Shown here: positions 1 to 64,000 of the stretch, piece after piece
How positions within the stretch are numbered: position 1 is the stretch's first letter
Layout: each line of letters opens with the position of its first letter
Source: Limnohabitans sp. Rim8
GTDB lineage: Bacteria > Pseudomonadota > Gammaproteobacteria > Burkholderiales > Burkholderiaceae_C
NCBI RefSeq assembly: GCF_945901735.1
Contig: NZ_CAMDLM010000009.1
Span: forward strand, 1 to 64,000
Reading direction: 5' to 3'
Length of the DNA: 64,000 bases
Program-made: the position numbers and the translations under genes
Notes under the pieces: generated by a model
Told to the model about the DNA's origin: nothing
The model's database searches: none
What the model saw: the letters and a program-made list of their open reading frames with translations, nothing else

Positions 1-279
1 TTGGTGGCCGTGTTGGTGCCTTCGGGTACTGCGACAGCGGGTTCTGGCTTGGTGATTGCCTTGCCCGAGCAGGTGGTGACGCCCGCTGCGGCAGGTGCGG
101 CGGTGCAGGTCACGCTGCCCAACGGCGGGCCCTTGCCCGCCTGGGTTCGCTATGACGCGGCCACGCAAACGCTGGTGACCAATGCGGTGCCTGCAGGCGC
201 GTTCCCGTTGTCGGTGGTGGTGACGGTGGGCGGCCAATCGACGGTGGTGCAGATTTCGGAGTCGAAGTCGAATCCATAA
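1..279 (+). CDS. C-terminal end of a putative Ig-like/repeat surface protein (partial)
   Basis: The reading frame is open at the left window edge, so only the last roughly 92 residues are visible and the true start lies outside. The visible piece is rich in Val, Ala, Gly, Pro and Thr and contains the phrase LPAWVRYDAATQTLVTNAVPAG, which resembles putative-Ig (He_PIG-type) domains found in long secreted or surface proteins of beta-proteobacteria. No membrane anchor or sorting signal is seen at the C terminus, which ends in a polar SESKSNP tail. The next gene starts 40 bases downstream on the same strand and encodes a periplasmic foldase, so co-transcription is possible. The family call is inference from style and one motif only. 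Confidence 0.5.
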   Translation: MVAVLVPSGTATAGSGLVIALPEQVVTPAAAGAAVQVTLPNGGPLPAWVRYDAATQTLVTNAVPAGAFPLSVVVTVGGQSTVVQISESKSNP

Positions 280-319
280 AAAACATACAACCTCTCAATA
301 AACTTCGTAGGACAACGCC

Positions 320-1138
320 ATGCGCAAACCATTTCAATTGACTTCAGGCTTTTTGGCCTGCTCAGTTTTTCTCCTCACTTGGAGTCAGAGTTGCAACGCG
401 CAAGATGCTTCAGCCATGCTCAACAATGCCTATGTGACTGTGAACGGCCAAGCGCAGTCCAACGCCCTTGCTGAAATCTTGCTGCGTGAGCAACTTGGAC
501 GTGGCGCCAGTGACTCGGCAGAACTGCGCCAAGCTGTTCGTGATGGCTTGATCAACCAGGCGCTGATGGCGCAAGAGTCACGCAAAGCCAAGCTTGATCT
601 CAACCCGCTGATTCAGGCGCAGATTGAATTGGCGAAGCAAAATATTTTGGCCCAAGCTTGGCAACAGCAAATCATGGGTGGAGCGCCCCCCAAGGAAGAT
701 GATTTGAAGGCTGAATACGATCGACAAATGGCTCGCATGGATGAGAAAGATTACCTGCTGCGCCACCTGCTTGTGACACAAGAAGCCACTGCGAAGCTTT
801 TGCTCGAGAAAATTCAGTCCGGTGCCAAAATGGCCGATCTGGCCAAGGAGTATTCACAAGACTCACAAAGCCGAGAGCGTGGCGGCTTGACAGACTGGGT
901 CAATGCCACGGACCTTTCACCAGCACTGGCGCAATCGGTCAAGACAGAGGCAAAGGGCAAGCTTGTTGCGAAACCCATCAAGTCGGATGCCGGCTGGCAT
1001 GTGCTGCAGGTTGAAGACGTGCGCCCTTTTAAGGCACCTTCTTTGACGGATGTCAAACCGCAGTTGGCGGTGATTTTGGCCCGACTTGCTTTGGATGCGC
1101 GCTTGAAAACACTTCGCCAGGAAGCCAAGATTCAGTAA
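320..1138 (+). CDS. Parvulin-type peptidyl-prolyl cis-trans isomerase, exported (PpiC/PrsA-like)
   Basis: A 272-residue protein with an N-terminal signal peptide (hydrophobic stretch FLACSVFLLTW, likely cleavage after the NAQ region). An N-terminal helical chaperone-like segment (about residues 30-130) is followed by a parvulin domain (about 140-235). That domain carries the family hallmarks LLRHLLV, ADLAKEYSQDSQSRERGGLTDW and SDAGWHVLQVED. It should catalyse prolyl isomerisation and assist folding of exported proteins in the periplasm. It lies directly after a large surface-type protein, so it may serve as a dedicated foldase for that product; this is inference. A clear hairpin terminator follows the stop codon. 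The start ATG was chosen because the signal peptide begins there. Confidence 0.85.
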   Translation: MRKPFQLTSGFLACSVFLLTWSQSCNAQDASAMLNNAYVTVNGQAQSNALAEILLREQLGRGASDSAELRQAVRDGLINQALMAQESRKAKLDLNPLIQAQIELAKQNILAQAWQQQIMGGAPPKEDDLKAEYDRQMARMDEKDYLLRHLLVTQEATAKLLLEKIQSGAKMADLAKEYSQDSQSRERGGLTDWVNATDLSPALAQSVKTEAKGKLVAKPIKSDAGWHVLQVEDVRPFKAPSLTDVKPQLAVILARLALDARLKTLRQEAKIQ

Positions 1139-1149
1139 GTTAGAAAAAC

Positions 1150-1183
1150 AAGCACTTGGCGCAAATGCTGAGTGCTTTTTTTT
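1150..1183 (+). terminator. Rho-independent terminator after the parvulin gene
   Basis: A 7-bp inverted repeat (aagcact / agtgctt) with a 14-base loop is followed by an unbroken T run. It starts about 12 bases after the parvulin stop codon and is oriented to stop plus-strand transcription before the convergent TPR gene. Confidence 0.75.
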
Positions 1184-1270
1184 GGCCTATCGGCACTCAC
1201 CATCTTCAATGGCACCGAATCGTGTCATGAAAAGAGACGGTCGCAGGGGTTGTGTAGTTCCCCTAAACCG

Positions 1271-1720
1271 TTATTTCTTGTTTTTGAAGCGCGCGATGGC
1301 CTCTTTCAAATCTCGAAACTCTTCGCAAGAGAAAACACAGGCTTTGTCCAAGCGCGCCAACATCTGTTCAGCGCCTGCAAGGTCGTTCTTCATGAGAAAA
1401 AGTTCGCCGTAATACTCCAAAGCGCCCCTGTGTTTGGGGTCAATCTTCAGCGCTGATTGGTAAAAGCGCTCGGCTGCGGCCAAATCTGGGGGAGATTTTT
1501 TTCGCTGCGCATAGCCCAGCAGGTTATTCCAATCGGCTGAGTTGCTTTGGTTGGCCGCTTCCAGCGTGCTGATTGCCCCTGAATAATTGTTGGCCTTGAT
1601 TTCTTTTTGGGCTTGAGCTTGCCAAGATGACGCAGGCTCAGATGTGCTGGTGTCAGCCGCATGCGCAAGCACAACACAGGCAGCCAATGCCAAGGCGAAA
1701 ATTTGTTTGGTTTTGAACAT
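1271..1720 (-). CDS. Exported tetratricopeptide-repeat protein
   Basis: A 149-residue protein with a signal peptide (IFALALAACVVLAHA, predicted cleavage after AHA). The remainder is helical and matches about three TPR units, for example NNYSGAISTLEAANQSNSADWNNLLGYAQR, AAERFYQSALKIDPKHRGALEYYGELFL and NDLAGAEQMLARLDKAC. TPR proteins of this size act as protein-interaction scaffolds in the periplasm; no enzymatic motif is present. Two cysteines (CVFSCEE) near the C terminus could form a disulfide. It sits downstream of the broken prlC gene on the same strand, with an AAGGAAT Shine-Dalgarno-like sequence before the ATG. No specific partner can be named. Confidence 0.75.
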   Translation of the reverse strand: MFKTKQIFALALAACVVLAHAADTSTSEPASSWQAQAQKEIKANNYSGAISTLEAANQSNSADWNNLLGYAQRKKSPPDLAAAERFYQSALKIDPKHRGALEYYGELFLMKNDLAGAEQMLARLDKACVFSCEEFRDLKEAIARFKNKK

Positions 1721-1774
1721 GATTTGATTCCTTGAAATTTTGACAAGATAAAGAACTCAGCACGGGTCGCTTAT

Positions 1775-3813
1775 TCAGGCCGTCACCATGCCTTGATGTC
1801 GCAGTAAGGCGTCCAGGCTAGGCTCGCGGCCCCGAAAGGCTTTGAACGATTCCAGCGCCGGGCGGCTACCGCCGGCTTCCAAAATCGCCTGGCGGTACAG
1901 GCGGCCGGTTTCCACGCTGGGCGTGCCGTCGGCTGCGGCGGTTTCTTCAAAGGCAGCGTAGGCATCGGCGCTCAGCACCTCGGCCCATTTGTAGCTGTAA
2001 TAGCCGGCGGCGTAACCCCCTGCAAAGATGTGGCTGAAGGTGTGGGCCATGCGGTTGAAGGCGGGCGGGCGCATCACAGCCACTTCGTCGCGCACCTGCT
2101 GCAGCAGTGGCATGAAGTCTTGCGCCGGGTCGTGCTCAGAGTGCACCAACATGTCGAACAGCGAAAACTCGATTTGGCGCAGGGTTTGCAAGCCGCTTTG
2201 GAAGTTTTGGCGGCCAGCATCTTGTCAAACAGGGCGCGGGGCAGGGGCTCGCCCGTGTCCACATGCGCCGTCATGTGGCGCAGCACCGACCATTCCCAGC
2301 AAAAGTTTTCCATGAACTGGCTGGGCAATTCCACCGCGTCCCACTCGACGCCGCTGATGCCCGAGACATCACGTTCGCTCACTTGCGTCAGCATGTGGTG
2401 CAGGCCGTGGCCAAACTCGTGGAACAGGGTGATCACATCGTCGTGCGTGAGCAGGGCGGGTTGGCCGTTCACGCCTTCGGCGAAGTTGCAGACCAGGTGG
2501 GCCACGGGGGTTTGCAGCACGCCGGTGTCGGGGCGCTGCCAGCGCCCGCGCACGTCGTCCATCCAGGCGCCGCCGCGCTTGCCGGCGCGGGCTGGGGGGT
2601 CGAGGTAGAACTGGCCCACCCGTTGGCCCTCGCGTTCGATGCGGTAAAAGCCCACGGCGGGGTGCCAGACCGGGGCCTGGTCGGCACGGATGCTGACTTC
2701 GAACAGGGTTTCGATGATCTTGAACAGCCCGGCCAACACTTTGGGGGCGGTGAAGTATTGCTTGACCTCTTGCTCGCTGAAGCTGTACCGGGCTTCCTTG
2801 AGTTTTTCGCTCAGGTAGGGCACGTCCCAGGCGTTCAGCGGGCCAGTGATGCCCAACGCGTTGGCGGCGAATTCGCGCAGGTCGGCCAGGTCTTTTTCGG
2901 CAAAGGGCCGGGCTTTGACCGCCAGGTCGCGCAAGAAGGTGGTGACTTTTTCGGGCGACTCGGCCATCTTGGGCACCACCGACACTTGGGCGTAGTTGTC
3001 AAAACCCAGCAGGTGGGCTTCTTCCTGGCGCAGGGCCAGGATTTCTTTCATCAAGGGCGTGTTGTCGAAATGTTGGGTGGCTTCCGGGGCTTGGTCCGAG
3101 GCGCGGGTGACGTGGGCTGTGTAGAGTTGCTCGCGCAAAGCCCCGCTGTCGGCAAACTGCATCACGGGCAAATAAACCGGCATTTTGAGCGACAGGCGGT
3201 GGCCTTCTTTGCCTTCTTTTTGGGCGGCATCGCGGGTGGCCTGAACCACGTCGGCGGGCACGCCTTGGAGTTGCTCTGCGCTCACGTACAGCGCGAATTT
3301 TTCGGTGGCGTCCAACGTGTTCTCGCTGAACTTTTGGGTGATCTCGGCCAAGCGCTCCTGAATGGCGGCGTAACGCTCTTTGGCGGTGCCCTGCAGCTCG
3401 GCACCGCCCAGCACAAAGCCGCGCAGGGCGTTTTTGCGGGCTTGCGTTTGTTCGGTGTTGAGGCTGGCGGCGTCAATGGCTTTGTATTTGGCGTAAAGGC
3501 GTTCGTCGCTCCCCAAGCGTGTCCAGAACTCGGTCACGCGGGGCAGGGCGGCGTTGTAGGCGGCGCGCAATTCGGGGGTATCGGCCACGCTGTTGAGGTG
3601 TGAGACTGCGCCCCAGGCCATGCCCAGTCGCTCGGTGCTCACGTCCAGGGTCTGGGCGATGGCTTGCCAGTCGGCCGGGAAGTCGGCGGTGGTCACGCTG
3701 TCCAGCGCCTTTTCTGCGGCGGCCAGCAGTTCGTCCAGGGCCGGGGCCACATGCTCGGGGGCGATGCGGTCAAACAAGGGCAGGTCGGCGGTGTTGAGCA
3801 AGGGGTTGGTCAT
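1775..3813 (-). pseudogene. prlC: Oligopeptidase A (M3 metallopeptidase) interrupted by a one-base frameshift
   Basis: The gene encodes an M3-family zinc endopeptidase that degrades cytosolic oligopeptides and cleaved signal peptides. The N-terminal frame (from MTNPLLNTADL, ATG at 3813) carries the zinc motif FHEFGHGLHHML. It then runs out of frame after LPRALFDKMLAAK. The true continuation, NFQSGLQTLRQIEFSLFDMLVHSEHDP to DALLRHQGMVTA, lies in a second frame ending at 1775. Adding one A to the AAAA run (TTTT at 2205-2208 on the plus strand) restores a single frame of about 679 residues, the normal family length. As written, the product loses its conserved C-terminal 140 residues and is probably inactive. 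A homopolymer sequencing error is as likely as a real mutation. folD lies immediately upstream on the same strand. Confidence 0.85.
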
Positions 3814-3853
3814 GAGGGTTCCAAAAATCGATTCGATCAATCATTACTTTGTA

Positions 3854-4705
3854 TCACTTGGAGGCGCGTTCTGCCGCTTCAAGGGTGTTGACCAGCAGCA
3901 TGGTGATGGTCATGGGGCCGACGCCGCCGGGCACGGGGGTGATGTGGCTGGCGACTTGTTTCACGCCTTCAAAGTCCACATCGCCACACAGCTTGCCTTC
4001 GTCGTTGCGGTTCATGCCCACATCCAGCACCACCGCGCCGGGCTTGACCATGTCGGCCGTGAGCACGTTGCGCTTGCCTACGGCGGCCACGATCACATCG
4101 GCTTGCAATGTCAGGGCTTTGAGGTTTTGGGTGCGCGAGTGCGCCACCGTGACGGTGGCATCTTTTTGCAGCAGCATCAGCGCCATGGGTTTGCCCACGA
4201 TGTTGCTGCGGCCAATGACCACCGCGTGTTTGCCGCGCAGGTCGAAGCCAATGCTTTCGAGCATCTTCATGCAGCCGTAAGGCGTACAGGGCCAAAAACC
4301 TGGCATGCCGGTCATCAAGGCCCCGGCGCTGGCGATGTGAAAGCCGTCCACGTCTTTGGCGGGGCTGATCGCTTCGATCACCTTTTGTGCGTCGATGTGC
4401 GCGGGCAGGGGCAGTTGCACCAGGATGCCGTGGATGCTGGGGTCATTGTTGAGCGCTTCGACGCGGGCCAGCAAATCGGCCTCGGTCAGGGTTGCTGCGT
4501 ACTTCTCCAGCACCGAGTGCAGGCCGCTGTCTTCGCAGGCTTTGACCTTGTTTCGCACATAGACCTGGCTGGCGGGGTTGTCGCCCACCAGCAGCACGGC
4601 GAGACCGGGGGTGATGCCCTGGGCTTTGAGGGCCAGGGCGCGGGCAGCGACGTCGGTGCGCAGTTGTTTGGAAAGCAGGTTGCCGTCGATCAATTGGGCG
4701 GTCAT
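3854..4705 (-). CDS. folD: Bifunctional methylenetetrahydrofolate dehydrogenase / methenyltetrahydrofolate cyclohydrolase
   Basis: A 283-residue cytosolic enzyme that interconverts 5,10-methylene-, 5,10-methenyl- and 10-formyl-tetrahydrofolate with NADP. Hallmarks are [13 protein letters not shown] (with the catalytic Lys), QLPLPAHID, the [11 protein letters not shown] loop and the Rossmann segment [21 protein letters not shown]. The C-terminal [22 protein letters not shown] is also typical. The length matches the family when [11 protein letters not shown] (ATG at 4705) is taken as the start; the ORF track extends 12 codons further without supporting similarity. It lies about 40 bases upstream of prlC on the same strand and downstream of the terminator that ends the response-regulator gene, so it probably has its own promoter. 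Confidence 0.95.
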
Positions 4706-4736
4706 GTGTGAGATATCAAAGGGGCAGGGGGAAAAA

Positions 4737-4765
4737 TGCAAAACGCCCGGCAGCTGCGGGCGTTT
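4737..4765 (-). terminator. Rho-independent terminator of the two-component operon
   Basis: A perfect 9-bp stem (aaacgcccg / cgggcgttt) with a 7-base loop lies just after the response-regulator stop codon. On the minus strand it is followed by TTTT and TTTTT runs. It separates the sensor/regulator operon from folD. Confidence 0.8.
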
Positions 4766-4783
4766 CAGTCAGGGGTGGTCGGA

Positions 4784-5410
4784 TCAGGCCTTGGGTGCGT
4801 TTTGCCCCAGCGCGATCTTGAGCAAATCGGCCACGGTGTTGGCGTTGAGCTTTTCCATGATGTTGGCGCGGTGCGCTTCCACCGTCTTTATGCTGATGCC
4901 CAGATCGTCGGCGATCTGCTTGTTCAGGCGACCGGCAACGATGCGTTCGAGCACCTGGGCTTCACGGCCCGTCAGCTTGGACAGCAGGGCATCGCGGCTG
5001 GCCGCTTGTTGGTAGCCCGCAAACGACTCTCGGGCTTCGTCCAGCATGCGCTCGACCAAGCCCAGCAATTCTTCTTCCTTGAAAGGTTTCTGGATGAAGT
5101 CCATGGCGCCTTTTTTCATGGTCGTGACCGCCATGGGCACGTCGCCATGGCCAGTGATGAACACGATGGGCAGTGGGGATTTGCGCTCGATCAGGCGGTC
5201 TTGCAATTCCAGACCGGTCATGCCGCCCATGCGGATGTCGGCGATCAGGCAGGCCACTTCGCGCGGGTCGTAGCGGCTGATGAAAGATTCGGCACTGTCA
5301 AAACAACGCACCCGGTAATCCTTGCCTTCGAGCAACCACTGCAAGGAATCGCGCACCGCTTCATCGTCATCGACAACATAAACCGTGCCTTTTTTCGGTA
5401 TCAAACTCAT
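4784..5410 (-). CDS. FixJ/NarL-type response regulator with LuxR DNA-binding domain
   Basis: A 208-residue regulator. The receiver domain (about residues 8-122) has the acidic pair in YVVDDDEAVRD, the phospho-acceptor Asp58 in LIADIRMGGMTG, Thr86 in VFITGHGD and Lys108 in FIQKPF. The output domain (about 140-205) is a LuxR-type helix-turn-helix (LTGREAQVLERIVAGRLNKQIADDLGISIKTVEAHRANIMEKL). This domain order and the short receiver linker are typical of the FixJ/TtrR subgroup. It lies 28 bases downstream of the histidine kinase gene and is clearly its partner. The target genes cannot be read from the sequence. The adjacent aceE operon is divergent and is one candidate. Confidence 0.92.
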   Translation of the reverse strand: MSLIPKKGTVYVVDDDEAVRDSLQWLLEGKDYRVRCFDSAESFISRYDPREVACLIADIRMGGMTGLELQDRLIERKSPLPIVFITGHGDVPMAVTTMKKGAMDFIQKPFKEEELLGLVERMLDEARESFAGYQQAASRDALLSKLTGREAQVLERIVAGRLNKQIADDLGISIKTVEAHRANIMEKLNANTVADLLKIALGQNAPKA

Positions 5411-5438
5411 TCGTTTACCCCAGTGGTTTGTTGTGTGT

Positions 5439-7937
5439 TCAGTTGGTTTCGACCGGTATCCAGAAGGAAAATCGACATCCTGTCACTTCGGCAGAATTGT
5501 AGAGGTTCTCGGAAGTGATCCTGCCCTGGTGAGATTCGATGATGCTGCGGCACAAATTCAGGCCAATGCCCATGCCTTCTACTTTGGTCGAGAAAAACGC
5601 CTCGTAGACCCGCTCGGTGTCTTCCAAGGGCAAGCCCTGCCCGGTATCAGTCACCGAGAACTCGACCACCGATTGCTGGCCGAGTTGTTTGGGCACGATG
5701 CGCAATTCGACCTGGCGCTGCCCAGCGGGGCGCTGGGCGTTGTCGATGGACTCGGCCGCGTTCTTCATGAGGTTGATCAGCACCTGCTCGATCAGGATCG
5801 GGTCCACCATCAGTTGGGGCAGGCGGGCGGCCACATGGTGGGTCAGGCGCACGTTGCGCCGGCGCATCTCGATCTCGGCCAGCTCCAGCGATTCGTTGAC
5901 CATGGCCGAAACGTCGGACAGCGTGCGATTGGGTTCGCTGCGTTTCACAAAACTGCGGATCCGCAAAATGATCTGACCGGCTCTTTGGGCCTGACGGGCT
6001 GTTTTGTCCAGTGCCGCCAACAGGTCTTGTTCATTGACTTGTTGTGCCTTGATGCGTGAAATCATGCCGCTGCAGTAATTGCTGATGGCCGTCAGCGGTT
6101 GGTTCAACTCGTGCGCAACGCTGGACGCCATCTCGCCCATGGTGATCAGGCGACTGGCAGTTTGGGCGCGCTCAGCTTGTTGCTCGGCCAACTCTTCGGC
6201 CTGGCGGCGCGGCGTGATGTCGCTGGCGATCACCATTTGCGCCAGACGCCCGTCGGCCCAGTTGATGTAGCGCGAGCGCACTTCTAGCCACTTGCCCAGA
6301 TCGGGCAGAAAAATCTCAGCGTTGCCCGTGGAGGCAATCGTCAGGCTCTCGGTGGGCAATCCCGCCAGGTCATCGACATCTTCGGATGCTTGCTCGCCGC
6401 TGTAGGCACCCGCCTCTTGAACCAGGCGCAAATGGCCCTCGGTGTTCTGTCCAAACCAAAGACGGTAGAGTTTGTTGGCAAACAGCAATTCTTGGCTGCC
6501 CAACGGGGCCACTGAGACCGAGGCGTCGAGGGCTTCGAGCACGATGGTGAAGCGCTCGTGCGAGCTGGCCAGTTGCTCGCGAATGCGGTTGGGCTCGGTG
6601 ATGTCGGTCATCGAGGTCATCCATCCGGTTTGTTTGCCCGTGGCATCGATCAAAGGTGAAACGTACATGCGGGAATCAAACAACTGGCCGTTTTTGCGCT
6701 TCACACGCACCTGAAAACCACCCGCCGAGTGCTGGCCACTGATTTCTTCTTCCAGCCGCTTCATGAGCAACTCGCGGTCTTGATCGGGCCAATAAGGAAA
6801 AGGCGCCACGGCCCCGACCAAGTCGGCCTCGCTCCAGCCCGTCATCTGGCAAAAGGCGGGGTTGACGTAAGTGATGCGGCCGCGCAAGTCCAGCGCGCGC
6901 ATGCCTGTGAGCATCGAATTCTCCATGGCGCGGCGGAAATTGGTTTCGGCCACCAGGGCCTTTTGCGCCTGCAGTCGCCTGCGCGTGTGACGCCAATTGC
7001 CGATCAGCATCCAGCCGGTCATCACGCTGAGCACATTGACCAGCCAGAAAAGACCGCTGCCCACCAAGCCTTGGGAGGTGCGCCAAGCCTGCGCCCGCAG
7101 GACCAGGTCGTTGCCCACGGGGGAGACAGGGACCTCGTAATCGTTGCTGCGCCTGTCGCTGCCCGGCAGCACCCACCACATGGCGATGCGCTCGGGAATG
7201 ACCTGACCGGCCAACAGACGGCTGCTGCCATCTTGCAGAGCTACCGCGTACTTGGCCAGCACCTCGGTCGGTATGCCGTAGCGCAGCAGGCCTTCCATGC
7301 CGTATTCGGCCAGGATCACCCCGCTGAAACGCCCTTGGTCGTTGGTCAGAGGGGTGTGCAGCTGCAGCACCGACATCTGGCTGTCGCGGTCGGCCTCGGC
7401 ATCGAGTTGGCCATAAATGGGCTGCATCAGGTCGCGAGCCAGACTGAAATGGCTTTCGGTTTCGCCAATTTTGAGCACCGTGCCCGCACGCAGTTGCTGG
7501 CTGGGTGAGATGCTGGAAATACTCTGGTTGGCCACGATGCGGCGGCGGTCATCAATCCAGGTCAATGACAAAAATTCAGGGTATTGCTGCACCAATGCCT
7601 CGGCGCGCGATAAAAACTGCTCGGTGCGAATTTCTTTGTTGGACACATCCCGCGCGAGACGCATGACTTGTTCTTGCCGCTCCAGCAAGCGCAGGCGCAG
7701 CCGCTGTTGGGCGTATTCGACATCGCGCTTGATGGCTTCTTGCTCGCGATCAATTTCTTCGACCCGCAAATACCAAAACGCGCTGGCAATGGCGGCCAAA
7801 AAAAGCACCACGGCAGCCACCGGGGCCAGGTTGGCGAAACGGTCCTGGCGATTCGGCGATTGACTGCGCCACCACGACAGCCACCAGGCCCATGGGCCGA
7901 TTTTGGTCACTACCGATGCTGTTTTGTTCAATTCCAT
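5439..7937 (-). CDS. Membrane-bound PAS-domain sensor histidine kinase (FixL/TtrS-like)
   Basis: An 832-residue inner-membrane sensor. One membrane helix lies near residues 38-57 (AAVVLFLAAIASAFWYL) and a second near 290-312 (SGLFWLVNVLSVMTGWMLIG), enclosing a roughly 230-residue periplasmic sensing region. A PAS domain follows (MLTGMRALDLRGRITYVNPAFCQMTGW), then a second, weaker PAS-like segment. The dimerisation/phospho-acceptor domain has His609 in SSVAHELNQPLTAISNY. The ATPase domain has N-box INLMKNAAES and G-boxes VTDTGQG and GMGIGLNLC. No haem-binding signature is obvious, so the ligand is unknown. The kinase and its regulator form an operon divergent from aceE, with about 176 bases between the two start codons. 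Confidence 0.9.
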   Translation of the reverse strand: MELNKTASVVTKIGPWAWWLSWWRSQSPNRQDRFANLAPVAAVVLFLAAIASAFWYLRVEEIDREQEAIKRDVEYAQQRLRLRLLERQEQVMRLARDVSNKEIRTEQFLSRAEALVQQYPEFLSLTWIDDRRRIVANQSISSISPSQQLRAGTVLKIGETESHFSLARDLMQPIYGQLDAEADRDSQMSVLQLHTPLTNDQGRFSGVILAEYGMEGLLRYGIPTEVLAKYAVALQDGSSRLLAGQVIPERIAMWWVLPGSDRRSNDYEVPVSPVGNDLVLRAQAWRTSQGLVGSGLFWLVNVLSVMTGWMLIGNWRHTRRRLQAQKALVAETNFRRAMENSMLTGMRALDLRGRITYVNPAFCQMTGWSEADLVGAVAPFPYWPDQDRELLMKRLEEEISGQHSAGGFQVRVKRKNGQLFDSRMYVSPLIDATGKQTGWMTSMTDITEPNRIREQLASSHERFTIVLEALDASVSVAPLGSQELLFANKLYRLWFGQNTEGHLRLVQEAGAYSGEQASEDVDDLAGLPTESLTIASTGNAEIFLPDLGKWLEVRSRYINWADGRLAQMVIASDITPRRQAEELAEQQAERAQTASRLITMGEMASSVAHELNQPLTAISNYCSGMISRIKAQQVNEQDLLAALDKTARQAQRAGQIILRIRSFVKRSEPNRTLSDVSAMVNESLELAEIEMRRRNVRLTHHVAARLPQLMVDPILIEQVLINLMKNAAESIDNAQRPAGQRQVELRIVPKQLGQQSVVEFSVTDTGQGLPLEDTERVYEAFFSTKVEGMGIGLNLCRSIIESHQGRITSENLYNSAEVTGCRFSFWIPVETN

Positions 7938-8113
7938 GTCCTGAGTTTAGAGGACAAGGCTTGGATGTCTGATTTCTAAGGCATTCAAAAATTTGCGTCA
8001 TCCCTTCTTAAAATTTCATAATACAAAACATGCGTGCACTATTTGAAATTTTTTGGAAATCGTGGGAAAATTCAGGCATCATTTAAGTAAGACACCCATT
8101 TCAGGAGACAAAC
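7938..8113. promoter_or_regulatory. Divergent control region between the sensor kinase and aceE
   Basis: This 176-base non-coding stretch is visibly AT-rich compared with the flanking genes and must hold both promoters. A TTGAAA at 8043-8048 is a possible minus-35 element toward aceE, but no convincing minus-10 lies at the usual distance. A strong Shine-Dalgarno sequence (AGGAGA, 8103-8108) precedes the aceE ATG. No clear operator palindrome was found. Confidence 0.45.
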
Positions 8114-10861
8114 ATGACAGCGGCAACACCACAACAACCGGGCCGTGACCTGGACGCCCAAGAGACCCGTGAATGGATGGACGCCCTGTCCGCAGTGATC
8201 GAAAAAGCGGGTCCCGCGCGCGCCCACTTTTTACTGGAAGAGCTGCTGGAAGAAGCCCGCCAGCACAGCATCGATTTGCCGTTTTCGGCCACCACGGGCT
8301 ACGTCAATACCATTGAGCCGCAAGAAGAAGAACGATCGCCCGGCAACCTGGAAATTGAAGAGCGCTTGCGCGCCTACATGCGCTGGAACGCCATGGCCAT
8401 GGTCGTCAAGGCCAACCGCCACAATCCTGAAGACGGCGGTGATTTGGGTGGCCACATTGGCTCGTTCGCCTCTTTGGCCAGTTTGTTTGGTGCGGGTTTC
8501 AACCATTTCTGGCACGCTGAGAGCGCCGAGCCTGGAAAAGAACACGGCGGTGATTGCCTCTACATCCAAGGCCACGTATCGCCTGGCGTCTATGCCCGTG
8601 CCTACCTTGAAGGCCGCTTGACCGAAGAGCAGTTGCTCAACTTCCGTCAAGAGGTCGACGGCAAGGGTTTGTCCAGTTATCCGCACCCCAAGTTGATGCC
8701 TGAGTTTTGGCAGTTCCCCACGGTGTCCATGGGGCTGGGTCCCTTGATGGCGATTTACCAGGCGCGCTTTTTGAAGTACCTGCACGCCCGTGGCATTGCC
8801 AACACCGAAAACCGCAAGGTCTGGGTGTTCTGCGGCGACGGCGAAATGGACGAGGTTGAGTCTTTGGGCGCCATCGGTTTGGCCGCCCGTGAGAACCTTG
8901 ACAACCTGGTCTTCGTGGTCAACTGCAATCTGCAACGCTTGGACGGCCCGGTGCGCGGCAACGGCAAGATCGTGCAAGAGCTTGAAGGTGAGTTCCGTGG
9001 CGCGGGCTGGAACGTCATCAAGCTGCTGTGGGGCTCCGGTTGGGACGCTCTGTTGGCCCGCGACAAAGAGGGTGCGCTCAAAAAAATCATGATGGACACG
9101 CTGGACGGCGACTACCAGGCCATGAAAGCCAACGACGGCGCCTATGTGCGCAAACATTTCTTTGGTCGCGATCCACGCACCTTGGAAATGGTGTCCAAGA
9201 TGTCTGACGAAGAAATCTTTGATCTGCGCCGCGGCGGACATGACTCCAAAAAGGTCTATGCCGCTTTCCACAAAGCTGTGAACCACACAGGCCAGCCGAC
9301 CGTGCTGTTGATCAAGACCGTCAAAGGTTTTGGCATGGGCAAAGCCGGCGAGGGCAAGAACAACGTGCACCAGACCAAGAAGCTGTCGGACGAGGACATC
9401 AAAGCCTTCCGTGACCGTTTCAATATCCCGGTGCCAGACAGCGAGCTGTCCAAGATTCCGTTTTACAAGCCTGCGGACGACACCCCGGAAATGAAGTACC
9501 TGCACGAGCGCCGCAAGGCCTTGGGCGGCTACTTGCCCCATCGCCGCACCCACAGCGATGAGAGTTTCACAGTACCGTCGCTTGATACATTCAAATCGGT
9601 CATGGAGCCCACTGCCGAAGGCCGTGAAATCTCGACCACCCAAGCGTATGTGCGCTTCTTGACACAGTTGCTGCGAGACCAGGCCTTGGGCCCCCGCGTG
9701 GTGCCGATTTTGGTGGACGAGGCCCGCACTTTCGGTATGGAAGGCCTGTTCCGCCAGATCGGTATTTACAACCCCGCAGGCCAGCAGTACACCCCGGTCG
9801 ACAAAGACCAGGTCATGTACTACAAGGAAGACAAAGCGGGCCAAATTTTGCAAGAAGGCATCAACGAAGCTGGCGGCATGTCGAGCTGGATTGCTGCGGC
9901 CACCAGCTACAGCACCAGCAACCGCATCATGGTGCCGTTCTACGTGTATTACTCCATGTTTGGCTTTCAGCGCATTGGCGATTTGGCCTGGGCGGCGGGC
10001 GACATGCAGGCACGCGGCTTCTTGCTCGGCGGCACCTCGGGCCGCACGACGCTCAACGGTGAAGGCCTGCAGCACGAAGACGGTCACAGCCACATCATGG
10101 CAGGTACCATCCCCAATTGCGTGTCGTATGACCCCACCTTTGCACACGAAGTCGGCGTTATCCTGCACCACGGTTTGAAGCGCATGGTCGAGAAGCAAGA
10201 CAACGTGTTTTATTACATCACCTTGCTGAACGAAAACTATGCAATGCCAGGCCTGACGCCCGGCACCGAAGAGCAGATCATCAAGGGCATGTATTTGTGC
10301 AAGCCCGGAGCCGTGCTACCGAAGGGCACCTCCGATGCCGGAGACAAGCGCGTGCAACTCTTGGGATCGGGCACCATCCTGCGCGAATCGATTGCCGCCC
10401 AAACCCTGCTGGCCACCGATTGGGGCATTCAGGCCGATGTGTGGAGCTGCCCAAGTTTTAACGAAATGACACGCGACGGCCAAGACGCTGAGCGACACAA
10501 CATGCTGCACCCGATGGAAACACCGCGTGTGTCGTTTGTGAGCCAACAGCTGGCCCAGCACAGTGGCCCCGTGGTTGCATCGACCGACTACATGAAGGCC
10601 TATGCCGAGCAGATCCGTCCGTTTATTCCAAAAAATTCGGATGGGTCTGGCCGCACCTACAAAGTGTTGGGCACCGACGGCTTTGGCCGTTCTGACTTTC
10701 GCAGTAAGCTGCGCGAGCACTTCGAGGTCAACCGCCACTACATCGTCGTGGCCGCCCTCAAAGCGCTCAGTGAAGACGGCGCACTGCCCGTCAGCCAAGT
10801 GGCTGAGGCGATCAAAAAGTACGGCATCAAAACCGACAAGATCAACCCCTTGTACGCATAA
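8114..10861 (+). CDS. aceE: Pyruvate dehydrogenase E1 component (homodimeric type)
   Basis: A 915-residue thiamine-diphosphate enzyme that decarboxylates pyruvate and passes the acetyl group to the lipoyl domains of E2. The length suits the single-chain E1 of proteobacteria. The ThDP-binding motif reads FCGDGEMDEVESLGAIGLAARENLDNLVFVVNCN. Other family landmarks are GGHIGSFASLASLFGAGFNHFWHA, SYPHPKLMPEFWQFPTVSMGLGP, VLIKTVKGFGMGKAGEGKNNVHQTKKL and GEGLQHEDGHSHI. The C-terminal transketolase-like domain ends in DGFGRSDFR. aceF starts 15 bases after the stop, so the three PDH genes form one operon. The start is supported by an AGGAGA site seven bases upstream. Confidence 0.98.
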   Translation: MTAATPQQPGRDLDAQETREWMDALSAVIEKAGPARAHFLLEELLEEARQHSIDLPFSATTGYVNTIEPQEEERSPGNLEIEERLRAYMRWNAMAMVVKANRHNPEDGGDLGGHIGSFASLASLFGAGFNHFWHAESAEPGKEHGGDCLYIQGHVSPGVYARAYLEGRLTEEQLLNFRQEVDGKGLSSYPHPKLMPEFWQFPTVSMGLGPLMAIYQARFLKYLHARGIANTENRKVWVFCGDGEMDEVESLGAIGLAARENLDNLVFVVNCNLQRLDGPVRGNGKIVQELEGEFRGAGWNVIKLLWGSGWDALLARDKEGALKKIMMDTLDGDYQAMKANDGAYVRKHFFGRDPRTLEMVSKMSDEEIFDLRRGGHDSKKVYAAFHKAVNHTGQPTVLLIKTVKGFGMGKAGEGKNNVHQTKKLSDEDIKAFRDRFNIPVPDSELSKIPFYKPADDTPEMKYLHERRKALGGYLPHRRTHSDESFTVPSLDTFKSVMEPTAEGREISTTQAYVRFLTQLLRDQALGPRVVPILVDEARTFGMEGLFRQIGIYNPAGQQYTPVDKDQVMYYKEDKAGQILQEGINEAGGMSSWIAAATSYSTSNRIMVPFYVYYSMFGFQRIGDLAWAAGDMQARGFLLGGTSGRTTLNGEGLQHEDGHSHIMAGTIPNCVSYDPTFAHEVGVILHHGLKRMVEKQDNVFYYITLLNENYAMPGLTPGTEEQIIKGMYLCKPGAVLPKGTSDAGDKRVQLLGSGTILRESIAAQTLLATDWGIQADVWSCPSFNEMTRDGQDAERHNMLHPMETPRVSFVSQQLAQHSGPVVASTDYMKAYAEQIRPFIPKNSDGSGRTYKVLGTDGFGRSDFRSKLREHFEVNRHYIVVAALKALSEDGALPVSQVAEAIKKYGIKTDKINPLYA

Positions 10862-10876
10862 AAACTGGAGACGAAC

Positions 10877-12532
10877 ATGGCATTGGTAGAAGTTCAAGTC
10901 CCGGACATCGGGGATTTAGATGAAGTGGCCGTCATTGAGTTGATGGTCAAAGTGGGCGACTCGGTGAAAGCCGAGCAGTCGCTGATCACGGTGGAGTCCG
11001 ACAAAGCCTCGATGGAAATTCCGTCGAGTACGGCCGGGGTCGTCAAAGAAATGCGCGTGGCGCTGGGTGACAAGGTCAAACAAGGCTCGGTCGTGATGGT
11101 GGTGGAAGCTGCTGGTGAGTCTGCTGCACCGGCTGCTGCACCTGTCGCCGCTGCAGCCCCTTCGCCTGTGGCTGCACCCCTGGCTGCCGCAGCGCCTGCT
11201 GCATCTGGCCCCGTGCAAGTGCACGTGCCCAACATTGGCGACTTCAAAGACGTGGCCGTCATCGAAGTCATGGTCAAGCCGGGCGACACCATCAAGGCCG
11301 AGCAATCACTCATCACCGTCGAGTCCGACAAGGCCTCGATGGAAATCCCGTCCTCACACGCGGGCGTGCTCAAAGAGCTCAAAGTCAAAGTGGGCGACAC
11401 GGTCAATATTGGTGACCTGTTGGCCATTTTGGAAGGCACCGTGGCTGCTGCTGCGCCTGTGGTGGTGGCTGCGGTTGCTGCGGCCCCAGCAGCTTCTGCG
11501 GCTGTGGCCTCGGCACCCGCTGCTGCGCCCACCCCAGTGGCTGCAGCTTTGGCTGCCGTTGCCGCGCCTGCCCACGCCCCTGGTGGCAATACCGTGGGCT
11601 TGCCGCACGCGTCGCCCTCGGTGCGCAAGTTTGCCCGCGAGCTGGGTGTGCCTCTCGCAGAAGTCAAAGGCTCTGGCCTCAAAGGCCGGATCACCGAGGC
11701 CGATGTGCAAGCTTTCACCCAGGCCGTCATGTCGGGTGCTGCGCAAACCATAGCGCAAGCAGCCAAAGCGCCTGCGGCTTCGGGTGGTGATGGTGCTGGC
11801 TTGGGCTTGATCCCATGGCCGAAGGTCGACTTTGCCAAATTCGGCCCCATCGAGCGCAAAGAGATGGGCCGCATCAAGAAGATCAGCGGTGCCAATCTGC
11901 TCCGCAACGCCATCATGATCCCGGCCGTCACCAACCACGACGACGCCGACATCACCGACCTCGAAGCCTTCCGCGTGTCGACCAACAAAGAGAACGAAAA
12001 GTCGGGCGTCAAAGTCACGATGCTGGCTTTCTTGATCAAGGCCTGCGTGGCCGCGCTCAAGAAATACCCCGAGTTCAACAGCTCGCTGGATGGCGATGCC
12101 ATCGTCTACAAAAACTACTGGCACATCGGCTTTGCGGCAGACACGCCCAACGGTTTGATGGTTCCGGTCATCCGCGATTGCGACAAAAAAGGCATTTTGC
12201 AAATCAGCCAGGAAATGGGCGAATTGGCCAAGAAGGCGCGTGACGGCAAACTCGGCCCCGCAGAAATGACCGGCGCCACCTTCACCATCTCCAGCCTGGG
12301 AGGCATTGGTGGCAAGTACTTCACGCCCATTATCAACGCGCCCGAAGTGGCCATCCTCGGTGTGTGCAAGAGCACCATGGAGCCGGTGTGGGACGGCAAG
12401 CAGTTTGTGCCGCGCCTGATGCTGCCCCTGTCTTTGACGTGGGACCACCGCGTCATCGACGGCGCCGCAGCGGCACGCTTCAATGCGTTCCTCGGTCAAA
12501 TCCTCAGCGACTTCCGTCGGGTATTACTCTAA
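10877..12532 (+). CDS. aceF: Pyruvate dehydrogenase E2, dihydrolipoamide acetyltransferase with two lipoyl domains
   Basis: A 551-residue E2 core protein of the PDH complex that transfers acetyl groups to coenzyme A. Two tandem lipoyl domains (about residues 1-78 and 112-190) each carry the lipoylation motif [13 protein letters not shown] with the modified Lys. They are joined by flexible Ala/Pro-rich linkers. The peripheral subunit-binding domain ([32 protein letters not shown]) follows. The catalytic domain ends with the active-site motif [14 protein letters not shown]. It lies between aceE and lpdA in the same operon. The duplicated lipoyl repeats are nearly identical at DNA level around the motif, which makes the region prone to recombination or assembly collapse. 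Confidence 0.97.
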
Positions 12533-12535
12533 TCC

Positions 12536-12574
12536 TTGGGGGCGGACCCAAGCGCAGCTTGGCTCGGCCCCCAA
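12536..12574 (+). promoter_or_regulatory. Imperfect hairpin between aceF and lpdA
   Basis: Immediately after the aceF stop codon lies a two-part inverted repeat. The outer arms are TTGGGGGC / GCCCCCAA and the inner arms CCAAGC / GCTTGG around a GCA loop. There is no T run, so it does not look like a terminator. It sits just before the lpdA ribosome-binding site and may modulate mRNA stability or E3 expression; this function is inference. Confidence 0.55.
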
Positions 12575-12589
12575 CCTCCTGAGAAGAAC

Positions 12590-14437
12590 ATGGCACTCAT
12601 CAATATTCAAGTTCCCGACATCGGCGACTTCGACGAAGTCACCGTGATCGAGCTGATGGTCAAGGTGGGCGACACCGTCAAATCTGACCAAAGTCTGATC
12701 ACCGTGGAGAGCGACAAGGCCTCCATGGAAATTCCTTGCAGCCACGGTGGCGTGGTCAAAGAACTCAAGGTCAAGCTCGGCGATAAGGTCAAACAAGGCT
12801 CGGTGGTGTTGGTGCTGGAAGGCGAGGGCGCTGCGGCGGCCCCGGCTGCCGCTGCTGCTGCTCCAGTGGCTGCTCCGTCATCTGCACCTGCTGCAAACGT
12901 AGCTGCACCAGTGGCATCAGCCCCCGCACCCACTGCCTCATCGTTTGGCGGTTCTGCCGATATCGAATGCGATGTGCTCGTGTTGGGCGGTGGCCCCGGC
13001 GGTTACTCGGCGGCGTTCCGTGCGGCCGACCTCGGTTTGAACGTGGTCATCGTTGAACGTTACGCCACCTTGGGCGGCGTGTGTTTGAACGTGGGTTGCA
13101 TCCCTTCCAAAGCCTTGCTACACGTCGCAGCGGTGATGGACGAAGTCAGCCACATGGCCGATCTGGGCGTGGACTTCGGCGCGCCGGTGGTCAACATCGA
13201 CAAGCTGCGCGGGCACAAAGAAAAAGTCATTGGCAAACTCACAGGCGGCTTGGCGGCCATGGCCAAGATGCGCAAGGTGACTACCGTGCGCGGCTTGGGC
13301 CAGTTTGTGGGTGCCAACCACCTCGAAGTGTCTGAGACCACCGGCACCGCGCAAGAACAAAACGGCAGCAAAAAAGTGATCGCTTTCAAGAAGGCCATCA
13401 TCGCTGCAGGCTCGCAAGCCGTGCGTTTGCCTTTCATGCCCAACGATCCTCGGGTCGTGGACAGCACCGGCGCTTTGGAACTCAAAGAAGTGCCCAAACG
13501 CATGCTGATTCTCGGTGGCGGCATCATCGGCCTAGAGATGGGCACTGTTTACAGCACGCTGGGCGCACGCCTGGACGTGGTGGAAATGATGGACGGTCTG
13601 ATGCAAGGCGCCGACCGCGACTTGGTCAAGGTCTGGCAAAAGATGAACGCCAAGCGCTTTGACCACATCATGCTCAACACCAAAACCGTGTCAGCCAAAG
13701 CTTTGCCTGAAGGCATTGAAGTCACTTTTGCCCCGGCGCAAGAAGGAGGCACCGCCCCTGCACCCCAGGTTTACGACTTGGTGCTGCAAGCCGTGGGCCG
13801 CACACCCAACGGCAAAAAACTCGCCGCTGAAAAAGCGGGTGTGTTTGTGACCGACCGCGGCTTCATCAACGTGGACATTCAAATGCGCACCAACGTGCCG
13901 CACATCTTCGCCATTGGCGACATCGTGGGCCAGCCCATGTTGGCGCACAAGGCGGTGCACGAAGCACACGTGGCGGCAGAAGTGATTGCGGGCGAACTGC
14001 AAGGCAACAAAGAACTCGCTGCCGCTGCGTTCAACGCACGTGTCATCCCCAGCGTGGCCTACACCGACCCCGAAGTGGCCTGGGTGGGCCTGACCGAAGA
14101 CCAGGCCAAGGCCCAAGGCATCCAGGTCAAGAAGGGCTTGTTCCCTTGGTCGGCTTCTGGCCGCGCCATTGCCAACGGCCGTGACGAAGGTGTGACCAAA
14201 CTGCTGTTTGACGATTCACCCGAGGCCCATGGCCACGGCAAGATCCTGGGCGGCGGCATGGTGGGCACGCACGCGGGCGACATGATTGGGGAGATCGCTC
14301 TCGCCATCGAAATGGGCGCAGACGCCGTGGACATCGGCAAAACCATTCACCCGCACCCCACGCTGGGCGAAAGCATCGGCATGGCGGCAGAAGTGGCGCA
14401 TGGCAGTTGCACGGACGTGCCGCCTGGCAAGAAGTAA
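12590..14437 (+). CDS. lpdA: Dihydrolipoamide dehydrogenase (E3) with N-terminal lipoyl domain, PDH operon
   Basis: A 615-residue flavoprotein that reoxidises dihydrolipoamide with NAD in the PDH complex. Unlike ordinary E3 (about 475 residues), it begins with a complete lipoyl domain (about 1-80, [13 protein letters not shown]) and an Ala/Pro linker. The E3 body follows, with FAD motif [23 protein letters not shown], redox disulfide [16 protein letters not shown] and NAD motif [22 protein letters not shown]. The C-terminal catalytic His-Glu region is [19 protein letters not shown]. This architecture is known from other beta-proteobacterial PDH operons. The start [14 protein letters not shown] follows a GAGAAG site; the ORF track extends 18 codons into the upstream hairpin and is wrong there. 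A strong terminator ends the operon. Confidence 0.96.
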
Positions 14438-14456
14438 AAGTTTCAAACTCCAAATC

Positions 14457-14490
14457 AAAAAGCCCGTATGGGGAACCGTACGGGCTTTTT
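14457..14490 (+). terminator. Rho-independent terminator of the aceE-aceF-lpdA operon
   Basis: A 12-bp perfect stem (aaaaagcccgta / tacgggcttttt) with a 10-base loop ends in a T run. It starts about 20 bases after the lpdA stop codon. Confidence 0.9.
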
Positions 14491-14491
14491 G

Positions 14492-14640
14492 TATTTTGGA
14501 TCTCGTCCAGCACCAGCACGCAGCTGCCCGCTTGGGCCGCGAGCGCTCGGCTCGCTTGCCATTGGGTGCCCAGCCAGACTTGGCCTTGCAGACCGGGGCC
14601 ATCGGCACTGGCACTGTCACTGTGCTGGGCTTTGGGGCTG
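14492..14640 (-). pseudogene. Decayed fragment of an AAA+ ATPase (COG1373/AAA_14-like)
   Basis: The minus strand can be read as SADGPGLQGQVWLGTQWQA followed by SRALAAQAGSCVLVLDEIQN. This matches the stretch around the Walker B motif (VLVLDEIQ) of the DUF4143-associated AAA+ ATPases often found near toxin-like or mobile genes. Only about 50 residues remain. The Walker A part, the sensor regions and the DUF4143 C-terminal domain are absent, and the frame runs straight into the lpdA terminator hairpin after DEIQN. No start codon or ribosome-binding site is present. It is read as a relic of a deleted accessory gene. The family call is from memory of the motif pattern and needs a similarity search. 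Confidence 0.5.
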
Positions 14641-14652
14641 GTGCTTGTTCAG

Positions 14653-14686
14653 ACAAAGCCCGAACTGGCAACGGTTCGGGCTTTGT
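14653..14686. repeat. Perfect 13-bp inverted repeat resembling the lpdA terminator
   Basis: Arms acaaagcccgaac / gttcgggctttgt with an 8-base loop. The core AAGCCCG/CGGGCTT is shared with the lpdA terminator 165 bases upstream, and the two hairpins bracket the AAA+ relic. It may be an old terminator of a lost gene. The T run after it is weak (TTTGTGCTTTG). The remaining stretch to 14876 is non-coding and probably carries the dioxygenase promoter, but no clear element was found. Confidence 0.6.
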
Positions 14687-14876
14687 GCTTTGTTGGGCGG
14701 CTCCATCACCGAAAAATACTGCGCACTTGGACAGTCTTTTGACCATCGCATTTGTGTTACAGTTTTTTGGACCTCTTCTTAGATCTGCCCAAGTTGCTGT
14801 TAACGGTATCTGTCGGATGCTTGAAGGCCCTGGCGGCGCTGGCTGTATCTTTCCTCACTCAATATCGGAAAAATCC

Positions 14877-15764
14877 ATGGGTCATACTGAATTTGTATCT
14901 ACAAAAACGGACTGGCCTTTTAGCGTTCGACCACTCACGCCCCATTTAGGAGCGGAGATCAGCGGAGTCAATCTGTCAGATGAAATGACGCCCGAAGTCC
15001 TTGCCGGCATTCACCGCGCGTTTTTGCAATACCAAGTTCTTTTGTTTCCGCCCCAAGACGTTCCACCTGCACAGCAAGTCAAGTTAGCCCAATGCTTTGG
15101 AGAAGTTCAGGTCCATGTGATGAACCAATACCATGCCGACGGATTTCCTGAGCTGTATCGGCTCTCCAATCTGAACGCCGAGGGCAAGCCTAATGGCAAG
15201 CATCCCGACAAAGGCACCATGCAATGGCATACCGATGGATCTTGGCAACGCGTCACTGGGCACGCCACTGTGATTTACGGTGAGGTGATGCCTGAACCAG
15301 GTCAAGGCGGGCAAACCCACTTCTGCGACATGTATGGCGCCTATGAACGGTTGAGTCCTGAATGGAAAAAACGCATTGCCAATTTGCGCGCAGTGCATAA
15401 CCTTGATTTTTCACGCACGCGCAGGCATGGCGAAGACCCTATGACTGAAGACCAGCGCAAAGCTGTGCCTCCAGTCGATCAACCTATCGTTCGTACCCAT
15501 ACAGAAACGGGCCGAAAATGTTTGTATTTAGGCGACCATGCGGAATACGTTGTGGGTATGCCTTACGAAGAAGGCCGTGCTCTGATTGAAGAACTCAACC
15601 GAATGGCCATCCATGCAGACTTGTCTTATGAACATGACTGGCAAATACACCAACTCATTGTTTGGGACAATCGTTGCTTGCTTCATAAAGCCACCCCTTA
15701 CGACCCACACACCCAAAGCCGGGTGATTCGTCGTTGCACCGTTGTAGGTGAAGTTCCTGTTTAA
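14877..15764 (+). CDS. TauD/TfdA-family Fe(II)/2-oxoglutarate-dependent dioxygenase
   Basis: A 295-residue cytosolic oxygenase. The iron-binding facial triad is visible as HTD in MQWHTDGSWQ and the distal His in RCLLHKATPYD. The 2-oxoglutarate-binding Arg lies in SRVIRRCTVVG. The N-terminal RPLTPHLGAEISGVNLSD is the classic TauD opening. Family members hydroxylate taurine, alkyl sulfates, aryloxyalkanoates and related small acids next to a leaving group; the substrate here is unknown. The nearby sulfatase locus (16924 onward) makes a sulfonate or sulfate ester attractive, but that is inference. The start ATG at 14877 was chosen because upstream codons in the ORF track run through the terminator and relic region. 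Confidence 0.88.
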   Translation: MGHTEFVSTKTDWPFSVRPLTPHLGAEISGVNLSDEMTPEVLAGIHRAFLQYQVLLFPPQDVPPAQQVKLAQCFGEVQVHVMNQYHADGFPELYRLSNLNAEGKPNGKHPDKGTMQWHTDGSWQRVTGHATVIYGEVMPEPGQGGQTHFCDMYGAYERLSPEWKKRIANLRAVHNLDFSRTRRHGEDPMTEDQRKAVPPVDQPIVRTHTETGRKCLYLGDHAEYVVGMPYEEGRALIEELNRMAIHADLSYEHDWQIHQLIVWDNRCLLHKATPYDPHTQSRVIRRCTVVGEVPV

Positions 15765-15871
15765 AGCGCGAATACGCCAAAACAGCTAACCGCTGAGAGG
15801 CAACACCACAGACGAACACATCCCGGTGGGCGGGCATCAGCAACACAATGACGCCTTCGATCAATCTTGAG

Positions 15872-16831
15872 TCACGTCAGAAATTCTTCAACTTCAGGGT
15901 CTTTCAAGGTCAACAACTCCACACCCTCCTGAAGTTGAAAATGACCTGCTTGCAATTGTGCAATGAACAAGCGTAAAAATGCGCGGGAACATGGCATCAG
16001 ATCGCGCGCAGTCGAGCGCGAAATTTGAATGGCGCGATGAAAATCGCCAAAATCCAATGCCCTGTGTGTGGTCTGGGCATGCGTCGAAGATTGACAACTC
16101 AAGCTGGGTAAAAACGTCATTCCCAAGCCCGCCGCGATCATGCCCACCAAGGTGGATTGCTGATCGACTTCGATCAACGGCACTGGACTTTGAATCTTGT
16201 CGAGCAGCGGATTGACCATGTCTCTGATAGCCCCACGCCGCATCACGATGAACTGCTGACGCTGCAAATCTTTCAAGCGAATTTGTGGGTGTTGTGCCAA
16301 CGGGGCTGCGCTGCAGCCGACCCACCGCAAACGGTCTTTCAGGATGGGCAAGTTCTTGAAACTGTCGCCTTTTTGGACATTCGAAAAAATAGCGAAATCA
16401 CCTTCACCCGTTTGCATCAACAAGCGCAGTTGAGGGTCGGGATGGTCATGCACTTGAATCTCGACCTCCGGATGCAAGTCGCCATAGGCCTTCACCACCA
16501 TTGGAAGCAGCAGATGCGCGACAGAGGGGATGCTGAGCACGCTGACACTGCCGTGCTGCCCATTTGCCCACTGTCGTGTGTTGTGCAGCAAGCGGTTGTT
16601 CATTTCCAGCACCCGCTGCGCATCCCTGAAAAACACGACCCCCGCGGGAGTCAGCTGAAGAGAGCGGGTGGTGCGAGTCATGAGTTTGACCCCAGCGATG
16701 GTTTCCAAATTTGCAATGGCCTGACTGAATGCAGGTTGACCCATGTGCAACTGATGGGCCGCTTTGACCATGGAGCCCGTTTCGATGGCGCTGACAAAGG
16801 CTTGTAAATGCCGAGGGTTAAAGTAATTCAT
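15872..16831 (-). CDS. LysR-family transcriptional regulator
   Basis: A 319-residue regulator. The N-terminal winged helix-turn-helix (about 3-62) reads NPRHLQAFVSAIETGSMVKAAHQLHMGQPAFSQAIANLETIAGVKLMTRTTRSLQLTPAG. An effector-binding domain of the periplasmic-binding-protein fold follows (about 90-295). It is divergent from the sulfatase-Bug-epimerase operon, with about 92 AT-rich bases between the start codons, so it most likely controls that operon and itself. The coinducer is unknown. The 107-base gap to the convergent dioxygenase gene shows no clear terminator. Confidence 0.9.
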   Translation of the reverse strand: MNYFNPRHLQAFVSAIETGSMVKAAHQLHMGQPAFSQAIANLETIAGVKLMTRTTRSLQLTPAGVVFFRDAQRVLEMNNRLLHNTRQWANGQHGSVSVLSIPSVAHLLLPMVVKAYGDLHPEVEIQVHDHPDPQLRLLMQTGEGDFAIFSNVQKGDSFKNLPILKDRLRWVGCSAAPLAQHPQIRLKDLQRQQFIVMRRGAIRDMVNPLLDKIQSPVPLIEVDQQSTLVGMIAAGLGMTFLPSLSCQSSTHAQTTHRALDFGDFHRAIQISRSTARDLMPCSRAFLRLFIAQLQAGHFQLQEGVELLTLKDPEVEEFLT

Positions 16832-16923
16832 TTAAATCAAATAATGATTCATAAAAATCGATTTGTAGCATGGAATGAAGTTGGCTAGCATGGACCACAA
16901 GTTGCCCCAGAGACCCATTGCCC
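16832..16923. promoter_or_regulatory. Divergent promoter/operator region of the sulfatase locus
   Basis: This AT-rich stretch (for example ATTTAAATCAAATAATGATTCATAAAAATCGATTT) separates a LysR gene from its presumed target operon. Such regions normally hold overlapping divergent promoters and a T-N11-A operator. Several partial palindromes exist, but none stands out enough to name as the binding site. Confidence 0.5.
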
Positions 16924-18441
16924 ATGAAAACCGTTTTTGTTTTATTCGACTCGCTTAATCGCAAAGCCTTGAGTTGCTATGGCGGCAAAGACATCGCTAC
17001 CCCCAATTTTCAACGCTTGGCAGACCGATCTGTGGTGTTTGACAACCATTACGTGGGCAGCTTGCCCTGCATGCCCGCACGACGTGACTTGCACACAGGT
17101 CGACTGAATTTTCTGCACCGCGGGTGGGGGCCGCTGGAGCCGTTTGACCATTCTTTTGCAGCGCTGCTGCACAAACACAATGTCTACAGCCATTTGATTT
17201 CAGACCACTTCCATTACTGGGGAGATGGTGGTGCCACTTACCACAACCGTTACGACACCTACGATTTCATCCGTGGGCAGGAAGGCGACCCTTGGAAGGC
17301 GATGGTGGACCCGCCTTGGAAGCGTTTCAAAGAGATGTACCACTCCGTTCAGTATTCAGAGCAGCGGCGCAACAAGTTGTCGCGCAACATGATCAACCGC
17401 GAACACATCAAGGAATACCCAGACTTTCCATCGGTCAGGTGCTTTGATTCCGGCTTGGATTTTCTCAACACCAACCAAAGCGCAGACCAATGGTTGCTCC
17501 ACCTGGAAACGTTTGATCCGCACGAGCCTTTTCACGCACCCAAAGAGTTTCGCCAAGCTTTTTCGACCGATTACAAAGGCCCCACACTGGACTGGCCCCC
17601 CTATGCGCGCGTGACCGAGACCTTTGACGAATGCGAAGAGTTGCGCGCCAACTACGCTGCCATCATCGCGCTGTGTGACCACGAGTTGGGGCGTTTGCTG
17701 GACCATTTTGATGCCCATGATTTGTGGAAAGACACCGCTTTGATCGTGACCACTGATCACGGTTTTTTGTTGGGTGAGCACGATTGGTGGGCGAAAAACA
17801 TCATGCCTTGTTACAACGAAGTGGCGCACATTCCGTTGTTCATTCATCACCCCAAGCATGTGGCGCAAGCCGGCACCCGAAGGCAATTGCTCACCCAAAC
17901 CATGGACATCATGCCCACGCTGATGGACATTTATGGTGCGCCGTTGCCACCCGAGGTGTCAGCCCATTCTTTGCTACCCGCCTTGGCAGATGTGCAGTTG
18001 CGCAACCGTGAAGCCTGTATTTACGGTGTTTTTGGCAGCGCTGTGAACGTGACCGACGGGCGATACACCAGCTTCATTTATCCGCCCGATGTGCATGGGG
18101 GCAATTTGAATCAGTACACCTTGATGCCCATGCACATGAAAGAGTTTTTCAGCATTGACGAGCTGCAGCAAGCGCAACTGGTGCCTTCGATGCCCTTTTC
18201 GAGGGCCGCTCCGGTGATGAAAATCCCGGCGACGCCCAAATCGCCTTTCTACAACCACCAAGGGCCTGGCACCTTGAAAGACACCGTCTCTGCGGTGTTT
18301 GATTTGCAAACCGATCCTTTGCAAAAAACACCGTTGACGGACCCCCTCATCCAAGCGCGGATGCACCAATTGGCGATAGACCAAATGAAAGTTCAACATG
18401 CACCGGCTGAATATTTCGACCGGCTTGCGCTGGCCGCATGA
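16924..18441 (+). CDS. Type I sulfatase (formylglycine-dependent, arylsulfatase family)
   Basis: A 505-residue member of the alkaline phosphatase/sulfatase superfamily. The sulfatase signature C-x-P-x-R is present as Cys49-MPAR-Arg53, the Cys being the residue converted to formylglycine in active enzymes. Metal-binding positions are visible near Asp9 (VLFDSLNRKALSCYGG) and in TTDHGFLLGEHDWWAK. There is no signal peptide, so it is predicted cytosolic and would act on an imported sulfate or phosphonate ester. The ATG at 16924 is preferred over the TTG two codons earlier. It heads an operon with a Bug receptor and an aldose epimerase. No formylglycine-generating enzyme is encoded in the window. 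Confidence 0.88.
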   Translation: MKTVFVLFDSLNRKALSCYGGKDIATPNFQRLADRSVVFDNHYVGSLPCMPARRDLHTGRLNFLHRGWGPLEPFDHSFAALLHKHNVYSHLISDHFHYWGDGGATYHNRYDTYDFIRGQEGDPWKAMVDPPWKRFKEMYHSVQYSEQRRNKLSRNMINREHIKEYPDFPSVRCFDSGLDFLNTNQSADQWLLHLETFDPHEPFHAPKEFRQAFSTDYKGPTLDWPPYARVTETFDECEELRANYAAIIALCDHELGRLLDHFDAHDLWKDTALIVTTDHGFLLGEHDWWAKNIMPCYNEVAHIPLFIHHPKHVAQAGTRRQLLTQTMDIMPTLMDIYGAPLPPEVSAHSLLPALADVQLRNREACIYGVFGSAVNVTDGRYTSFIYPPDVHGGNLNQYTLMPMHMKEFFSIDELQQAQLVPSMPFSRAAPVMKIPATPKSPFYNHQGPGTLKDTVSAVFDLQTDPLQKTPLTDPLIQARMHQLAIDQMKVQHAPAEYFDRLALAA

Positions 18442-18472
18442 CCTCTGTACTTCACTTAAAAAGGACTGAACG

Positions 18473-19432
18473 ATGAAATTCTTGATGGCATTCTTAATTT
18501 TGATGAGCCCAATTTTCGGGGCTTGGTCGCAAACCGACTTCCCCAACAAACCGATCACTTTGGTTGTGGCCACCCCGGCAGGGGGTGCAACAGACAAAAC
18601 CGTACGTTTGCTGGCCAAGCAGTTGCAACTCAAGTGGAAGAACGGTGTTGTGGTTGAAAACAGGGTCGGCGCTTCAGGCAATATTGCCTCAGCTTATGTG
18701 GCCAAAGCCAACCCTGACGGCTACACCTTGCTGGTGTCTGCCGGGCCATTTGGTATCAATCCCAGCCTGTTCAAAACCTTGCCTTTTGACACCAAAAAGG
18801 ACTTTGTACCCGTTGCACAGATTTCCAGCTTTGCCAGCGTGCTCCTGGTTCACGAATCCTTCCCAGCCAGATCATTGAATGACTTCATTGCCGCGGCTAA
18901 AAACCCCAAAGAACCGCTGGCCTATGCTTCAGCTGGCAGCGGAACCGCGCAACATCTGGGTGTGGAGCTGTTGAAAAGCAAACTCAAATTGAACCTCAAC
19001 CACATTCCCTATAAGGGCGGAGCACCCGCCATGAACGACTTGCTGGCGGGTCATGTCAAAGTCATGTTGGCAGGCATGGGCGATGCCAGCCCCCATCTGA
19101 ACTCGGGCAGGGTCGTGCCACTGGTCACCACAGGAAAGACCCGTTCGGCCTTGTTGCCCAACATCCCAACCCTGCAAGAGTTGGGAATTTTGGACTTTGA
19201 CGCTTCCGGCTGGTGCGGCTTGCACGCCCCCGCCGGAACACCTGCTGAATTGATCAACAAGATCAACCAAGATGTCATGGCCGCATTGGCCGATCCTGCC
19301 GTGCGTCAAGGCATGGCCGCCATGGATGTCGAGCCTCGGCCCACCACGGTTCCAGAGTTCAGGCAGTTCATGGACAGTCAGTTTGTCAAGTGGAAAGAGG
19401 CTGTCGAATTCTCTGGCGCCAAAGCAGATTGA
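18473..19432 (+). CDS. Bug-family (TctC-like) periplasmic solute receptor, sulfatase operon
   Basis: A 319-residue secreted receptor with a signal peptide (MAFLILMSPIFGAWSQ, cleaved near GAWS). Family signatures are FPNKPITLVVATPAGGATDKTVRLLA, ENRVGASGNIASAYVAKANPDGYTLL, YASAGSGTAQHLGVELL and HIPYKGGAPAMNDLLAGHVKVML. Bug receptors trap small carboxylates or other anions and deliver them to tripartite tricarboxylate transporters. It follows the sulfatase by 31 bases with an AAAGGA site, so the ligand may be the sulfatase substrate or a related compound. No TctA/TctB genes are nearby. Confidence 0.93.
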   Translation: MKFLMAFLILMSPIFGAWSQTDFPNKPITLVVATPAGGATDKTVRLLAKQLQLKWKNGVVVENRVGASGNIASAYVAKANPDGYTLLVSAGPFGINPSLFKTLPFDTKKDFVPVAQISSFASVLLVHESFPARSLNDFIAAAKNPKEPLAYASAGSGTAQHLGVELLKSKLKLNLNHIPYKGGAPAMNDLLAGHVKVMLAGMGDASPHLNSGRVVPLVTTGKTRSALLPNIPTLQELGILDFDASGWCGLHAPAGTPAELINKINQDVMAALADPAVRQGMAAMDVEPRPTTVPEFRQFMDSQFVKWKEAVEFSGAKAD

Positions 19433-19443
19433 GCCATTTGCCC

Positions 19444-20400
19444 ATGCCGTCTTTGGCCGTTTGCCCCACGGTTCGCCTTCAGGCAGGTCATTACGTTGCA
19501 GAAATTTCGCCCTCTGCTGGAGGGCGTCTGCTGTCTTTGACACACACACATGGAAGCGCGCCCATCGATTGCATCGTGCCTTGGCGCGGCGAAGAGCCGT
19601 TTCACACGCATGACTGGCCCAAAGCGGGCGCCTTTGTGATGCTGCCCTTTACCAACCGGTTAGCGCCTGCGCAGTTCATGTGGTGTGGCAAAGACATCAC
19701 ACTCGACAACGCGTCACCGACCCAGCAGGGATTGCATGGCTTTGGACATAGAAGTCCTTGGCAGCTGCTGCAGACCACAAACAGCACTGCAGAACTGCAA
19801 ATGGGGCACGCCGGTGCAGATGCCGAATGGCCGTGGTCATTTGAGGCCAACTTGACATACCAGCTCAGTGAGGAAGGGTTGCGGGTCCAAATTTCTGTCT
19901 GCAACACCGCCGCAGAGGCCATGCCCTTGAGCTTGGGTTGGCATCCTTTTTTGCCTTACGCAGCGGCAACGCCTAACCCAATTGATGTATGGCGCGTTCA
20001 CGCACAACGACAACATGTGATTGGATTAGACGGTTTAGGCCATGCTGAAGCTTCTATGACGCAAGGTCCAATGCAAACCTTTCCCTTGCCCGTAGAGCAA
20101 GCGGGCACCGTCGCCTTTGAGAATTACAGCGGCCAAATCAAGCTGCCATTGACCCGGGACTGGCAATTGACGCTGCGCAGCCAACATGCCCCACATTTGC
20201 TGATTCACACCCCATTGGGCTTCAATCATGTTTGCGTGGAGCCGATCACTGCTTTGCCGGGTGCATTGCGCAGCGCTGCGACTTCACACAAGCTGCTCAG
20301 CTTGTTGCCTGGCGAGAGCCGCTCCTTGGTTTGCAGCTTGGGCTTGGAGGATGCCTCTGACACGGGCATCAGAGCCGCTTCACAACCCGCCAGTTTTTGA
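19444..20400 (+). CDS. Aldose 1-epimerase (GalM-like mutarotase)
   Basis: A 318-residue cytosolic protein of the galactose-mutarotase superfamily, which interconverts alpha and beta anomers of sugars. Landmarks are substrate-binding VMLPFTNRLAPAQF, GLHGFGHRSPWQ (catalytic His candidate), SLGWHPFLPYAAA (second His) and the C-terminal base Glu in FNHVCVEPITALPGA. Start MPSLAVCPTV (ATG at 19444) lies 12 bases after the Bug stop; the upstream extension in the ORF track overlaps the receptor gene and is unlikely. Its presence with a sulfatase and a receptor suggests that the imported compound is a sugar or sugar sulfate, which is inference. Confidence 0.88.
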   Translation: MPSLAVCPTVRLQAGHYVAEISPSAGGRLLSLTHTHGSAPIDCIVPWRGEEPFHTHDWPKAGAFVMLPFTNRLAPAQFMWCGKDITLDNASPTQQGLHGFGHRSPWQLLQTTNSTAELQMGHAGADAEWPWSFEANLTYQLSEEGLRVQISVCNTAAEAMPLSLGWHPFLPYAAATPNPIDVWRVHAQRQHVIGLDGLGHAEASMTQGPMQTFPLPVEQAGTVAFENYSGQIKLPLTRDWQLTLRSQHAPHLLIHTPLGFNHVCVEPITALPGALRSAATSHKLLSLLPGESRSLVCSLGLEDASDTGIRAASQPASF

Positions 20401-20591
20401 TTTGGCTTTGTACCGTGCTGGATCTCATGTCTTGAATGCGGCAGGAGTGGCTATGTTGCGCTGGCGTCGGAGGTGGTTGACGACGCGGGTGGACAACGGC
20501 AAAACCATCCACGCCCATCTCATGCTGTCCCTGGCGCAGGACAGGATGCTGAGTTGGAAGACACGCCCTTCAACGACCCCCAATCGAAACA

Positions 20592-20625
20592 CTGCTGGCC
20601 TTAGGCAAGCGCCTGAGGCCAGCAG
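20592..20625. terminator. Long hairpin between convergent genes, probable bidirectional terminator
   Basis: A 15-bp stem with one wobble pair (ctgctggccttaggc / gcctgaggccagcag) and a 4-base loop sits between the convergent epimerase and phoD genes, about 20 bases after the phoD stop. It is flanked by short A and T runs (AAAAC to the right, GTTTCG on the minus strand). The rest of the 240-base gap shows no gene. Confidence 0.6.
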
Positions 20626-20643
20626 CAAAACTTCAGCGATCGG

Positions 20644-22365
20644 TCATGAAGCAACTGCGGAATTCATGGTGACCGTTTTGCTCAAGGTGCTGGTGAAGGT
20701 GCGGTTGGTGATGGTGTTCACAAAGAACCATTCGCCCTTGGCTTCGTTGGCCGTGAACGTCATTTTCAGGTAGCCGCGCTGGGATGCATCCATCCACTTC
20801 AGATCGTCGATCACCCCTTCAAAAATGCCTTTGATTTCAGCGGGTTTGAGTGTGACCAAGTATTCCTCCAGCCCTGGTGAGCTCACCGAGCCGGTGGCAA
20901 ACTCTTCGCCTGCTTTGGTCCCGGCCGGCAGACCACCAGGGATTCCACCTTTCAAGGTCAGATGGCTGTGCCAAGCGTTGTGCGTGTCACCCGCCAGCAC
21001 CACCAGGTTCTTTTTCAACTGCAAAGCTGTAGAAAGCAAGATCTCACGTGTCACTGGATAACCATCCCAAGCGTCCAAGTTGTAGCCCACTTTGGGGTTC
21101 TTGGTTGTGTCCATCAGGTCTGTTTGAGCAGGGTCGCGCAAGCTTGCTGGCGTGTTCTTGGCCACAATGTAATCGGTCACTGCTTTGTTGCCCGCAGCTT
21201 GGGCAGCGGCGGATGTGTCGGTGCTGTTCAACGCAGCCAACGTCGAGGCAGGGAACTCCATGCGTGCCATCAAAACTTGCTGACCCAGCACTTGCCAAGT
21301 GGCTGTGCTGGTCGCCATTTGGGTGGTCAGCCAGTCCATTTGGTCTTTGCCAAGCAATTGACGTGTGGGTGAAGTGATGGCGTTGAAAGCCGCGCCTTGA
21401 GCTGCGGCTCCCTTGAGTCCGAGCAAGTCAGTGATGGCGACCTGCTGATCGCGGCCAATCAAGCGGGTGTCCAGCATGTGCAAGCTGACCAACTTGCCAA
21501 AGTCGAAACTGCGGTAGATCTTGGCCCTGTCAGAACCTGTGCGGATCGGCATCCATTCGTGGTAAGCCTGTAATCCTGCTGCGCGGCGTGCGGCCCATGA
21601 GCCTTCAGTTGCAGGTGTGTGGTTTTCAGCGCCATCTTTGTAGGCGTCGTTGGCGGTCTCATGGTCGTCCCACACCGCGATCATCGGTTTGAGGGCATGC
21701 AGGTTCTTGCTGTCTGGGTCGCTCTTGTATTGGGCGTGGCGGAGGCGGTAATCGGACAACGTCAAAATTTCATTGGCTGGTGCAGAAACTCGTCCCAAGG
21801 TGGCCGCTGTGGTGGAGGCATAACCTGTGGCGGCGTATTCGTAGATGTAGTCGCCCAGGTGCAATGCGTATTCGGCATCGCTGTTGGCGACTTCGGAATA
21901 AACGTTGAAAAAGCCGGCAGGGTAATTGCTGCAGCTCATCACGGCCAATTTGAGGCTGGTGGCGGTGGTGGGCAAAGTGCGGGTGCGGCCAACGGGGGAC
22001 GTGGCCGTGCCGCTGACAAATCGGTAGAAATAGCTGGTGCCCGCCAACAGGCCAGTGGCATCGACTTTGGCCGTAAAACCTGTGTCGGACTTGGCTTCGA
22101 CAGTGCCTTGGGACACGATTTGTGTGAATGCCGCATCGAGGGCCACTTGGTACTGCAAGGCTACTGGGCTGTCATAACCGGGATACTTGGCGTGGGTCCA
22201 GAGGATCACTTGGGTTGCCAAGGGGTCGCCACTGGCCACACCGTAAAGGAACTCAGGCTGAGTCGAAGATCCGCCGCAAGCGGACAGGCTGGCACCTGCA
22301 GTCACGGCGGCAGAGACGCTGGCCACTTTGATGATGAACTCACGGCGGGAAGGGGTGTGCGACAT
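20644..22365 (-). CDS. phoD: PhoD-family alkaline phosphatase/phosphodiesterase, Tat-exported
   Basis: A 573-residue metallophosphoesterase. The N terminus SRREFIIKVASVSAAVTAGASLSACGG combines a twin-arginine signal with a lipobox-like SACG, so it may be a Tat-exported lipoprotein. Metal-site motifs typical of PhoD are present: MSCSNYP, LHLGDYIYEY, AVWDDHETANDAY, LDTRLIGRD and LAGDTHNAWHSHL. It hydrolyses phosphomono- or diesters outside the cytoplasm to supply phosphate. The start at MSHTPSRREF is chosen because 41 upstream residues in the ORF track read through the promoter region. A perfect palindrome lies 26 bases upstream of the start. Regulation by phosphate is expected from the family, but no canonical Pho box was found. 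Confidence 0.93.
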   Translation of the reverse strand: MSHTPSRREFIIKVASVSAAVTAGASLSACGGSSTQPEFLYGVASGDPLATQVILWTHAKYPGYDSPVALQYQVALDAAFTQIVSQGTVEAKSDTGFTAKVDATGLLAGTSYFYRFVSGTATSPVGRTRTLPTTATSLKLAVMSCSNYPAGFFNVYSEVANSDAEYALHLGDYIYEYAATGYASTTAATLGRVSAPANEILTLSDYRLRHAQYKSDPDSKNLHALKPMIAVWDDHETANDAYKDGAENHTPATEGSWAARRAAGLQAYHEWMPIRTGSDRAKIYRSFDFGKLVSLHMLDTRLIGRDQQVAITDLLGLKGAAAQGAAFNAITSPTRQLLGKDQMDWLTTQMATSTATWQVLGQQVLMARMEFPASTLAALNSTDTSAAAQAAGNKAVTDYIVAKNTPASLRDPAQTDLMDTTKNPKVGYNLDAWDGYPVTREILLSTALQLKKNLVVLAGDTHNAWHSHLTLKGGIPGGLPAGTKAGEEFATGSVSSPGLEEYLVTLKPAEIKGIFEGVIDDLKWMDASQRGYLKMTFTANEAKGEWFFVNTITNRTFTSTLSKTVTMNSAVAS

Positions 22366-22390
22366 GCGCGGCTCCAGTGGCGTTGTTGAA

Positions 22391-22410
22391 AAAGTGACAA
22401 TAGTCACTTT
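22391..22410. promoter_or_regulatory. Perfect 8-bp palindrome upstream of phoD, candidate operator
   Basis: Sequence aaagtgac-aata-gtcacttt, a fully symmetric 20-mer located 26 bases before the phoD start codon. Such symmetry with a 4-base spacer is typical of a dimeric repressor or an FNR/CRP-type site rather than of the direct-repeat Pho box. The bound protein is unknown. Confidence 0.55.
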
Positions 22411-22576
22411 GACAGTGCTCAGTGAACCTTTCATGACAGGCCGCATGTACCGCCGCGGTCTTGGCTGAAGTGGGCCGAGGCTTGCCACACCATGAAAGCC
22501 GGATTTTCACATCGTGTCTGAATTTAAGGTGTAAATTTGCGAAAAACGCAAACCCGCTTGAAGAGGACCCGTGCGC

Positions 22577-23923
22577 ATGCAAGCTACCCATCTGGCATCC
22601 CACCGATTTGGTTATTCGCAGCCCCAACTGCAAACCCTCGGACATGATCCAAGGTCTTGGGTCTTGGCGCAGTTTGAGCACCCCGCCTCGTTTGACCCAG
22701 AAGGTCTGGTCGGCAGTGCGAAAGCTTGGCAAATCACGCGCGATGTATTGCAAGCCGCACTCAATCCAACGACCCCACCCAACACCAACCCTTCCCAAGA
22801 CCCCTTGGGTCCTATGACCCCGGCGCGGCAGGTGCTTCGCCAAACCAATCTCCTTGGGCTTGGCAAACGCTGGCAACACATGACGCAGACGACGACGCCT
22901 GTGGCAGAACGCTGGGTGCAGTTTTGGGCCAATCATTTTTGTGTGGCCGCGACCAAAGGAAGCACCTTGGCATTGGTCTGGCCGCACGAATACGAAGCCA
23001 TTCGCCCGCATGCATTCGGCCCTTACAAATCGCTTTTGCGCGCTGCCATCGTGCACCCCGCCATGCTGCTCTATTTGGACAATGCGCAATCGATGGGCCC
23101 GCAATCCACGGCAGGGCGCCGACGCGACCGGGGTCTGAACGAAAACCTGGCCCGCGAATTGCTCGAGCTGCACACCTTGGGGGTGAAGGCGGGCTATACC
23201 CAAGACGATGTGACCCAAACAGCCAAATTGTTAACCGGTTGGACTGTGGGCCCCAATACCGCGGGTGTGACGCGGTTCATGGACAACCTGCACCAACCGG
23301 GCAAAAAAATCATCTTGGGCAACACCTACCCCGAAGGCCCTCAAGCGCTGGATCTGCTGCTCACCGACTTGGCCAGGCATCCTGCATGCGCTGACTTCAT
23401 GGCCAGCAAGCTTTGTCGTCACTTTGTCACCGATGCGCCGCCGGCAGCGCTGGTCCAAGCCGTTGCTGCGCAATTTAGCCGCACCGATGGCGATCTCAAA
23501 GCCGTGGCTGTGGCTTTGTTTAGCCATGATTTGGCGTGGCAAGAAGATCTCCCTCCCAAATTCAAGCGGCCCGAAGAGTGCCTGATCTCGGCCCATCGCC
23601 TGATGCAAAAGAAAGTCACCAACGTGGAAAATTCTGCGTATTGGGTGCAAACCATGGGGCAAGCCATGGCGCGTGCGCCTTCACCCCAGGGCTGGCCCGA
23701 TCTGAGCGCGGATTGGCTGTCGCCTGATGCGGTCATCAAACGGATTCAGTGGGCTGAGCGGTATGGCGAGTTGTACGGCAAAGACATCGATGCGAGAGAC
23801 TTGATGCAACAAGCTTTCGGCCCCAACTTGAGCTCCAGCACCGCGCAAACCATCGCCCGTGCAGAAAGTGGTGCACAAGCGCTGGCGTTTGCATTGGCCA
23901 GCCCAGAATTGATGCGGAGATAA
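22577..23923 (+). CDS. DUF1800 family protein
   Basis: A 448-residue protein carrying the DUF1800 hallmarks: WVQFWANHFCV near residue 115, FGPYKSLLRAAIVHPAMLLYLDNAQS, NENLARELLELHTLGVKAGYTQDDV and LTGWTV. The exact function of the family is not established. It is nearly always encoded next to a DUF1501 protein, as here, where the next start codon lies 4 bases after this stop. No signal peptide is seen, unlike its partner. The ATG at 22577 was preferred to the GTG two codons earlier. It is divergent from phoD, with about 210 bases between, which hold the palindrome and a small tttgcg/cgcaaa inverted repeat. Confidence 0.85.
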   Translation: MQATHLASHRFGYSQPQLQTLGHDPRSWVLAQFEHPASFDPEGLVGSAKAWQITRDVLQAALNPTTPPNTNPSQDPLGPMTPARQVLRQTNLLGLGKRWQHMTQTTTPVAERWVQFWANHFCVAATKGSTLALVWPHEYEAIRPHAFGPYKSLLRAAIVHPAMLLYLDNAQSMGPQSTAGRRRDRGLNENLARELLELHTLGVKAGYTQDDVTQTAKLLTGWTVGPNTAGVTRFMDNLHQPGKKIILGNTYPEGPQALDLLLTDLARHPACADFMASKLCRHFVTDAPPAALVQAVAAQFSRTDGDLKAVAVALFSHDLAWQEDLPPKFKRPEECLISAHRLMQKKVTNVENSAYWVQTMGQAMARAPSPQGWPDLSADWLSPDAVIKRIQWAERYGELYGKDIDARDLMQQAFGPNLSSSTAQTIARAESGAQALAFALASPELMRR

Positions 23924-23927
23924 GTCC

Positions 23928-25091
23928 ATGGCCCGTCCAACATTTTCGCGCCGCGCGCACCTGCAACAACTGGCCCTGGGGGCTGGACTCGCAGCAACGG
24001 GCCTGCTGCCTGCGCGTCTCGCTTTGGCTGCCCAAGCGGAGAACAATCTGTCCGAGCAGCGCTTGGTGGTGGTGCTGCTCAGGGGCGCTTTGGACGGCTT
24101 GTCTGCTGTGCCAGCAATGGGCGACCCCGCTTGGGCAGCCTTGCGCGGTGGTGCAGAAACACCCACTGCGGTGCCATTGGACAGCACCTTTGGCATGCAC
24201 CCCGGCTTGGCGCAATTGCACCGTTGGTATCTCAACAAAGAATTGGCCGTTGTGCATGCTGTGGCCAGCCCTTACCGTGAACGGTCGCACTTCGATGCCC
24301 AGCAGCAACTTGAAAGTGGCGGCGAGCGGCCCTTTGTGCTCAGCACCGGTTGGTTGGCGCGCGCCCTGCAAGCCACGCAGCATTCTGCGGTGGCCATGAC
24401 ACCCGCCATGCCCTTGGCTCTGCGTGGCGCTGACCGCGCCAATACCTGGACGCCCAGCCGCAGGCCCCACAAATCGCAAGACACGCTCGACCGCATCGCC
24501 GCCATGTACGCCGACGATGTTCCTCTGGCAAGCGCCTTGGCCCAAGCCATGGCGCAGCAAGACAAGTTCATGGGTGCAGAACCTTCAACGGGTGCAGGTT
24601 TAACCGCTTTGGCCAAACAAGCAGGGGCCTTTTTGTCCGCCCCTCGTGGCCCGCGCGTCGCTTGGCTCGAAGTGGGTGGATGGGACACACACAGCCAACA
24701 AACAGCGCGACTGGGCCGGTTGCTGCCTGCGTTGGACGAAGCGCTGGCGGTTTTGCGTGAATCGCTCTCGGTGCATTGGGCCACCACCACGGTCTTGGTG
24801 ATGACTGAATTTGGCCGTTCCGCCGCCATGAACGGCAGCCAAGGCACTGACCATGGCACAGCAGGTGTGGCGTTTGTCGCGGGTGGCCAGGTTGCCGGTG
24901 GCCAAGTCCTCACCGATTGGCCGGGACTGGGACGCCACCAATTGCTGGACGGTCGGGACTTGCGGCCAACGCTGGACATACGCTCCCTCATCATGCCGAT
25001 TGTGCAAAGGCAATTTCAGTTGAGCACGGGTGCGATGAACACGGTGCTTCCCAGTGCAACTCAGCCCCTCGACAATTTGTGGCGGGTCTGA
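23928..25091 (+). CDS. DUF1501 family protein, Tat-exported
   Basis: A 387-residue protein with a twin-arginine-type signal (TFSRRAHLQQLALGAGLAATGLLPARLALAA). The mature part has family landmarks LVVVLLRGALDGLSAVPAMGD, VASPYRERSHFDAQQQLESG, WLEVGGWDTHSQQ, TTTVLVMTEFGRSAAMNGSQGTDHGTAGVAFVAGG and the C-terminal RPTLDIRSLI. The family belongs to the alkaline-phosphatase-like fold (sulfatase-related) but has no firmly known substrate. It forms a tight two-gene operon with DUF1800. The 160 bases to the convergent LacI gene contain a T-rich patch but no convincing terminator. Confidence 0.87.
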   Translation: MARPTFSRRAHLQQLALGAGLAATGLLPARLALAAQAENNLSEQRLVVVLLRGALDGLSAVPAMGDPAWAALRGGAETPTAVPLDSTFGMHPGLAQLHRWYLNKELAVVHAVASPYRERSHFDAQQQLESGGERPFVLSTGWLARALQATQHSAVAMTPAMPLALRGADRANTWTPSRRPHKSQDTLDRIAAMYADDVPLASALAQAMAQQDKFMGAEPSTGAGLTALAKQAGAFLSAPRGPRVAWLEVGGWDTHSQQTARLGRLLPALDEALAVLRESLSVHWATTTVLVMTEFGRSAAMNGSQGTDHGTAGVAFVAGGQVAGGQVLTDWPGLGRHQLLDGRDLRPTLDIRSLIMPIVQRQFQLSTGAMNTVLPSATQPLDNLWRV

Positions 25092-25252
25092 TTTTTTTTT
25101 GGATCGGGTGGCCTGTCGTTATTTTTAGAGTTTGAAGAAGGCTGTTGGGCAGATGCTGGCGTTTTGTGGCAATGGCGATCAGCACGCAAGTGAAGGCTGC
25201 GCTCCATAATGCGTCTTGACCGCGTTCCCGTTCAGGAGTGTCATCAAACGTC

Positions 25253-26266
25253 TTAGGGGCGTCTCGGTGCGCACGAACCTCCGATGACAAGGTTCCATTC
25301 CAGAATAACGCGTCTCGGTTCACGCCAAGATGGATCCACAATCCGATCTAGCATGAGCTGCACGGCGACCTCTGCGCTGCGGTGATAGTCGTAAAACAGA
25401 GCGGTAACTGGGGGATAAATCAGCTCCAAGGTCTCCTCTGTGCCGATGCCAATGATCGAGAAGTCGCGCGGAACATCCATCCCTTTGTTGCGCACCACGT
25501 GCAGCGCTCCCGACAACATCTGCGTACCCAGAGCTATCAGAGCTGTCGGAGGTAACGCTAACTCAAGCATTCGGGTCATGGTGTCCCGCGATGATTCGAG
25601 CCATGAATCTGGCATGAAAACCAGGCCGGGATCGTATGCCAATCCTGCATCATCCAAAGCCGCGCGATAGCCACGCAACTTTTCGCGTCCCGGCGCGAGG
25701 TTGGCACCCGATACGAAGAGAGCAATACGTCTGTGACCAAGCGTCAGCAGGTAATCCATCGCTTGCCTCGTGCCTGCGGCGTGGTTCATGAGCACACTGT
25801 CGAAATCAGCACCCAAGTCTCTTTCCACGACAACCACTGGAAGAGGTGTCTGACTGAATGGACAGTCCTTCGGATCAGGATATTCGAAGCTGGGAGAAGC
25901 AATGATTCCTTCAAGCCTTCGATTTTCATAGAAGGCGACGAGCTCGCGGTCTCGCACCGGTTTGTCGGACGTTCCAACAAGCAGCGAGTAGCCGGCTTCG
26001 CGGGTCAGGCGCTCCACCTCGCTCAAATGGGCGGCAGGCACCGGATTCGCAAAGTTGGGGAGCATATAGCCAATCGCCTTGCTGCGACCCGTACGCAGAT
26101 GTCGCGCTGTGAAATCAGGTTCATACCCAAGCGCATCAACGGCACATAAAACACGCTTGCGCAGGTCCTCGCTCGAATAACCGCTGTCGTTGAGTACCCG
26201 CGAAACACTGCCGATCGAAACACCGGCGGCGGCAGCGACATCACGCACTGAAATGCGACCGCTCAT
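25253..26266 (-). CDS. LacI-family transcriptional repressor
   Basis: A 337-residue repressor. The N-terminal helix-turn-helix plus hinge reads ISVRDVAAAAGVSIGSVSRVLNDSGYSSEDLRKRVLCAVDALGYEPDFTARHLRTGRSKAIGYMLPNF. A periplasmic-binding-protein-like effector domain follows (about 60-330). It is divergent from a Bug receptor-ligase-lyase operon, with 116 bases between start codons containing two similar CG-centred candidate operators. It most likely represses this operon until the transported compound or a CoA derivative binds. The effector cannot be named from sequence. Confidence 0.93.
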   Translation of the reverse strand: MSGRISVRDVAAAAGVSIGSVSRVLNDSGYSSEDLRKRVLCAVDALGYEPDFTARHLRTGRSKAIGYMLPNFANPVPAAHLSEVERLTREAGYSLLVGTSDKPVRDRELVAFYENRRLEGIIASPSFEYPDPKDCPFSQTPLPVVVVERDLGADFDSVLMNHAAGTRQAMDYLLTLGHRRIALFVSGANLAPGREKLRGYRAALDDAGLAYDPGLVFMPDSWLESSRDTMTRMLELALPPTALIALGTQMLSGALHVVRNKGMDVPRDFSIIGIGTEETLELIYPPVTALFYDYHRSAEVAVQLMLDRIVDPSWREPRRVILEWNLVIGGSCAPRRP

Positions 26267-26277
26267 GGTTTACGAGT

Positions 26278-26293
26278 ATGAAAACGTTCCACA
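26278..26293. promoter_or_regulatory. Candidate LacI-type operator O1
   Basis: ATGAAAACGTTCCACA, centred on CG as is usual for LacI-family sites, lies 12 bases upstream of the repressor start codon. It matches the second site at 26334-26353 when that site is read on the other strand (ATGAAA-CGTT-ACA pattern). Confidence 0.5.
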
Positions 26294-26333
26294 GGATTGC
26301 CTCTTTGACTTGATATGACTAGACTGAATTTCG

Positions 26334-26353
26334 ATGTAAAAACGATTTCATAT
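26334..26353. promoter_or_regulatory. Candidate LacI-type operator O2
   Basis: ATGTAAAAACGATTTCATAT, read on the minus strand as ATGAAATCGTTTTTACAT, resembles O1. It lies 30 bases upstream of the Bug start codon, where a bound repressor would block the operon promoter. A TTGACT at 26305-26310 between the two sites could be its minus-35 element. Confidence 0.5.
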
Positions 26354-26382
26354 TTTCAACTTTTTATCACCAGGAGACAAGC

Positions 26383-27342
26383 ATGATAAGAATCCTCTTT
26401 GCAGCTATCGCCCTCGCGGCTTCCGTGCTGCAACTCGCTCAGGCTCAAGAGTGGCCGAGTCGTCCGGTGACTTTCCTTCAACCCTACGGTCCAGGTACAA
26501 ACCTCGACGCCATCACGCGCTACCTCGCTGGCGTTATGGGGCCCCAGTGGAAGCAGCCGATCGTGGTGGAGCACAAGGCTGGCGCGAATGGGGTGATCGG
26601 CACAGAGCAAGTGGCACGCTCGTCTGGCGATGGCTACACATGGCTCTTCACCGGGCCAGGTCACTTCACCAACGAAGTTCTGATGGGTAAGGTGCCTTTT
26701 GACCAAAAGGACTTCAAGCCCGTAGCGCGGCTCGCAAGCGTGATGCTGGTCCTGGTCGTACCCGCCGATTCGCCCTTCAAGTCAGTGTCAGACATCATCG
26801 ATGCCGCGAAGAAAAGTCCGGGCAAGGTCAGTTATGCCTCGGCTGGAAGCGGCAGCGCTCAACATCTTTCTGCCGCAGCTTTTCAGCACGCGAGTGGCGC
26901 ACAGTTTCTTCACGTACCCTACAAGACGCAAGCTGCCGCTTTGACGGATACTTTGAGCGGTCAGGTCAGCTTCTCATTTTCGGCACTCGCGACTGCAAAG
27001 GCACAACTTGCCTCGGGGCGTATCCGTGCAATTGCCGTGACCGGACCGCGCCGCTCACAGTCGCTCCCCGAACTGCCTACAGTTGCCGAATCGGGTGTGC
27101 CTGGCTACGCGTTCTTCTCATTCAATGCCGTGTTCGTGCCTGCCGCGACGCCTGACGAGGTGATACGCAAGTTCTCTGACGCATTGGGCACAGCGATCCG
27201 CGCGCCTCAATTTGCCGACATGGCCAAGTCTCAGGGCTTTGAGAGCGATTACGCAGACGTACAGGCATGGGGTGCGGCCGTACCTTTAGAGCGAAAGAAA
27301 TGGCAAGACCTGATTCGAGTCAGTGGCGCAAAGAATGAATAA
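26383..27342 (+). CDS. Bug-family (TctC-like) periplasmic solute receptor, ligase/lyase operon
   Basis: A 319-residue secreted receptor with signal peptide ILFAAIALAASVLQLAQAQ. Family motifs are WPSRPVTFLQPYGPGTNLDAITRYLA, VEHKAGANGVIGTEQVARSSGDGYTWLF, VSYASAGSGSAQHLSAAAF and FLHVPYKTQAAALTDTLSGQVSFSF. It should bind a small carboxylic acid for uptake. A CAGGAGA ribosome-binding site precedes the ATG. The stop overlaps the next gene by 8 bases, showing that receptor and ligase are translated together. The first motif carries GPGTNLD where the usual glycine-rich loop reads AGGxxD, so ligand specificity may be unusual. Confidence 0.93.
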   Translation: MIRILFAAIALAASVLQLAQAQEWPSRPVTFLQPYGPGTNLDAITRYLAGVMGPQWKQPIVVEHKAGANGVIGTEQVARSSGDGYTWLFTGPGHFTNEVLMGKVPFDQKDFKPVARLASVMLVLVVPADSPFKSVSDIIDAAKKSPGKVSYASAGSGSAQHLSAAAFQHASGAQFLHVPYKTQAAALTDTLSGQVSFSFSALATAKAQLASGRIRAIAVTGPRRSQSLPELPTVAESGVPGYAFFSFNAVFVPAATPDEVIRKFSDALGTAIRAPQFADMAKSQGFESDYADVQAWGAAVPLERKKWQDLIRVSGAKNE

Positions 27343-28984
27343 GTTGCCTGGCTACGACGCACGCACGTCGACCATAGACCGCGTTCTGCGGGACCGCGGA
27401 CAACAGTGGGGCGACAAGACGTTTCTGAATTGGCTGCCCACGGGCGCGACGATGAGTTACAGCCAACTGGACGAATTGACACTGCGCGTCGGTTCGGGAC
27501 TTGCCGCTGCCGGCGTGGAGGCCGGGAGTCACGTTGGCGTGCTGATGGAAAACTGTCCAGAACAGCTCCTGGCCATCCTTGGGCCCGCGCGCTGCGGCTT
27601 TGTGTCGGTTCCGCTGAATGCCGCCGCGAAAGGGCAGTTATTGGCGTACTTCTTGAACCATGCGGATTGCACGGCGCTCATTGTCGAAGAGTCGCTTTTG
27701 TCGCGCTTCCTGGAGGCGAGCGACCTGTTACCCCGGGTGCATCATGTCTTCGTGGTGCGCCCCGATCGGGGGGAAACCCAGCAAAAAGCCTCACCGATTG
27801 ATGCGGTTGGTGAACATGTGATGCACGAATTTGAAGGTCTGCTGGATGCGACTGCTCAGCTACCGGTTGATGCCCCTGCTTTTAACGACCTGGCCATGCT
27901 GCTCTTCACGTCCGGAACGACCGGACCCTCCAAGGCCATCATGTACACGCACGCGCACTTCATTTACTGGGGTAGCGATGTGGCTTTCCACCACGAGTAC
28001 ACACCGCAAGATATTGCATATGTATTCTTGCCGCTTTTCCACGGCAATGCACTTTTGGGCAGCACGATGGGCTCACTCATGGCTGGCGCGTCCATTGCGC
28101 TCACGCATCGCTTTTCGGTCAGCAAATTCTGGGAACATATCCGCAGCAGTGGTGCCACAGTTTTCAATGGAGTTGGCGCGGTCACGAATTATCTGTGGAA
28201 ACAGGTACCTTCACCGTTGGATCTTGACCATCAGGTCCGGCGCTGCCATCTCGCCCCCGTACCGGGATTTGCGAAGGGTTTTGAGGAGCGTTTCGGCATG
28301 ACGATCATGAGTGCATTCGGCCTGACCGACTATTGCCTCGGCGCTGCCTACAACACCAAAAGCCGACGTGACAAACTCGGCTCATGCGGGCTGCCGCGGG
28401 CAGGCATTGACCTTCGCGTCGTGGACGAGAACGACTTTGACATGGCACCGGGTGAACCCGGAGAGATCGTCATGCGTAACAACAACCCTTGGGGCGCCTC
28501 ACTCGGGTACTACAAGCAGCCTGAGGCGACTGCTGCAAGCCGCCGTAACCTGTGGTTCCATACCGGCGACCGTGGAAGCATTGATGCCGATGGTTACATC
28601 TGGTACACCGACCGCATCAAGGACGCGATTCGTCGACGAGGCGAGAACATCTCGGCCTTTGAAGTAGAAGAGGTGATACGGACTTATCCGGCCATCTCAG
28701 ATGTCGCTGTCTACCCGGTCCGTGCGGAAACGAGCGAAGACGAGGTGGCAGTGACAGTCACACTGAAGCCTGGTGCAAAGGCAAACTTCAGTCACGAGTC
28801 ACTGCTCGAGTATTGCAGTCACAACCTCGCTTACTTTATGGTTCCTCGCTATGTGCAGGTTGCCGAGGAGATGCCCATGACGCTCAGCCAGAAAGTTGAA
28901 AAGTACAAGCTGCGCCGAGAGGCAGAGTCCGACTTGTCTGCACTATGGGATCGCGAACGCGCTGGATTTACCATTGCGCGTTAA
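27335..28984 (+). CDS. Acyl-CoA synthetase of the ANL superfamily (CaiC/crotonobetaine-CoA ligase-like)
   Basis: A 549-residue AMP-forming ligase that activates a carboxylic acid to its CoA thioester. Core motifs are A3 LLFTSGTTGPSKAIMYTHAHF, A5 MSAFGLTDYCLGAAYNT, A7 WFHTGDRGSIDADGYIWYTDRIKDAIRRRGENISAFEVEEVI and the C-terminal catalytic Lys region MTLSQKVEKYKLRREA. The A7 segment (RRRGENIS) is typical of the CaiC-type subgroup. It overlaps the Bug gene by 8 bases and precedes the lyase, so it probably activates the transported acid for cleavage. The start ATG at 27335 is preferred over the upstream GTG. The substrate is unknown. Confidence 0.9.
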   Translation: MNKLPGYDARTSTIDRVLRDRGQQWGDKTFLNWLPTGATMSYSQLDELTLRVGSGLAAAGVEAGSHVGVLMENCPEQLLAILGPARCGFVSVPLNAAAKGQLLAYFLNHADCTALIVEESLLSRFLEASDLLPRVHHVFVVRPDRGETQQKASPIDAVGEHVMHEFEGLLDATAQLPVDAPAFNDLAMLLFTSGTTGPSKAIMYTHAHFIYWGSDVAFHHEYTPQDIAYVFLPLFHGNALLGSTMGSLMAGASIALTHRFSVSKFWEHIRSSGATVFNGVGAVTNYLWKQVPSPLDLDHQVRRCHLAPVPGFAKGFEERFGMTIMSAFGLTDYCLGAAYNTKSRRDKLGSCGLPRAGIDLRVVDENDFDMAPGEPGEIVMRNNNPWGASLGYYKQPEATAASRRNLWFHTGDRGSIDADGYIWYTDRIKDAIRRRGENISAFEVEEVIRTYPAISDVAVYPVRAETSEDEVAVTVTLKPGAKANFSHESLLEYCSHNLAYFMVPRYVQVAEEMPMTLSQKVEKYKLRREAESDLSALWDRERAGFTIAR

Positions 28985-29001
28985 ATGATCAGGAACGCAT
29001 C

Positions 29002-29766
29002 ATGAGAACCAAACCTCAACCCACAACCTCCATTGCGACTTCAGATGCCAATTGCATCATGGTTCGCGGACAAGATTTAGTCGAAGATCTCATCGGAAAG
29101 GTGAGCTTCACGGAAATGTTTCTCTTGCAGCTCACGGGCAAACGACCGCCTGCAGCGCATGTCCGCATCCTTGATGCGGTACTCGTTACGCTGATGGAAC
29201 ACGGCATCACGCCCAGCGTTATCGCAACGCGCCTGATTTATCACTCCGCGCCAGATGCACTGCAAGCTGCCGTTGCTGCAGGACTGCTGGGTGTGGGCAC
29301 CACTTTCATCGGGACCATGGAAGGATGTGCAGGGCTGCTGGAAGAAATGATGACTGCCCCTGAAGGCATGGACGCTCGTGCGCATGCGATTGTCATTCGG
29401 CATCAGCAAGCCGGCAAGGCAGTGCATGGTTTTGGCCATCCGCACCACAAGCCTGACGATCCGCGCACGCCACGCATGCTGGCTGTGGCGAATGGCGAAA
29501 TGATATCGGGGCGCTATATCGAGGCCCTCAAGGTCTTGTCGGCGCAAGTTGATGCGGTGTACGGCAGGCACATCACCATCAATGCGACAGGCGCATCGGC
29601 CGCGCTCTTGGGAGAAATTGGCATTCCCCAGAAGGTGATGCGTGGGGTCGCGGTTGTGAGCCGCTCGGCTGGACTTGTAGGGCACATCCTCGAAGAAAGC
29701 CTCAAGCCGTCAGCAGCGTTCATCTGGGAAACGATTGATGAAGCGATCCCCTACGCTGCGGATTAG
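29002..29766 (+). CDS. Citryl-CoA lyase / citrate synthase-like C-terminal protein
   Basis: A 254-residue protein matching the C-terminal half of citrate synthase and stand-alone citryl-CoA lyases. Visible landmarks are HGITPSVIATRLIYHSAPDALQAAVAAGLLGVGTTFIGTMEGCAGLL (the active-site His region), KAVHGFGHPHHKPDDPRTPRML (second His) and SRSAGLVGHILEES near the end. Such enzymes cleave or form a C-C bond in a 3-hydroxy-3-carboxyacyl-CoA. With the ligase 17 bases upstream, a pathway of uptake, CoA activation and retro-Claisen/aldol cleavage to acetyl-CoA plus an oxoacid is plausible. Full-length citrate synthase is about 430 residues, so this is the short form, not a truncation. Start MRTKPQP has an AGGAA site. 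Confidence 0.82.
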   Translation: MRTKPQPTTSIATSDANCIMVRGQDLVEDLIGKVSFTEMFLLQLTGKRPPAAHVRILDAVLVTLMEHGITPSVIATRLIYHSAPDALQAAVAAGLLGVGTTFIGTMEGCAGLLEEMMTAPEGMDARAHAIVIRHQQAGKAVHGFGHPHHKPDDPRTPRMLAVANGEMISGRYIEALKVLSAQVDAVYGRHITINATGASAALLGEIGIPQKVMRGVAVVSRSAGLVGHILEESLKPSAAFIWETIDEAIPYAAD

Positions 29767-29932
29767 TCATCAACGTATTCCGTCAAGAACAACGCCTCTG
29801 TATCGCATCCCGGATGAACGAAAGGACGCTTGACGAACCAACGCGGGTGCGACAACTGATGAACAGGCCCAGATCATCCGCACATGGCCGGCGTGGTTGT
29901 CGGCTAGTGTTGACCCGTTTGACATGACCGTT

Positions 29933-30820
29933 TCAATGCGCCCCGAGGTCACACCCCTGGGCCCGCTGCCCATCCACCTCATCACCTTCTTCGCTGCACA
30001 GCGCCGCAATCAAGGCTGGGTCCACCACCTGGCCGGGCAGCAGCAGCTCTTCGTTCGTCCAGCGCTTGACCAAGTGCCCATTGGCCACGCCGCCCCTGTG
30101 CGCGGTTTGGTAGGCGCGGCGGTGCTGCAGGGTCACGCCGCGGTTCGCGTTGGCGATGAAGCGGCTTTCGCCCAAGGCCCAGGGTTCAAAGTAGGCATTG
30201 GCCGCGGCATCCACTTGGCGAAAGTAGCTGCGTGCGCCTTCGGCGTTGAGTTTTTTGCGCACGCTGCGCGTGATCAGGCCTTGCAGCTGGTCAAGCGCGG
30301 CATTGTCCATCTGGCCGACAGTGTCCATGTCTTGCCCCGCCAGCGCAGGCATGGCGGCCAATTCGGCGGGCAGCACCTGCACCATGGCTTTGACCACATC
30401 GTGGTGCGGTGCCACGGCGGTGGCCACGCCACGTGTTTGCGGCTGAATGGGGCAGCGGATTTCGACCAAGCGCGGCTTGACAGGACCTGAACAGCCGTCG
30501 TGGTGGTAGTACTCGCCCTGGCTGAGGCGCCCCTTGCTTGAGCGACCGCGCACGTCGCGGTAGCTGGGGTGATGGGTGTGGACGTTCAGGCACACCACCA
30601 GGCCCGTGGCATCGACCAATTGGTAAAAGGCCTCGCGCCATTGGGGCAAGAGCAGTTGCTCGTGCAAATAATCGCTGGGCTCCAGCGCCTCCTGGCCCAC
30701 TTCACCTTCAATGACCAACACGAATGGACGTGGCCTGCGCACGCGCCATTGGCGCTGGGCTAAGTTCAGCACAGAGGGGGTGGGGGACTGTTGGGCGCTG
30801 CGCGCCGTGGATGCGGACAT
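29933..30820 (-). CDS. Putative Fe(II)/2-oxoglutarate-type dioxygenase, uncharacterised
   Basis: A 295-residue protein that is not an obvious member of a named family. The stretch EYYHHDGCSGPVKPRLVEIRCPIQPQTRGVATAVAPHHDVVKAM resembles the HxD iron site and following strands of TauD-like enzymes. FIANANRGVTLQHRRAYQT and NGHLVKRWT resemble the distal His and the 2-oxoglutarate-binding Arg. Basic residues are abundant in the N-terminal 40. The start at MSASTARSAQQ was chosen; a non-ATG start 16 codons earlier is possible. Neighbours (a lyase on one side, a DMT permease divergent on the other) give no clear functional hint. The 166 bases between it and the lyase stop hold no visible element. Confidence 0.5.
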   Translation of the reverse strand: MSASTARSAQQSPTPSVLNLAQRQWRVRRPRPFVLVIEGEVGQEALEPSDYLHEQLLLPQWREAFYQLVDATGLVVCLNVHTHHPSYRDVRGRSSKGRLSQGEYYHHDGCSGPVKPRLVEIRCPIQPQTRGVATAVAPHHDVVKAMVQVLPAELAAMPALAGQDMDTVGQMDNAALDQLQGLITRSVRKKLNAEGARSYFRQVDAAANAYFEPWALGESRFIANANRGVTLQHRRAYQTAHRGGVANGHLVKRWTNEELLLPGQVVDPALIAALCSEEGDEVDGQRAQGCDLGAH

Positions 30821-31042
30821 GGGTGGAAATTCGGTGGAGGTCAGACCCGAACAAGGGGTTGGGGACAAGTGTCAATTTTAGGGGGTTGCTTGGCTAGATT
30901 TCAGGCACCTACAGGGCTGCTGGGCAATGCAGGTGACTGCCCCTGCGTGGCCGACGCTGTAAATTCCACCCAATTCCGAGCTCATGCCTGAAAGGTGGCG
31001 CGGTTTTGTCCCACATTGACAGCCTTCCATTCAATTGAACCC

Positions 31043-31945
31043 ATGACCCCCCCAACTGATGCCCCCTTGCGGCTCGATCACCCGTTGCAAGGCATCGCCT
31101 GGATGGTGGCGGGGGTGTTCTTGCTGTCCGTGATGGATGCCTTGTCCAAGCATGCGGTGTCGCAGTTGTCGATTCCGGTCTTGATTGCGGCGCGTTCGGC
31201 GATGGTGCTGGTGTTGTTGGGGCCGTGGGTGCTGCGCAGCGGGGGCGGGTCGGCCTTGCGCACGCGCCGACCGTGGGCACATGGGGTGCGCGGCTTGTTG
31301 GCGGTGTGTTCGATGCTGGCGTTTTTTGAGAGCTTGCGCCTGTTGCCGCTGGCCACGGTGATTGCCATCAGTTTTGCCGCGCCGTTGTTCATGACGCTGT
31401 TGTCAGTGCCCTTGCTCAAGGAGCGTGTCGGGGTGCACCGTTGGGGCGCGCTGCTGGCCGGTTTTGTGGGTGTGAGCCTGATCGTTGGACCGCAGGCGAT
31501 GGACGGCGCGCTTGGGCTAGGGGCTTGGCTGGCTTTGGTAGCGGCATTTTTTTATGCCGCTTCGATGACCTGTGTGCGCTGGCTATCACCCACCGAGAGT
31601 GATTTGTCGATGTTGGTCTGGCAGAACCTGACCATGGGCTTGGCCGGTGCGATGGGACTGTTTTTTGTGCCCATGGAGGTGGCCCCGGGGATGTGGCCGA
31701 TCATCGGCTTCATGGCTGTGTTGGTGTTGCTGGGCCAGCGTTGCACTTTTCGGGCCTTGCGGCTGGCGCCAGTGGGCGTGGTGGCGCCTTTTCATTACAG
31801 CGAACTGCTTTGGGCGGCCTTGTTGGGTTGGATCTTTTGGCACGAATGGCCTGGGGCCCATGTGTGGTGGGGCGCGTTCTTGGTGGTGGGCGCGGGTTTG
31901 TACACCTTATGGCGTGAACGCGCTCGCACCCAAGGCGGCGTTTGA
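31043..31945 (+). CDS. DMT-superfamily transporter with two EamA domains
   Basis: A 300-residue inner-membrane protein with about ten predicted helices arranged as two EamA repeats. The first begins at GIAWMVAGVFLLSVMDALSKHAV and ends at RVGVHRWGALLAGFVGVSLIVG. The second runs from GAWLALVAAFFYAASMTCVRWLSPTES to AHVWWGAFLVVGAGLYTLWRE. Members export amino acids, nucleosides or other small metabolites; the substrate cannot be read. The start ATG at 31043 follows a non-coding divergent region shared with the uncharacterised dioxygenase gene. It is convergent with the aldolase gene, 24 bases apart. Confidence 0.9.
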   Translation: MTPPTDAPLRLDHPLQGIAWMVAGVFLLSVMDALSKHAVSQLSIPVLIAARSAMVLVLLGPWVLRSGGGSALRTRRPWAHGVRGLLAVCSMLAFFESLRLLPLATVIAISFAAPLFMTLLSVPLLKERVGVHRWGALLAGFVGVSLIVGPQAMDGALGLGAWLALVAAFFYAASMTCVRWLSPTESDLSMLVWQNLTMGLAGAMGLFFVPMEVAPGMWPIIGFMAVLVLLGQRCTFRALRLAPVGVVAPFHYSELLWAALLGWIFWHEWPGAHVWWGAFLVVGAGLYTLWRERARTQGGV

Positions 31946-31969
31946 GTAGGCCCTCAGCCGCTCCCAGCT

Positions 31970-32758
31970 TCAATCGGCATAACCCGGGTTCACCCGGTCA
32001 ATCACCCGCATCATGGCTTCAAAAAACAGACGCTCGCGTTCGCTGCGGGGGTGGCGGTCTTGCGGGCTGGGGGTTTTGATGCGCTGGATCACCGATTCGG
32101 TCAGCACATTCAGGGGCTGGCCCGTGCCCATGGCCAGCACTTGGGTACGGCAGGCTTTTTCGAGTTTGTACAAGCGCCGGTACGTTTGCGCCACGGTGTC
32201 GCCAATCGTCATCACACCATGGTTTTTCATGAAGAGCACAGTTTTGCCACCGCTCATGAGCTGCGACAAGCGCTCACCCTCAGACAAATCAGCGGCCAGC
32301 CCGGTGTAATGGTCGTCGTAGGCAATGGTGCCGGCAAAGAAGGCCGCGGTTTGGGTGGCGGGCAGCAAGCGGTTGGCTTTGAGCATGTTCAAAGCCAGCG
32401 CCCAAGGTTGGTGGGTGTGCAGCACCACTTTGGCACCCGTGAGGCGGTGCACCGGGGCGTGGATCGATTGCGCCGACAGCTCCACCAGGCCTGTACCTTC
32501 CAGGGTTTCGCCGGCTTCGTTGAAAACCATCATGGTGCTGGCGCGGGCCTCAGACCAATGCACGCCAAAGGGTGAAATCAGGTATTGGTCTTCACGCCCC
32601 GGCACAGCCACGGTGAAGTGGTTGTCAATGCCTTCGTCAAAGTCGTGCAGCACTGCCAAGCGCAAAGCGGCAGCCAGGTGCACCTTGGCTTGCCACACGG
32701 GGTCGTCTTGGGCAGGCGTTGGGACTGGTGCTGTGGCTGTGGCGTTGGCGGCGGACAT
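31970..32758 (-). CDS. Class II aldolase/adducin-domain protein
   Basis: A 262-residue protein of the class II aldolase fold. The zinc-site pair is visible in VVLHTHQPWALALN and a third His in VLFMKNHGVMTIGDTVAQTY. DNHFTVAVPG and YLISPFGVHWSEARAS match the N-terminal nucleotide/phosphate-binding segments. The catalytic Glu expected in fuculose-phosphate aldolases is not obvious (FNEAGETLEGTG is the nearest), so activity may differ. Similar proteins in this phylum are annotated as aldolases without known substrate. It is convergent with the DMT transporter and followed upstream by an ExoD gene on the same strand. Confidence 0.82.
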   Translation of the reverse strand: MSAANATATAPVPTPAQDDPVWQAKVHLAAALRLAVLHDFDEGIDNHFTVAVPGREDQYLISPFGVHWSEARASTMMVFNEAGETLEGTGLVELSAQSIHAPVHRLTGAKVVLHTHQPWALALNMLKANRLLPATQTAAFFAGTIAYDDHYTGLAADLSEGERLSQLMSGGKTVLFMKNHGVMTIGDTVAQTYRRLYKLEKACRTQVLAMGTGQPLNVLTESVIQRIKTPSPQDRHPRSERERLFFEAMMRVIDRVNPGYAD

Positions 32759-32864
32759 GGGCAGGTCTTTCGAGGGTTGAAATGACTTGCACTCTAGGCA
32801 ACCGCCGCCTCTGGGCCTGTCACTTGGGCGGCAAGTGCAGGCCGATGGGGCCCAAACAGCGCCC

Positions 32865-33515
32865 TTACCAGGGCAAGCCCGTCCAAGCCTGAAGCACCGC
32901 GTTGCTTACCCATTCCCATAACCAAATCACATAGCCCAAGGCTGCCGCCCCCGAGGCACATGACAGCAGCAAGGCCAGGCCATCGCGGAACATCCAGCCC
33001 AAGCTGAGCAAGATCAGGCTCAACGCGGGCAGCACATTGCCCAGCGGCAGGGGCAAGAAAATGACCAAGCCCATCAAGGCGATCCAGCAGCCCCACCACA
33101 GCCGGGTGCCGGCATGTGACCACACGGCCCAACGCGGGCGCAGACAGCGGTTGCTCATCTCGTAAATCCAGGCCAAACCGTGCAGGCAGCGGCCGCTCCA
33201 GCGCGTGCTGAGCTTGACCTGTCCCAAGCGGGCGGGCAGTTGAACGCTGTTGTGCGCACGCAGCCAGGCCCAGGCGATCGCCCAAATGCCCAGACTCATG
33301 ACGGTGCCCGCACCCGCCACGGGCAGCACACTCAACACCGCGAGCAGCATCAGCATCACGGCCAGTGAAGACTCGCCGTGCAGGTCAATCAGTTCAGAAA
33401 AGTCCAGGCGCTGCGTGAGCGCTGCGCTGTCCGCATGGCGGTGTTGTTCGGCCGCATCGCGCAGCCGCTGGGCCAAAGGGTGGCGCATATCGGCAGGGTT
33501 TTCAGGCTGGTGCAT
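32865..33515 (-). CDS. ExoD-family membrane protein
   Basis: A 216-residue inner-membrane protein with four to five hydrophobic segments. The N-terminal SELIDLHGESSLAVMLMLLAVLSVLPVAGAGTVMSLGIWAIAWAW and central WIALMGLVIFLPLPLGNVLPALSLILLSLGWMFRDG match ExoD, first described in rhizobial exopolysaccharide production. The biochemical function is not established. The start MHQPENPADMRHP (ATG at 33515) was preferred over a reading 21 codons longer. It is divergent from the thiamine transport operon, with about 440 bases between. Confidence 0.8.
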   Translation of the reverse strand: MHQPENPADMRHPLAQRLRDAAEQHRHADSAALTQRLDFSELIDLHGESSLAVMLMLLAVLSVLPVAGAGTVMSLGIWAIAWAWLRAHNSVQLPARLGQVKLSTRWSGRCLHGLAWIYEMSNRCLRPRWAVWSHAGTRLWWGCWIALMGLVIFLPLPLGNVLPALSLILLSLGWMFRDGLALLLSCASGAAALGYVIWLWEWVSNAVLQAWTGLPW

Positions 33516-33768
33516 GACGCAGTGACTGATGTTCCACCCGCCCGAACAGGCCAGTCCCAACCCAAATGGGCCATCCAAATACCGACCAAAGTGCGAGCTT
33601 CATAGGCTTTGATCCCTCCAGAGTCTTTAACAAAGTGTGGAAGGATACGCATTTTCCATTTCAGTCAAAAGTAGATGAATGTGGACCCATGTTCTTGATT
33701 ATTCGATATGAGGGCGTTGCTTCAGGGTGCATGGACATCGATGGGCTGCCCGTTTATGACCCCCTCGC
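33516..33768. other. Non-coding divergent region between exoD and the thiamine operon
   Basis: About 250 bases without a credible gene. The short ORFs in the track here lack ribosome-binding sites and family motifs. The stretch is less GC-rich than the flanking genes around 33640-33710 and presumably carries the exoD promoter. The thi promoter lies at its right end. Confidence 0.6.
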
Positions 33769-33774
33769 TACAAT
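33769..33774 (+). promoter_or_regulatory. Minus-10 element of the thiBPQ operon
   Basis: TACAAT, five matches of six to the sigma-70 consensus, lies about 7 bases before the predicted transcript start at the beginning of the TPP riboswitch. A minus-35 match at the right distance is poor, which fits weak constitutive transcription governed by the riboswitch. Confidence 0.55.
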
Positions 33775-33781
33775 CGGCGAC

Positions 33782-33873
33782 TTCACCGGGGGTGCCTGGC
33801 CGCACGAGCAGCCCGGGCTGAGACATACCCCTCTCACCTGATCTGGGTTGTGCCAGCGTAGGGAGCGTGATGC
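33782..33873 (+). promoter_or_regulatory. TPP riboswitch (THI element) controlling thiamine uptake
   Basis: All conserved THI-box pieces are present in order: CCGGGGGTGCC, GGGCTGAGACATACCC, the CACCTGATCTGGGTTGTGCCAGCGTAGGGA core and the closing strand. It lies in the 5-prime leader about 85 bases before the thiB start. Thiamine pyrophosphate binding should reduce expression of thiBPQ. No terminator stem with a T run is visible downstream, so control at translation initiation is more likely than attenuation. Confidence 0.95.
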
Positions 33874-33955
33874 CAATGCCACCCCATCGTCTATTTGCGT
33901 TGACCGGCTTTGCTGTCATGACCCTCGCGGCTTATTGAGCGAAAGGCAGTTGGCG

Positions 33956-35098
33956 ATGCAAATGCGGTTTTTGGTGACGGGTACTGGGCTGGCATGGGTG
34001 CTGAGCAGCGCCATGGTCTGGGCTGCGGCAGGGCAGGCGCTGGCACAACACCCTCTCCCAAATCAGTCCTCAAGCTCAACGCCAACCTTGTTGCGCGTCA
34101 TGACGCACAGTTCGTTTGATTTGCCCCAACCCTTGCTGGCGCAGTTTGAAAAAGATGCGGGCGTGAAGCTGCAGCTGATCAAGGGGGGCGACGCTGGCGA
34201 GATGCTGAACAAGTTGATCTTGAGCCGCGCTGCGCCCATGGCCGATGTGGTGTTTGGCATCGACAACACCTTGCTGCCCCGCGCCCTGGCCAGTGGCATC
34301 CTCGACGCCTACCCTGGCGCTGCTGCGCAAAGCAAAGCCCTGGCGGGCATGGCCGAGGGGCCTTCGCTTCCCAAAGACCCATCAGCCCCCACGGCCGACA
34401 GCGGTGTGGTCGGTGGCGTGGTGCCGGTGACCCGGGGCTTTGTGAGCCTGAACATCGACAAAGCCTGGTTCCAGAAAAAAGGCCTGGCCCTGCCGCAAAA
34501 CTTGCAGGCGCTGGCCCTGCCGGCTTACCGCGATCTGTTGGTGGTGCCCAACCCGGCCACCTCCAGCCCCGGCCAGGCGTTTTTGCTGGCCACAGTGGCA
34601 GGCCTGGGCGAAGCGGCAGCTTGGGACTGGTGGGCCCAGATGCGCGCCAACGGCGTCAAGGTGGTCAAGGGTTGGAGCGAGGCCTATTACACCGAGTTCA
34701 GCCACAACGGCGGCACCCGGCCTCTGGTGGTCAGTTATGCCACCAGCCCTGCCGCCGAGGTCTTATACAGCAAGGACAAACTGGGTGCGTCGCCCACAGC
34801 CAATCTGTTTTTGTCGGGTGGGGTGTTCCGTCAGGTGGAAGGGGCGGCCTTGCTCAAAGGCGCTTCGCCAACTGCACGCTCGGCAGGCGTGAAGTTCATC
34901 GAGTTTTTGCGTTCTGTGCCAGTGCAGCAGGCGCTGCAAACCAGCATGTGGATGTACCCGGTGCAGCCCGGTGCGCCGCTCGATGGGGTGATGCAACACG
35001 CCCAGGCGCCCACCCAATTTGAGCGATTGCCGCTGCAAACCCTGAGCACGCAGGCTGCCCGCTGGCAGCAGCGCTGGACGCAGGTGGTGCTCAAGTGA
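33956..35098 (+). CDS. thiB: Thiamine ABC transporter, periplasmic binding protein
   Basis: A 380-residue secreted receptor for thiamine and its phosphates. The signal peptide is MQMRFLVTGTGLAWVLSSAMVWAAAGQALAQ. The mature region matches the ThiB/TbpA type: RVMTHSSFDLPQPLLAQFEKDAGVKLQLIKGGDAGEMLNKLIL, ADVVFGIDNTLLPRAL, VPVTRGFVSLNIDKAWF, SSPGQAFLLATVAGLGE and YYTEFSHNGGTRPLVVSYATSPAAEV. It is somewhat longer than the E. coli protein because of an extended N terminus and a Gln-rich C terminus. The TPP riboswitch lies directly upstream. The stop codon overlaps the thiP GTG start by four bases. Confidence 0.93.
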   Translation: MQMRFLVTGTGLAWVLSSAMVWAAAGQALAQHPLPNQSSSSTPTLLRVMTHSSFDLPQPLLAQFEKDAGVKLQLIKGGDAGEMLNKLILSRAAPMADVVFGIDNTLLPRALASGILDAYPGAAAQSKALAGMAEGPSLPKDPSAPTADSGVVGGVVPVTRGFVSLNIDKAWFQKKGLALPQNLQALALPAYRDLLVVPNPATSSPGQAFLLATVAGLGEAAAWDWWAQMRANGVKVVKGWSEAYYTEFSHNGGTRPLVVSYATSPAAEVLYSKDKLGASPTANLFLSGGVFRQVEGAALLKGASPTARSAGVKFIEFLRSVPVQQALQTSMWMYPVQPGAPLDGVMQHAQAPTQFERLPLQTLSTQAARWQQRWTQVVLK

Positions 35099-36798
35099 CA
35101 AGGCCTGGGTCTTGGGGCCTGGCGCTGAATCCCCCAAACCGCCCAGCTCTGCGCCCAAGGCGCAACGCCCTGTGGCTGGCTGCTTTGCCGATGCTGTTTG
35201 CCTTGGTGTTCCTGGCGATGCCGGTCGCGCGCTTGTTTTTTCAAGGCTGGTGGGGTGAGCCGGTGCCAGGCCTGGCGATGACCGACACCGACCCCTGGTG
35301 GCGCGATGCGCACCTGCAGTGGCGCGTCGGCTGGACGCTGGTGCAGGCTTTGGCCACCTGCGTGGCTTGTCTGGTGCTGGGTATGCCCATGGCTTGGGTG
35401 CTGGCGCGCCTGGATTTTGCCGGGCGGCTGTGGTGGCAACGCGCTTTGCTGCTGCCTTTTGTGGTGCCTACCCTGGTCGCGGCGCTGGGCGTGTTGTCGC
35501 TTTGGGGGCCTCGCGGTTGGCTGGGTGAGCCTTTGGCGCAAGCGGGTGTGTCGCTGCAAGACGGCCCCGGGTTGTTGCTGCTGGGCAATTTGTTTTTTAA
35601 CTTGGGTTTGGCGGTGCGTGCGGGCATGGATGGGCTCGCGCAGGTCAGCGCACAGCAGGTGGCGCTGGCACGCACCTTGGGGGCCACGCCATGGCGGGCG
35701 TTTTGGCGGGTCGAGTGGCCGGTGGTGGCCCCTTGGTTGGCCTCGGCGGTGTGCCTGGTGTTTTTGTATTGCTTCACTGGCTTTGGCTTGGCCTTGGTGC
35801 TGGGCGGGCAACGCTTCGCCACGGTGGAGGTGGAGATTTACACCCTGATCGCGCACGAGTTGGCGTTGGGCCCTGCAGCGTCTTTTGCCGTGGCCATGTT
35901 GGCGCTGACCGGGGGCGTGGCTTGGGCTTACGCCTGGGTGGAGCGCCGCTTGGCGAACCCGGCGCGCATCACGCCGGTGGTGCGCCGTCCTTTGCGGGGG
36001 GCGGGCCAGTGGATCTGGGCGCTCTGGGCCCTGGCGCTCGGCACTTGGGGCTTGCTGTGCGGCGCGCCCTTGTTGGCGCTGTTGGGCCAAGGCCTGCGCG
36101 CTGCGGTGTGGGGGCAGGGCGCGGCAGTGTGGGCCGATCCGGACACTTGGCTGGCTTTGCGCAACACGCTGCAGTTCACCGGCCTGGCGCTGGTGCTGGC
36201 CACGGCCTTGGGTTTGCTGCAGGCCTTGGCAGGGCATGCCTTGCGGCCTTGGCCGCGCTGGGGCCTGGCTTGGCGGGCCAGTGCCTATGCGCCCTTGGTG
36301 GTTTCGCCGGTGGCGCTGGCCTTTGGTTTGTTGCTGCTGTACCCGCAATGGTTGGCCAGTTTGCCGCTCTTGGTGGCGGCCTATGCTTTGCTGGCCTATC
36401 CATTTGTGGCCAAAGCGCTGACGGCAGCCCTCGACGCCCTGCCCGAGCACTACGCCCAAGCCGCCGCCACGTTGGGCGCACGGCCGCTGCGGGTGTTTTG
36501 GCGCGTCACGCTGCCCATGGTGGCTTCGGCCCTGCGCCGGGGTGTGGCCTTTGCAGCCGCCACCATGCTGGGCGAGTTTGCGGTCTCATTGTTGATGTCG
36601 CGGCCCGAGTGGCTGACCTTGAGCACCTTGATCTACCAGCGCCTGGGCCGCCCCGGCTCGGCCAATCTGGACGCGGCGCTGGTGCTGTCAGCCAGCTTGA
36701 TGGTGTTGGCGCTGTTGGTGTTTGTGGCCATCGAAGGCCGAGCCGCAGTTTCCTCTCCACCCACCCCTGCTGGCGCCAGGCCTGCCCACCCTATTTGA
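35095..36798 (+). CDS. thiP: Thiamine ABC transporter, permease
   Basis: A 567-residue inner-membrane protein with about twelve helices in two fused permease domains. Each has an EAA-type coupling loop that contacts the ATPase: ARTLGATPWRAFWRVEWPVVAP (about residue 200) and AATLGARPLRVFWRVTLPMVAS (about residue 465). The fused arrangement is typical of ThiP. Translation starts at GTG inside the thiB stop (GTGA overlap), indicating coupling. It moves thiamine or thiamine phosphates into the cytoplasm with ThiB and ThiQ. Confidence 0.93.
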   Translation: MTRPGSWGLALNPPNRPALRPRRNALWLAALPMLFALVFLAMPVARLFFQGWWGEPVPGLAMTDTDPWWRDAHLQWRVGWTLVQALATCVACLVLGMPMAWVLARLDFAGRLWWQRALLLPFVVPTLVAALGVLSLWGPRGWLGEPLAQAGVSLQDGPGLLLLGNLFFNLGLAVRAGMDGLAQVSAQQVALARTLGATPWRAFWRVEWPVVAPWLASAVCLVFLYCFTGFGLALVLGGQRFATVEVEIYTLIAHELALGPAASFAVAMLALTGGVAWAYAWVERRLANPARITPVVRRPLRGAGQWIWALWALALGTWGLLCGAPLLALLGQGLRAAVWGQGAAVWADPDTWLALRNTLQFTGLALVLATALGLLQALAGHALRPWPRWGLAWRASAYAPLVVSPVALAFGLLLLYPQWLASLPLLVAAYALLAYPFVAKALTAALDALPEHYAQAAATLGARPLRVFWRVTLPMVASALRRGVAFAAATMLGEFAVSLLMSRPEWLTLSTLIYQRLGRPGSANLDAALVLSASLMVLALLVFVAIEGRAAVSSPPTPAGARPAHPI

Positions 36799-36801
36799 AC
36801 C

Positions 36802-37461
36802 ATGCTTGAACTGCGACACATCCACCACCACTGGATCGGCCCCAACGGTCAGCCCCAGCCTTTGCTGCAGGATGTGAACCTGCAAGTGGCACGTGGGCAA
36901 ACCGTGGCCTTGTTGGGGCCTTCCGGCAGCGGCAAAAGCACGCTGCTCAAAATCATCGCGGGGCTGGAATGGCCGGAGTCGGGCAGTGTCTGGCTGGACG
37001 GTCAGGACATCAGCGCCTGGCCCCCCGAGCGGCGTCGGTTGGCCTTGATGTTCCAAGACTACGTGTTGTTCCCGCATCTGAACGTGCTGGACAACGTGGC
37101 CTTTGGCTTGGTCGAGCAAGGTCTGCCGCGCGCCCAAGCGCGTGAGCGCGCCAACGAGCTGCTGCAGCGCTTTGGGTTGGTGGGGCGGGGCAGCGATCCG
37201 GTGGCCACTTTGTCCGGCGGCGAGCAGCAACGCGTGGCGCTGGCGCGGGCACTCATCACCCAGCCCCGGGCGCTGTTGCTCGACGAGCCGTTTTCTGCAT
37301 TGGATGCTGAGATGCGTGACAGCCTTAGCGCCGAATTTGCCCAGCGCATTGCCGAGCACGGCATGCGCGCGCTGTTGGTCACGCACGACGAGGCCGAAGC
37401 CCGCGCCATGGCCAGCGCTGCCTGGCGTTTGCAAGGCGGTGGTTTGGTCAGTTTGTGGTGA
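36802..37461 (+). CDS. thiQ: Thiamine ABC transporter, ATP-binding subunit
   Basis: A 219-residue ATPase energising thiamine import. Motifs in order: Walker A LLGPSGSGKSTLLK, Q-loop MFQDYVLFPHLNVLDNVAFGL, ABC signature LSGGEQQRVALARALI, Walker B ALLLDEPFSALDAEMRD and H-loop LLVTHDEAEARAMA. The length fits ThiQ, which lacks the C-terminal regulatory domain of larger importers. It starts three bases after thiP, completing the riboswitch-controlled operon. Confidence 0.94.
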   Translation: MLELRHIHHHWIGPNGQPQPLLQDVNLQVARGQTVALLGPSGSGKSTLLKIIAGLEWPESGSVWLDGQDISAWPPERRRLALMFQDYVLFPHLNVLDNVAFGLVEQGLPRAQARERANELLQRFGLVGRGSDPVATLSGGEQQRVALARALITQPRALLLDEPFSALDAEMRDSLSAEFAQRIAEHGMRALLVTHDEAEARAMASAAWRLQGGGLVSLW

Positions 37462-37509
37462 TGGCCAATTGACACCGGTTGATTCGCGAGACGATGGTTG
37501 TCGGTCTTT

Positions 37510-37613
37510 GTAGGTCGGCACCTTCAGGTCCGACATGGCGGTGAAGCACCGCTGCCGATGGCACATGTCGCTTCGCTAAAAGAATGGATGTCGGACCCTG
37601 AAGGCCCTACCTG
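37510..37613. repeat. Long imperfect inverted repeat, possible MITE/REP-like element
   Basis: The left arm gtaggtcggcaccttcaggt continuing to ccgacat (37510-37536) is mirrored by atgtcggaccctgaaggccc ending in tac (37588-37610), with one gap in the right arm. Between them are about 50 bases. It fills the gap between thiQ and the convergent exonuclease gene. No T run is adjacent, so it may be a dispersed intergenic repeat rather than a terminator. Copies elsewhere in the genome cannot be checked here. Confidence 0.6.
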
Positions 37614-37673
37614 CGGGGAATGCGGGTTTTCTTCTGGTGCGGCAGCCCCGTCAGAGGATCTATAGCTTGCGCC

Positions 37674-38267
37674 TCAAATCCCCAGCGCTTGCCAGACCCG
37701 GATGGCGGCATACGCGTCGTTGGCGGCGTACACCAGTTGCGCTTCACTGAGTTGGGCGTTGGCCCAGTTGCTGGTGGCGGCTTTTTTGGACTTGATGAAG
37801 CGCTGGTTGAACAGCACGGCCACCGCACCCTTGACGCCCATGTCTTTGCGGTAACCGCGTTCGCGAAAAATGGTGTTGAGCTCCAGAATGCCCTGCGGAT
37901 CGATGCCCAGTTTGTGCACGATGCGCTTGCGGTCGTCGCCCAAACCAAAACCGGCTTTGACAATGCCGCTGCAGGCCAACAATTGCGCGGCCACCGCGCT
38001 GCATTCCGGGTCGTGCAACTGAAACACCCAAGCCCGCTCGGGGGTAGACAACTGCAGGATGTGCGGTCCGTCTGACTGCTCACCCACCTTGAAAGTGGGC
38101 TTGGACTCGGTGTCAAACCCCCAGGCAGGCGCTTGCATGAGGGCATCCCAGGCACTTTGCGCCTGCTGGCCGGTGGTGACGAGTGTGATGCGGTCCAGAC
38201 CCAGTCGCTCAAAAGGCGGGAGCAGGGCGATGGCGTCTTTGTCGGGGGTGGGAAGCTGGGTGGACAT
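37674..38267 (-). CDS. RNase D-like 3'-5' exonuclease domain protein
   Basis: A 197-residue protein that consists almost only of a DEDD-type 3'-5' exonuclease domain. ExoI is WGFDTESKPTF (Asp and Glu), ExoII lies around GIVKAGFGLGDDRKRIVHKLG, and ExoIII is QLVYAANDAYAAIRVW with the final Asp and preceding Tyr. It lacks the HRDC domains of full-length RNase D, so it belongs to the short exonuclease group of unknown in vivo substrate (RNA or DNA ends). It is divergent from a Bug operon, with about 150 bases between, and convergent with thiQ across the inverted repeat. Confidence 0.88.
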   Translation of the reverse strand: MSTQLPTPDKDAIALLPPFERLGLDRITLVTTGQQAQSAWDALMQAPAWGFDTESKPTFKVGEQSDGPHILQLSTPERAWVFQLHDPECSAVAAQLLACSGIVKAGFGLGDDRKRIVHKLGIDPQGILELNTIFRERGYRKDMGVKGAVAVLFNQRFIKSKKAATSNWANAQLSEAQLVYAANDAYAAIRVWQALGI

Positions 38268-38417
38268 GGTGCTTTTGAAGGGATGCCCATCATAGTGGCT
38301 GTGCGGTGCGGGGCATGGCTAAACCAAGGTGACACGCGCCTGCTGGGCCATGTCAAATAATCTCAAGGGTGTGCTAATGCTGAAGTTTGTTGGATTCGAT
38401 TGACAAGGAGACAAGCC

Positions 38418-39395
38418 ATGGTGATGAAATTTTTCAAAAGACTTTCTGTGTTGTTGGCCCTCGGGTGGTCTGCGGCAACTTGGGCGCAGGGGACTTATCC
38501 CCAAAAGCCGGTCACTTTGATCGTGCCGTTTCCAGCAGGTGGCATTGCTGATTTGTCGGCCCGTGCGCTCAAGCCTTCGCTTGACAAAGCTTTGGGCCAA
38601 CCGGTGACAATCGTGAACCGACCCGGTGCCTCGGGCGCCATTGGTGCGGCTGCGGTGGCCAATGCCACGGCAGACGGCTACACCCTGATGTACACCTTGT
38701 CGAGTGTGGCCAGCGTTCCGGAACAGGCCATCCTCAATGGCCAAAAGGCACCCTTCACGCTGGATCAATTTGTGCCCGTGGCCCGGGTCACCGTGGATGT
38801 GGTCAGCTTGGTGGTGCGTGCGGACAGCCCTTACAAAACTTACCAGGACTTTGCGGCGGCCTTGAAGGCCAATCCCAAAGGCATGACGTATTCGTCCAGC
38901 GGCAACTACGGCATCAGCCATTTCCCCGCCGAGATGCTGCTGGCGGCCACGCAAACCGAGGCGCGACACATTCCGTACGCGGGCGGGGCGCCCATGTTGA
39001 CGGCCTTGATGGGGGGCCAAGTCGATTTCAACATACCCGTTCGCACGCTCGCCTTGCCGCACGTTCAAAGCGGTCGCCTGCGATATTTGGCCATGTACGG
39101 GGCCAAGCGCTGGGCGCAAGCACCCGATGTGCCGACCCTCGCAGAATTGGGCGTGCCGATTGACTTTGTGCCTTGGACCGGTCTTTTTGCCCCTGCGGGC
39201 ACACCCGCCGATGTTCTGGCCGCTTTGCGCCGGGCCTTGCGTGCGGCATCTCAGGACAACCAATTCGTCGAGACGGTCGGCAAAAGCTCCGCCGGAGAAA
39301 TTGCTTACCTGGACGGCAGCGAGCTGGAGACCTTCTGGAAGGCCGATCTGGCCCGCACATCCGTCACCATCCAGCGCATTGGACGCATTCAATGA
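38418..39395 (+). CDS. Bug-family (TctC-like) periplasmic solute receptor, molybdenum hydroxylase operon
   Basis: A 325-residue secreted receptor with signal peptide RLSVLLALGWSAATWAQ. Family motifs are YPQKPVTLIVPFPAGGIADLSARALK, VNRPGASGAIGAAAVANATADGYTLMYT, MTYSSSGNYGISHFPAEMLL and HIPYAGGAPMLTALMGGQVDFNI. An AAGGAGACA site precedes the ATG at 38418. The stop overlaps the hydroxylase start (ATGA), a strong sign of one functional unit. The ligand is therefore expected to be the hydroxylase substrate, perhaps a heteroaromatic carboxylate. Confidence 0.93.
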   Translation: MVMKFFKRLSVLLALGWSAATWAQGTYPQKPVTLIVPFPAGGIADLSARALKPSLDKALGQPVTIVNRPGASGAIGAAAVANATADGYTLMYTLSSVASVPEQAILNGQKAPFTLDQFVPVARVTVDVVSLVVRADSPYKTYQDFAAALKANPKGMTYSSSGNYGISHFPAEMLLAATQTEARHIPYAGGAPMLTALMGGQVDFNIPVRTLALPHVQSGRLRYLAMYGAKRWAQAPDVPTLAELGVPIDFVPWTGLFAPAGTPADVLAALRRALRAASQDNQFVETVGKSSAGEIAYLDGSELETFWKADLARTSVTIQRIGRIQ

Positions 39396-41581
39396 CGGCA
39401 GCGGCCCCGCGAGGTTTTACCTTTGACCGCAATGACGGTCGTCCGGTATTGCCCGGCAATTTGCACACCAACCGCCAATTGGCGCAGTGGCTCGATTTCT
39501 CTCAGCCCGGTCGGGTGCGTGTGTTCACAGGCAAGGTGGAATTGGGGCAGGGCATTCTGACTGCCTTGTCCATCATTGCGGCCGATGAACTCGATGTGGA
39601 CTTGGACCAGGTGCACATGGTGAGTGCCAGCACCCTGGAAGGGCCTGACGAGGGCATGACCAGCAGCAGCATTTCAGTCCAGGACTCTGGATCGGCCATT
39701 CGCCACGCCTGTGCCGAAGTGCGTTTTCTGGCTCTCCAGCAAGCGGCCGGTCAGCATGGCTTGCCCTTTGAAGTCTTGCGCGTTGAGCAAGGGCGCTTCA
39801 CCGATGCCCAAGGGCGCGCGCTGGGAGATTATTGGACTTGGCTCAAGGACATCCGTCTGGACCGGGAATACCAGGGTTTGGCCCAGCCCAAGCCTGTGGA
39901 AGCGCTCAAGCTGCATGGACACGGCAAAGTCCGCCGCATCGACCTGGCCGAAAAGATCATGGGGCAGCCCCGCTTCATCCACGATGTGCGCATGCCTGGC
40001 ATGCGCCATGGGCGTGTCCTGCGCGCGCCATCGCTGACGGCCCAATTGGCCCACCCCGATCAACCCGTGCCGGCCGATGTGTTGGATGCCTTGGCCCAGT
40101 CTTCCATTGACTTGGTGGTGGACGGGCGCTTTATGGGCATCGTGGCCGCCACCGAGCGCGAGGCGGATGCCGCACTGGCCCAGTTGCAAGCGCAAGTGGC
40201 TTGGCGCGAGTCGGCCAATTTGCCCGACATGCATGCCTTGGCCGACTTCCTGCGCAGCGCGCCGCATGAAACCACTTACCCCATGCAAAAAGGGGAAGTC
40301 CTGGGCGCTGAAGATGATGGGGTGAGCCTGTCGCGCGAGTACCTTAAGCCTTACATTGCCCACGCCTCGATTGGTCTTTGCTGCGCACTGGCCCAATGGG
40401 ACGGCCAGACCTTGCAGGTCTGGACCCACAGCCAGGGCATCCAGAATCTGCGCGATGACCTGACCAAGGCCTTGGGTCTGGACAAACAGGCGATCGTGAT
40501 GCGGCACGTCGAAGGGGCCGGTTGCTATGGCCACAACGGGGCCGACGATGTGGCGTTTGACGCAGCCCTGTTGGCCATGGCCCAGCCCGGTGATGCTGTG
40601 CGGGTCGTGTGGTCTCGTGCCGACGAGTTGTCGCAAGCGCCGCTGGGCAGTGCCCACCTGGTCTCGCTCCGGGCCCGTTTGAACGCGCAGGGGCGCATCA
40701 GCCACTGGCACCACGAACTGTGGGCCAATGGGTACAGCTCCCGGCCGGGTCGCGCCTTGGTGCCCACTTTGCTGGGGGCGTCACAGCGCGCCCAGGGCCA
40801 GCCCTTGCCCCTGGCCATCAACCCGCCGCTGGCCGCAGGAGGCGGCTCGGACCGCAATGCCATTCCAGGTTATTCGTTTGACAACACCCATGTGGTGAAC
40901 CACCGGCTGACGGTCATGCCGATTCGAACCTCGGCCATGCGGGCTTTGGGGGCGTTCGCCAATGTGTTCGCCATCGAGTCCTTCATGGACGAGCTGGCCC
41001 ATGCCAGTGGCCAAGACCCATTGGTGTTTCGAAAATGGCACATGGAGGACCCCAGAAGCTTGGCCGTTTTGAATGCTGTGGTCGATCGCAGCAGCTGGTG
41101 GCACCAGCCCAAAGCCGAGGGCGTGGGCCATGGCGTGGCTTGGGCCCGCTACAAAAACACCTCGGCATGGTGCGCTGTGCTGGCGCGCGTGCAGGCCGGC
41201 GAAACGCTGCGCGTGTTGCAGCTGGATGTGGCCGTGGATGTGGGCCGTGTGGTGGACTTGGACGGCGTGATCAACCAAACCGAAGGCGGTGCCTTGCAAG
41301 GCATGAGCTGGGCCCTGAAAGAGGCCGTTCAGTTTGACCGCACGCGCATCACGTCCCAAAGCTGGGCCGATTACCCGATTTTGCGTTTCAGCGAAGTGCC
41401 CGAATTGGCCATCCATGTGCTGGACCAGCCGGAGCAAGCATCGCTGGGGGCGGGCGAGTCGGTACAAGCCCCCGTGGCGGCCGCTTTGGGCAATGCCTTG
41501 TTCGATGCCCTGGGCGTGCGTGTTCGCCACTTGCCCTTGTCGCAAGACCACATCTTGCAGGCGCTGAACGCGTCGCAATGA
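39392..41581 (+). CDS. Molybdopterin-binding subunit of a xanthine-oxidase-family hydroxylase
   Basis: A 729-residue large subunit that would carry the molybdopterin cytosine dinucleotide cofactor. It opens directly with a cofactor-binding segment (VFTGKVELGQGILTALSIIAADEL) as in isoquinoline and nicotinate oxidoreductases, rather than with the domain order of xanthine dehydrogenase. Later landmarks are VEGAGCYGHNGADDVAFDAALLA, PIRTSAMRALGAFANVFAIESFMDELA and the catalytic Glu region SLGAGESVQAPVAAALGNALFDAL. No CxxCH haem motif and no FAD domain are present. The ORF-track start 73 codons earlier is rejected because ATG 39392 overlaps the receptor stop. It pairs with the [2Fe-2S] protein at 42363. 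Confidence 0.87.
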   Translation: MTAAAPRGFTFDRNDGRPVLPGNLHTNRQLAQWLDFSQPGRVRVFTGKVELGQGILTALSIIAADELDVDLDQVHMVSASTLEGPDEGMTSSSISVQDSGSAIRHACAEVRFLALQQAAGQHGLPFEVLRVEQGRFTDAQGRALGDYWTWLKDIRLDREYQGLAQPKPVEALKLHGHGKVRRIDLAEKIMGQPRFIHDVRMPGMRHGRVLRAPSLTAQLAHPDQPVPADVLDALAQSSIDLVVDGRFMGIVAATEREADAALAQLQAQVAWRESANLPDMHALADFLRSAPHETTYPMQKGEVLGAEDDGVSLSREYLKPYIAHASIGLCCALAQWDGQTLQVWTHSQGIQNLRDDLTKALGLDKQAIVMRHVEGAGCYGHNGADDVAFDAALLAMAQPGDAVRVVWSRADELSQAPLGSAHLVSLRARLNAQGRISHWHHELWANGYSSRPGRALVPTLLGASQRAQGQPLPLAINPPLAAGGGSDRNAIPGYSFDNTHVVNHRLTVMPIRTSAMRALGAFANVFAIESFMDELAHASGQDPLVFRKWHMEDPRSLAVLNAVVDRSSWWHQPKAEGVGHGVAWARYKNTSAWCAVLARVQAGETLRVLQLDVAVDVGRVVDLDGVINQTEGGALQGMSWALKEAVQFDRTRITSQSWADYPILRFSEVPELAIHVLDQPEQASLGAGESVQAPVAAALGNALFDALGVRVRHLPLSQDHILQALNASQ

Positions 41582-41582
41582 C

Positions 41583-42344
41583 ATGGCCGCATTGACATCG
41601 ACCCTGGTGGACATTTGCAGTGCTGGCGCTGGACGCGTCTGGCTAGAGCACTGCCTGGCCCTGCCGAAGTGGGCGCAAATGGCACAGTACCGCACACGCT
41701 ATGCGGCTTTGCAAAGCACGCTGGACGAGGTGAACCGCAGACTGGAAGAAGCGCAAGACTGCCAGCTGTGCGTGCTCACCCCCGATGCCATTCGAAGTTT
41801 GCAAACCCGCTGGCCCGATCGCATCGACGCGCTGGGTTCTTTGGGCCAAGCCGAGACCGGCTGGGTGAGCTTGGCAGGCGATGGCCAGTCCTACGATGTC
41901 TTCACCGTCCAAGCCTTGCGCCAGACCCTGATGTCCCTGGACGTATTGCTGGTGCCGGATCTGCAACAGTCTTCGGGTGGGCGGCATTTGCAGCGTGTGC
42001 TCGACCAATTGGCTGTTCCTGCAGCGGACATGCCCGCCGTGCAGTCCTATGCCGGTGGCGCTCAAGCGGTGACCGCCTTGTCTGCCCATGCCGGTCAGCG
42101 TGTGATGGCCTGCGCCCAGTCCACCGAGGTTCAAGCGGCGTCTCACGCCCACTATCTGGGCCCTTTTCCGGCCCCGCATGGTTTGTTGACCGAATACGCT
42201 GTGGCTGCTGTGCGCCCCCATCCAGACCAACATGACCCCGAGGCCCAAATGGCCTGGACGGTGGCCTGCGATTTGGCACGTTACCTGTGCTCACCGAGTC
42301 AGCAAGCCCGGCGCCTGGCGCTGGGTTTTGCTGCCGTGTCCTGA
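41583..42344 (+). CDS. ModA-like substrate-binding-fold protein without signal peptide
   Basis: A 253-residue protein located between the two hydroxylase subunit genes. The C-terminal two thirds resemble molybdate-binding ModA-type proteins: LGQAETGWVSLAGDGQSYDVFTVQALRQTLMSLDVLLVPDLQQSSGGRHLQRVLDQLAV and LLTEYAVAAVRPHPDQ. There is no signal peptide or lipobox, so it is predicted cytosolic, unlike true ModA. The N-terminal 60 residues are helical and charged. It may help load or sense molybdenum cofactor or act on the hydroxylase; this is inference from position. It starts one base after the large-subunit stop. Confidence 0.6.
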   Translation: MAALTSTLVDICSAGAGRVWLEHCLALPKWAQMAQYRTRYAALQSTLDEVNRRLEEAQDCQLCVLTPDAIRSLQTRWPDRIDALGSLGQAETGWVSLAGDGQSYDVFTVQALRQTLMSLDVLLVPDLQQSSGGRHLQRVLDQLAVPAADMPAVQSYAGGAQAVTALSAHAGQRVMACAQSTEVQAASHAHYLGPFPAPHGLLTEYAVAAVRPHPDQHDPEAQMAWTVACDLARYLCSPSQQARRLALGFAAVS

Positions 42345-42362
42345 CAGAACCCGAGACCGACC

Positions 42363-42827
42363 ATGATCACCATCAACGCCAAGAACATTGCCCTGACAGC
42401 GCCCGACAAAACCCCTTTGCTCAGCTTCTTGCGCAACGAGTTGGGCTTGTCGGGCCCCAAGTTGGGTTGCGGTGAAGGCGAGTGCGGCGCTTGCATGGTG
42501 CTGGTGGATGGACGGCCTCAAACGTCCTGCAATTTGCCACTCTGGGCGGTGAAAGGCCATGCTGTGACCACGCTCGAGGGCTTGGACACGGCGGCACAAC
42601 CGCATGCTTTGCAACAAGCCTTTATAGAAGAAAACGCAGGCCAGTGCGGCTATTGCCTGAGCGGCATTTTGGTCAGTGCCAGCGCCTTGCTGCAGCACTG
42701 CCCCGAGCCGACCCGGGCGCAGATTTGTCAGGCCTTGGACAAACACCTGTGCCGCTGTGGGGCGCATGAACGCATCATCCGCGCTGTCCAGCGTGCTGCA
42801 CAAATGGGCAAGATGGCCGCGGCTTGA
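42363..42827 (+). CDS. [2Fe-2S] small subunit of the molybdenum hydroxylase
   Basis: A 154-residue electron-transfer subunit with both clusters of the family. The plant-ferredoxin-like N-terminal cluster has cysteines in GCGEGECGACMVLVDGRPQTSC. The helical C-terminal cluster has CGYCLSG and CRCGAHERI. The length and architecture match the alpha subunits of isoquinoline and nicotinate-type oxidoreductases. In this gene cluster no FAD subunit is encoded, so electrons must leave through another acceptor such as a cytochrome encoded elsewhere. It ends the operon. Confidence 0.93.
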   Translation: MITINAKNIALTAPDKTPLLSFLRNELGLSGPKLGCGEGECGACMVLVDGRPQTSCNLPLWAVKGHAVTTLEGLDTAAQPHALQQAFIEENAGQCGYCLSGILVSASALLQHCPEPTRAQICQALDKHLCRCGAHERIIRAVQRAAQMGKMAAA

Positions 42828-42864
42828 GCGGTCTGTCAGGGCTTCAAAAAAGGTCTCGCCAGAT

Positions 42865-43791
42865 TCAGCGGTGTTGGGGGTCTTTTGGGGCCGGTGCAGG
42901 TTTTTTGCGCTGCGCCCGCTCGGCATCGGCCTTTTTGCCTTCGGCCAGCCAGATGGCAAATTCCTCGGGCGTTTCCAGTGTCAGGCGGCCCAAGGCCGCT
43001 GACCGAAAATCATGGATCACGATTTCGGCGGCTTTGGTGGTGTTGACACGCCCGCCACTTTGGATCGCGCCGCGCTGGCGGGCGATCGCGGCAAGCAAGG
43101 TTTCGTCGGTGTGGCTGGCCACGTCTGGCACCTTGTAGCGCTCGGTGATGGCCTGCGGGTAGCGCGGGATCAAATAATGGAGCAGCTCCAGCGCCACCAC
43201 TTCTTCGTCAAAAGCGTTCACGCCAATCGCGCCGCTGGCGGCCAGGTTGTAGCCGCTTTGCTCGACGATGATGCGCGGCCACAGCACGCCGGGCGTGTCA
43301 TACAAATAAAAGTCGTCGGCCAGCCTGATGCGCTGCTCCAGTTTGGTCACGCCCGCTTCGTCGCCGGTTTTGGCGGCGCGTTTGCCCTTGAGGGTGTTGA
43401 TCAGGGTGGACTTGCCCACGTTGGGAATGCCGCAGATCAGCACGCGCATGGGTTTGACCATGCCGCCCCGATGGGGGGCCAACTGGCGGCTGGCATCGAT
43501 CAAGGCCTTGGCCGGTGACACCACGCTGGTGTCCATGCCCAAAGCGCTCACGCCGGGCAGGGCGTTGTAGTGCGCCAACCAGGCCGCGGTTTGTGCCGGG
43601 TCGGCCAAGTCTTGCTTGCTCAGGATCTTGAGCGCTGGCTTGCCCTTGATCAGCTCGGCCAGCATGGGGTTGGCACTCGAGCCGGGTAGGCGGGCATCCA
43701 GCATTTCAATGACGACGTCGATGTCTTTGATGCGCTCCCCAATCGCCTTGCGCGTGAGGTGCATGTGTCCGGGGAACCATTGAATCGCCAT
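42865..43791 (-). CDS. ylqF: Circularly permuted ribosome-assembly GTPase YlqF/RbgA
   Basis: A 308-residue GTPase with the permuted order of motifs: G4 KILSKQDLAD (about 60) comes before G1 LICGIPNVGKSTLINTL (about 125) and G3 YLYDTPGVLWPR (about 175). The opening MAIQWFPGHMHLTRKAIGERIKDIDVVIEMLDARLPGSSANPML is characteristic. It assists maturation of the large ribosomal subunit. The C terminus is a Lys/Pro-rich tail (KKPAPAPKDPQHR). The ORF track extends this frame 479 codons upstream across the recQ gene, but similarity starts at the ATG at 43791. It is divergent from recQ. Confidence 0.95.
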   Translation of the reverse strand: MAIQWFPGHMHLTRKAIGERIKDIDVVIEMLDARLPGSSANPMLAELIKGKPALKILSKQDLADPAQTAAWLAHYNALPGVSALGMDTSVVSPAKALIDASRQLAPHRGGMVKPMRVLICGIPNVGKSTLINTLKGKRAAKTGDEAGVTKLEQRIRLADDFYLYDTPGVLWPRIIVEQSGYNLAASGAIGVNAFDEEVVALELLHYLIPRYPQAITERYKVPDVASHTDETLLAAIARQRGAIQSGGRVNTTKAAEIVIHDFRSAALGRLTLETPEEFAIWLAEGKKADAERAQRKKPAPAPKDPQHR

Positions 43792-43896
43792 AAAGAGCCA
43801 GAGAAGACCTGATGTCAAAGATGGTGATTGTCGTTGACTTCCTGACGAGTCAACTTGGTCGCAAAATGCCACAAACAAAATCTCAGGGAGAGCGAC

Positions 43897-45963
43897 ATGC
43901 ACATCCACCAAGCCGAAGAACGCGCTTTCGCGCAAGTTCACATGCACACCATCCTGGCCCGCTTGGCCGGTCCGGGTGCGGTGCCCCGTACCGACCAGGT
44001 GGACGCGGTGCATGCCGTGCTGCAACCGGCTTCGCGGGTGCTGGTGGTGCAGGCCACGGGCTGGGGCAAATCGGCGGTGTATTGGGCAGCCACGCACGCG
44101 ATCCGCAGCACAGGCGCTGGACCCACGCTGGTGGTGTCGCCCTTGCTGGCGCTGATGCGCGACCAGGTGAGCGCGGCCGAGCGGGCGGGCCTCAAGGCCG
44201 CCACGGTCAACTCCACCAACCTCGATAATTGGGACGATGTTTTCCAGCGACTGGACGCGGACGACATCGATGTGCTGCTGGTCTCGCCCGAGCGTTTGGG
44301 CAACCCGCGCTTTGCAGCGAGGCTGGGCGCTTTGTTGGCCCGGGTGGGCTTGATCGTGATCGACGAGGCGCATTGCATCAGCGATTGGGGTTTCGATTTT
44401 CGGCCCGACTACCAGCGGCTGGCGCGGGCGCTGTTGTCCACGCCGACTGCCAGTGTGCTGGCCACCACCGCCACGGCCAACGAACGGGTGACGCTGGACA
44501 TTGGCAAACAGTTGGGCGCGACCACGGTGACGTTTCGCGGCACGCTGGCCCGCACCTCGCTCACGCTGTCGGTGGTGCCGGGTTTGTCGCCCTTGCAGCG
44601 CTACGCCTGGATTGCCGATGCGCTGGAGCAAGTGCCGGGCTCGGGCATTGTGTATGTGCTGACGGTGGCCGAGGCCGAGCGCTTGGCGGCGTTTTTGCGC
44701 AGCTGCGGTCATGCGGTGGTTGCTTACAGCGGCCAGACCGACGCCGACACCCGTCTGAAAGTGGAAGAGCGTTTGCGCCACAACCAGGTCAAGGCGGTGG
44801 TGGCCACGTCGGCGCTGGGCATGGGCTACGACAAGCCAGACCTTGGGTTTTGCGTGCATGTGGGTTCGCCCTCGACGCCGGTGGCCTATTACCAGCAGGT
44901 GGGGCGGGCGGGCAGGGCGGTGGCGCATGCCGAAGGGGTGTTGCTGCCGTCGGATGCCGATGAGCGCATTTGGGATTACTTCGCCACCGCCTCGATTCCC
45001 GACCCTCAAACGGCAGAAAAGGTGCTCCACAGCCTGGGGGGCGATGCGCGCAGCCTGATTGAGATCGAAGCCGACACCGGCGTGCGCCGTGGGCGGCTGG
45101 AGGCGCTGCTCAAAATTTTGGCGGTCGAAGGCGTGGTGGACAAAGACGGCTCGGCCTGGCGGGCCACCGGCGTGCCCTATGTGCACGACACCGCCAAATG
45201 GACGGCGTTGGCCCAAGTGCGCCAGCAAGAGGCGGGCATCATGCGCCAGTACGCGCAGGGTGCGGGCTGCCTGATGGCGTATTTGCAGACCGCGCTGGAC
45301 GACCCGTCGCCTGCGCCTTGTGGGCGTTGCTCGGTGTGTACGGGGCAGGTGCCCTTTCCGGGCCTCACGCCCTCACAAGACAAAGTGATCGCAGCCCGCA
45401 ACTTTTTGCGTGGCATGGATGTAGACATCGAGCCGCGCAAACGCTGGCCCGCCGGGGTGGGGCGCAAAGGCACGATTCGCGGCTTTGATGTGGGCCGCGC
45501 CGTGGCCTTTGCCGACGATCCGGGCTGGGTGGCCGAGCTGCAGGCTTTGCGCCTGGCCCCCGCCGATGTACCACCCGATTTGCTGGCCGGGGCCTTGGCC
45601 ACATTGGGCCGCTGGGCCAAAACCTGGCCTGCGCGCCCGGTGTGCGTGGTGCCACTGCCCGCGCCCGACATGACGGCCAACCGTGTTTTGACCGAGCACA
45701 TTGCGCGCAAGGGGCGCTTGCCGCTGCACGATGTGTTCAGCTGGCGCGGCGGGCCTGCGCCTGACGACACCGCCTCCACCCCTTTGGTGGCACATCTGGA
45801 TTCGGCCATTCGTTTGTCTGCAGATGCGCAACTGCCCAACGGCCCGGTGCTGCTGGTCGCCAGCACGGTGCGCACCCGCTGGGCTGCCACCGTGGCAGCG
45901 GCGCTGTTGCGCGAACAAGGCGCCCCGCAGGTGCTGGTGCTGGCTGTGCATTTGCAGCCTTGA
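43897..45963 (+). CDS. RecQ-family DNA helicase with C-terminal phosphoribosyltransferase-like domain
   Basis: A 688-residue ATP-dependent helicase. The N-terminal core has VVQATGWGKSAVYWAA (Walker A; GWGKS instead of the usual TGxGKS), VVSPLLALMRDQV, LIVIDEAHCISDWGFDFRPDY (DEAH box), LATTATANERV and the RecQ-type GSPSTPVAYYQQVGRAGR. A Cys cluster PCGRCSVCTG follows near residue 480. The last 170 residues resemble a phosphoribosyltransferase: GPVLLVASTVRTRWAATVAAALLREQGAPQVLVLAV aligns with the PRPP loop, but the acidic pair is replaced (VAST instead of VDDT). Helicase-PRTase fusions of this type are known mainly from other phyla. The start has a GGGAG site. Confidence 0.87.
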   Translation: MHIHQAEERAFAQVHMHTILARLAGPGAVPRTDQVDAVHAVLQPASRVLVVQATGWGKSAVYWAATHAIRSTGAGPTLVVSPLLALMRDQVSAAERAGLKAATVNSTNLDNWDDVFQRLDADDIDVLLVSPERLGNPRFAARLGALLARVGLIVIDEAHCISDWGFDFRPDYQRLARALLSTPTASVLATTATANERVTLDIGKQLGATTVTFRGTLARTSLTLSVVPGLSPLQRYAWIADALEQVPGSGIVYVLTVAEAERLAAFLRSCGHAVVAYSGQTDADTRLKVEERLRHNQVKAVVATSALGMGYDKPDLGFCVHVGSPSTPVAYYQQVGRAGRAVAHAEGVLLPSDADERIWDYFATASIPDPQTAEKVLHSLGGDARSLIEIEADTGVRRGRLEALLKILAVEGVVDKDGSAWRATGVPYVHDTAKWTALAQVRQQEAGIMRQYAQGAGCLMAYLQTALDDPSPAPCGRCSVCTGQVPFPGLTPSQDKVIAARNFLRGMDVDIEPRKRWPAGVGRKGTIRGFDVGRAVAFADDPGWVAELQALRLAPADVPPDLLAGALATLGRWAKTWPARPVCVVPLPAPDMTANRVLTEHIARKGRLPLHDVFSWRGGPAPDDTASTPLVAHLDSAIRLSADAQLPNGPVLLVASTVRTRWAATVAAALLREQGAPQVLVLAVHLQP

Positions 45964-45998
45964 GGCATGATCGGAGTCAACTTTTGAGCGATGACACG

Positions 45999-46493
45999 AT
46001 GAGCGACGACACACAAGACACCCCCCTGCTGCAGGAAGCCCGACTGTGGCAGGACGAAAACTGGACGGCCCAGGTCATCAAAAACGACGATGACGACGGT
46101 TGGGCCGTGGCGATGTTCAAAGCCGGTGCGTCTGAACCGGCGCTGGTCGGCCCCTGGACCATGGGCCGTGACAAAAAGAACCCCAAGCCGTTGGATGGCA
46201 CGGCCTTCATCACGCTGGTCAAAACCGCCAGTGAGTTTGTGCGCCGCAGCGAGCAGCAACTGCACGCGCAACTCAACCAAAGCGTGATCGTCAACGGGCA
46301 GAACAGCCGCGTCACGGTGCTGCTGCGCATCGTGCCCGATGAGGACAACCCCTATGCCGTGCTCAGTGCGCAGGACGAAGGTGGTGATGCGCTGGCAGAG
46401 GTGAAAGTGGATGCCGGGTTCAAGCTCAACCGCCAAACGGCCCAAGCTTGGGTCGATGCGGACTTTGCCAAGCCAGGCAGTGGGCGGCGGTGA
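45999..46493 (+). CDS. Conserved hypothetical acidic protein
   Basis: A 164-residue cytosolic protein with no recognised domain. The N-terminal third is acidic (MSDDTQDT, KNDDDDGWAVAMF). The middle has a helical stretch (FITLVKTASEFVRRSEQQLHAQLNQSV) and the C-terminal half a beta-rich RVTVLLRIVPDEDNPYAVLSAQDE. It lies 35 bases after the recQ-like gene on the same strand and may be co-transcribed with it. The start at MSDDTQ was chosen because the upstream extension lies in the recQ tail spacer. Function unknown. Confidence 0.65.
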   Translation: MSDDTQDTPLLQEARLWQDENWTAQVIKNDDDDGWAVAMFKAGASEPALVGPWTMGRDKKNPKPLDGTAFITLVKTASEFVRRSEQQLHAQLNQSVIVNGQNSRVTVLLRIVPDEDNPYAVLSAQDEGGDALAEVKVDAGFKLNRQTAQAWVDADFAKPGSGRR

Positions 46494-46556
46494 CCTTGCG
46501 TCGCAGAGGTTCACTTCGTTCAAGTCTCACCTGGCGCATTGCCTACACTTGAGCCC

Positions 46557-47774
46557 ATGACCACAGCCAAAACTTTTTCACCCGCCACCGGCCCTTTGGC
46601 CGGCCTCAAGGTCCTTGAATTGGGCCAGTTGATCGCGGGCCCCTTTGCCGCCAAAACCCTCGCCGATTTCGGGGCCGATGTCGTCAAGATCGAGCCGCCT
46701 GGTGCGGGCGACCCCCTGCGGCAATGGCGCATGATGAAGGACGGCACCTCAGTTTGGTGGCAGGTGCAGTCGCGCAACAAACAGTCTTTGGCGCTGGACC
46801 TCAAGCAGCCTGCTGCGCAAGACATCGTGCGCCAGTTGGCCGCCGAAAGCGATGTGCTGATCGAAAACTTTCGCCCCGGCGCGATGGAGGGCTGGGGCCT
46901 GGGGCCAGACGATTTGCTGGCGCTCAACCCGCGCTTGATCATGCTGCGCGTGAGCGGCTACGGCCAAACCGGCCCTTACCGTGACCGCCCCGGCTTTGGC
47001 GTGGTGGGCGAGGCCATGGGCGGCATTCGCCACCTGACAGCCGAGCCAGGCAGGGTGCCGGTGCGTGTGGGCATCAGCCTGGGCGACACGCTGGCGGCTT
47101 TGCACGGCGTGATTGGCATTTTGCTGGCCCTGCACGAGCGGCAGACTTCGGGGCGAGGACAGGTGATCGACGTGGCCTTGTACGAGGCCATGTTCAACTG
47201 CATGGAAAGCCTGCTGCCCGAGTACAGTGCCTTTGGCGCGGTGCGCGGGCCGGCAGGCAGTGCCTTGCCCGGCATTGCCCCGAGCAACGCCTACCTGTGC
47301 AAGGACGGCGGCTACGCCCTGATTGCGGGCAATGGCGACAGCATTTTCAAACGCCTGATGGCCGAGATGGGCCGGGACGATCTGGCGCAAGACCCGGCCT
47401 TGAAAGACAACACCGGCCGTGTGGCCCGTGTGGCCGAAATCGATGGGGTGATTGGCCAGTGGACGGCGCAGCTCGCGGTGGACGAGGTGCTGGCCGCGCT
47501 GGACCGCGCCAAGGTGCCAGCCGGGCGCATTTACACCGTGGCCGACATCGCTCACGACCCGCACTACCAAGCCCGCGGCATGCTGCAAACGGTGCACATG
47601 GACGACGGCAGCGATGTGATGGTGCCGGGCATCGTGCCCAAGTTGTCGCGCACGCCCGGCGGACATCGGCGCAATGCGCCCGGCATCGGTCAGGACAGCG
47701 ACGCGGTGCTCGCGGGCATGGGTTTGAGCGCCGCGCAAATCCAGGCGCTGCGCGAGCAGGGCATTGTGGCCTGA
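46557..47774 (+). CDS. Family III CoA-transferase (CaiB/BaiF)
   Basis: A 405-residue CoA-transferase that moves coenzyme A between carboxylic acids. Landmarks are GPLAGLKVLELGQLIAGPFAAKTLADFGADVVKIEPPGAGDPLRQW, SRNKQSLALDLKQP, DVLIENFRPGAMEGWGLG, RVSGYGQTGPYRDRPGFG and GRGQVIDVALYEAMFNCME. In formyl-CoA transferase the last motif carries the catalytic Asp; here the aligned residue appears to be Glu (LYEA). The start at MTTAKTFS (ATG at 46557) fits the family. It converges with a Bug receptor gene 22 bases away, a pairing seen in many beta-proteobacteria. The substrate is unknown. Confidence 0.92.
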   Translation: MTTAKTFSPATGPLAGLKVLELGQLIAGPFAAKTLADFGADVVKIEPPGAGDPLRQWRMMKDGTSVWWQVQSRNKQSLALDLKQPAAQDIVRQLAAESDVLIENFRPGAMEGWGLGPDDLLALNPRLIMLRVSGYGQTGPYRDRPGFGVVGEAMGGIRHLTAEPGRVPVRVGISLGDTLAALHGVIGILLALHERQTSGRGQVIDVALYEAMFNCMESLLPEYSAFGAVRGPAGSALPGIAPSNAYLCKDGGYALIAGNGDSIFKRLMAEMGRDDLAQDPALKDNTGRVARVAEIDGVIGQWTAQLAVDEVLAALDRAKVPAGRIYTVADIAHDPHYQARGMLQTVHMDDGSDVMVPGIVPKLSRTPGGHRRNAPGIGQDSDAVLAGMGLSAAQIQALREQGIVA

Positions 47775-47796
47775 GCGCAGCGCCTGAGTTGCCGCA

Positions 47797-48831
47797 TCAC
47801 TGCGCCTTGGCGCCCGAGTCTTTCACCACCTTGGCCCATTTGGTGATCTCGGTGGCCTGGTAGCGCGCCAGCTCGGCGGGGCTGGACAGCACCGGGTCGA
47901 GGCCCAGGGTTTTCAGGCGTTCTTGCACTTCGGGCAGTTTGAACACGCGCAGCACCTCGGCGTTGAGCCTGTCGATCACGGGGCGGGGCACGTTGGCCGG
48001 GGCAAACATGGCGAACCAGGTGGTGGCTTCAAAGCCGGGCACCGACTCGGCCACGGTGGGCACGTCAGGCGCGGCTGGGGAACGGGTGGCGGTGGTTTGT
48101 GCCAAAGCCCGGATCTTGCCCTCCTTGGCCATGGGCAGAGCCGAGGGCATGTTGTCAAACATGACCTGGATGCTGCCGCCGATCAGGTCGGGGATGGCAA
48201 ATTGTCGGCCTTTGTAGGGCACATGCTCCATGGTGGTGCCGGTAAGCGACTTGAAGAGTTCGCCCGAGACATGCACCGAGGTGCCGATGCCGGGAGAGCC
48301 GAAAGACAGCTTGTTCGGGTTGGCCTTCATGTAGGCGATCAGCTCGGGCACGTTTTTGACGGGCAGGGCGTTGTTGACCACCAGCAGGTTGGGGGCCGAG
48401 GCGATCAGCGAGATGGGGCTGAAGTCCTTGACCATGTCGTAGGGCATTTTTTCGTAGAGCGCGCCATTGATCGAATGCGTGCCCACAGTGCCCATCACGA
48501 TGGTGTGGCCGTCGCCCGGCGACTTGGCCACGTTGTCTGCGCCGATGTTGCCACCCGCGCCGGGCCGGTTGTCCACCACCACCGGAAAGCCCAATTGGGC
48601 TTTTTCGCTGAACAGGCGCGCCAGGATGTCGGGTGCACCGCCCGAAGGAAAGGTCACCACCAGGCGCAAGGGCTTGGTAGGAAAGGTTTGCGCCGAGGCG
48701 CCGACGGCGCTCAAGGCCCCCAGCCCCAGCAACAGGCCTCCCAGGCTGCGGCGAATGCGGTTGGCGATGCGGCGGGCAGACCCGGACGCGGACAGTGCTG
48801 GGGTTGTGGGGGTGGCAGAACGTGTGGACAT
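47797..48831 (-). CDS. Bug-family (TctC-like) periplasmic solute receptor, next to CoA-transferase
   Basis: A 344-residue secreted receptor with a long basic N region (MSTRSATPTTPALSASGSARRIANRIRRSL) before the hydrophobic core GGLLLGLGALSAVGASAQ. The Arg pairs suggest possible Tat export. Family motifs are FPTKPLRLVVTFPSGGAPDILARLF, VDNRPGAGGNIGADNVAKSPGDGHTIVMG, LSFGSPGIGTSVHVSGELF and HVPYKGRQFAIPDLIGGSIQVMF. An AAAGGAG site supports the ATG at 48831. It is convergent with the CoA-transferase gene and divergent from an MFS transporter. Confidence 0.92.
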   Translation of the reverse strand: MSTRSATPTTPALSASGSARRIANRIRRSLGGLLLGLGALSAVGASAQTFPTKPLRLVVTFPSGGAPDILARLFSEKAQLGFPVVVDNRPGAGGNIGADNVAKSPGDGHTIVMGTVGTHSINGALYEKMPYDMVKDFSPISLIASAPNLLVVNNALPVKNVPELIAYMKANPNKLSFGSPGIGTSVHVSGELFKSLTGTTMEHVPYKGRQFAIPDLIGGSIQVMFDNMPSALPMAKEGKIRALAQTTATRSPAAPDVPTVAESVPGFEATTWFAMFAPANVPRPVIDRLNAEVLRVFKLPEVQERLKTLGLDPVLSSPAELARYQATEITKWAKVVKDSGAKAQ

Positions 48832-49012
48832 GAACAACTCCTTTTGAGCGTTTCACTTTAGGGGCCTGCAGGTCGGGCCGGGGATGGTGAAAACCCTTTG
48901 TCGCAGGGCGCTGGCTGTCATGTTCGAGACGCAGTGCGCTGTTGCCCAGGCGTCAGTGTGCGCATGCCTTGTAACCAAGGTCGTCACAAATGCGTGGATA
49001 CTTGGCGCTGCT

Positions 49013-50188
49013 ATGCAAGACACTTCCAACGTCCGTTCTCTACAACCTTGGCAAGTCATGGTCGGGGGCATTTGCGGACTGGTGCTGACCATTGGCTTGG
49101 CCCGCTTTGCTTATACGCCTTTGCTGCCTGCCTTGCAGGCGCAAACCGGTTTGAACGACGCGGCCGCCGGGGGCTTGGCGGCCGTCAATTACGCGGGCTA
49201 CATCGTCGGCGCCTTGGTCACAGCCTGGATGGACGATGTGCGTTGGCGACACCGTTTTTACAGCGCTGGCCTGTGGATGGCCTTGCTCACCACGGGGGCC
49301 ATGGCGCTGTCGAGCTGGTTGCCGGCCTGGGGGCTGTGGCGCTTTTTGGGTGGTTTGTGCGGGGCCACTGGCATGTTGCTGGGCTCGGGTTTGGTGTTGG
49401 GCTGGCTGATGCGCCAAGGCCGCAGGCCCGAGCTGGGGGTGTTGTTCATCGGCCTGGGTTTGGGCATTGTGGTGTCGGCGCTGGGTGCTTGGATCTTGTC
49501 GGGCATCTGGACGCTGTGGTCAGATCAGTGGTTGGCCTTTGCCGCGCTGGGCGTGGTGTTTTTTGTGCCGGCATGGCTGTGGCGCCCGCCTGTGCCGCCC
49601 GTGCCCACCGCCGCAGCGGTCGCCCAGGCGCAGCCGCAGGTCTCGCGCCGCTGGATGGCGACCATGGCACTGAGCTATTTCGCGGCGGGCTGGGGCTTTG
49701 TCATCAGTGCCACGTTTACCGTGGCCATTGTCGAGCGCGAACCGGCTTTGGCCGGGCAGGGCGCTTTGGCCTGGGCGCTGGTGGGTCTGGCGGCCATGCC
49801 GGCTGTGTTTTTGTGGGACCGCGTGGCACGAAGGGTGGGTGACATTCGGGCTTTGCTGCTGGCGTTCGGCCTTCAGACCATGTCCCTCGTGCTGCCGGCT
49901 TTGTCGGGCTCATTGGCGGCCGCTTTAGCCGGTGCCGTGGGCTATGGGGCGACTTTCATCGGCATCGTGAGTCTGACCCTGGCCCTGGTGGGGCGGCGTG
50001 CGCCTCAAAACCCCAGCAAGGCCATGGCGCGTTTGACGCTCAGCTACGGCGCAGCGCAAATGATCGCGCCCGTTGTGGCCGGGGCCATGGCCCAGGCCAC
50101 GGGCAGTTTCAAGGGGGCTTTGTGGTTGACGGCTGCCGTGATGCTCGTGGGCATGGCTTTGCTTCTGGCATTGCCCAAAGAGACCTAA
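49013..50188 (+). CDS. MFS transporter of the YbfB/YjiJ type
   Basis: A 391-residue inner-membrane protein with about twelve helices. The first, VMVGGICGLVLTIGLARFAYTPLLPALQAQTGL, carries the GLARFAYTPLLP pattern characteristic of YbfB/YjiJ proteins. Later segments include LWRFLGGLCGATGMLLGSGLVLGWLM and RLTLSYGAAQMIAPVVAGAMAQATGSFKGALWL. These are predicted proton-driven exporters or importers of unknown substrate. The start MQDTSNVRS at 49013 was chosen; the ORF-track extension has no membrane pattern. It overlaps the convergent VOC gene by four bases. Confidence 0.88.
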   Translation: MQDTSNVRSLQPWQVMVGGICGLVLTIGLARFAYTPLLPALQAQTGLNDAAAGGLAAVNYAGYIVGALVTAWMDDVRWRHRFYSAGLWMALLTTGAMALSSWLPAWGLWRFLGGLCGATGMLLGSGLVLGWLMRQGRRPELGVLFIGLGLGIVVSALGAWILSGIWTLWSDQWLAFAALGVVFFVPAWLWRPPVPPVPTAAAVAQAQPQVSRRWMATMALSYFAAGWGFVISATFTVAIVEREPALAGQGALAWALVGLAAMPAVFLWDRVARRVGDIRALLLAFGLQTMSLVLPALSGSLAAALAGAVGYGATFIGIVSLTLALVGRRAPQNPSKAMARLTLSYGAAQMIAPVVAGAMAQATGSFKGALWLTAAVMLVGMALLLALPKET

Positions 50189-50892
50189 ATCCCCAGACTT
50201 TCTAGCTGCACCAAACCTTTGGGGGTTTGCAAGCTGGCCACCAAATTGGCTGGACCTGTTTCGATAGCGATGTCAGCCAAGCCTATGGCTTCAAAGGCGG
50301 CATGCAGTTTGGCTCCACTGGGGTGACTCACTTTGAGGCTTTGCAGCGTCACGCCAGAGCGCGGCAGGCTGTTGCGCGGGTGCAGCCGCAGCGGATCGGT
50401 GGCCTCGGGCTTGCCCCACTGGATCAGGGTGGGCAGACAGCCATTGAAGAGCCGCTCGCCATCTTCGCGGACGGTGATTTGCCAGTTGAGCGTGCCTTTG
50501 CTCGACTTGCGGCTGGCATGTACCACTTGGCCGCGCTCGATGCCCTGGGTGCGCAGCAGATGGCGGGCGGCCTTCACGTCCTCGGTGCTGCTGACAAAAT
50601 GGATGAGCCTGGGGCCTTGCGCGATGGCTTTCAGCACAGTGGCGTCGTCCATGTCGAACCAGCGCGGTACTTGGTCGCGCTTGGGGATCAAGGCCGCCGG
50701 ATTGATGGCAATGATTTCGAAGTATGCCAAGGGAAATTGGGGTGTGGCGATCTTGAAGAGGCGGTTGTGGGTGCCGTATTTTTCATGCTCACCGCCGGGG
50801 CCGGGGGTGATGCCCAGGGTGTCTTGGCACCATTGCACGCCTTGGTCCAGGGTGGCCGCCATCACCACGAGGTGATCAATTTGAGTTTTCAT
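50185..50892 (-). CDS. VOC-superfamily (glyoxalase-like) protein
   Basis: A 235-residue protein with a glyoxalase-like fold. The N-terminal module starts QIDHLVVMAATLDQGVQWCQDTLGITPGPGGEHEKYGTHNRLFKI and the first metal ligand would be His7. YFEIIAINP supplies a likely acidic ligand. The C-terminal half (TLQSLKVSHPSGAKLHAAFEAIGLADIAIETG) looks like a second, degenerate module. Enzymes of this superfamily include lyases, dioxygenases and resistance proteins; the reaction is unknown. The start ATG at 50892 lies inside the coding end of the NlpC/P60 gene on the same strand, so translation may be coupled. Confidence 0.82.
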   Translation of the reverse strand: MKTQIDHLVVMAATLDQGVQWCQDTLGITPGPGGEHEKYGTHNRLFKIATPQFPLAYFEIIAINPAALIPKRDQVPRWFDMDDATVLKAIAQGPRLIHFVSSTEDVKAARHLLRTQGIERGQVVHASRKSSKGTLNWQITVREDGERLFNGCLPTLIQWGKPEATDPLRLHPRNSLPRSGVTLQSLKVSHPSGAKLHAAFEAIGLADIAIETGPANLVASLQTPKGLVQLESLGI

Positions 50893-51439
50893 TCTGTGGA
50901 TTGTCGACATTCATTGGTAAGCGACGAGCGCCATTGAAGCGTTTTTGCCAGTAAGCGCTGCGCATGTCCTCGACGTTGACCGTTTTGCCCGCGCGTGGGG
51001 CGTGGATGAATTTGCCATCGCCCACGTAAATGCCCACATGGCTGAAGGCCCGGCGCATGGTGTTGAAAAACACCAGATCGCCGGGTTTGAGCTCGTCGCG
51101 GTCAATGACTTCGGTGGCCCGTGCTTGGTCGACGGCGCGACGCGGCAGAATTTGTCCGACCGATTTTTCGTACAGGTGGCGCACAAAGCCACTGCAGTCA
51201 AAACCGGTGCCCTCACTGTTGCCGCCACGGCGGTAGGGCACGCCCAGCAAACCCATGGCCTGCTCTACCATCCCTACAGCTTGGCCACTGGCCTTGTCCT
51301 TGACCGCGCCCAATTGGGTGCCGATCTGCGAGACCAAGCCGCGTTCGGTCAAGCCCGCAGCGGGCGTTTCCTCTGTCGGGGAAGACCAAGCAGGCAGGTT
51401 CAGGGCTGTAGCCAAAAATAAAAAAATGAGCCAACGCAT
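50876..51439 (-). CDS. NlpC/P60-family cell-wall peptidase, exported
   Basis: A 187-residue secreted hydrolase with signal peptide MRWLIFLFLATALNLPAWSS. The catalytic NlpC/P60 domain (about 75-185) has the nucleophile Cys in GTGFDCSGFVRHLYEKSVGQILPRRAVDQA, the His in AFSHVGIYVGDGKFIHAPRAG and the third polar residue in the same HAP segment. It should cleave peptide cross-links of peptidoglycan. Start MRWLIF is preferred over a 28-codon longer reading. It overlaps the VOC gene by 17 bases. Confidence 0.92.
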   Translation of the reverse strand: MRWLIFLFLATALNLPAWSSPTEETPAAGLTERGLVSQIGTQLGAVKDKASGQAVGMVEQAMGLLGVPYRRGGNSEGTGFDCSGFVRHLYEKSVGQILPRRAVDQARATEVIDRDELKPGDLVFFNTMRRAFSHVGIYVGDGKFIHAPRAGKTVNVEDMRSAYWQKRFNGARRLPMNVDNPQNENSN

Positions 51440-51586
51440 AAGCTTGCAGCATAACGGATATTTTTGGCTTAATTGATGTGGGTTGTTCGCTGTCAGGCCA
51501 CTTGTTCCCGGCGGTGATCCCATTCCTCATTTTCAGATGCCGGGGCTGCTGCGACAATCCTGACCCAGACACTTCAAGGACTGAAC

Positions 51587-52192
51587 ATGTTGATCGATGC
51601 AGATGAAAGCCAATTGGTGCTGGTGGATTTTCAGGCCCGTTTGAAGCCCGCGATGCTGGATGCCGATGCCGTTTGGGCCAACGCCGCACGCCTGGCCACC
51701 TTGGCCCAAGCGATGGATGTGCCCATCTGGGGCACCGAACAAAACCCGTCGCGTCTGGGTGAGATGCCGCCTGAAATGCGCAGCTGCTGCCGCCAAGTGT
51801 TGGCCAAGATGCAGTTCAGTGCAGTGGAAGAGGGCTTGGGCGAATGGTTGCAGCCCGAGTCGCCTCAAGTCCCCAAGGGCAATGCCCGCAGCTTGCCACG
51901 CCACCTGCAAAAACCACAGCCCGGCCTAGCGCCGCGCAAGACCATTGTGTTGGCGGGTTGCGAAGCGCACATTTGTTTGTTGCAAACTGCCTTGGATTTG
52001 TTGGAAGACGAGTTCGAGGTGTGGGTGGTGACCGATGCTTGTAGCTCGCGCACAGAGCGCAACCGCGATGCGGCCTACGACCGCCTCGCCGGTGCAGGGG
52101 CTGAGTTGGTGACCGCTGAAATGGTGGCGTTTGAGTGGCTTCGCACGGCCGAGCACCCCGATTTCAAGCTGCTGCAAAGTTTGTTCAAATGA
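51587..52192 (+). CDS. Isochorismatase-family cysteine hydrolase
   Basis: A 201-residue cytosolic enzyme of the isochorismatase/nicotinamidase fold. The catalytic Asp is in QLVLVDFQARLK, a Lys in VLAKMQFSAVEE, and the nucleophile Cys in VLAGCEAHICLLQTALDLL, which is followed by VWVVTDACSSRTERNRDAAYDRL. The family hydrolyses amides or vinyl ethers; the substrate here is unknown. It stands alone between the divergent NlpC/P60 gene and the synthetase gene. Confidence 0.9.
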   Translation: MLIDADESQLVLVDFQARLKPAMLDADAVWANAARLATLAQAMDVPIWGTEQNPSRLGEMPPEMRSCCRQVLAKMQFSAVEEGLGEWLQPESPQVPKGNARSLPRHLQKPQPGLAPRKTIVLAGCEAHICLLQTALDLLEDEFEVWVVTDACSSRTERNRDAAYDRLAGAGAELVTAEMVAFEWLRTAEHPDFKLLQSLFK

Positions 52193-52366
52193 CCGGTTCA
52201 AACTGGAGGAGCGCTGGTCAAACATCGTCGATGATGATTTTGTTCATGGGCTGAGTCAGCTTATTGCAAGTCCCTTGGCCATAATTATGAATTCAGAAGC
52301 GCTGGGTGGTGCACGAACATCGCCCCACTTCCTCGGTTTCAACTTGGTGGATTTCAGGAGACATTT

Positions 52367-54265
52367 ATGGGCAATTTCGCAGAATTTCACCAGCGCTCGA
52401 TCAACGACCGCGACGCCTTCTGGGCCGAGCAGGCCAAGCTGGTGGACTGGAAAGTCCAGCCCCAGCAAATTTGCGACTACAGCAACCCGCCGTTTGCCAA
52501 GTGGTTCGTCGGCGGCCAAACCAACCTGTGCCACAACGCGTTAGACCGCCACTTGGCCGAGCGTGCCGATCAGCCCGCTTTGATCTTTGTGTCGACCGAA
52601 ACCGATACCGAAAAAACCTACACCTTCCGTGACCTGCATGCGGAAGTGCAGCGCATGGCCGCGATCTTGCAAGACTTGGGCGTGGTCAAAGGTGATCGCG
52701 TGCTGATTTACATGCCCATGATCGCCGAAGCGGCGTTCGCCATGCTTGCCTGCGTGCGTTTGGGGGCCATCCACTCGGTGGTGTTTGGCGGCTTCGCATC
52801 GCATTCGCTGGCCACCCGCATCGAAGACGCGTCGCCCAAAGTCATCATCAGCGCCGACGCGGGTTCACGCAGCGGCAAGGTCGTGGCCTACAAGCCGTTG
52901 CTCGACGAAGCCATCCAGCTCTCAGCCCACAAGCCTGCCAAGGTGGTGATGGTGAATCGACATCTGGCCGCCTTCACGCCTGTGGCAGGACGCGACATGG
53001 ACTACGCTGCCGAGCGCGCCCGGCAAATGGACACCGTGGTGCCTTGCGTCTGGGTCGAATCCACCCACCCCAGCTACACCCTCTACACCTCGGGCACCAC
53101 CGGCAAACCCAAGGGCGTGCAGCGCGACACCGGGGGCTACACCGTGGCCTTGGCGGCCAGCATGCCCCATGTCTTTGAAGGCAAGCCGGGCGGCACCTTT
53201 TTCTGCACCAGCGACATCGGTTGGGTGGTGGGCCACAGTTACATCATTTATGGCCCGCTGATCGGCGGCATGGCCACCATCCTGTACGAAGGCCTGCCCA
53301 TCCGTCCAGACGGCGGCATTTGGTGGAGCCTGGTCGAGAAGTACAAGGTCAACGTCATGTTCAGCGCGCCCACAGCGATCCGCGTGCTGAAAAAGCAAGA
53401 CCCTGCGCTGCTCACCAAATACGATTTGTCCAGCCTGCAAGCGCTGTTCCTGGCCGGGGAACCGCTGGACGAGCCCACCGCCAAATGGATTTCTGAAGGC
53501 CTGGGCGGTAAGCCCATCATCGACAACTACTGGCAGACCGAAACCGGTTGGCCTATTTTGAGCATTTGCAATGGTGTGGAAAAAGCACCCAGCAAGTTCG
53601 GATCGCCTGGCAAGGCCATTTATGGCTACAACGTCAAACTGGTCGACGACCAGACCGGCGAAGAGCTCACCGGTGCCAACCAGAAGGGCGTGCTGACCAT
53701 CGAAGGCCCATTGCCCCCGGGCAACTTGCAAACCATTTGGGGCGACGATGCGCGGTTCGTCAAAACCTATTGGAAGACGGTGCCGGGCAAGATGGTCTAC
53801 AACACCTTCGACTGGGCCGTGCGGGATGAAGACAGTTACTTCTTCATCTTGGGACGCACCGATGACGTGATCAACGTCGCCGGGCATCGTCTGGGCACCC
53901 GCGAAATCGAAGAGAGCATCTCCAGCCACCCCAACATCGCCGAAGTGGCGGTGGTGGGCGTGGCCGATCAGCTCAAAGGGCAGGTGGCCATGGCGTTTGC
54001 CATCGCCAAAGACACTTCGGGTTTGGGTGATGCGCCAGCGCGCCTGAAGCTTGAAGGCGAAGTCATGAAGGTGGTGGACAAGCAACTGGGTGCGGTGGCC
54101 CGCCCCTCGCGCGTGTTTTTCGTCTCGGCCTTGCCCAAGACGCGCAGCGGCAAATTGCTGCGCCGCGCGATTCAGGCCGTGGCCGAGGGCCGCGATCCGG
54201 GTGACCTGACCACCATGGACGATCCGGCCGCCTTGCAGCAGATCGTGGACCAGATCAAGGGCTGA
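52367..54265 (+). CDS. prpE: Propionyl-CoA (acetyl-CoA) synthetase, PrpE type
   Basis: A 632-residue AMP-forming short-chain acyl-CoA synthetase. The core motifs are YTLYTSGTTGKPKGVQRDTGGYTVALAASM, CTSDIGWVVGHSYIIYGPL, IIDNYWQTETGWPI, FFILGRTDDVINVAGHRLGTREIEESI and the acetylatable catalytic Lys region LPKTRSGKLLRRAI. The phrase KGVQRDTGGY and the length favour propionate-CoA ligase over acetyl-CoA synthetase (about 650 residues). It makes propionyl-CoA or acetyl-CoA from the free acid. A hairpin terminator follows, so it is transcribed apart from sucA. Confidence 0.88.
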   Translation: MGNFAEFHQRSINDRDAFWAEQAKLVDWKVQPQQICDYSNPPFAKWFVGGQTNLCHNALDRHLAERADQPALIFVSTETDTEKTYTFRDLHAEVQRMAAILQDLGVVKGDRVLIYMPMIAEAAFAMLACVRLGAIHSVVFGGFASHSLATRIEDASPKVIISADAGSRSGKVVAYKPLLDEAIQLSAHKPAKVVMVNRHLAAFTPVAGRDMDYAAERARQMDTVVPCVWVESTHPSYTLYTSGTTGKPKGVQRDTGGYTVALAASMPHVFEGKPGGTFFCTSDIGWVVGHSYIIYGPLIGGMATILYEGLPIRPDGGIWWSLVEKYKVNVMFSAPTAIRVLKKQDPALLTKYDLSSLQALFLAGEPLDEPTAKWISEGLGGKPIIDNYWQTETGWPILSICNGVEKAPSKFGSPGKAIYGYNVKLVDDQTGEELTGANQKGVLTIEGPLPPGNLQTIWGDDARFVKTYWKTVPGKMVYNTFDWAVRDEDSYFFILGRTDDVINVAGHRLGTREIEESISSHPNIAEVAVVGVADQLKGQVAMAFAIAKDTSGLGDAPARLKLEGEVMKVVDKQLGAVARPSRVFFVSALPKTRSGKLLRRAIQAVAEGRDPGDLTTMDDPAALQQIVDQIKG

Positions 54266-54285
54266 CGCCCTGGCCCTGTCACAGG

Positions 54286-54308
54286 ACCTCGCCTTGGCGA
54301 GGTTTTTT
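54286..54308 (+). terminator. Rho-independent terminator after prpE
   Basis: A 7-bp stem (acctcgc / gcgaggt) with a CTTG loop is followed by a T run, about 20 bases after the prpE stop. Confidence 0.85.
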
Positions 54309-54467
54309 AACTGAAAGCCATTCGCCGGTTCAGTTTGACTTGACTGTAAGTATCAGAGCCGACTAGCCGTGGCACAATGCGCGATGTACTCAGGCCCTTC
54401 CCATGCCACAGTCGCATCCGCCAACCGGTTCAGCCGTGTCGCGGAAGGTAAAAATAACCCAACTTAT

Positions 54468-54490
54468 GTTTCCCAGAGGGAAACGGAGGT
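54468..54490 (+). promoter_or_regulatory. Small inverted repeat abutting the sucA ribosome-binding site
   Basis: gtttccc-aga-gggaaac (54468-54484) directly adjoins the Shine-Dalgarno ggaggt (54485-54490) of sucA. Such a hairpin could affect ribosome access. The upstream 150 bases must contain the suc operon promoter; a TTGACT is visible but no matching minus-10 was found. Confidence 0.4.
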
Positions 54491-54499
54491 CAGCGAAAT

Positions 54500-57367
54500 A
54501 TGAGCGAGACCAATTCCGTCTACGCCGCCTATCAAGGCAACACGTACTTGTTCGGCGGCAACGCCCCGTATGTCGAAGAGATGTACGAAAACTACCTGGC
54601 CAACCCCGGCAGCGTTCCCGACTCTTGGCGCGACTACTTCGACGCCCTCCAGCACGTACCCGCAGTCGACGGCTCCAACGCCAAAGATGTGCCGCACCTG
54701 CCTGTCATCAATGCCTTTGCCGAGCGCGCCAAGTCCGGCGGCACCAAAGTCGTGATGGCCAGCGCCGATGTCGAAATGGGCCGCAAGCGCACCGCCGTTC
54801 AGCAGCTGATCGCCGCTTACCGCAACGTGGGCCAGCGCTGGGCCGACCTGGATCCGCTCAAGCGCACCGAACGCCCCAACATCCCTGACCTCGACCCGGC
54901 TTTCTTTGGCTTCACCGACGCAGACCAGGAAACCGTATTCGATACCAGCAACACCTTCTTCGGCAAAAACCGCATGTCCTTGCGCGAGTTGCTGAATGCG
55001 TTGCGTGAGACCTATTGCGGCACGATCGGTGCCGAGTACATGTACACCACCGACCAGGCCGAAAAGCGCTGGTGGCAGCAAAAGCTCGAAAGCATCCGCA
55101 GCAAGCCCAACTTCACGGTCGAGAAGAAAAAACAGATCCTCGACCGCCTGACGGCTGCTGAAGGCCTGGAGCGTTACCTGCACACCAAGTACGTCGGCCA
55201 AAAGCGCTTTTCGCTCGAAGGTGGCGAGAGTTTCATTGCGGCCATGGACGAGTTGATCCAGTCCGCAGGGGCCCAAGGCGTGCAGGAAGTCGTGATCGGC
55301 ATGGCCCACCGCGGCCGCTTGAACGTGTTGGTCAACACCATGGGCAAGTTGCCGGCCGACCTGTTTGCCGAGTTCGACCACACGGCCCCCGAAGAGTTGC
55401 CCGCTGGTGACGTGAAGTACCACCAGGGTTTCAGCTCTGACGTGAGCACGGCCGGTGGCCCGGTCCACTTGACGCTGGCCTTCAACCCCTCACACCTGGA
55501 AATCGTGAACCCCGTGGTCGAAGGCTCGGTGCGCGCCCGCATGGACCGCCGGGGTGATCCGCAAGGCAAGCAGGTGCTGCCGGTGTTGGTGCACGGTGAC
55601 GCCGCCTTTGGTGGCCAGGGTGTGAATCAGGAAACCTTTGCTCTGGCGCAAACCCGTGGTTATTCCACGGGCGGTACGGTGCACATCATCATCAACAACC
55701 AAATTGGCTTCACGACGTCCGACCCGCGCGACATGCGCTCGAGCGTGTTTTGCACCGACATCGTGAAGATGGTCGAGGCGCCGGTGTTGCACGTCAATGG
55801 CGACGACCCGGAAGCCGTGGTCATGGCTGCGCAGTTGGCCCTCCAATACCGCATGACCTTCCGCAAGGATGTGGTGCTGGACGTGGTGTGCTTTCGCAAA
55901 CTGGGGCACAACGAGCAGGACACGCCAGCGTTGACCCAGCCGCTGATGTACAAAAAAATTGCGGCCCACCCCGGCACGCGCAAACTGTTTGCCGACAAAC
56001 TGGCTGCGCAAGGCTTGGGCGACAACCTGGGCGAGGAGATGGCCAAGACTTACCGCGACGCACTCGACGCGGGCAAAAACACGACCGAGCCGGTGCTGAC
56101 CAACTTCAAGACCCAATTCACGGTGGATTGGTCGCCTTTCCTGGGCAAGAAGTGGACCGATGCGGGCGACACCGCTGTTCCACTGGCTGAGTGGAAGCGC
56201 GTGGCTGAAAAAATCACGACCATCCCTGAATCGGTGACGCCTCACCAATTGGTCAAAAAGGTGTACGACGATCGCGCGGCCATGGGCCGTGGCGAAACAC
56301 CCATCGACTGGGGCATGGGCGAGCACATGGCTTTTGCAACCTTGGTGGCCAGTGGCTACCCCGTGCGCCTGTCGGGTGAAGATTGTGGCCGTGGCACCTT
56401 CACACACCGCCATGCTGTGATTCACGACCAAAAGCGTGAGAAGTGGGACACAGGCACTTACGTAGCCCTGCAAAACGTCTCTGACAAGCAGGCCCCTTTT
56501 GTGGTCATTGACTCGATCTTGTCCGAAGAAGCGGTGCTGGCGTTTGAATACGGTTACGCCTCCAACGACCCCAACACCCTGGTGATTTGGGAGGCGCAGT
56601 TTGGCGACTTTGCCAACGGCGCGCAGGTCGTTATTGACCAGTTCATCGCCTCGGGCGAAGTCAAGTGGGGCCGGGTCAACGGCATCACCTTGATGCTGCC
56701 GCATGGCTACGAAGGGCAGGGTCCCGAGCACAGCTCGGCCCGTGTCGAGCGCTTCATGCAACTGGCGGCCGACACCAACATGCAACTGGTTCAGCCCACC
56801 ACGGCCAGCCAGATCTTCCATGTGCTGCGTCGGCAAATGGTGCGCAACTTGCGCAAGCCCTTGGTTATCTTTACCCCGAAGTCGCTGCTGCGCAACAAGG
56901 ACGCGGCATCGCCAGTGTCCGAGTTCACGCATGGCAGCTTCCAGACCGTGATTCCTGAGAACAAAACGCTCAAAGCCGACAAGGTCAAGCGCGTGGTGGC
57001 TTGCTCGGGCAAGGTGTACTACGACCTGGTCAAGCACCGTGAGGCCAAGGAGGCTGAAGACGTGGCCATCATCCGAGTGGAGCAGCTCTACCCGTTCCCG
57101 CACAAGGCCTTTGCGGCCGAGCTGAAAAAGTACCCCAACGCCACCGACCTCGTGTGGTGTCAGGATGAACCACAGAACCAGGGGGCCTGGTTCTTCATCC
57201 AGCACAACATCCACGAGAACATGCAGGATGGTCAAAAACTCGGGTATGCCGGTCGCGCAGCCTCCGCCTCACCCGCGGTGGGTTATTCGCACCTGCACCA
57301 GGACCAGCAAAAGGCCCTGATTGAGGCAGCATTTGCCAAACTCAAGGGCTTCGTGCTGACCAAATGA
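54500..57367 (+). CDS. sucA: 2-oxoglutarate dehydrogenase E1 component
   Basis: A 955-residue thiamine-diphosphate enzyme of the TCA cycle that decarboxylates 2-oxoglutarate and succinylates the lipoyl group of SucB. Landmarks are the N-terminal [42 protein letters not shown], the [17 protein letters not shown] segment, ThDP-binding [45 protein letters not shown] and [17 protein letters not shown]. The C-terminal [33 protein letters not shown] is also typical. The length fits the family. It heads the operon sucA-sucB-lipoprotein-lpd. Confidence 0.98.
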
Positions 57368-57374
57368 TGCGGCC

Positions 57375-57400
57375 CCTGGCGCTGAGTGTTCAGCGCCAGG
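57375..57400 (+). repeat. Hairpin between sucA and sucB
   Basis: A perfect 11-bp stem (cctggcgctga / tcagcgccagg) with a GTGT loop lies just after the sucA stop and has no T run. It probably protects the sucA message end or adjusts sucB expression rather than stopping transcription. Confidence 0.55.
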
Positions 57401-57458
57401 CCCTTCACCCCAATCTTCCAGTACACCTTTCAAACGTAGAACGCATAACGGAAAAATC

Positions 57459-58709
57459 ATGGCAATCGTAGAAGTCAAAGTCCCCCAACTGTCCGAGTCC
57501 GTGGCCGAGGCCACCATGCTGCAGTGGAAAAAGAAAGTCGGCGACACCGTGGCCGCCGACGAGATCCTGATCGAGATCGAAACCGACAAGGTCGTGCTCG
57601 AAGTGCCCGCACCTTCAGCAGGTGTTTTGTCGGAAATCCTTCAGGCCGACGGTGCCACGGTGACCGCAGAGCAGCTGATCGCCCGCATCGACACCGATGG
57701 CAAAGTGGCCGCCGCCGCGCCTGCAGCCGCAGCGCCTGCCGCTGCATCGGCCCCGACTGTCGCCGCTGCCCCCGCAGCGGCCAGCACCAGCATGGCCGGT
57801 GTGGCCATGCCCGCTGCCGCGAAGCTGATGGCCGACAATAGCCTGGCCGCTGGATCGGTGCCTGGCACCGGTAAAGACGGCCGAGTGACCAAGGGCGATG
57901 TGCTGGCCGCTGTGGCCGGAGGCGTCAAAACGACTGCTGCCGTGATCCCCACGGGTGTGCCCACCCAGGCTTTGCCTCAGGTGTCTGGACCAGCCGTGGA
58001 TTTGGGTGAGCGCCCAGCGCAGCGCGTGCCGATGACGCGTCTGCGTGCCCGTGTGGCCGAGCGTTTGCTGCAATCGCAATCGACCAACGCTATCCTGACG
58101 ACGTTCAACGAAATCAACATGGCCCCGGTCATGGACATGCGCAAGCGCATGCAAGAGCGTTTTGAGAAGGAACACGGCTGCAAGTTGGGCTTCATGAGCT
58201 TTTTCGTCAAGGCCGCTGTGCACGCCCTCAAAAAGTTCCCCGTGCTCAACGCTTCGGTGGACGGCAACGACATCGTCTACCACGGCTACTTCGACATCGG
58301 CATCGCGGTGGGCTCGCCGCGTGGTTTGGTGGTGCCCATCTTGCGCAACGCCGACCAGATGAGCTTTGCTGAGATCGAAAAGAAGATCGCTGAGTTTGGA
58401 CAAAAAGCCAAAGACGGCAAGCTGGGCATGGAAGAGATGACCGGTGGCACTTTCTCGATCTCGAACGGCGGCACCTTCGGCTCGATGATGTCAACACCCA
58501 TCATCAACCCACCCCAGTCGGCCATTTTGGGTGTGCATGCGACCAAAGACCGCGCCATGGTGGAAAACGGCCAAGTTGTGGTTCGCCCGATGAACTACTT
58601 CGCCATGTCTTACGACCACCGCATCATCGACGGCCGCGAAGCTGTCTTGGGTTTGGTTGCCATGAAAGAAGCGCTGGAAGACCCCGCGCGTTTGTTGTTC
58701 GACATCTAA
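57459..58709 (+). CDS. sucB: 2-oxoglutarate dehydrogenase E2, dihydrolipoamide succinyltransferase
   Basis: A 416-residue E2 with one lipoyl domain (about 1-77; lipoylated Lys in [18 protein letters not shown]), an Ala-rich linker, a subunit-binding domain ([35 protein letters not shown]) and the catalytic domain. The catalytic His-Asp motif is [26 protein letters not shown]. It transfers succinyl groups to coenzyme A. It follows sucA by 91 bases and is followed, unusually, by a lipoprotein gene before lpd. Confidence 0.97.
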
Positions 58710-58738
58710 ATATTGACGACGTATCCAAAGGAAAAAAC

Positions 58739-59278
58739 ATGAAAATTTTGGCAACACTTACTCTTGCTGCTTTACTTTCTGGTTGCTCAACTTATATGCC
58801 TCAGCGGTACAGTGCCTCGGCTGATAATGTTGTTGTAATTAAGGCATTGAATGTGAATGGCGTTAATGTTGGAACTTTCACTACAACGGTGAAAGTTGAT
58901 AGTGCATGTCGAGGTGCTGGGCCTATTGCTCCACCCGACAGTATGAGCTTTGAAGCCTATATACAAAAAGCGTTTGCAGACGAATTGAAGTTGGCAGGCG
59001 TTTTTGATGCTGTAGCACCTAAGGTAACTTTAGCTGGCGTCCTAACCAAAATAGACTTTTCATCTTCAAAAGGGCTGACAGGCGGGGAGTGGAATTTGGC
59101 GCTTGACCTGAAATCTTCCAATGGGAAGTCTATTTCTGCCACAGAAACATATAACTTTAATAGTGGCTTTGGTGCAGATACTGCATGTAAACAGACTGCG
59201 GAGGCTTTTCTGCCAGCCACACAAAATTTGTTGGCTAAATTAATCAAAAATCCCAATTTCAAAGCAATGTTGCAATAA
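58739..59278 (+). CDS. AT-rich putative lipoprotein inserted in the suc operon
   Basis: A 179-residue protein with a lipoprotein signal peptide (ILATLTLAALLSGCSTYMPQ; Cys16 is the lipidation site). The mature part is about 160 residues of mixed strand and helix with two further cysteines (DSACRGAG and DTACKQTAE) that could pair. No enzymatic motif is seen. By eye its codon use is far more AT-rich than every neighbour (TTT, AAT, GTT and AAA are common), which suggests recent acquisition. It lies 29 bases after sucB and 11 bases before lpd on the same strand, so it is carried on the suc operon transcript. Known suc operons have no such gene. Function unknown. Confidence 0.8.
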   Translation: MKILATLTLAALLSGCSTYMPQRYSASADNVVVIKALNVNGVNVGTFTTTVKVDSACRGAGPIAPPDSMSFEAYIQKAFADELKLAGVFDAVAPKVTLAGVLTKIDFSSSKGLTGGEWNLALDLKSSNGKSISATETYNFNSGFGADTACKQTAEAFLPATQNLLAKLIKNPNFKAMLQ

Positions 59279-59289
59279 AGATTTAAATC

Positions 59290-60717
59290 ATGAGCAAACA
59301 ATTCGACGTTGTCGTCATCGGCGGTGGCCCCGGTGGCTACATTGCGGCCATCCGAGCGGCACAACTCGGTTTCCAGGTCGCTTGTATTGACGAGTGGAAA
59401 AACGCAGCCGGTGGCCCAGCGCCCGGCGGCACCTGCACCAACGTGGGCTGCATCCCGTCCAAGGCTTTGCTGCAGTCCAGCGAGCACTTTGACCATGCCA
59501 ACCACCACTTTGCAGACCACGGCATCACGACCAAGGACGTGAAGATGGACGTGGCCAAGATGCTGGCGCGCAAAGATAACGTGGTCAAGCAAAACAACGA
59601 CGGTATTCTTTACCTGCTCAAGAAAAACAAGGTCACCTTCTTCCACGGACGCGGCAGCTTTGCTGGCCAAGCCGAAGGCGGCTACGCCATCAACGTGGCG
59701 GGCAAGACCGAAGAGTCGATCACCGGCAAAAACATCATCATCGCCACCGGCTCCAACGCCCGTGCCTTGTCCGGCACGCCGTTTGACGAAGTCAATGTGC
59801 TGTCCAACGACGGCGCCTTGCGCTTGAGCCATGTGCCCAAAAAGCTGGCCCTGATCGGTTCCGGCGTGATTGGTCTGGAAATGGGCTCGGTCTGGCGCCG
59901 TCTGGGTGCAGAAGTCACCATCCTCGAAGGTCTGCCGACCTTCCTGGGGGCCGTGGACGAGCAGATCGCCAAGGAAGCCAAGAAGGTATTTGACAAACAA
60001 GGCCTGAAGATCGAGCTGGGCGTGAAAGTCGGCGAGATCGTCAACGGCAAAAAAAGCGTGACCGTCAACTACACCAACGCCAAAGGCGAAGCTGTGGTGC
60101 TGGACGCCGACAAGCTGATCATCTCGATCGGCCGCGTGCCCAACACCATCGGTTTGAACCCAGAGGCCGTGGGCTTGCAACTCGACGAGCGCGGTGCGAT
60201 TGTGGTGGACGCGGATTGCAAAACCAACCTGCCCGGTGTCTGGGCGGTGGGTGACGTGGTGCGTGGCCCCATGTTGGCGCACAAAGCCGAAGAGGAAGGC
60301 GTGGCGGTGGCCGAGCGCATCGCGGGCCAACACGGTCATGTCAACTTCAACACCATCCCTTGGGTCATCTACACCAGCCCCGAGATCGCTTGGGTGGGCC
60401 GCACCGAGCAGCAGCTCAAAGCCGATGGCGTGGCCTACAAGGCGGGCTCGTTCCCGTTCTTGGCCAATGGCCGTGCCCGTGCTTTGGGCGACACGACCGG
60501 CATGGTGAAAATGCTGGCCGATGCGACCACCGACGAAATCTTGGGCGTGCACATCGTGGGTCCGCAAGCCAGCGAGTTGATCGCCGAGGCCGTGGTGGCC
60601 ATGGAATTCCGTGCCAGCGCCGAAGACATCGCCCGCATTTGCCACGCGCACCCGTCCTTGAGCGAGTCCACCAAAGAGGCTGCTTTGGCCGTGGACAAAC
60701 GCACGCTGAACTTCTGA
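59290..60717 (+). CDS. lpd: Dihydrolipoamide dehydrogenase (E3), suc operon
   Basis: A 475-residue flavoprotein of normal E3 length, without the lipoyl domain of the PDH-operon copy. It has FAD motif FDVVVIGGGPGGYIAAIRAAQLGFQVACIDE, redox disulfide [25 protein letters not shown] motif LALIGSGVIGLEMGSVWRRLGAEVTILE, the FAD-binding VWAVGDVVRGPMLAHKAEEEG and the C-terminal catalytic ICHAHPSLSESTKEAALAV. It reoxidises SucB lipoyl groups with NAD. It ends the operon, and a terminator follows 60 bases later. Confidence 0.97.
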   Translation: MSKQFDVVVIGGGPGGYIAAIRAAQLGFQVACIDEWKNAAGGPAPGGTCTNVGCIPSKALLQSSEHFDHANHHFADHGITTKDVKMDVAKMLARKDNVVKQNNDGILYLLKKNKVTFFHGRGSFAGQAEGGYAINVAGKTEESITGKNIIIATGSNARALSGTPFDEVNVLSNDGALRLSHVPKKLALIGSGVIGLEMGSVWRRLGAEVTILEGLPTFLGAVDEQIAKEAKKVFDKQGLKIELGVKVGEIVNGKKSVTVNYTNAKGEAVVLDADKLIISIGRVPNTIGLNPEAVGLQLDERGAIVVDADCKTNLPGVWAVGDVVRGPMLAHKAEEEGVAVAERIAGQHGHVNFNTIPWVIYTSPEIAWVGRTEQQLKADGVAYKAGSFPFLANGRARALGDTTGMVKMLADATTDEILGVHIVGPQASELIAEAVVAMEFRASAEDIARICHAHPSLSESTKEAALAVDKRTLNF

Positions 60718-60778
60718 GTCTTTGACGGCCGCCGGAACTGCGGTTCTGGGTGAGTTGGGTTAAAGTTCTGCATCCCTG

Positions 60779-60812
60779 AAAACCCGGGCTTGGTCCCGGG
60801 TTTTGTTTTTGA
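60779..60812 (+). terminator. Rho-independent terminator of the suc operon
   Basis: A 10-bp stem (aaaacccggg / cccgggtttt) with a 6-base loop and a following T-rich run (TTTTGTTTTT). It separates lpd from zapE. Confidence 0.85.
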
Positions 60813-60831
60813 ATTGAACAACAAGCCCCCC

Positions 60832-61929
60832 ATGTCCGTTCGTGAAGTCTACGAAGAAGAGCTCCAAAAAAGGGGCTACCAAAGCGATCCGGCCCAACTG
60901 CGGGCCATCGAAGCGCTGGAGCGGTGCGCCAGCGAGTGGGCCGCTTACCAATCCAAGCGAACAGGTCTGCTGGGCAAGTTCTTCAGCCGCCCTGAGATCC
61001 CCAAGGGGGTGTACATGTTTGGGGGCGTGGGGCGCGGTAAAAGCTTTTTGATGGACTGCTTTTTTGCGGCACTGCCCATCCAGCGCAAGACCCGGCTGCA
61101 TTTTCACGAGTTCATGCGCGAAGTGCACCGCGAGCTGACCGCCATTCAGGGCACCGTGAACCCGCTGGACGAGCTGGGCAAGCGCATGGCCAAGCGTTAC
61201 CAGCTGATTTGCTTTGACGAATTTCATGTGGCCGACATCACCGATGCGATGATCTTGCATCGGCTGCTGGTGGCCTTGTTTGACAATGGCGTGGGCTTTG
61301 TCACCACCTCCAATTTTGAACCCGACGGCTTGTACCCCGGGGGCCTGCACCGTGATCGGATTTTGCCCGCCATCGCTTTGTTGAACCAGCGCATGCAGGT
61401 GCTCAGTGTGGACAACGGCACCGATTACCGCCGCCGCACCTTGGAGCGGGTCAAGCTGTACCACTCGCCACTGGGTGAGCAGGCCGATGCCGAGATGAAC
61501 GATGCCTTCAACCGTCTGGCCACGGGTCCCGACGAAGACCCGGTGCTGCACATCGAAGCCCGCGACATCTCCGCCAGACGCCGCGCTGGGGATGTGGTCT
61601 GGTTCGACTTTCGCGCCATTTGCGGCGGTCCGCGTTCGCAAAATGACTACCTGGAAATCGCCACGCAGTACCACACAGTCTTGCTCAGCAATGTGCCGCA
61701 CATGCCGGTGAGCATGGCGTCTGAAGCGCGGCGCTTCACCTGGTTGATTGATGTGTTGTACGACCGCCGGGTCAAGCTGATCCTGTCGGCCGCCGTGCCG
61801 CCCGAGGGCCTGTACACCTCGGGTCCGATGTCGCACGAGTTTCCTCGCACCGTCTCGCGCTTGCATGAGATGCAGTCCAGCGAGTTTCTGGCCTTGGCAC
61901 ACCGCACGGTGGACACGCAGCTCACATGA
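60832..61929 (+). CDS. zapE: Cell division ATPase ZapE (AFG1-like)
   Basis: A 365-residue AAA-type ATPase. Walker A is YMFGGVGRGKSFLMDCFF, Walker B is LICFDEFHVADITDAMIL, and TTSNFEPDGLYPGGLHRDRILPAI carries the arginine-finger region. ZapE associates with the division ring in gamma-proteobacteria; the mitochondrial relative is AFG1/LACE1. The start MSVREVYEEEL (ATG at 60832) comes after the suc terminator; the ORF track extends into it. The gene order lpd-zapE is common in this group. The next gene starts inside its stop codon (ATGA). Confidence 0.93.
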   Translation: MSVREVYEEELQKRGYQSDPAQLRAIEALERCASEWAAYQSKRTGLLGKFFSRPEIPKGVYMFGGVGRGKSFLMDCFFAALPIQRKTRLHFHEFMREVHRELTAIQGTVNPLDELGKRMAKRYQLICFDEFHVADITDAMILHRLLVALFDNGVGFVTTSNFEPDGLYPGGLHRDRILPAIALLNQRMQVLSVDNGTDYRRRTLERVKLYHSPLGEQADAEMNDAFNRLATGPDEDPVLHIEARDISARRRAGDVVWFDFRAICGGPRSQNDYLEIATQYHTVLLSNVPHMPVSMASEARRFTWLIDVLYDRRVKLILSAAVPPEGLYTSGPMSHEFPRTVSRLHEMQSSEFLALAHRTVDTQLT

Positions 61930-62366
61930 AACGCGCATTTTTGAGCGGATGTTGCGTTTTGGCGCTGAGCCTGTTGACGGGCTGGGGCGTTCAGGCGCAA
62001 ACAGACCAGACAGCCCCCTTGACGGCCCAAATGGCGGATCCGGTCAGAACCATGCTGAACGCCCAGGAACCCTTGGCTTGGGAGCCCAACCTGGACGAGG
62101 TGCCCGAGGTCATCGCACGCCAACGACAGGCACTGGAGGCACAACGCAGCGCCATCGTGCAAGCCGAGCAGATGCAGCAAGCAGCGTGTTGGCAAAAATT
62201 TGCCGTCAATGTCTGCTTGAGCGAAGCGCGGCTCGTCCGAAGACAAGCCTTGGCGCCCTTGCGCCAGCAGGAGTTGGCCTTGAACGCGCAAGAGCGCGCG
62301 TGGCGCAACGCGCAACGCGAACGGCGTTTGCAAGGCAAGCCATCTGTGACTCTGGGGGCGCCATGA
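61926..62366 (+). CDS. Small exported protein, uncharacterised
   Basis: A 146-residue protein with a signal peptide (FLSGCCVLALSLLTGWGVQAQ; a lipobox-like SGCC occurs early, but the better cleavage site is VQA-Q). The mature part is helical and rich in Gln, Glu, Ala and Arg (VIARQRQALEAQRSAIVQAEQMQQAACWQKFAVNVCLSEARLVRRQALAPLRQQELALNAQERAWRNAQRERR), probably a coiled coil with two cysteines. The start overlaps zapE and the stop overlaps the next gene, both by four bases, so it belongs to a tightly coupled operon. Function unknown. Confidence 0.75.
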   Translation: MKRAFLSGCCVLALSLLTGWGVQAQTDQTAPLTAQMADPVRTMLNAQEPLAWEPNLDEVPEVIARQRQALEAQRSAIVQAEQMQQAACWQKFAVNVCLSEARLVRRQALAPLRQQELALNAQERAWRNAQRERRLQGKPSVTLGAP

Positions 62367-62605
62367 GCGAAGACAGCCACATCGATGTCACCAAGATACC
62401 GCCAGTTGATTTGCGTTCGCCCCAACGCCAGCTGATTGAATGGCAAATCGAGCATGCCGACCTGGATGCGCTGATTGACCAAGCCGTGCCTGTGGCCGTT
62501 CAACTCGACGAACTGCGCTTGCGCCGCATGAAAAAACGCCGCTTGGCCCTGCGTGACCAGATCGTTCAGCTGCAATCGCAGTTGTCCCCCAAGGAACCCG
62601 CTTGA
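62363..62605 (+). CDS. YdcH-like (DUF465) small protein
   Basis: An 80-residue helical protein. The segment QRQLIEWQIEHADLDALIDQAVPVAVQLDELRLRRMKKRRLALRDQIVQLQSQL matches the YdcH/DUF465 pattern, in particular the LRRMKKRRLALRDQI motif. The family is small, widespread and of unknown biochemical role. It starts within the stop codon of the preceding gene (ATGA) and its own stop overlaps a TTG start of the helicase gene. Confidence 0.8.
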   Translation: MSEDSHIDVTKIPPVDLRSPQRQLIEWQIEHADLDALIDQAVPVAVQLDELRLRRMKKRRLALRDQIVQLQSQLSPKEPA

Positions 62606-64000
62606 GTTTGCTCGATCAGCGGGTCGCCGAAACCCTGTCCTGCCACGGGGTGTTGGCGCAAACCGTGCCGGGTTTTCAGCCTCGGCAGGGCCAGACCGAC
62701 ATGGCCATGGCGGTCAGCCGCACGGTGCAAGACGGTGGCCAGCTGGTGGTGGAGGCGGGCACGGGCACGGGCAAGACCTATGCCTATCTGGTGCCGGTCT
62801 TGTTGAGTGGCCAGCGGGCACTGGTGTCCACGGCCACCAAGGCGCTGCAAGACCAATTGTTTTCTCGCGACATCCCGCGTTTGGTGGAGGTGCTGGGTTT
62901 GCCCATTCGGGTGGCTTTGCTCAAAGGGCGTGGCAATTACCTGTGCCTGCACCGCATGGAACAAGCCCGGCACAGCCCCGAATCGGCGCAAGCCGGGGCG
63001 CAAAAGGCCTTGGCCAAGATCGAGACCTGGGCGCAATCCACCCGCAGCGGCGACATGGCCGAGCTGACGGGTTTGGACGAGCGCTCCTCGTTGTGGCCGC
63101 TGGTCACCTCCACACGCGACAACTGCCTAGGCTCCACATGCCCACGCTTTCGCGCTTGTCACGTCAACCTGGCGCGCAAAGAGGCCATGGCCGCGGACGT
63201 GGTGGTCATCAACCACCATCTTTTCTTTGCGGACATGGCGGTGCGCGAGTCGGGGGTGGCCGAGCTGTTGCCCACCGTGCGCGTGACCGTGTTTGACGAG
63301 GCCCACCAGCTCAACGAGATCGGGGTGAATTTTCTGGGCCAACAACTGTCCACGGTGCAGTTGCACGAGCTGGTGGGCGACGTGCTGGCCACCGGTTTGC
63401 AGTTGGCGCGTGGCCTGGTCGATTGGCAAGCCCTGAGCGCAGGCCTGGAAAAAGCCGCCCGCGATTGGCGTCTGGCCGCTGGCCAGCACCGCGGATCGGT
63501 GCGTTTGCGTTGGACGGGTCAGCACCCCGAGGGGGTGGCCCCAGACGAGTGGTCGGGTGCACTGCAAGCCGTGTCGAGCGCCTTGGTGGATTTGCAAAAC
63601 GGCTTGGACTTGGTGAGCGAGCTGGCCCCCGATTTTCAGCGACTGAGCGAGCGCACCCGTGAGCTGATGCAGCGCGCCGCCTTGTTCACCGAAACACCCA
63701 ATCCCGATGGCGTGCGCTGGGCCGAGGTGAGTGCGCAACTGCGCCTGATCGAGTCGCCCTTGGATATCGCGCAGGCCTTTTCTGCCCTGACCCGTTCTGC
63801 GTCAGTGACACCGCAACCCGAGGCTGAGGCCGAATCGCCAGCGGACGCCGACTCTCTGGCGGCCTTGATGGCGGGGGATCCGCGACACGCTGCAAGCCAC
63901 CCTGCTTCGGCAGTGCCTGCGCCGGCAGGACCTGGGCCGGGTGTGGGTCAGCGGGCCTGGATTTTCACCTCAGCCACTTTGGGTGACGAGCCGAGTTTGC
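62602..64000 (+). CDS. DinG/YoaA-family Fe-S DNA helicase, cut off by the window edge
   Basis: An open frame of 466 codons that is not in the ORF track because it has no stop codon before the window end. It starts with TTG at 62602 (TTGA overlap with ydcH) or at 62608. Visible motifs are Walker A VEAGTGTGKTYAYLVP, ALVSTATKALQDQLFSRDIP and the Fe-S cysteines (YLCLHRM plus NCLGSTCPRFRACH). Also present are VVINHHLFFADMA, the DEAH box VTVFDEAHQLNEIG and the start of the second helicase domain IFTSATLGDEPSL. This pattern identifies a superfamily 2 5'-3' DNA helicase like DinG or YoaA, which resolves structured or damaged DNA. The remaining C-terminal part lies outside the window. Confidence 0.9.
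   Translation, partial: MSLLDQRVAETLSCHGVLAQTVPGFQPRQGQTDMAMAVSRTVQDGGQLVVEAGTGTGKTYAYLVPVLLSGQRALVSTATKALQDQLFSRDIPRLVEVLGLPIRVALLKGRGNYLCLHRMEQARHSPESAQAGAQKALAKIETWAQSTRSGDMAELTGLDERSSLWPLVTSTRDNCLGSTCPRFRACHVNLARKEAMAADVVVINHHLFFADMAVRESGVAELLPTVRVTVFDEAHQLNEIGVNFLGQQLSTVQLHELVGDVLATGLQLARGLVDWQALSAGLEKAARDWRLAAGQHRGSVRLRWTGQHPEGVAPDEWSGALQAVSSALVDLQNGLDLVSELAPDFQRLSERTRELMQRAALFTETPNPDGVRWAEVSAQLRLIESPLDIAQAFSALTRSASVTPQPEAEAESPADADSLAALMAGDPRHAASHPASAVPAPAGPGPGVGQRAWIFTSATLGDEPSL

Follow-up and report, generated by a model that had tools for sequence, protein, structure and literature searches.

Among described insertion hotspots, the one at rulB receives integron-like elements that enter within the gene by active site-specific integration, as set out in PMC4542609, and integrase-free hotspots between core genes hold unrelated accessory genes at one intergenic position framed by conserved flanking genes. 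The gap between sucB and lpd in Limnohabitans sp. Rim8 and its relatives resembles rulB in being a defined site that repeatedly receives mobile cargo, and differs from it in having no recombinase. With the integrase-free hotspots it shares both the unrelated contents and the conserved neighbours; in contrast to them, it mostly contains a lone gene, at times a pair, always codirectional with the operon, and the slot lies inside a TCA-cycle operon and loses a local hairpin on capture.

Two further comparisons concern the gene that occupies the gap. Like the cassettes of sedentary chromosomal integrons, it is a single, apparently promoterless ORF of atypical composition, and two of its homologs are cassettes flanked by attC sites; unlike such cassettes, the copy studied here has no adjoining attC, attI or integrase and sits in a housekeeping operon. 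Its product resembles outer-membrane lipoproteins of the LptE, CsgG and PelC type in having a lipobox and in its alpha/beta fold, for which Foldseek gave weak matches, whereas a match at the level of sequence is absent and two cysteines are specific to its own family.

A single gene of foreign composition between sucB and lpd

In the window, i.e., the whole stretch of 64,000 nucleotides that was analysed (contig NZ_CAMDLM010000009.1), the genes follow the order acs, sucA, sucB, lipoprotein gene, lpd and zapE. The features around the insertion are:

57459..58709, + strand: sucB (dihydrolipoamide succinyltransferase), the upstream flank; native, of normal composition and closest to the same-genus sister L056
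58710..58738, + strand: 29-bp leader in front of the inserted gene; it contains a strong Shine-Dalgarno, AAAGGAAAAAAC-ATG, and the GC hairpin of sister genomes is missing here
58739..59278, + strand: foreign AT-rich lipoprotein gene of 179 aa with an ATG start, lipobox LLSGC, Cys16 and conserved Cys57 and Cys150
59279..59289, + strand: 11-bp gap between the lipoprotein gene and lpd, without attC or terminator and with a weak Shine-Dalgarno, AGATTTAAATC
59290..60717, + strand: lpd (dihydrolipoamide dehydrogenase), the downstream flank; native

The inserted ORF begins 29 bp from the sucB stop and ends 11 bp before the lpd ATG, just as the initial annotation had it when it described a single, tightly spaced gene between the two. 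Its GC content is 42.0% and its GC3 33.9%, as against a GC3 of 75-80% in the neighbouring acs, sucA, sucB, lpd and zapE. Against the 44 other ORFs of the window (mean GC3 73%), its z scores are -5.7 (GC3) and -5.3 (GC), and its codon adaptation is below that of every other ORF, which bears out the foreign base composition that had been claimed for it. A consensus scan of positions 58400-59500 returned no sigma-70-like promoter. The second half of the leader has a partial likeness to the native lpd leader of relatives, ATCCAAAAGACAAA (P about 0.04-0.06), which is no more than suggestive of a residual native lpd leader 5' of the inserted gene. Elsewhere in the window, a block of ORFs at 25253-29685 also has low GC3 (0.59-0.68) and low codon adaptation, and is possibly a second acquired region.

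The empty site of the nearest relatives carries a hairpin

The sucB-lpd junction was readable in 81 genomes of the genus, where the gap takes three main forms: it measures 56-61 bp and contains a GC-rich hairpin, it measures 11-19 bp and lacks the hairpin, or it is occupied by a long insert. The hairpin reads GCCCCCT-loop-AGGGGGC, followed in many genomes by a T run, and the gaps that contain it have folding energies of -16 to -19 kcal/mol (z -1.4 in G080 and -2.7 in G007). Its perfect form occurs once per genome, at sucB-lpd only, in the five genomes with a match, on which ground a dispersed element was rejected, and it was not found in the window's own genome. This terminator-like structure is kept in the gap of most congeners (e.g., L056) and is missing from one entire subclade.

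The nearest relative of the window genome, G080 (the same genome as L056), has an empty site with a 60-bp gap and the hairpin, as does most of its clade, so that the empty site to be looked for in sister strains does exist. In a tree built from sucB and lpd DNA alone, in which many supports are moderate, the window falls among hairpin-bearing relatives and adjoins G080 (support 88), and this nested position implies that the insertion is recent on that tree and came with the loss of the hairpin. G080 is also the best overall match to the flanks of the window, with 87-100% identity in 60-bp bins, a comparison that revealed no clear recombination tract. Every genome of the genus with an insert has lost the hairpin. 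In the window, the lipoprotein gene has replaced the conserved terminator-like hairpin of the sister lineages.

Presence at this site in all relatives with normal composition, which would have told against a foreign insertion, is not what the genus shows: the site is empty in the nearest relatives, 89 congeners have no close homolog, and the single distant one (31% identity, in G050) lies at another genomic place. Composition, the empty site in the nearest relatives and the native flanks together support the proposed foreign insertion into sucAB-lpd.

The sucB-lpd gap as a recurrent slot for single genes

The idea of an isolated and puzzling entry into a stable operon is not supported, since unrelated single genes have been taken up at the sucB-lpd gap repeatedly in both genus and family. 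Inserts are found in 8 of the 81 genomes of the genus and in 8 of 60 from other genera of the bacterial family, all codirectional with the operon. Within the genus they comprise the lipoprotein gene of the window, a DUF2867 gene (G017), a gene whose 261-aa product matches nothing in Pfam (G041), an SMR efflux gene (G100), and DUF4160+DUF2442 in four genomes (G093, G064, G087 and G066), while the other genera hold DUF2867 (twice), SMR (three times, one assigned by Pfam scan and two by eye), a PspC-domain protein (twice) and another AT-rich lipoprotein (once). The DUF4160+DUF2442 genes are closely spaced, like a toxin-antitoxin pair, and occupy three places in the tree (L057, L058, L070 and L072).

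Gaps longer than 250 bp occur at 16 of 141 sucB-lpd junctions, compared with 1 of 103 for lpd-zapE and 0 of 30 for sucA-sucB, the latter being readable only within the genus. Against the pooled neighbouring gaps (1/133) the difference has a Fisher P of 1.4e-4, to be taken as a guide only, because the genomes are non-independent and the four DUF4160 cases may have common ancestry. Unrelated genes are thus found at sucB-lpd more often than at neighbouring gaps, as is expected of an insertion hotspot. On the sucB/lpd tree the inserts stand at several separate places, and the grouping of G041, with its 261-aa content, with the DUF4160+DUF2442-bearing G064 and G066 suggests that in this group one slot content was replaced by another. 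The covariance model described below gave no attC at any slot insert. Insert ends or target repeats common to the inserts were also considered, and rejected on inspection of the junctions, which showed none.

A slot that takes in single genes time and again accounts for the finding better than an isolated intrusion does, and both the slot and the foreign origin of the lipoprotein gene are well supported. A search of open-licence papers found no known sucB-lpd hotspot.

Homologs of the lipoprotein gene and their link to integron cassettes

The closest homologs, with 57-63% identity, come from Thiobacillus, Gallionellales, Hydrogenophilaceae and Rheinheimera, and even the closest, at only about 63%, does not point to a donor of the gene. 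Within the class the family is rare, being found in 8 of 369 genomes with distant members counted. A regular-expression search for attC with strict folding cut-offs missed most sites, and a covariance model built on the four sites of L004 was used instead. In L004, a member of the Hydrogenophilaceae, those four attC sites belong to an array in which a 62% identical homolog occupies the third cassette position, and an intI-like fragment lies before the array on the opposite strand. In L116/L189, an array of eight attC sites, all outside the training set of the model, flanks a 43% identical homolog on both sides. The homologous gene is thus carried as a cassette elsewhere. An integron integrase scores above cut-off in 9 of the 18 homolog-bearing genomes or records, a count of presence that does not imply adjacency to the homolog. 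The other close homologs (Thiobacillus, Rheinheimera), which are most of the closest ones, gave no attC match and resemble ordinary chromosomal genes.

The window copy has none of this context. The covariance model has no match in the whole window, the 3' end of the ORF with its 11 bp to lpd included, in keeping with the earlier remark that no mobile remnants flank the gene; the gene lies in sucAB-lpd instead of an array beside intI, and its own genome has no intI above cut-off. With no attC at the slot or around the other inserts, a direct cassette insertion is conjectural.

Phage and plasmid origins were considered and rejected, the former because no relative was found among viral contigs or phage records, the latter because plasmids hold distant relatives only (27-51%). 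Distant homologs do occur on Arcobacter plasmids: that of the Arcobacter cloacae plasmid pACLO (L047:5947-6498; 33%) lies 3' of a gene annotated as an outer membrane beta-barrel, with a reverse transcriptase-cas1-cas2 cluster a few kb away. On the Citrobacter plasmid pLNU-11 (L046), a group II intron reverse transcriptase lies close to a 51% homolog, as does a sequence resembling attC, GTTAGAAC, at which the covariance model has no match.

Integron remains in the lineage

An integron integrase above cut-off is present in two of 90 congeners: one is G080, sister to the window genome, and the other, G100, carries the SMR insert in the slot. Both integrons adjoin hisF and are decayed, with truncated or broken intI and one to three attC sites (L183:2316-7840 in G080, with a truncated intI and three attC sites; L184:503-2397 in G100). 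Beside hisF in the window genome (L187:7654-7707) there is an 18-codon intI stub, SLKSTRLLNHVRERFRYF versus SLQSTRLLDQVRERVRYM in G080 (72%, E 0.004 in a five-locus search), and no attC. Taken with the decayed integron of G080 at the same place, this stub indicates that the ancestors of the window lineage most likely had a chromosomal integron that later decayed. The two cases of G080 and G100 are too few to relate integrons statistically to slot inserts, and the rarity of integron integrases in the genus counts against a cassette origin.

Origin of the insertion and rival explanations

The account that we consider probable is that of a horizontally acquired, cassette-derived and promoterless gene for an outer-membrane lipoprotein, captured in the sucB-lpd slot and read through from sucAB; the cassette origin of the window copy, which we infer, is plausible and testable. 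A promoterless lipoprotein coding sequence of a family that travels in cassettes would have entered the gap. It may have come in through illegitimate insertion or through the action of IntI, its attC being lost afterwards, or else sucB and lpd may have served for homologous exchange with another lineage. With its capture went the hairpin that stands between sucB and lpd in sister species. Transcripts that start at the sucAB promoter would then read through into the gene, translation would begin from its own strong Shine-Dalgarno, and its product would move to the outer membrane. As lpd starts 11 bp past the stop of the lipoprotein gene and has a poor Shine-Dalgarno, its translation may depend on coupling.

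Alternatively, a relative with the gene in its own sucB-lpd gap may have donated a sucB-gene-lpd fragment, for instance by natural transformation, the contents of the slot being shuffled in this manner. Such exchange fits the recurrence of SMR, DUF2867 and DUF4160+DUF2442 across separate lineages and genera, the high conservation of the flanks and the lack of any remaining attC, and recurring families, SMR and DUF2867 among them, have probably spread by it via these flanks. For the lipoprotein gene itself we regard it as possible yet rather unlikely, because the window flanks hold no clear foreign tract and match the hairpin-bearing G080 best overall, because no genome with the lipoprotein in the slot was found as a donor, and because it does not account for how each gene first got into the slot. 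Insertion of a cassette by IntI directly into a chromosomal secondary site in the window lineage (attG-type insertion) has been described in the literature (Loot et al. 2024, as cited in PMC11023631), and the cassette homologs, the decayed integron of the sister and the intI stub of the genome itself all speak for it; however, the attC of the cassette would be expected between the lipoprotein gene and lpd, where there are just 11 bp and no attC, so that a secondary loss must be assumed, and we find this course improbable.

Far harder to credit is vertical descent from a gene that occupied the slot in the ancestor of the genus and then disappeared from nearly all relatives. The distant homolog in G050 could be its trace, but the gene has a foreign composition, and the nesting of the window among hairpin-bearing relatives would demand many parallel losses together with a regain of the same unique hairpin. 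An assembly or binning artefact might be suspected in a draft genome of 66 contigs, 96% complete and with 1.3% contamination; we consider it scarcely credible, given that native genes flank the insert on both sides within a 118-kb contig and that independent genomes carry other inserts at the same site.

Starting again from the capture of a cassette-derived gene, a bolder and doubtful reading is that the sucB-lpd gap serves as an expression slot, to which lineages with failing chromosomal integrons moved useful cassette genes that thereby escaped a silent array. If true, these genes would have gained constant expression from a core operon, and replacement of the hairpin would also alter the stoichiometry of lpd. 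The locus offers a testable case of single foreign genes joining a core operon without integrase or repeats, and the empty, hairpin-bearing and filled states of the slot in about 140 genomes form a natural series on the exit of cassette genes from integrons and their domestication. The lpd product is a subunit common to several dehydrogenase complexes, and the slot also allows one to ask how an insert 5' of lpd affects its supply.

Predicted location and fold of the lipoprotein

The lipobox, MKILATLTLAALLSGC-S, is as clean as first described (LLSGC), with Ser and no Asp at +2, as in the signals of outer-membrane lipoproteins; the match to LPAM_1 is below cut-off. In lipoproteins the Cys is lipidated and Ser at +2 leads to sorting to the outer membrane. 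Judging from these features and from Cys16, which is nearly invariant across the family, we expect the inserted protein to be exported, to receive its lipid at Cys16 and to end up in the outer membrane. Cys57 and Cys150 are also nearly invariant in the family, consistent with a disulfide between them.

Pfam, NCBIfam and PHROGs gave no family above cut-off for the protein, in line with the absence of a known domain reported at the outset, and there was neither an LptE family among the Pfam matches of 23 family members nor a PDB sequence match to LptE. The AlphaFold model, computed without four plasmid-derived rows, is confident (pLDDT 90.6) and has an alpha/beta fold, for which Foldseek gives weak likeness to LptE, CsgG, PelC and small putative lipoproteins (TM mostly 0.3-0.6, identity 6-16%). 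A part in envelope assembly or maintenance can only be guessed at. In the comparison with LptE-like folds, E values reach down to 2e-4, with TM of about 0.34-0.55 and rmsd of about 4-8 A.
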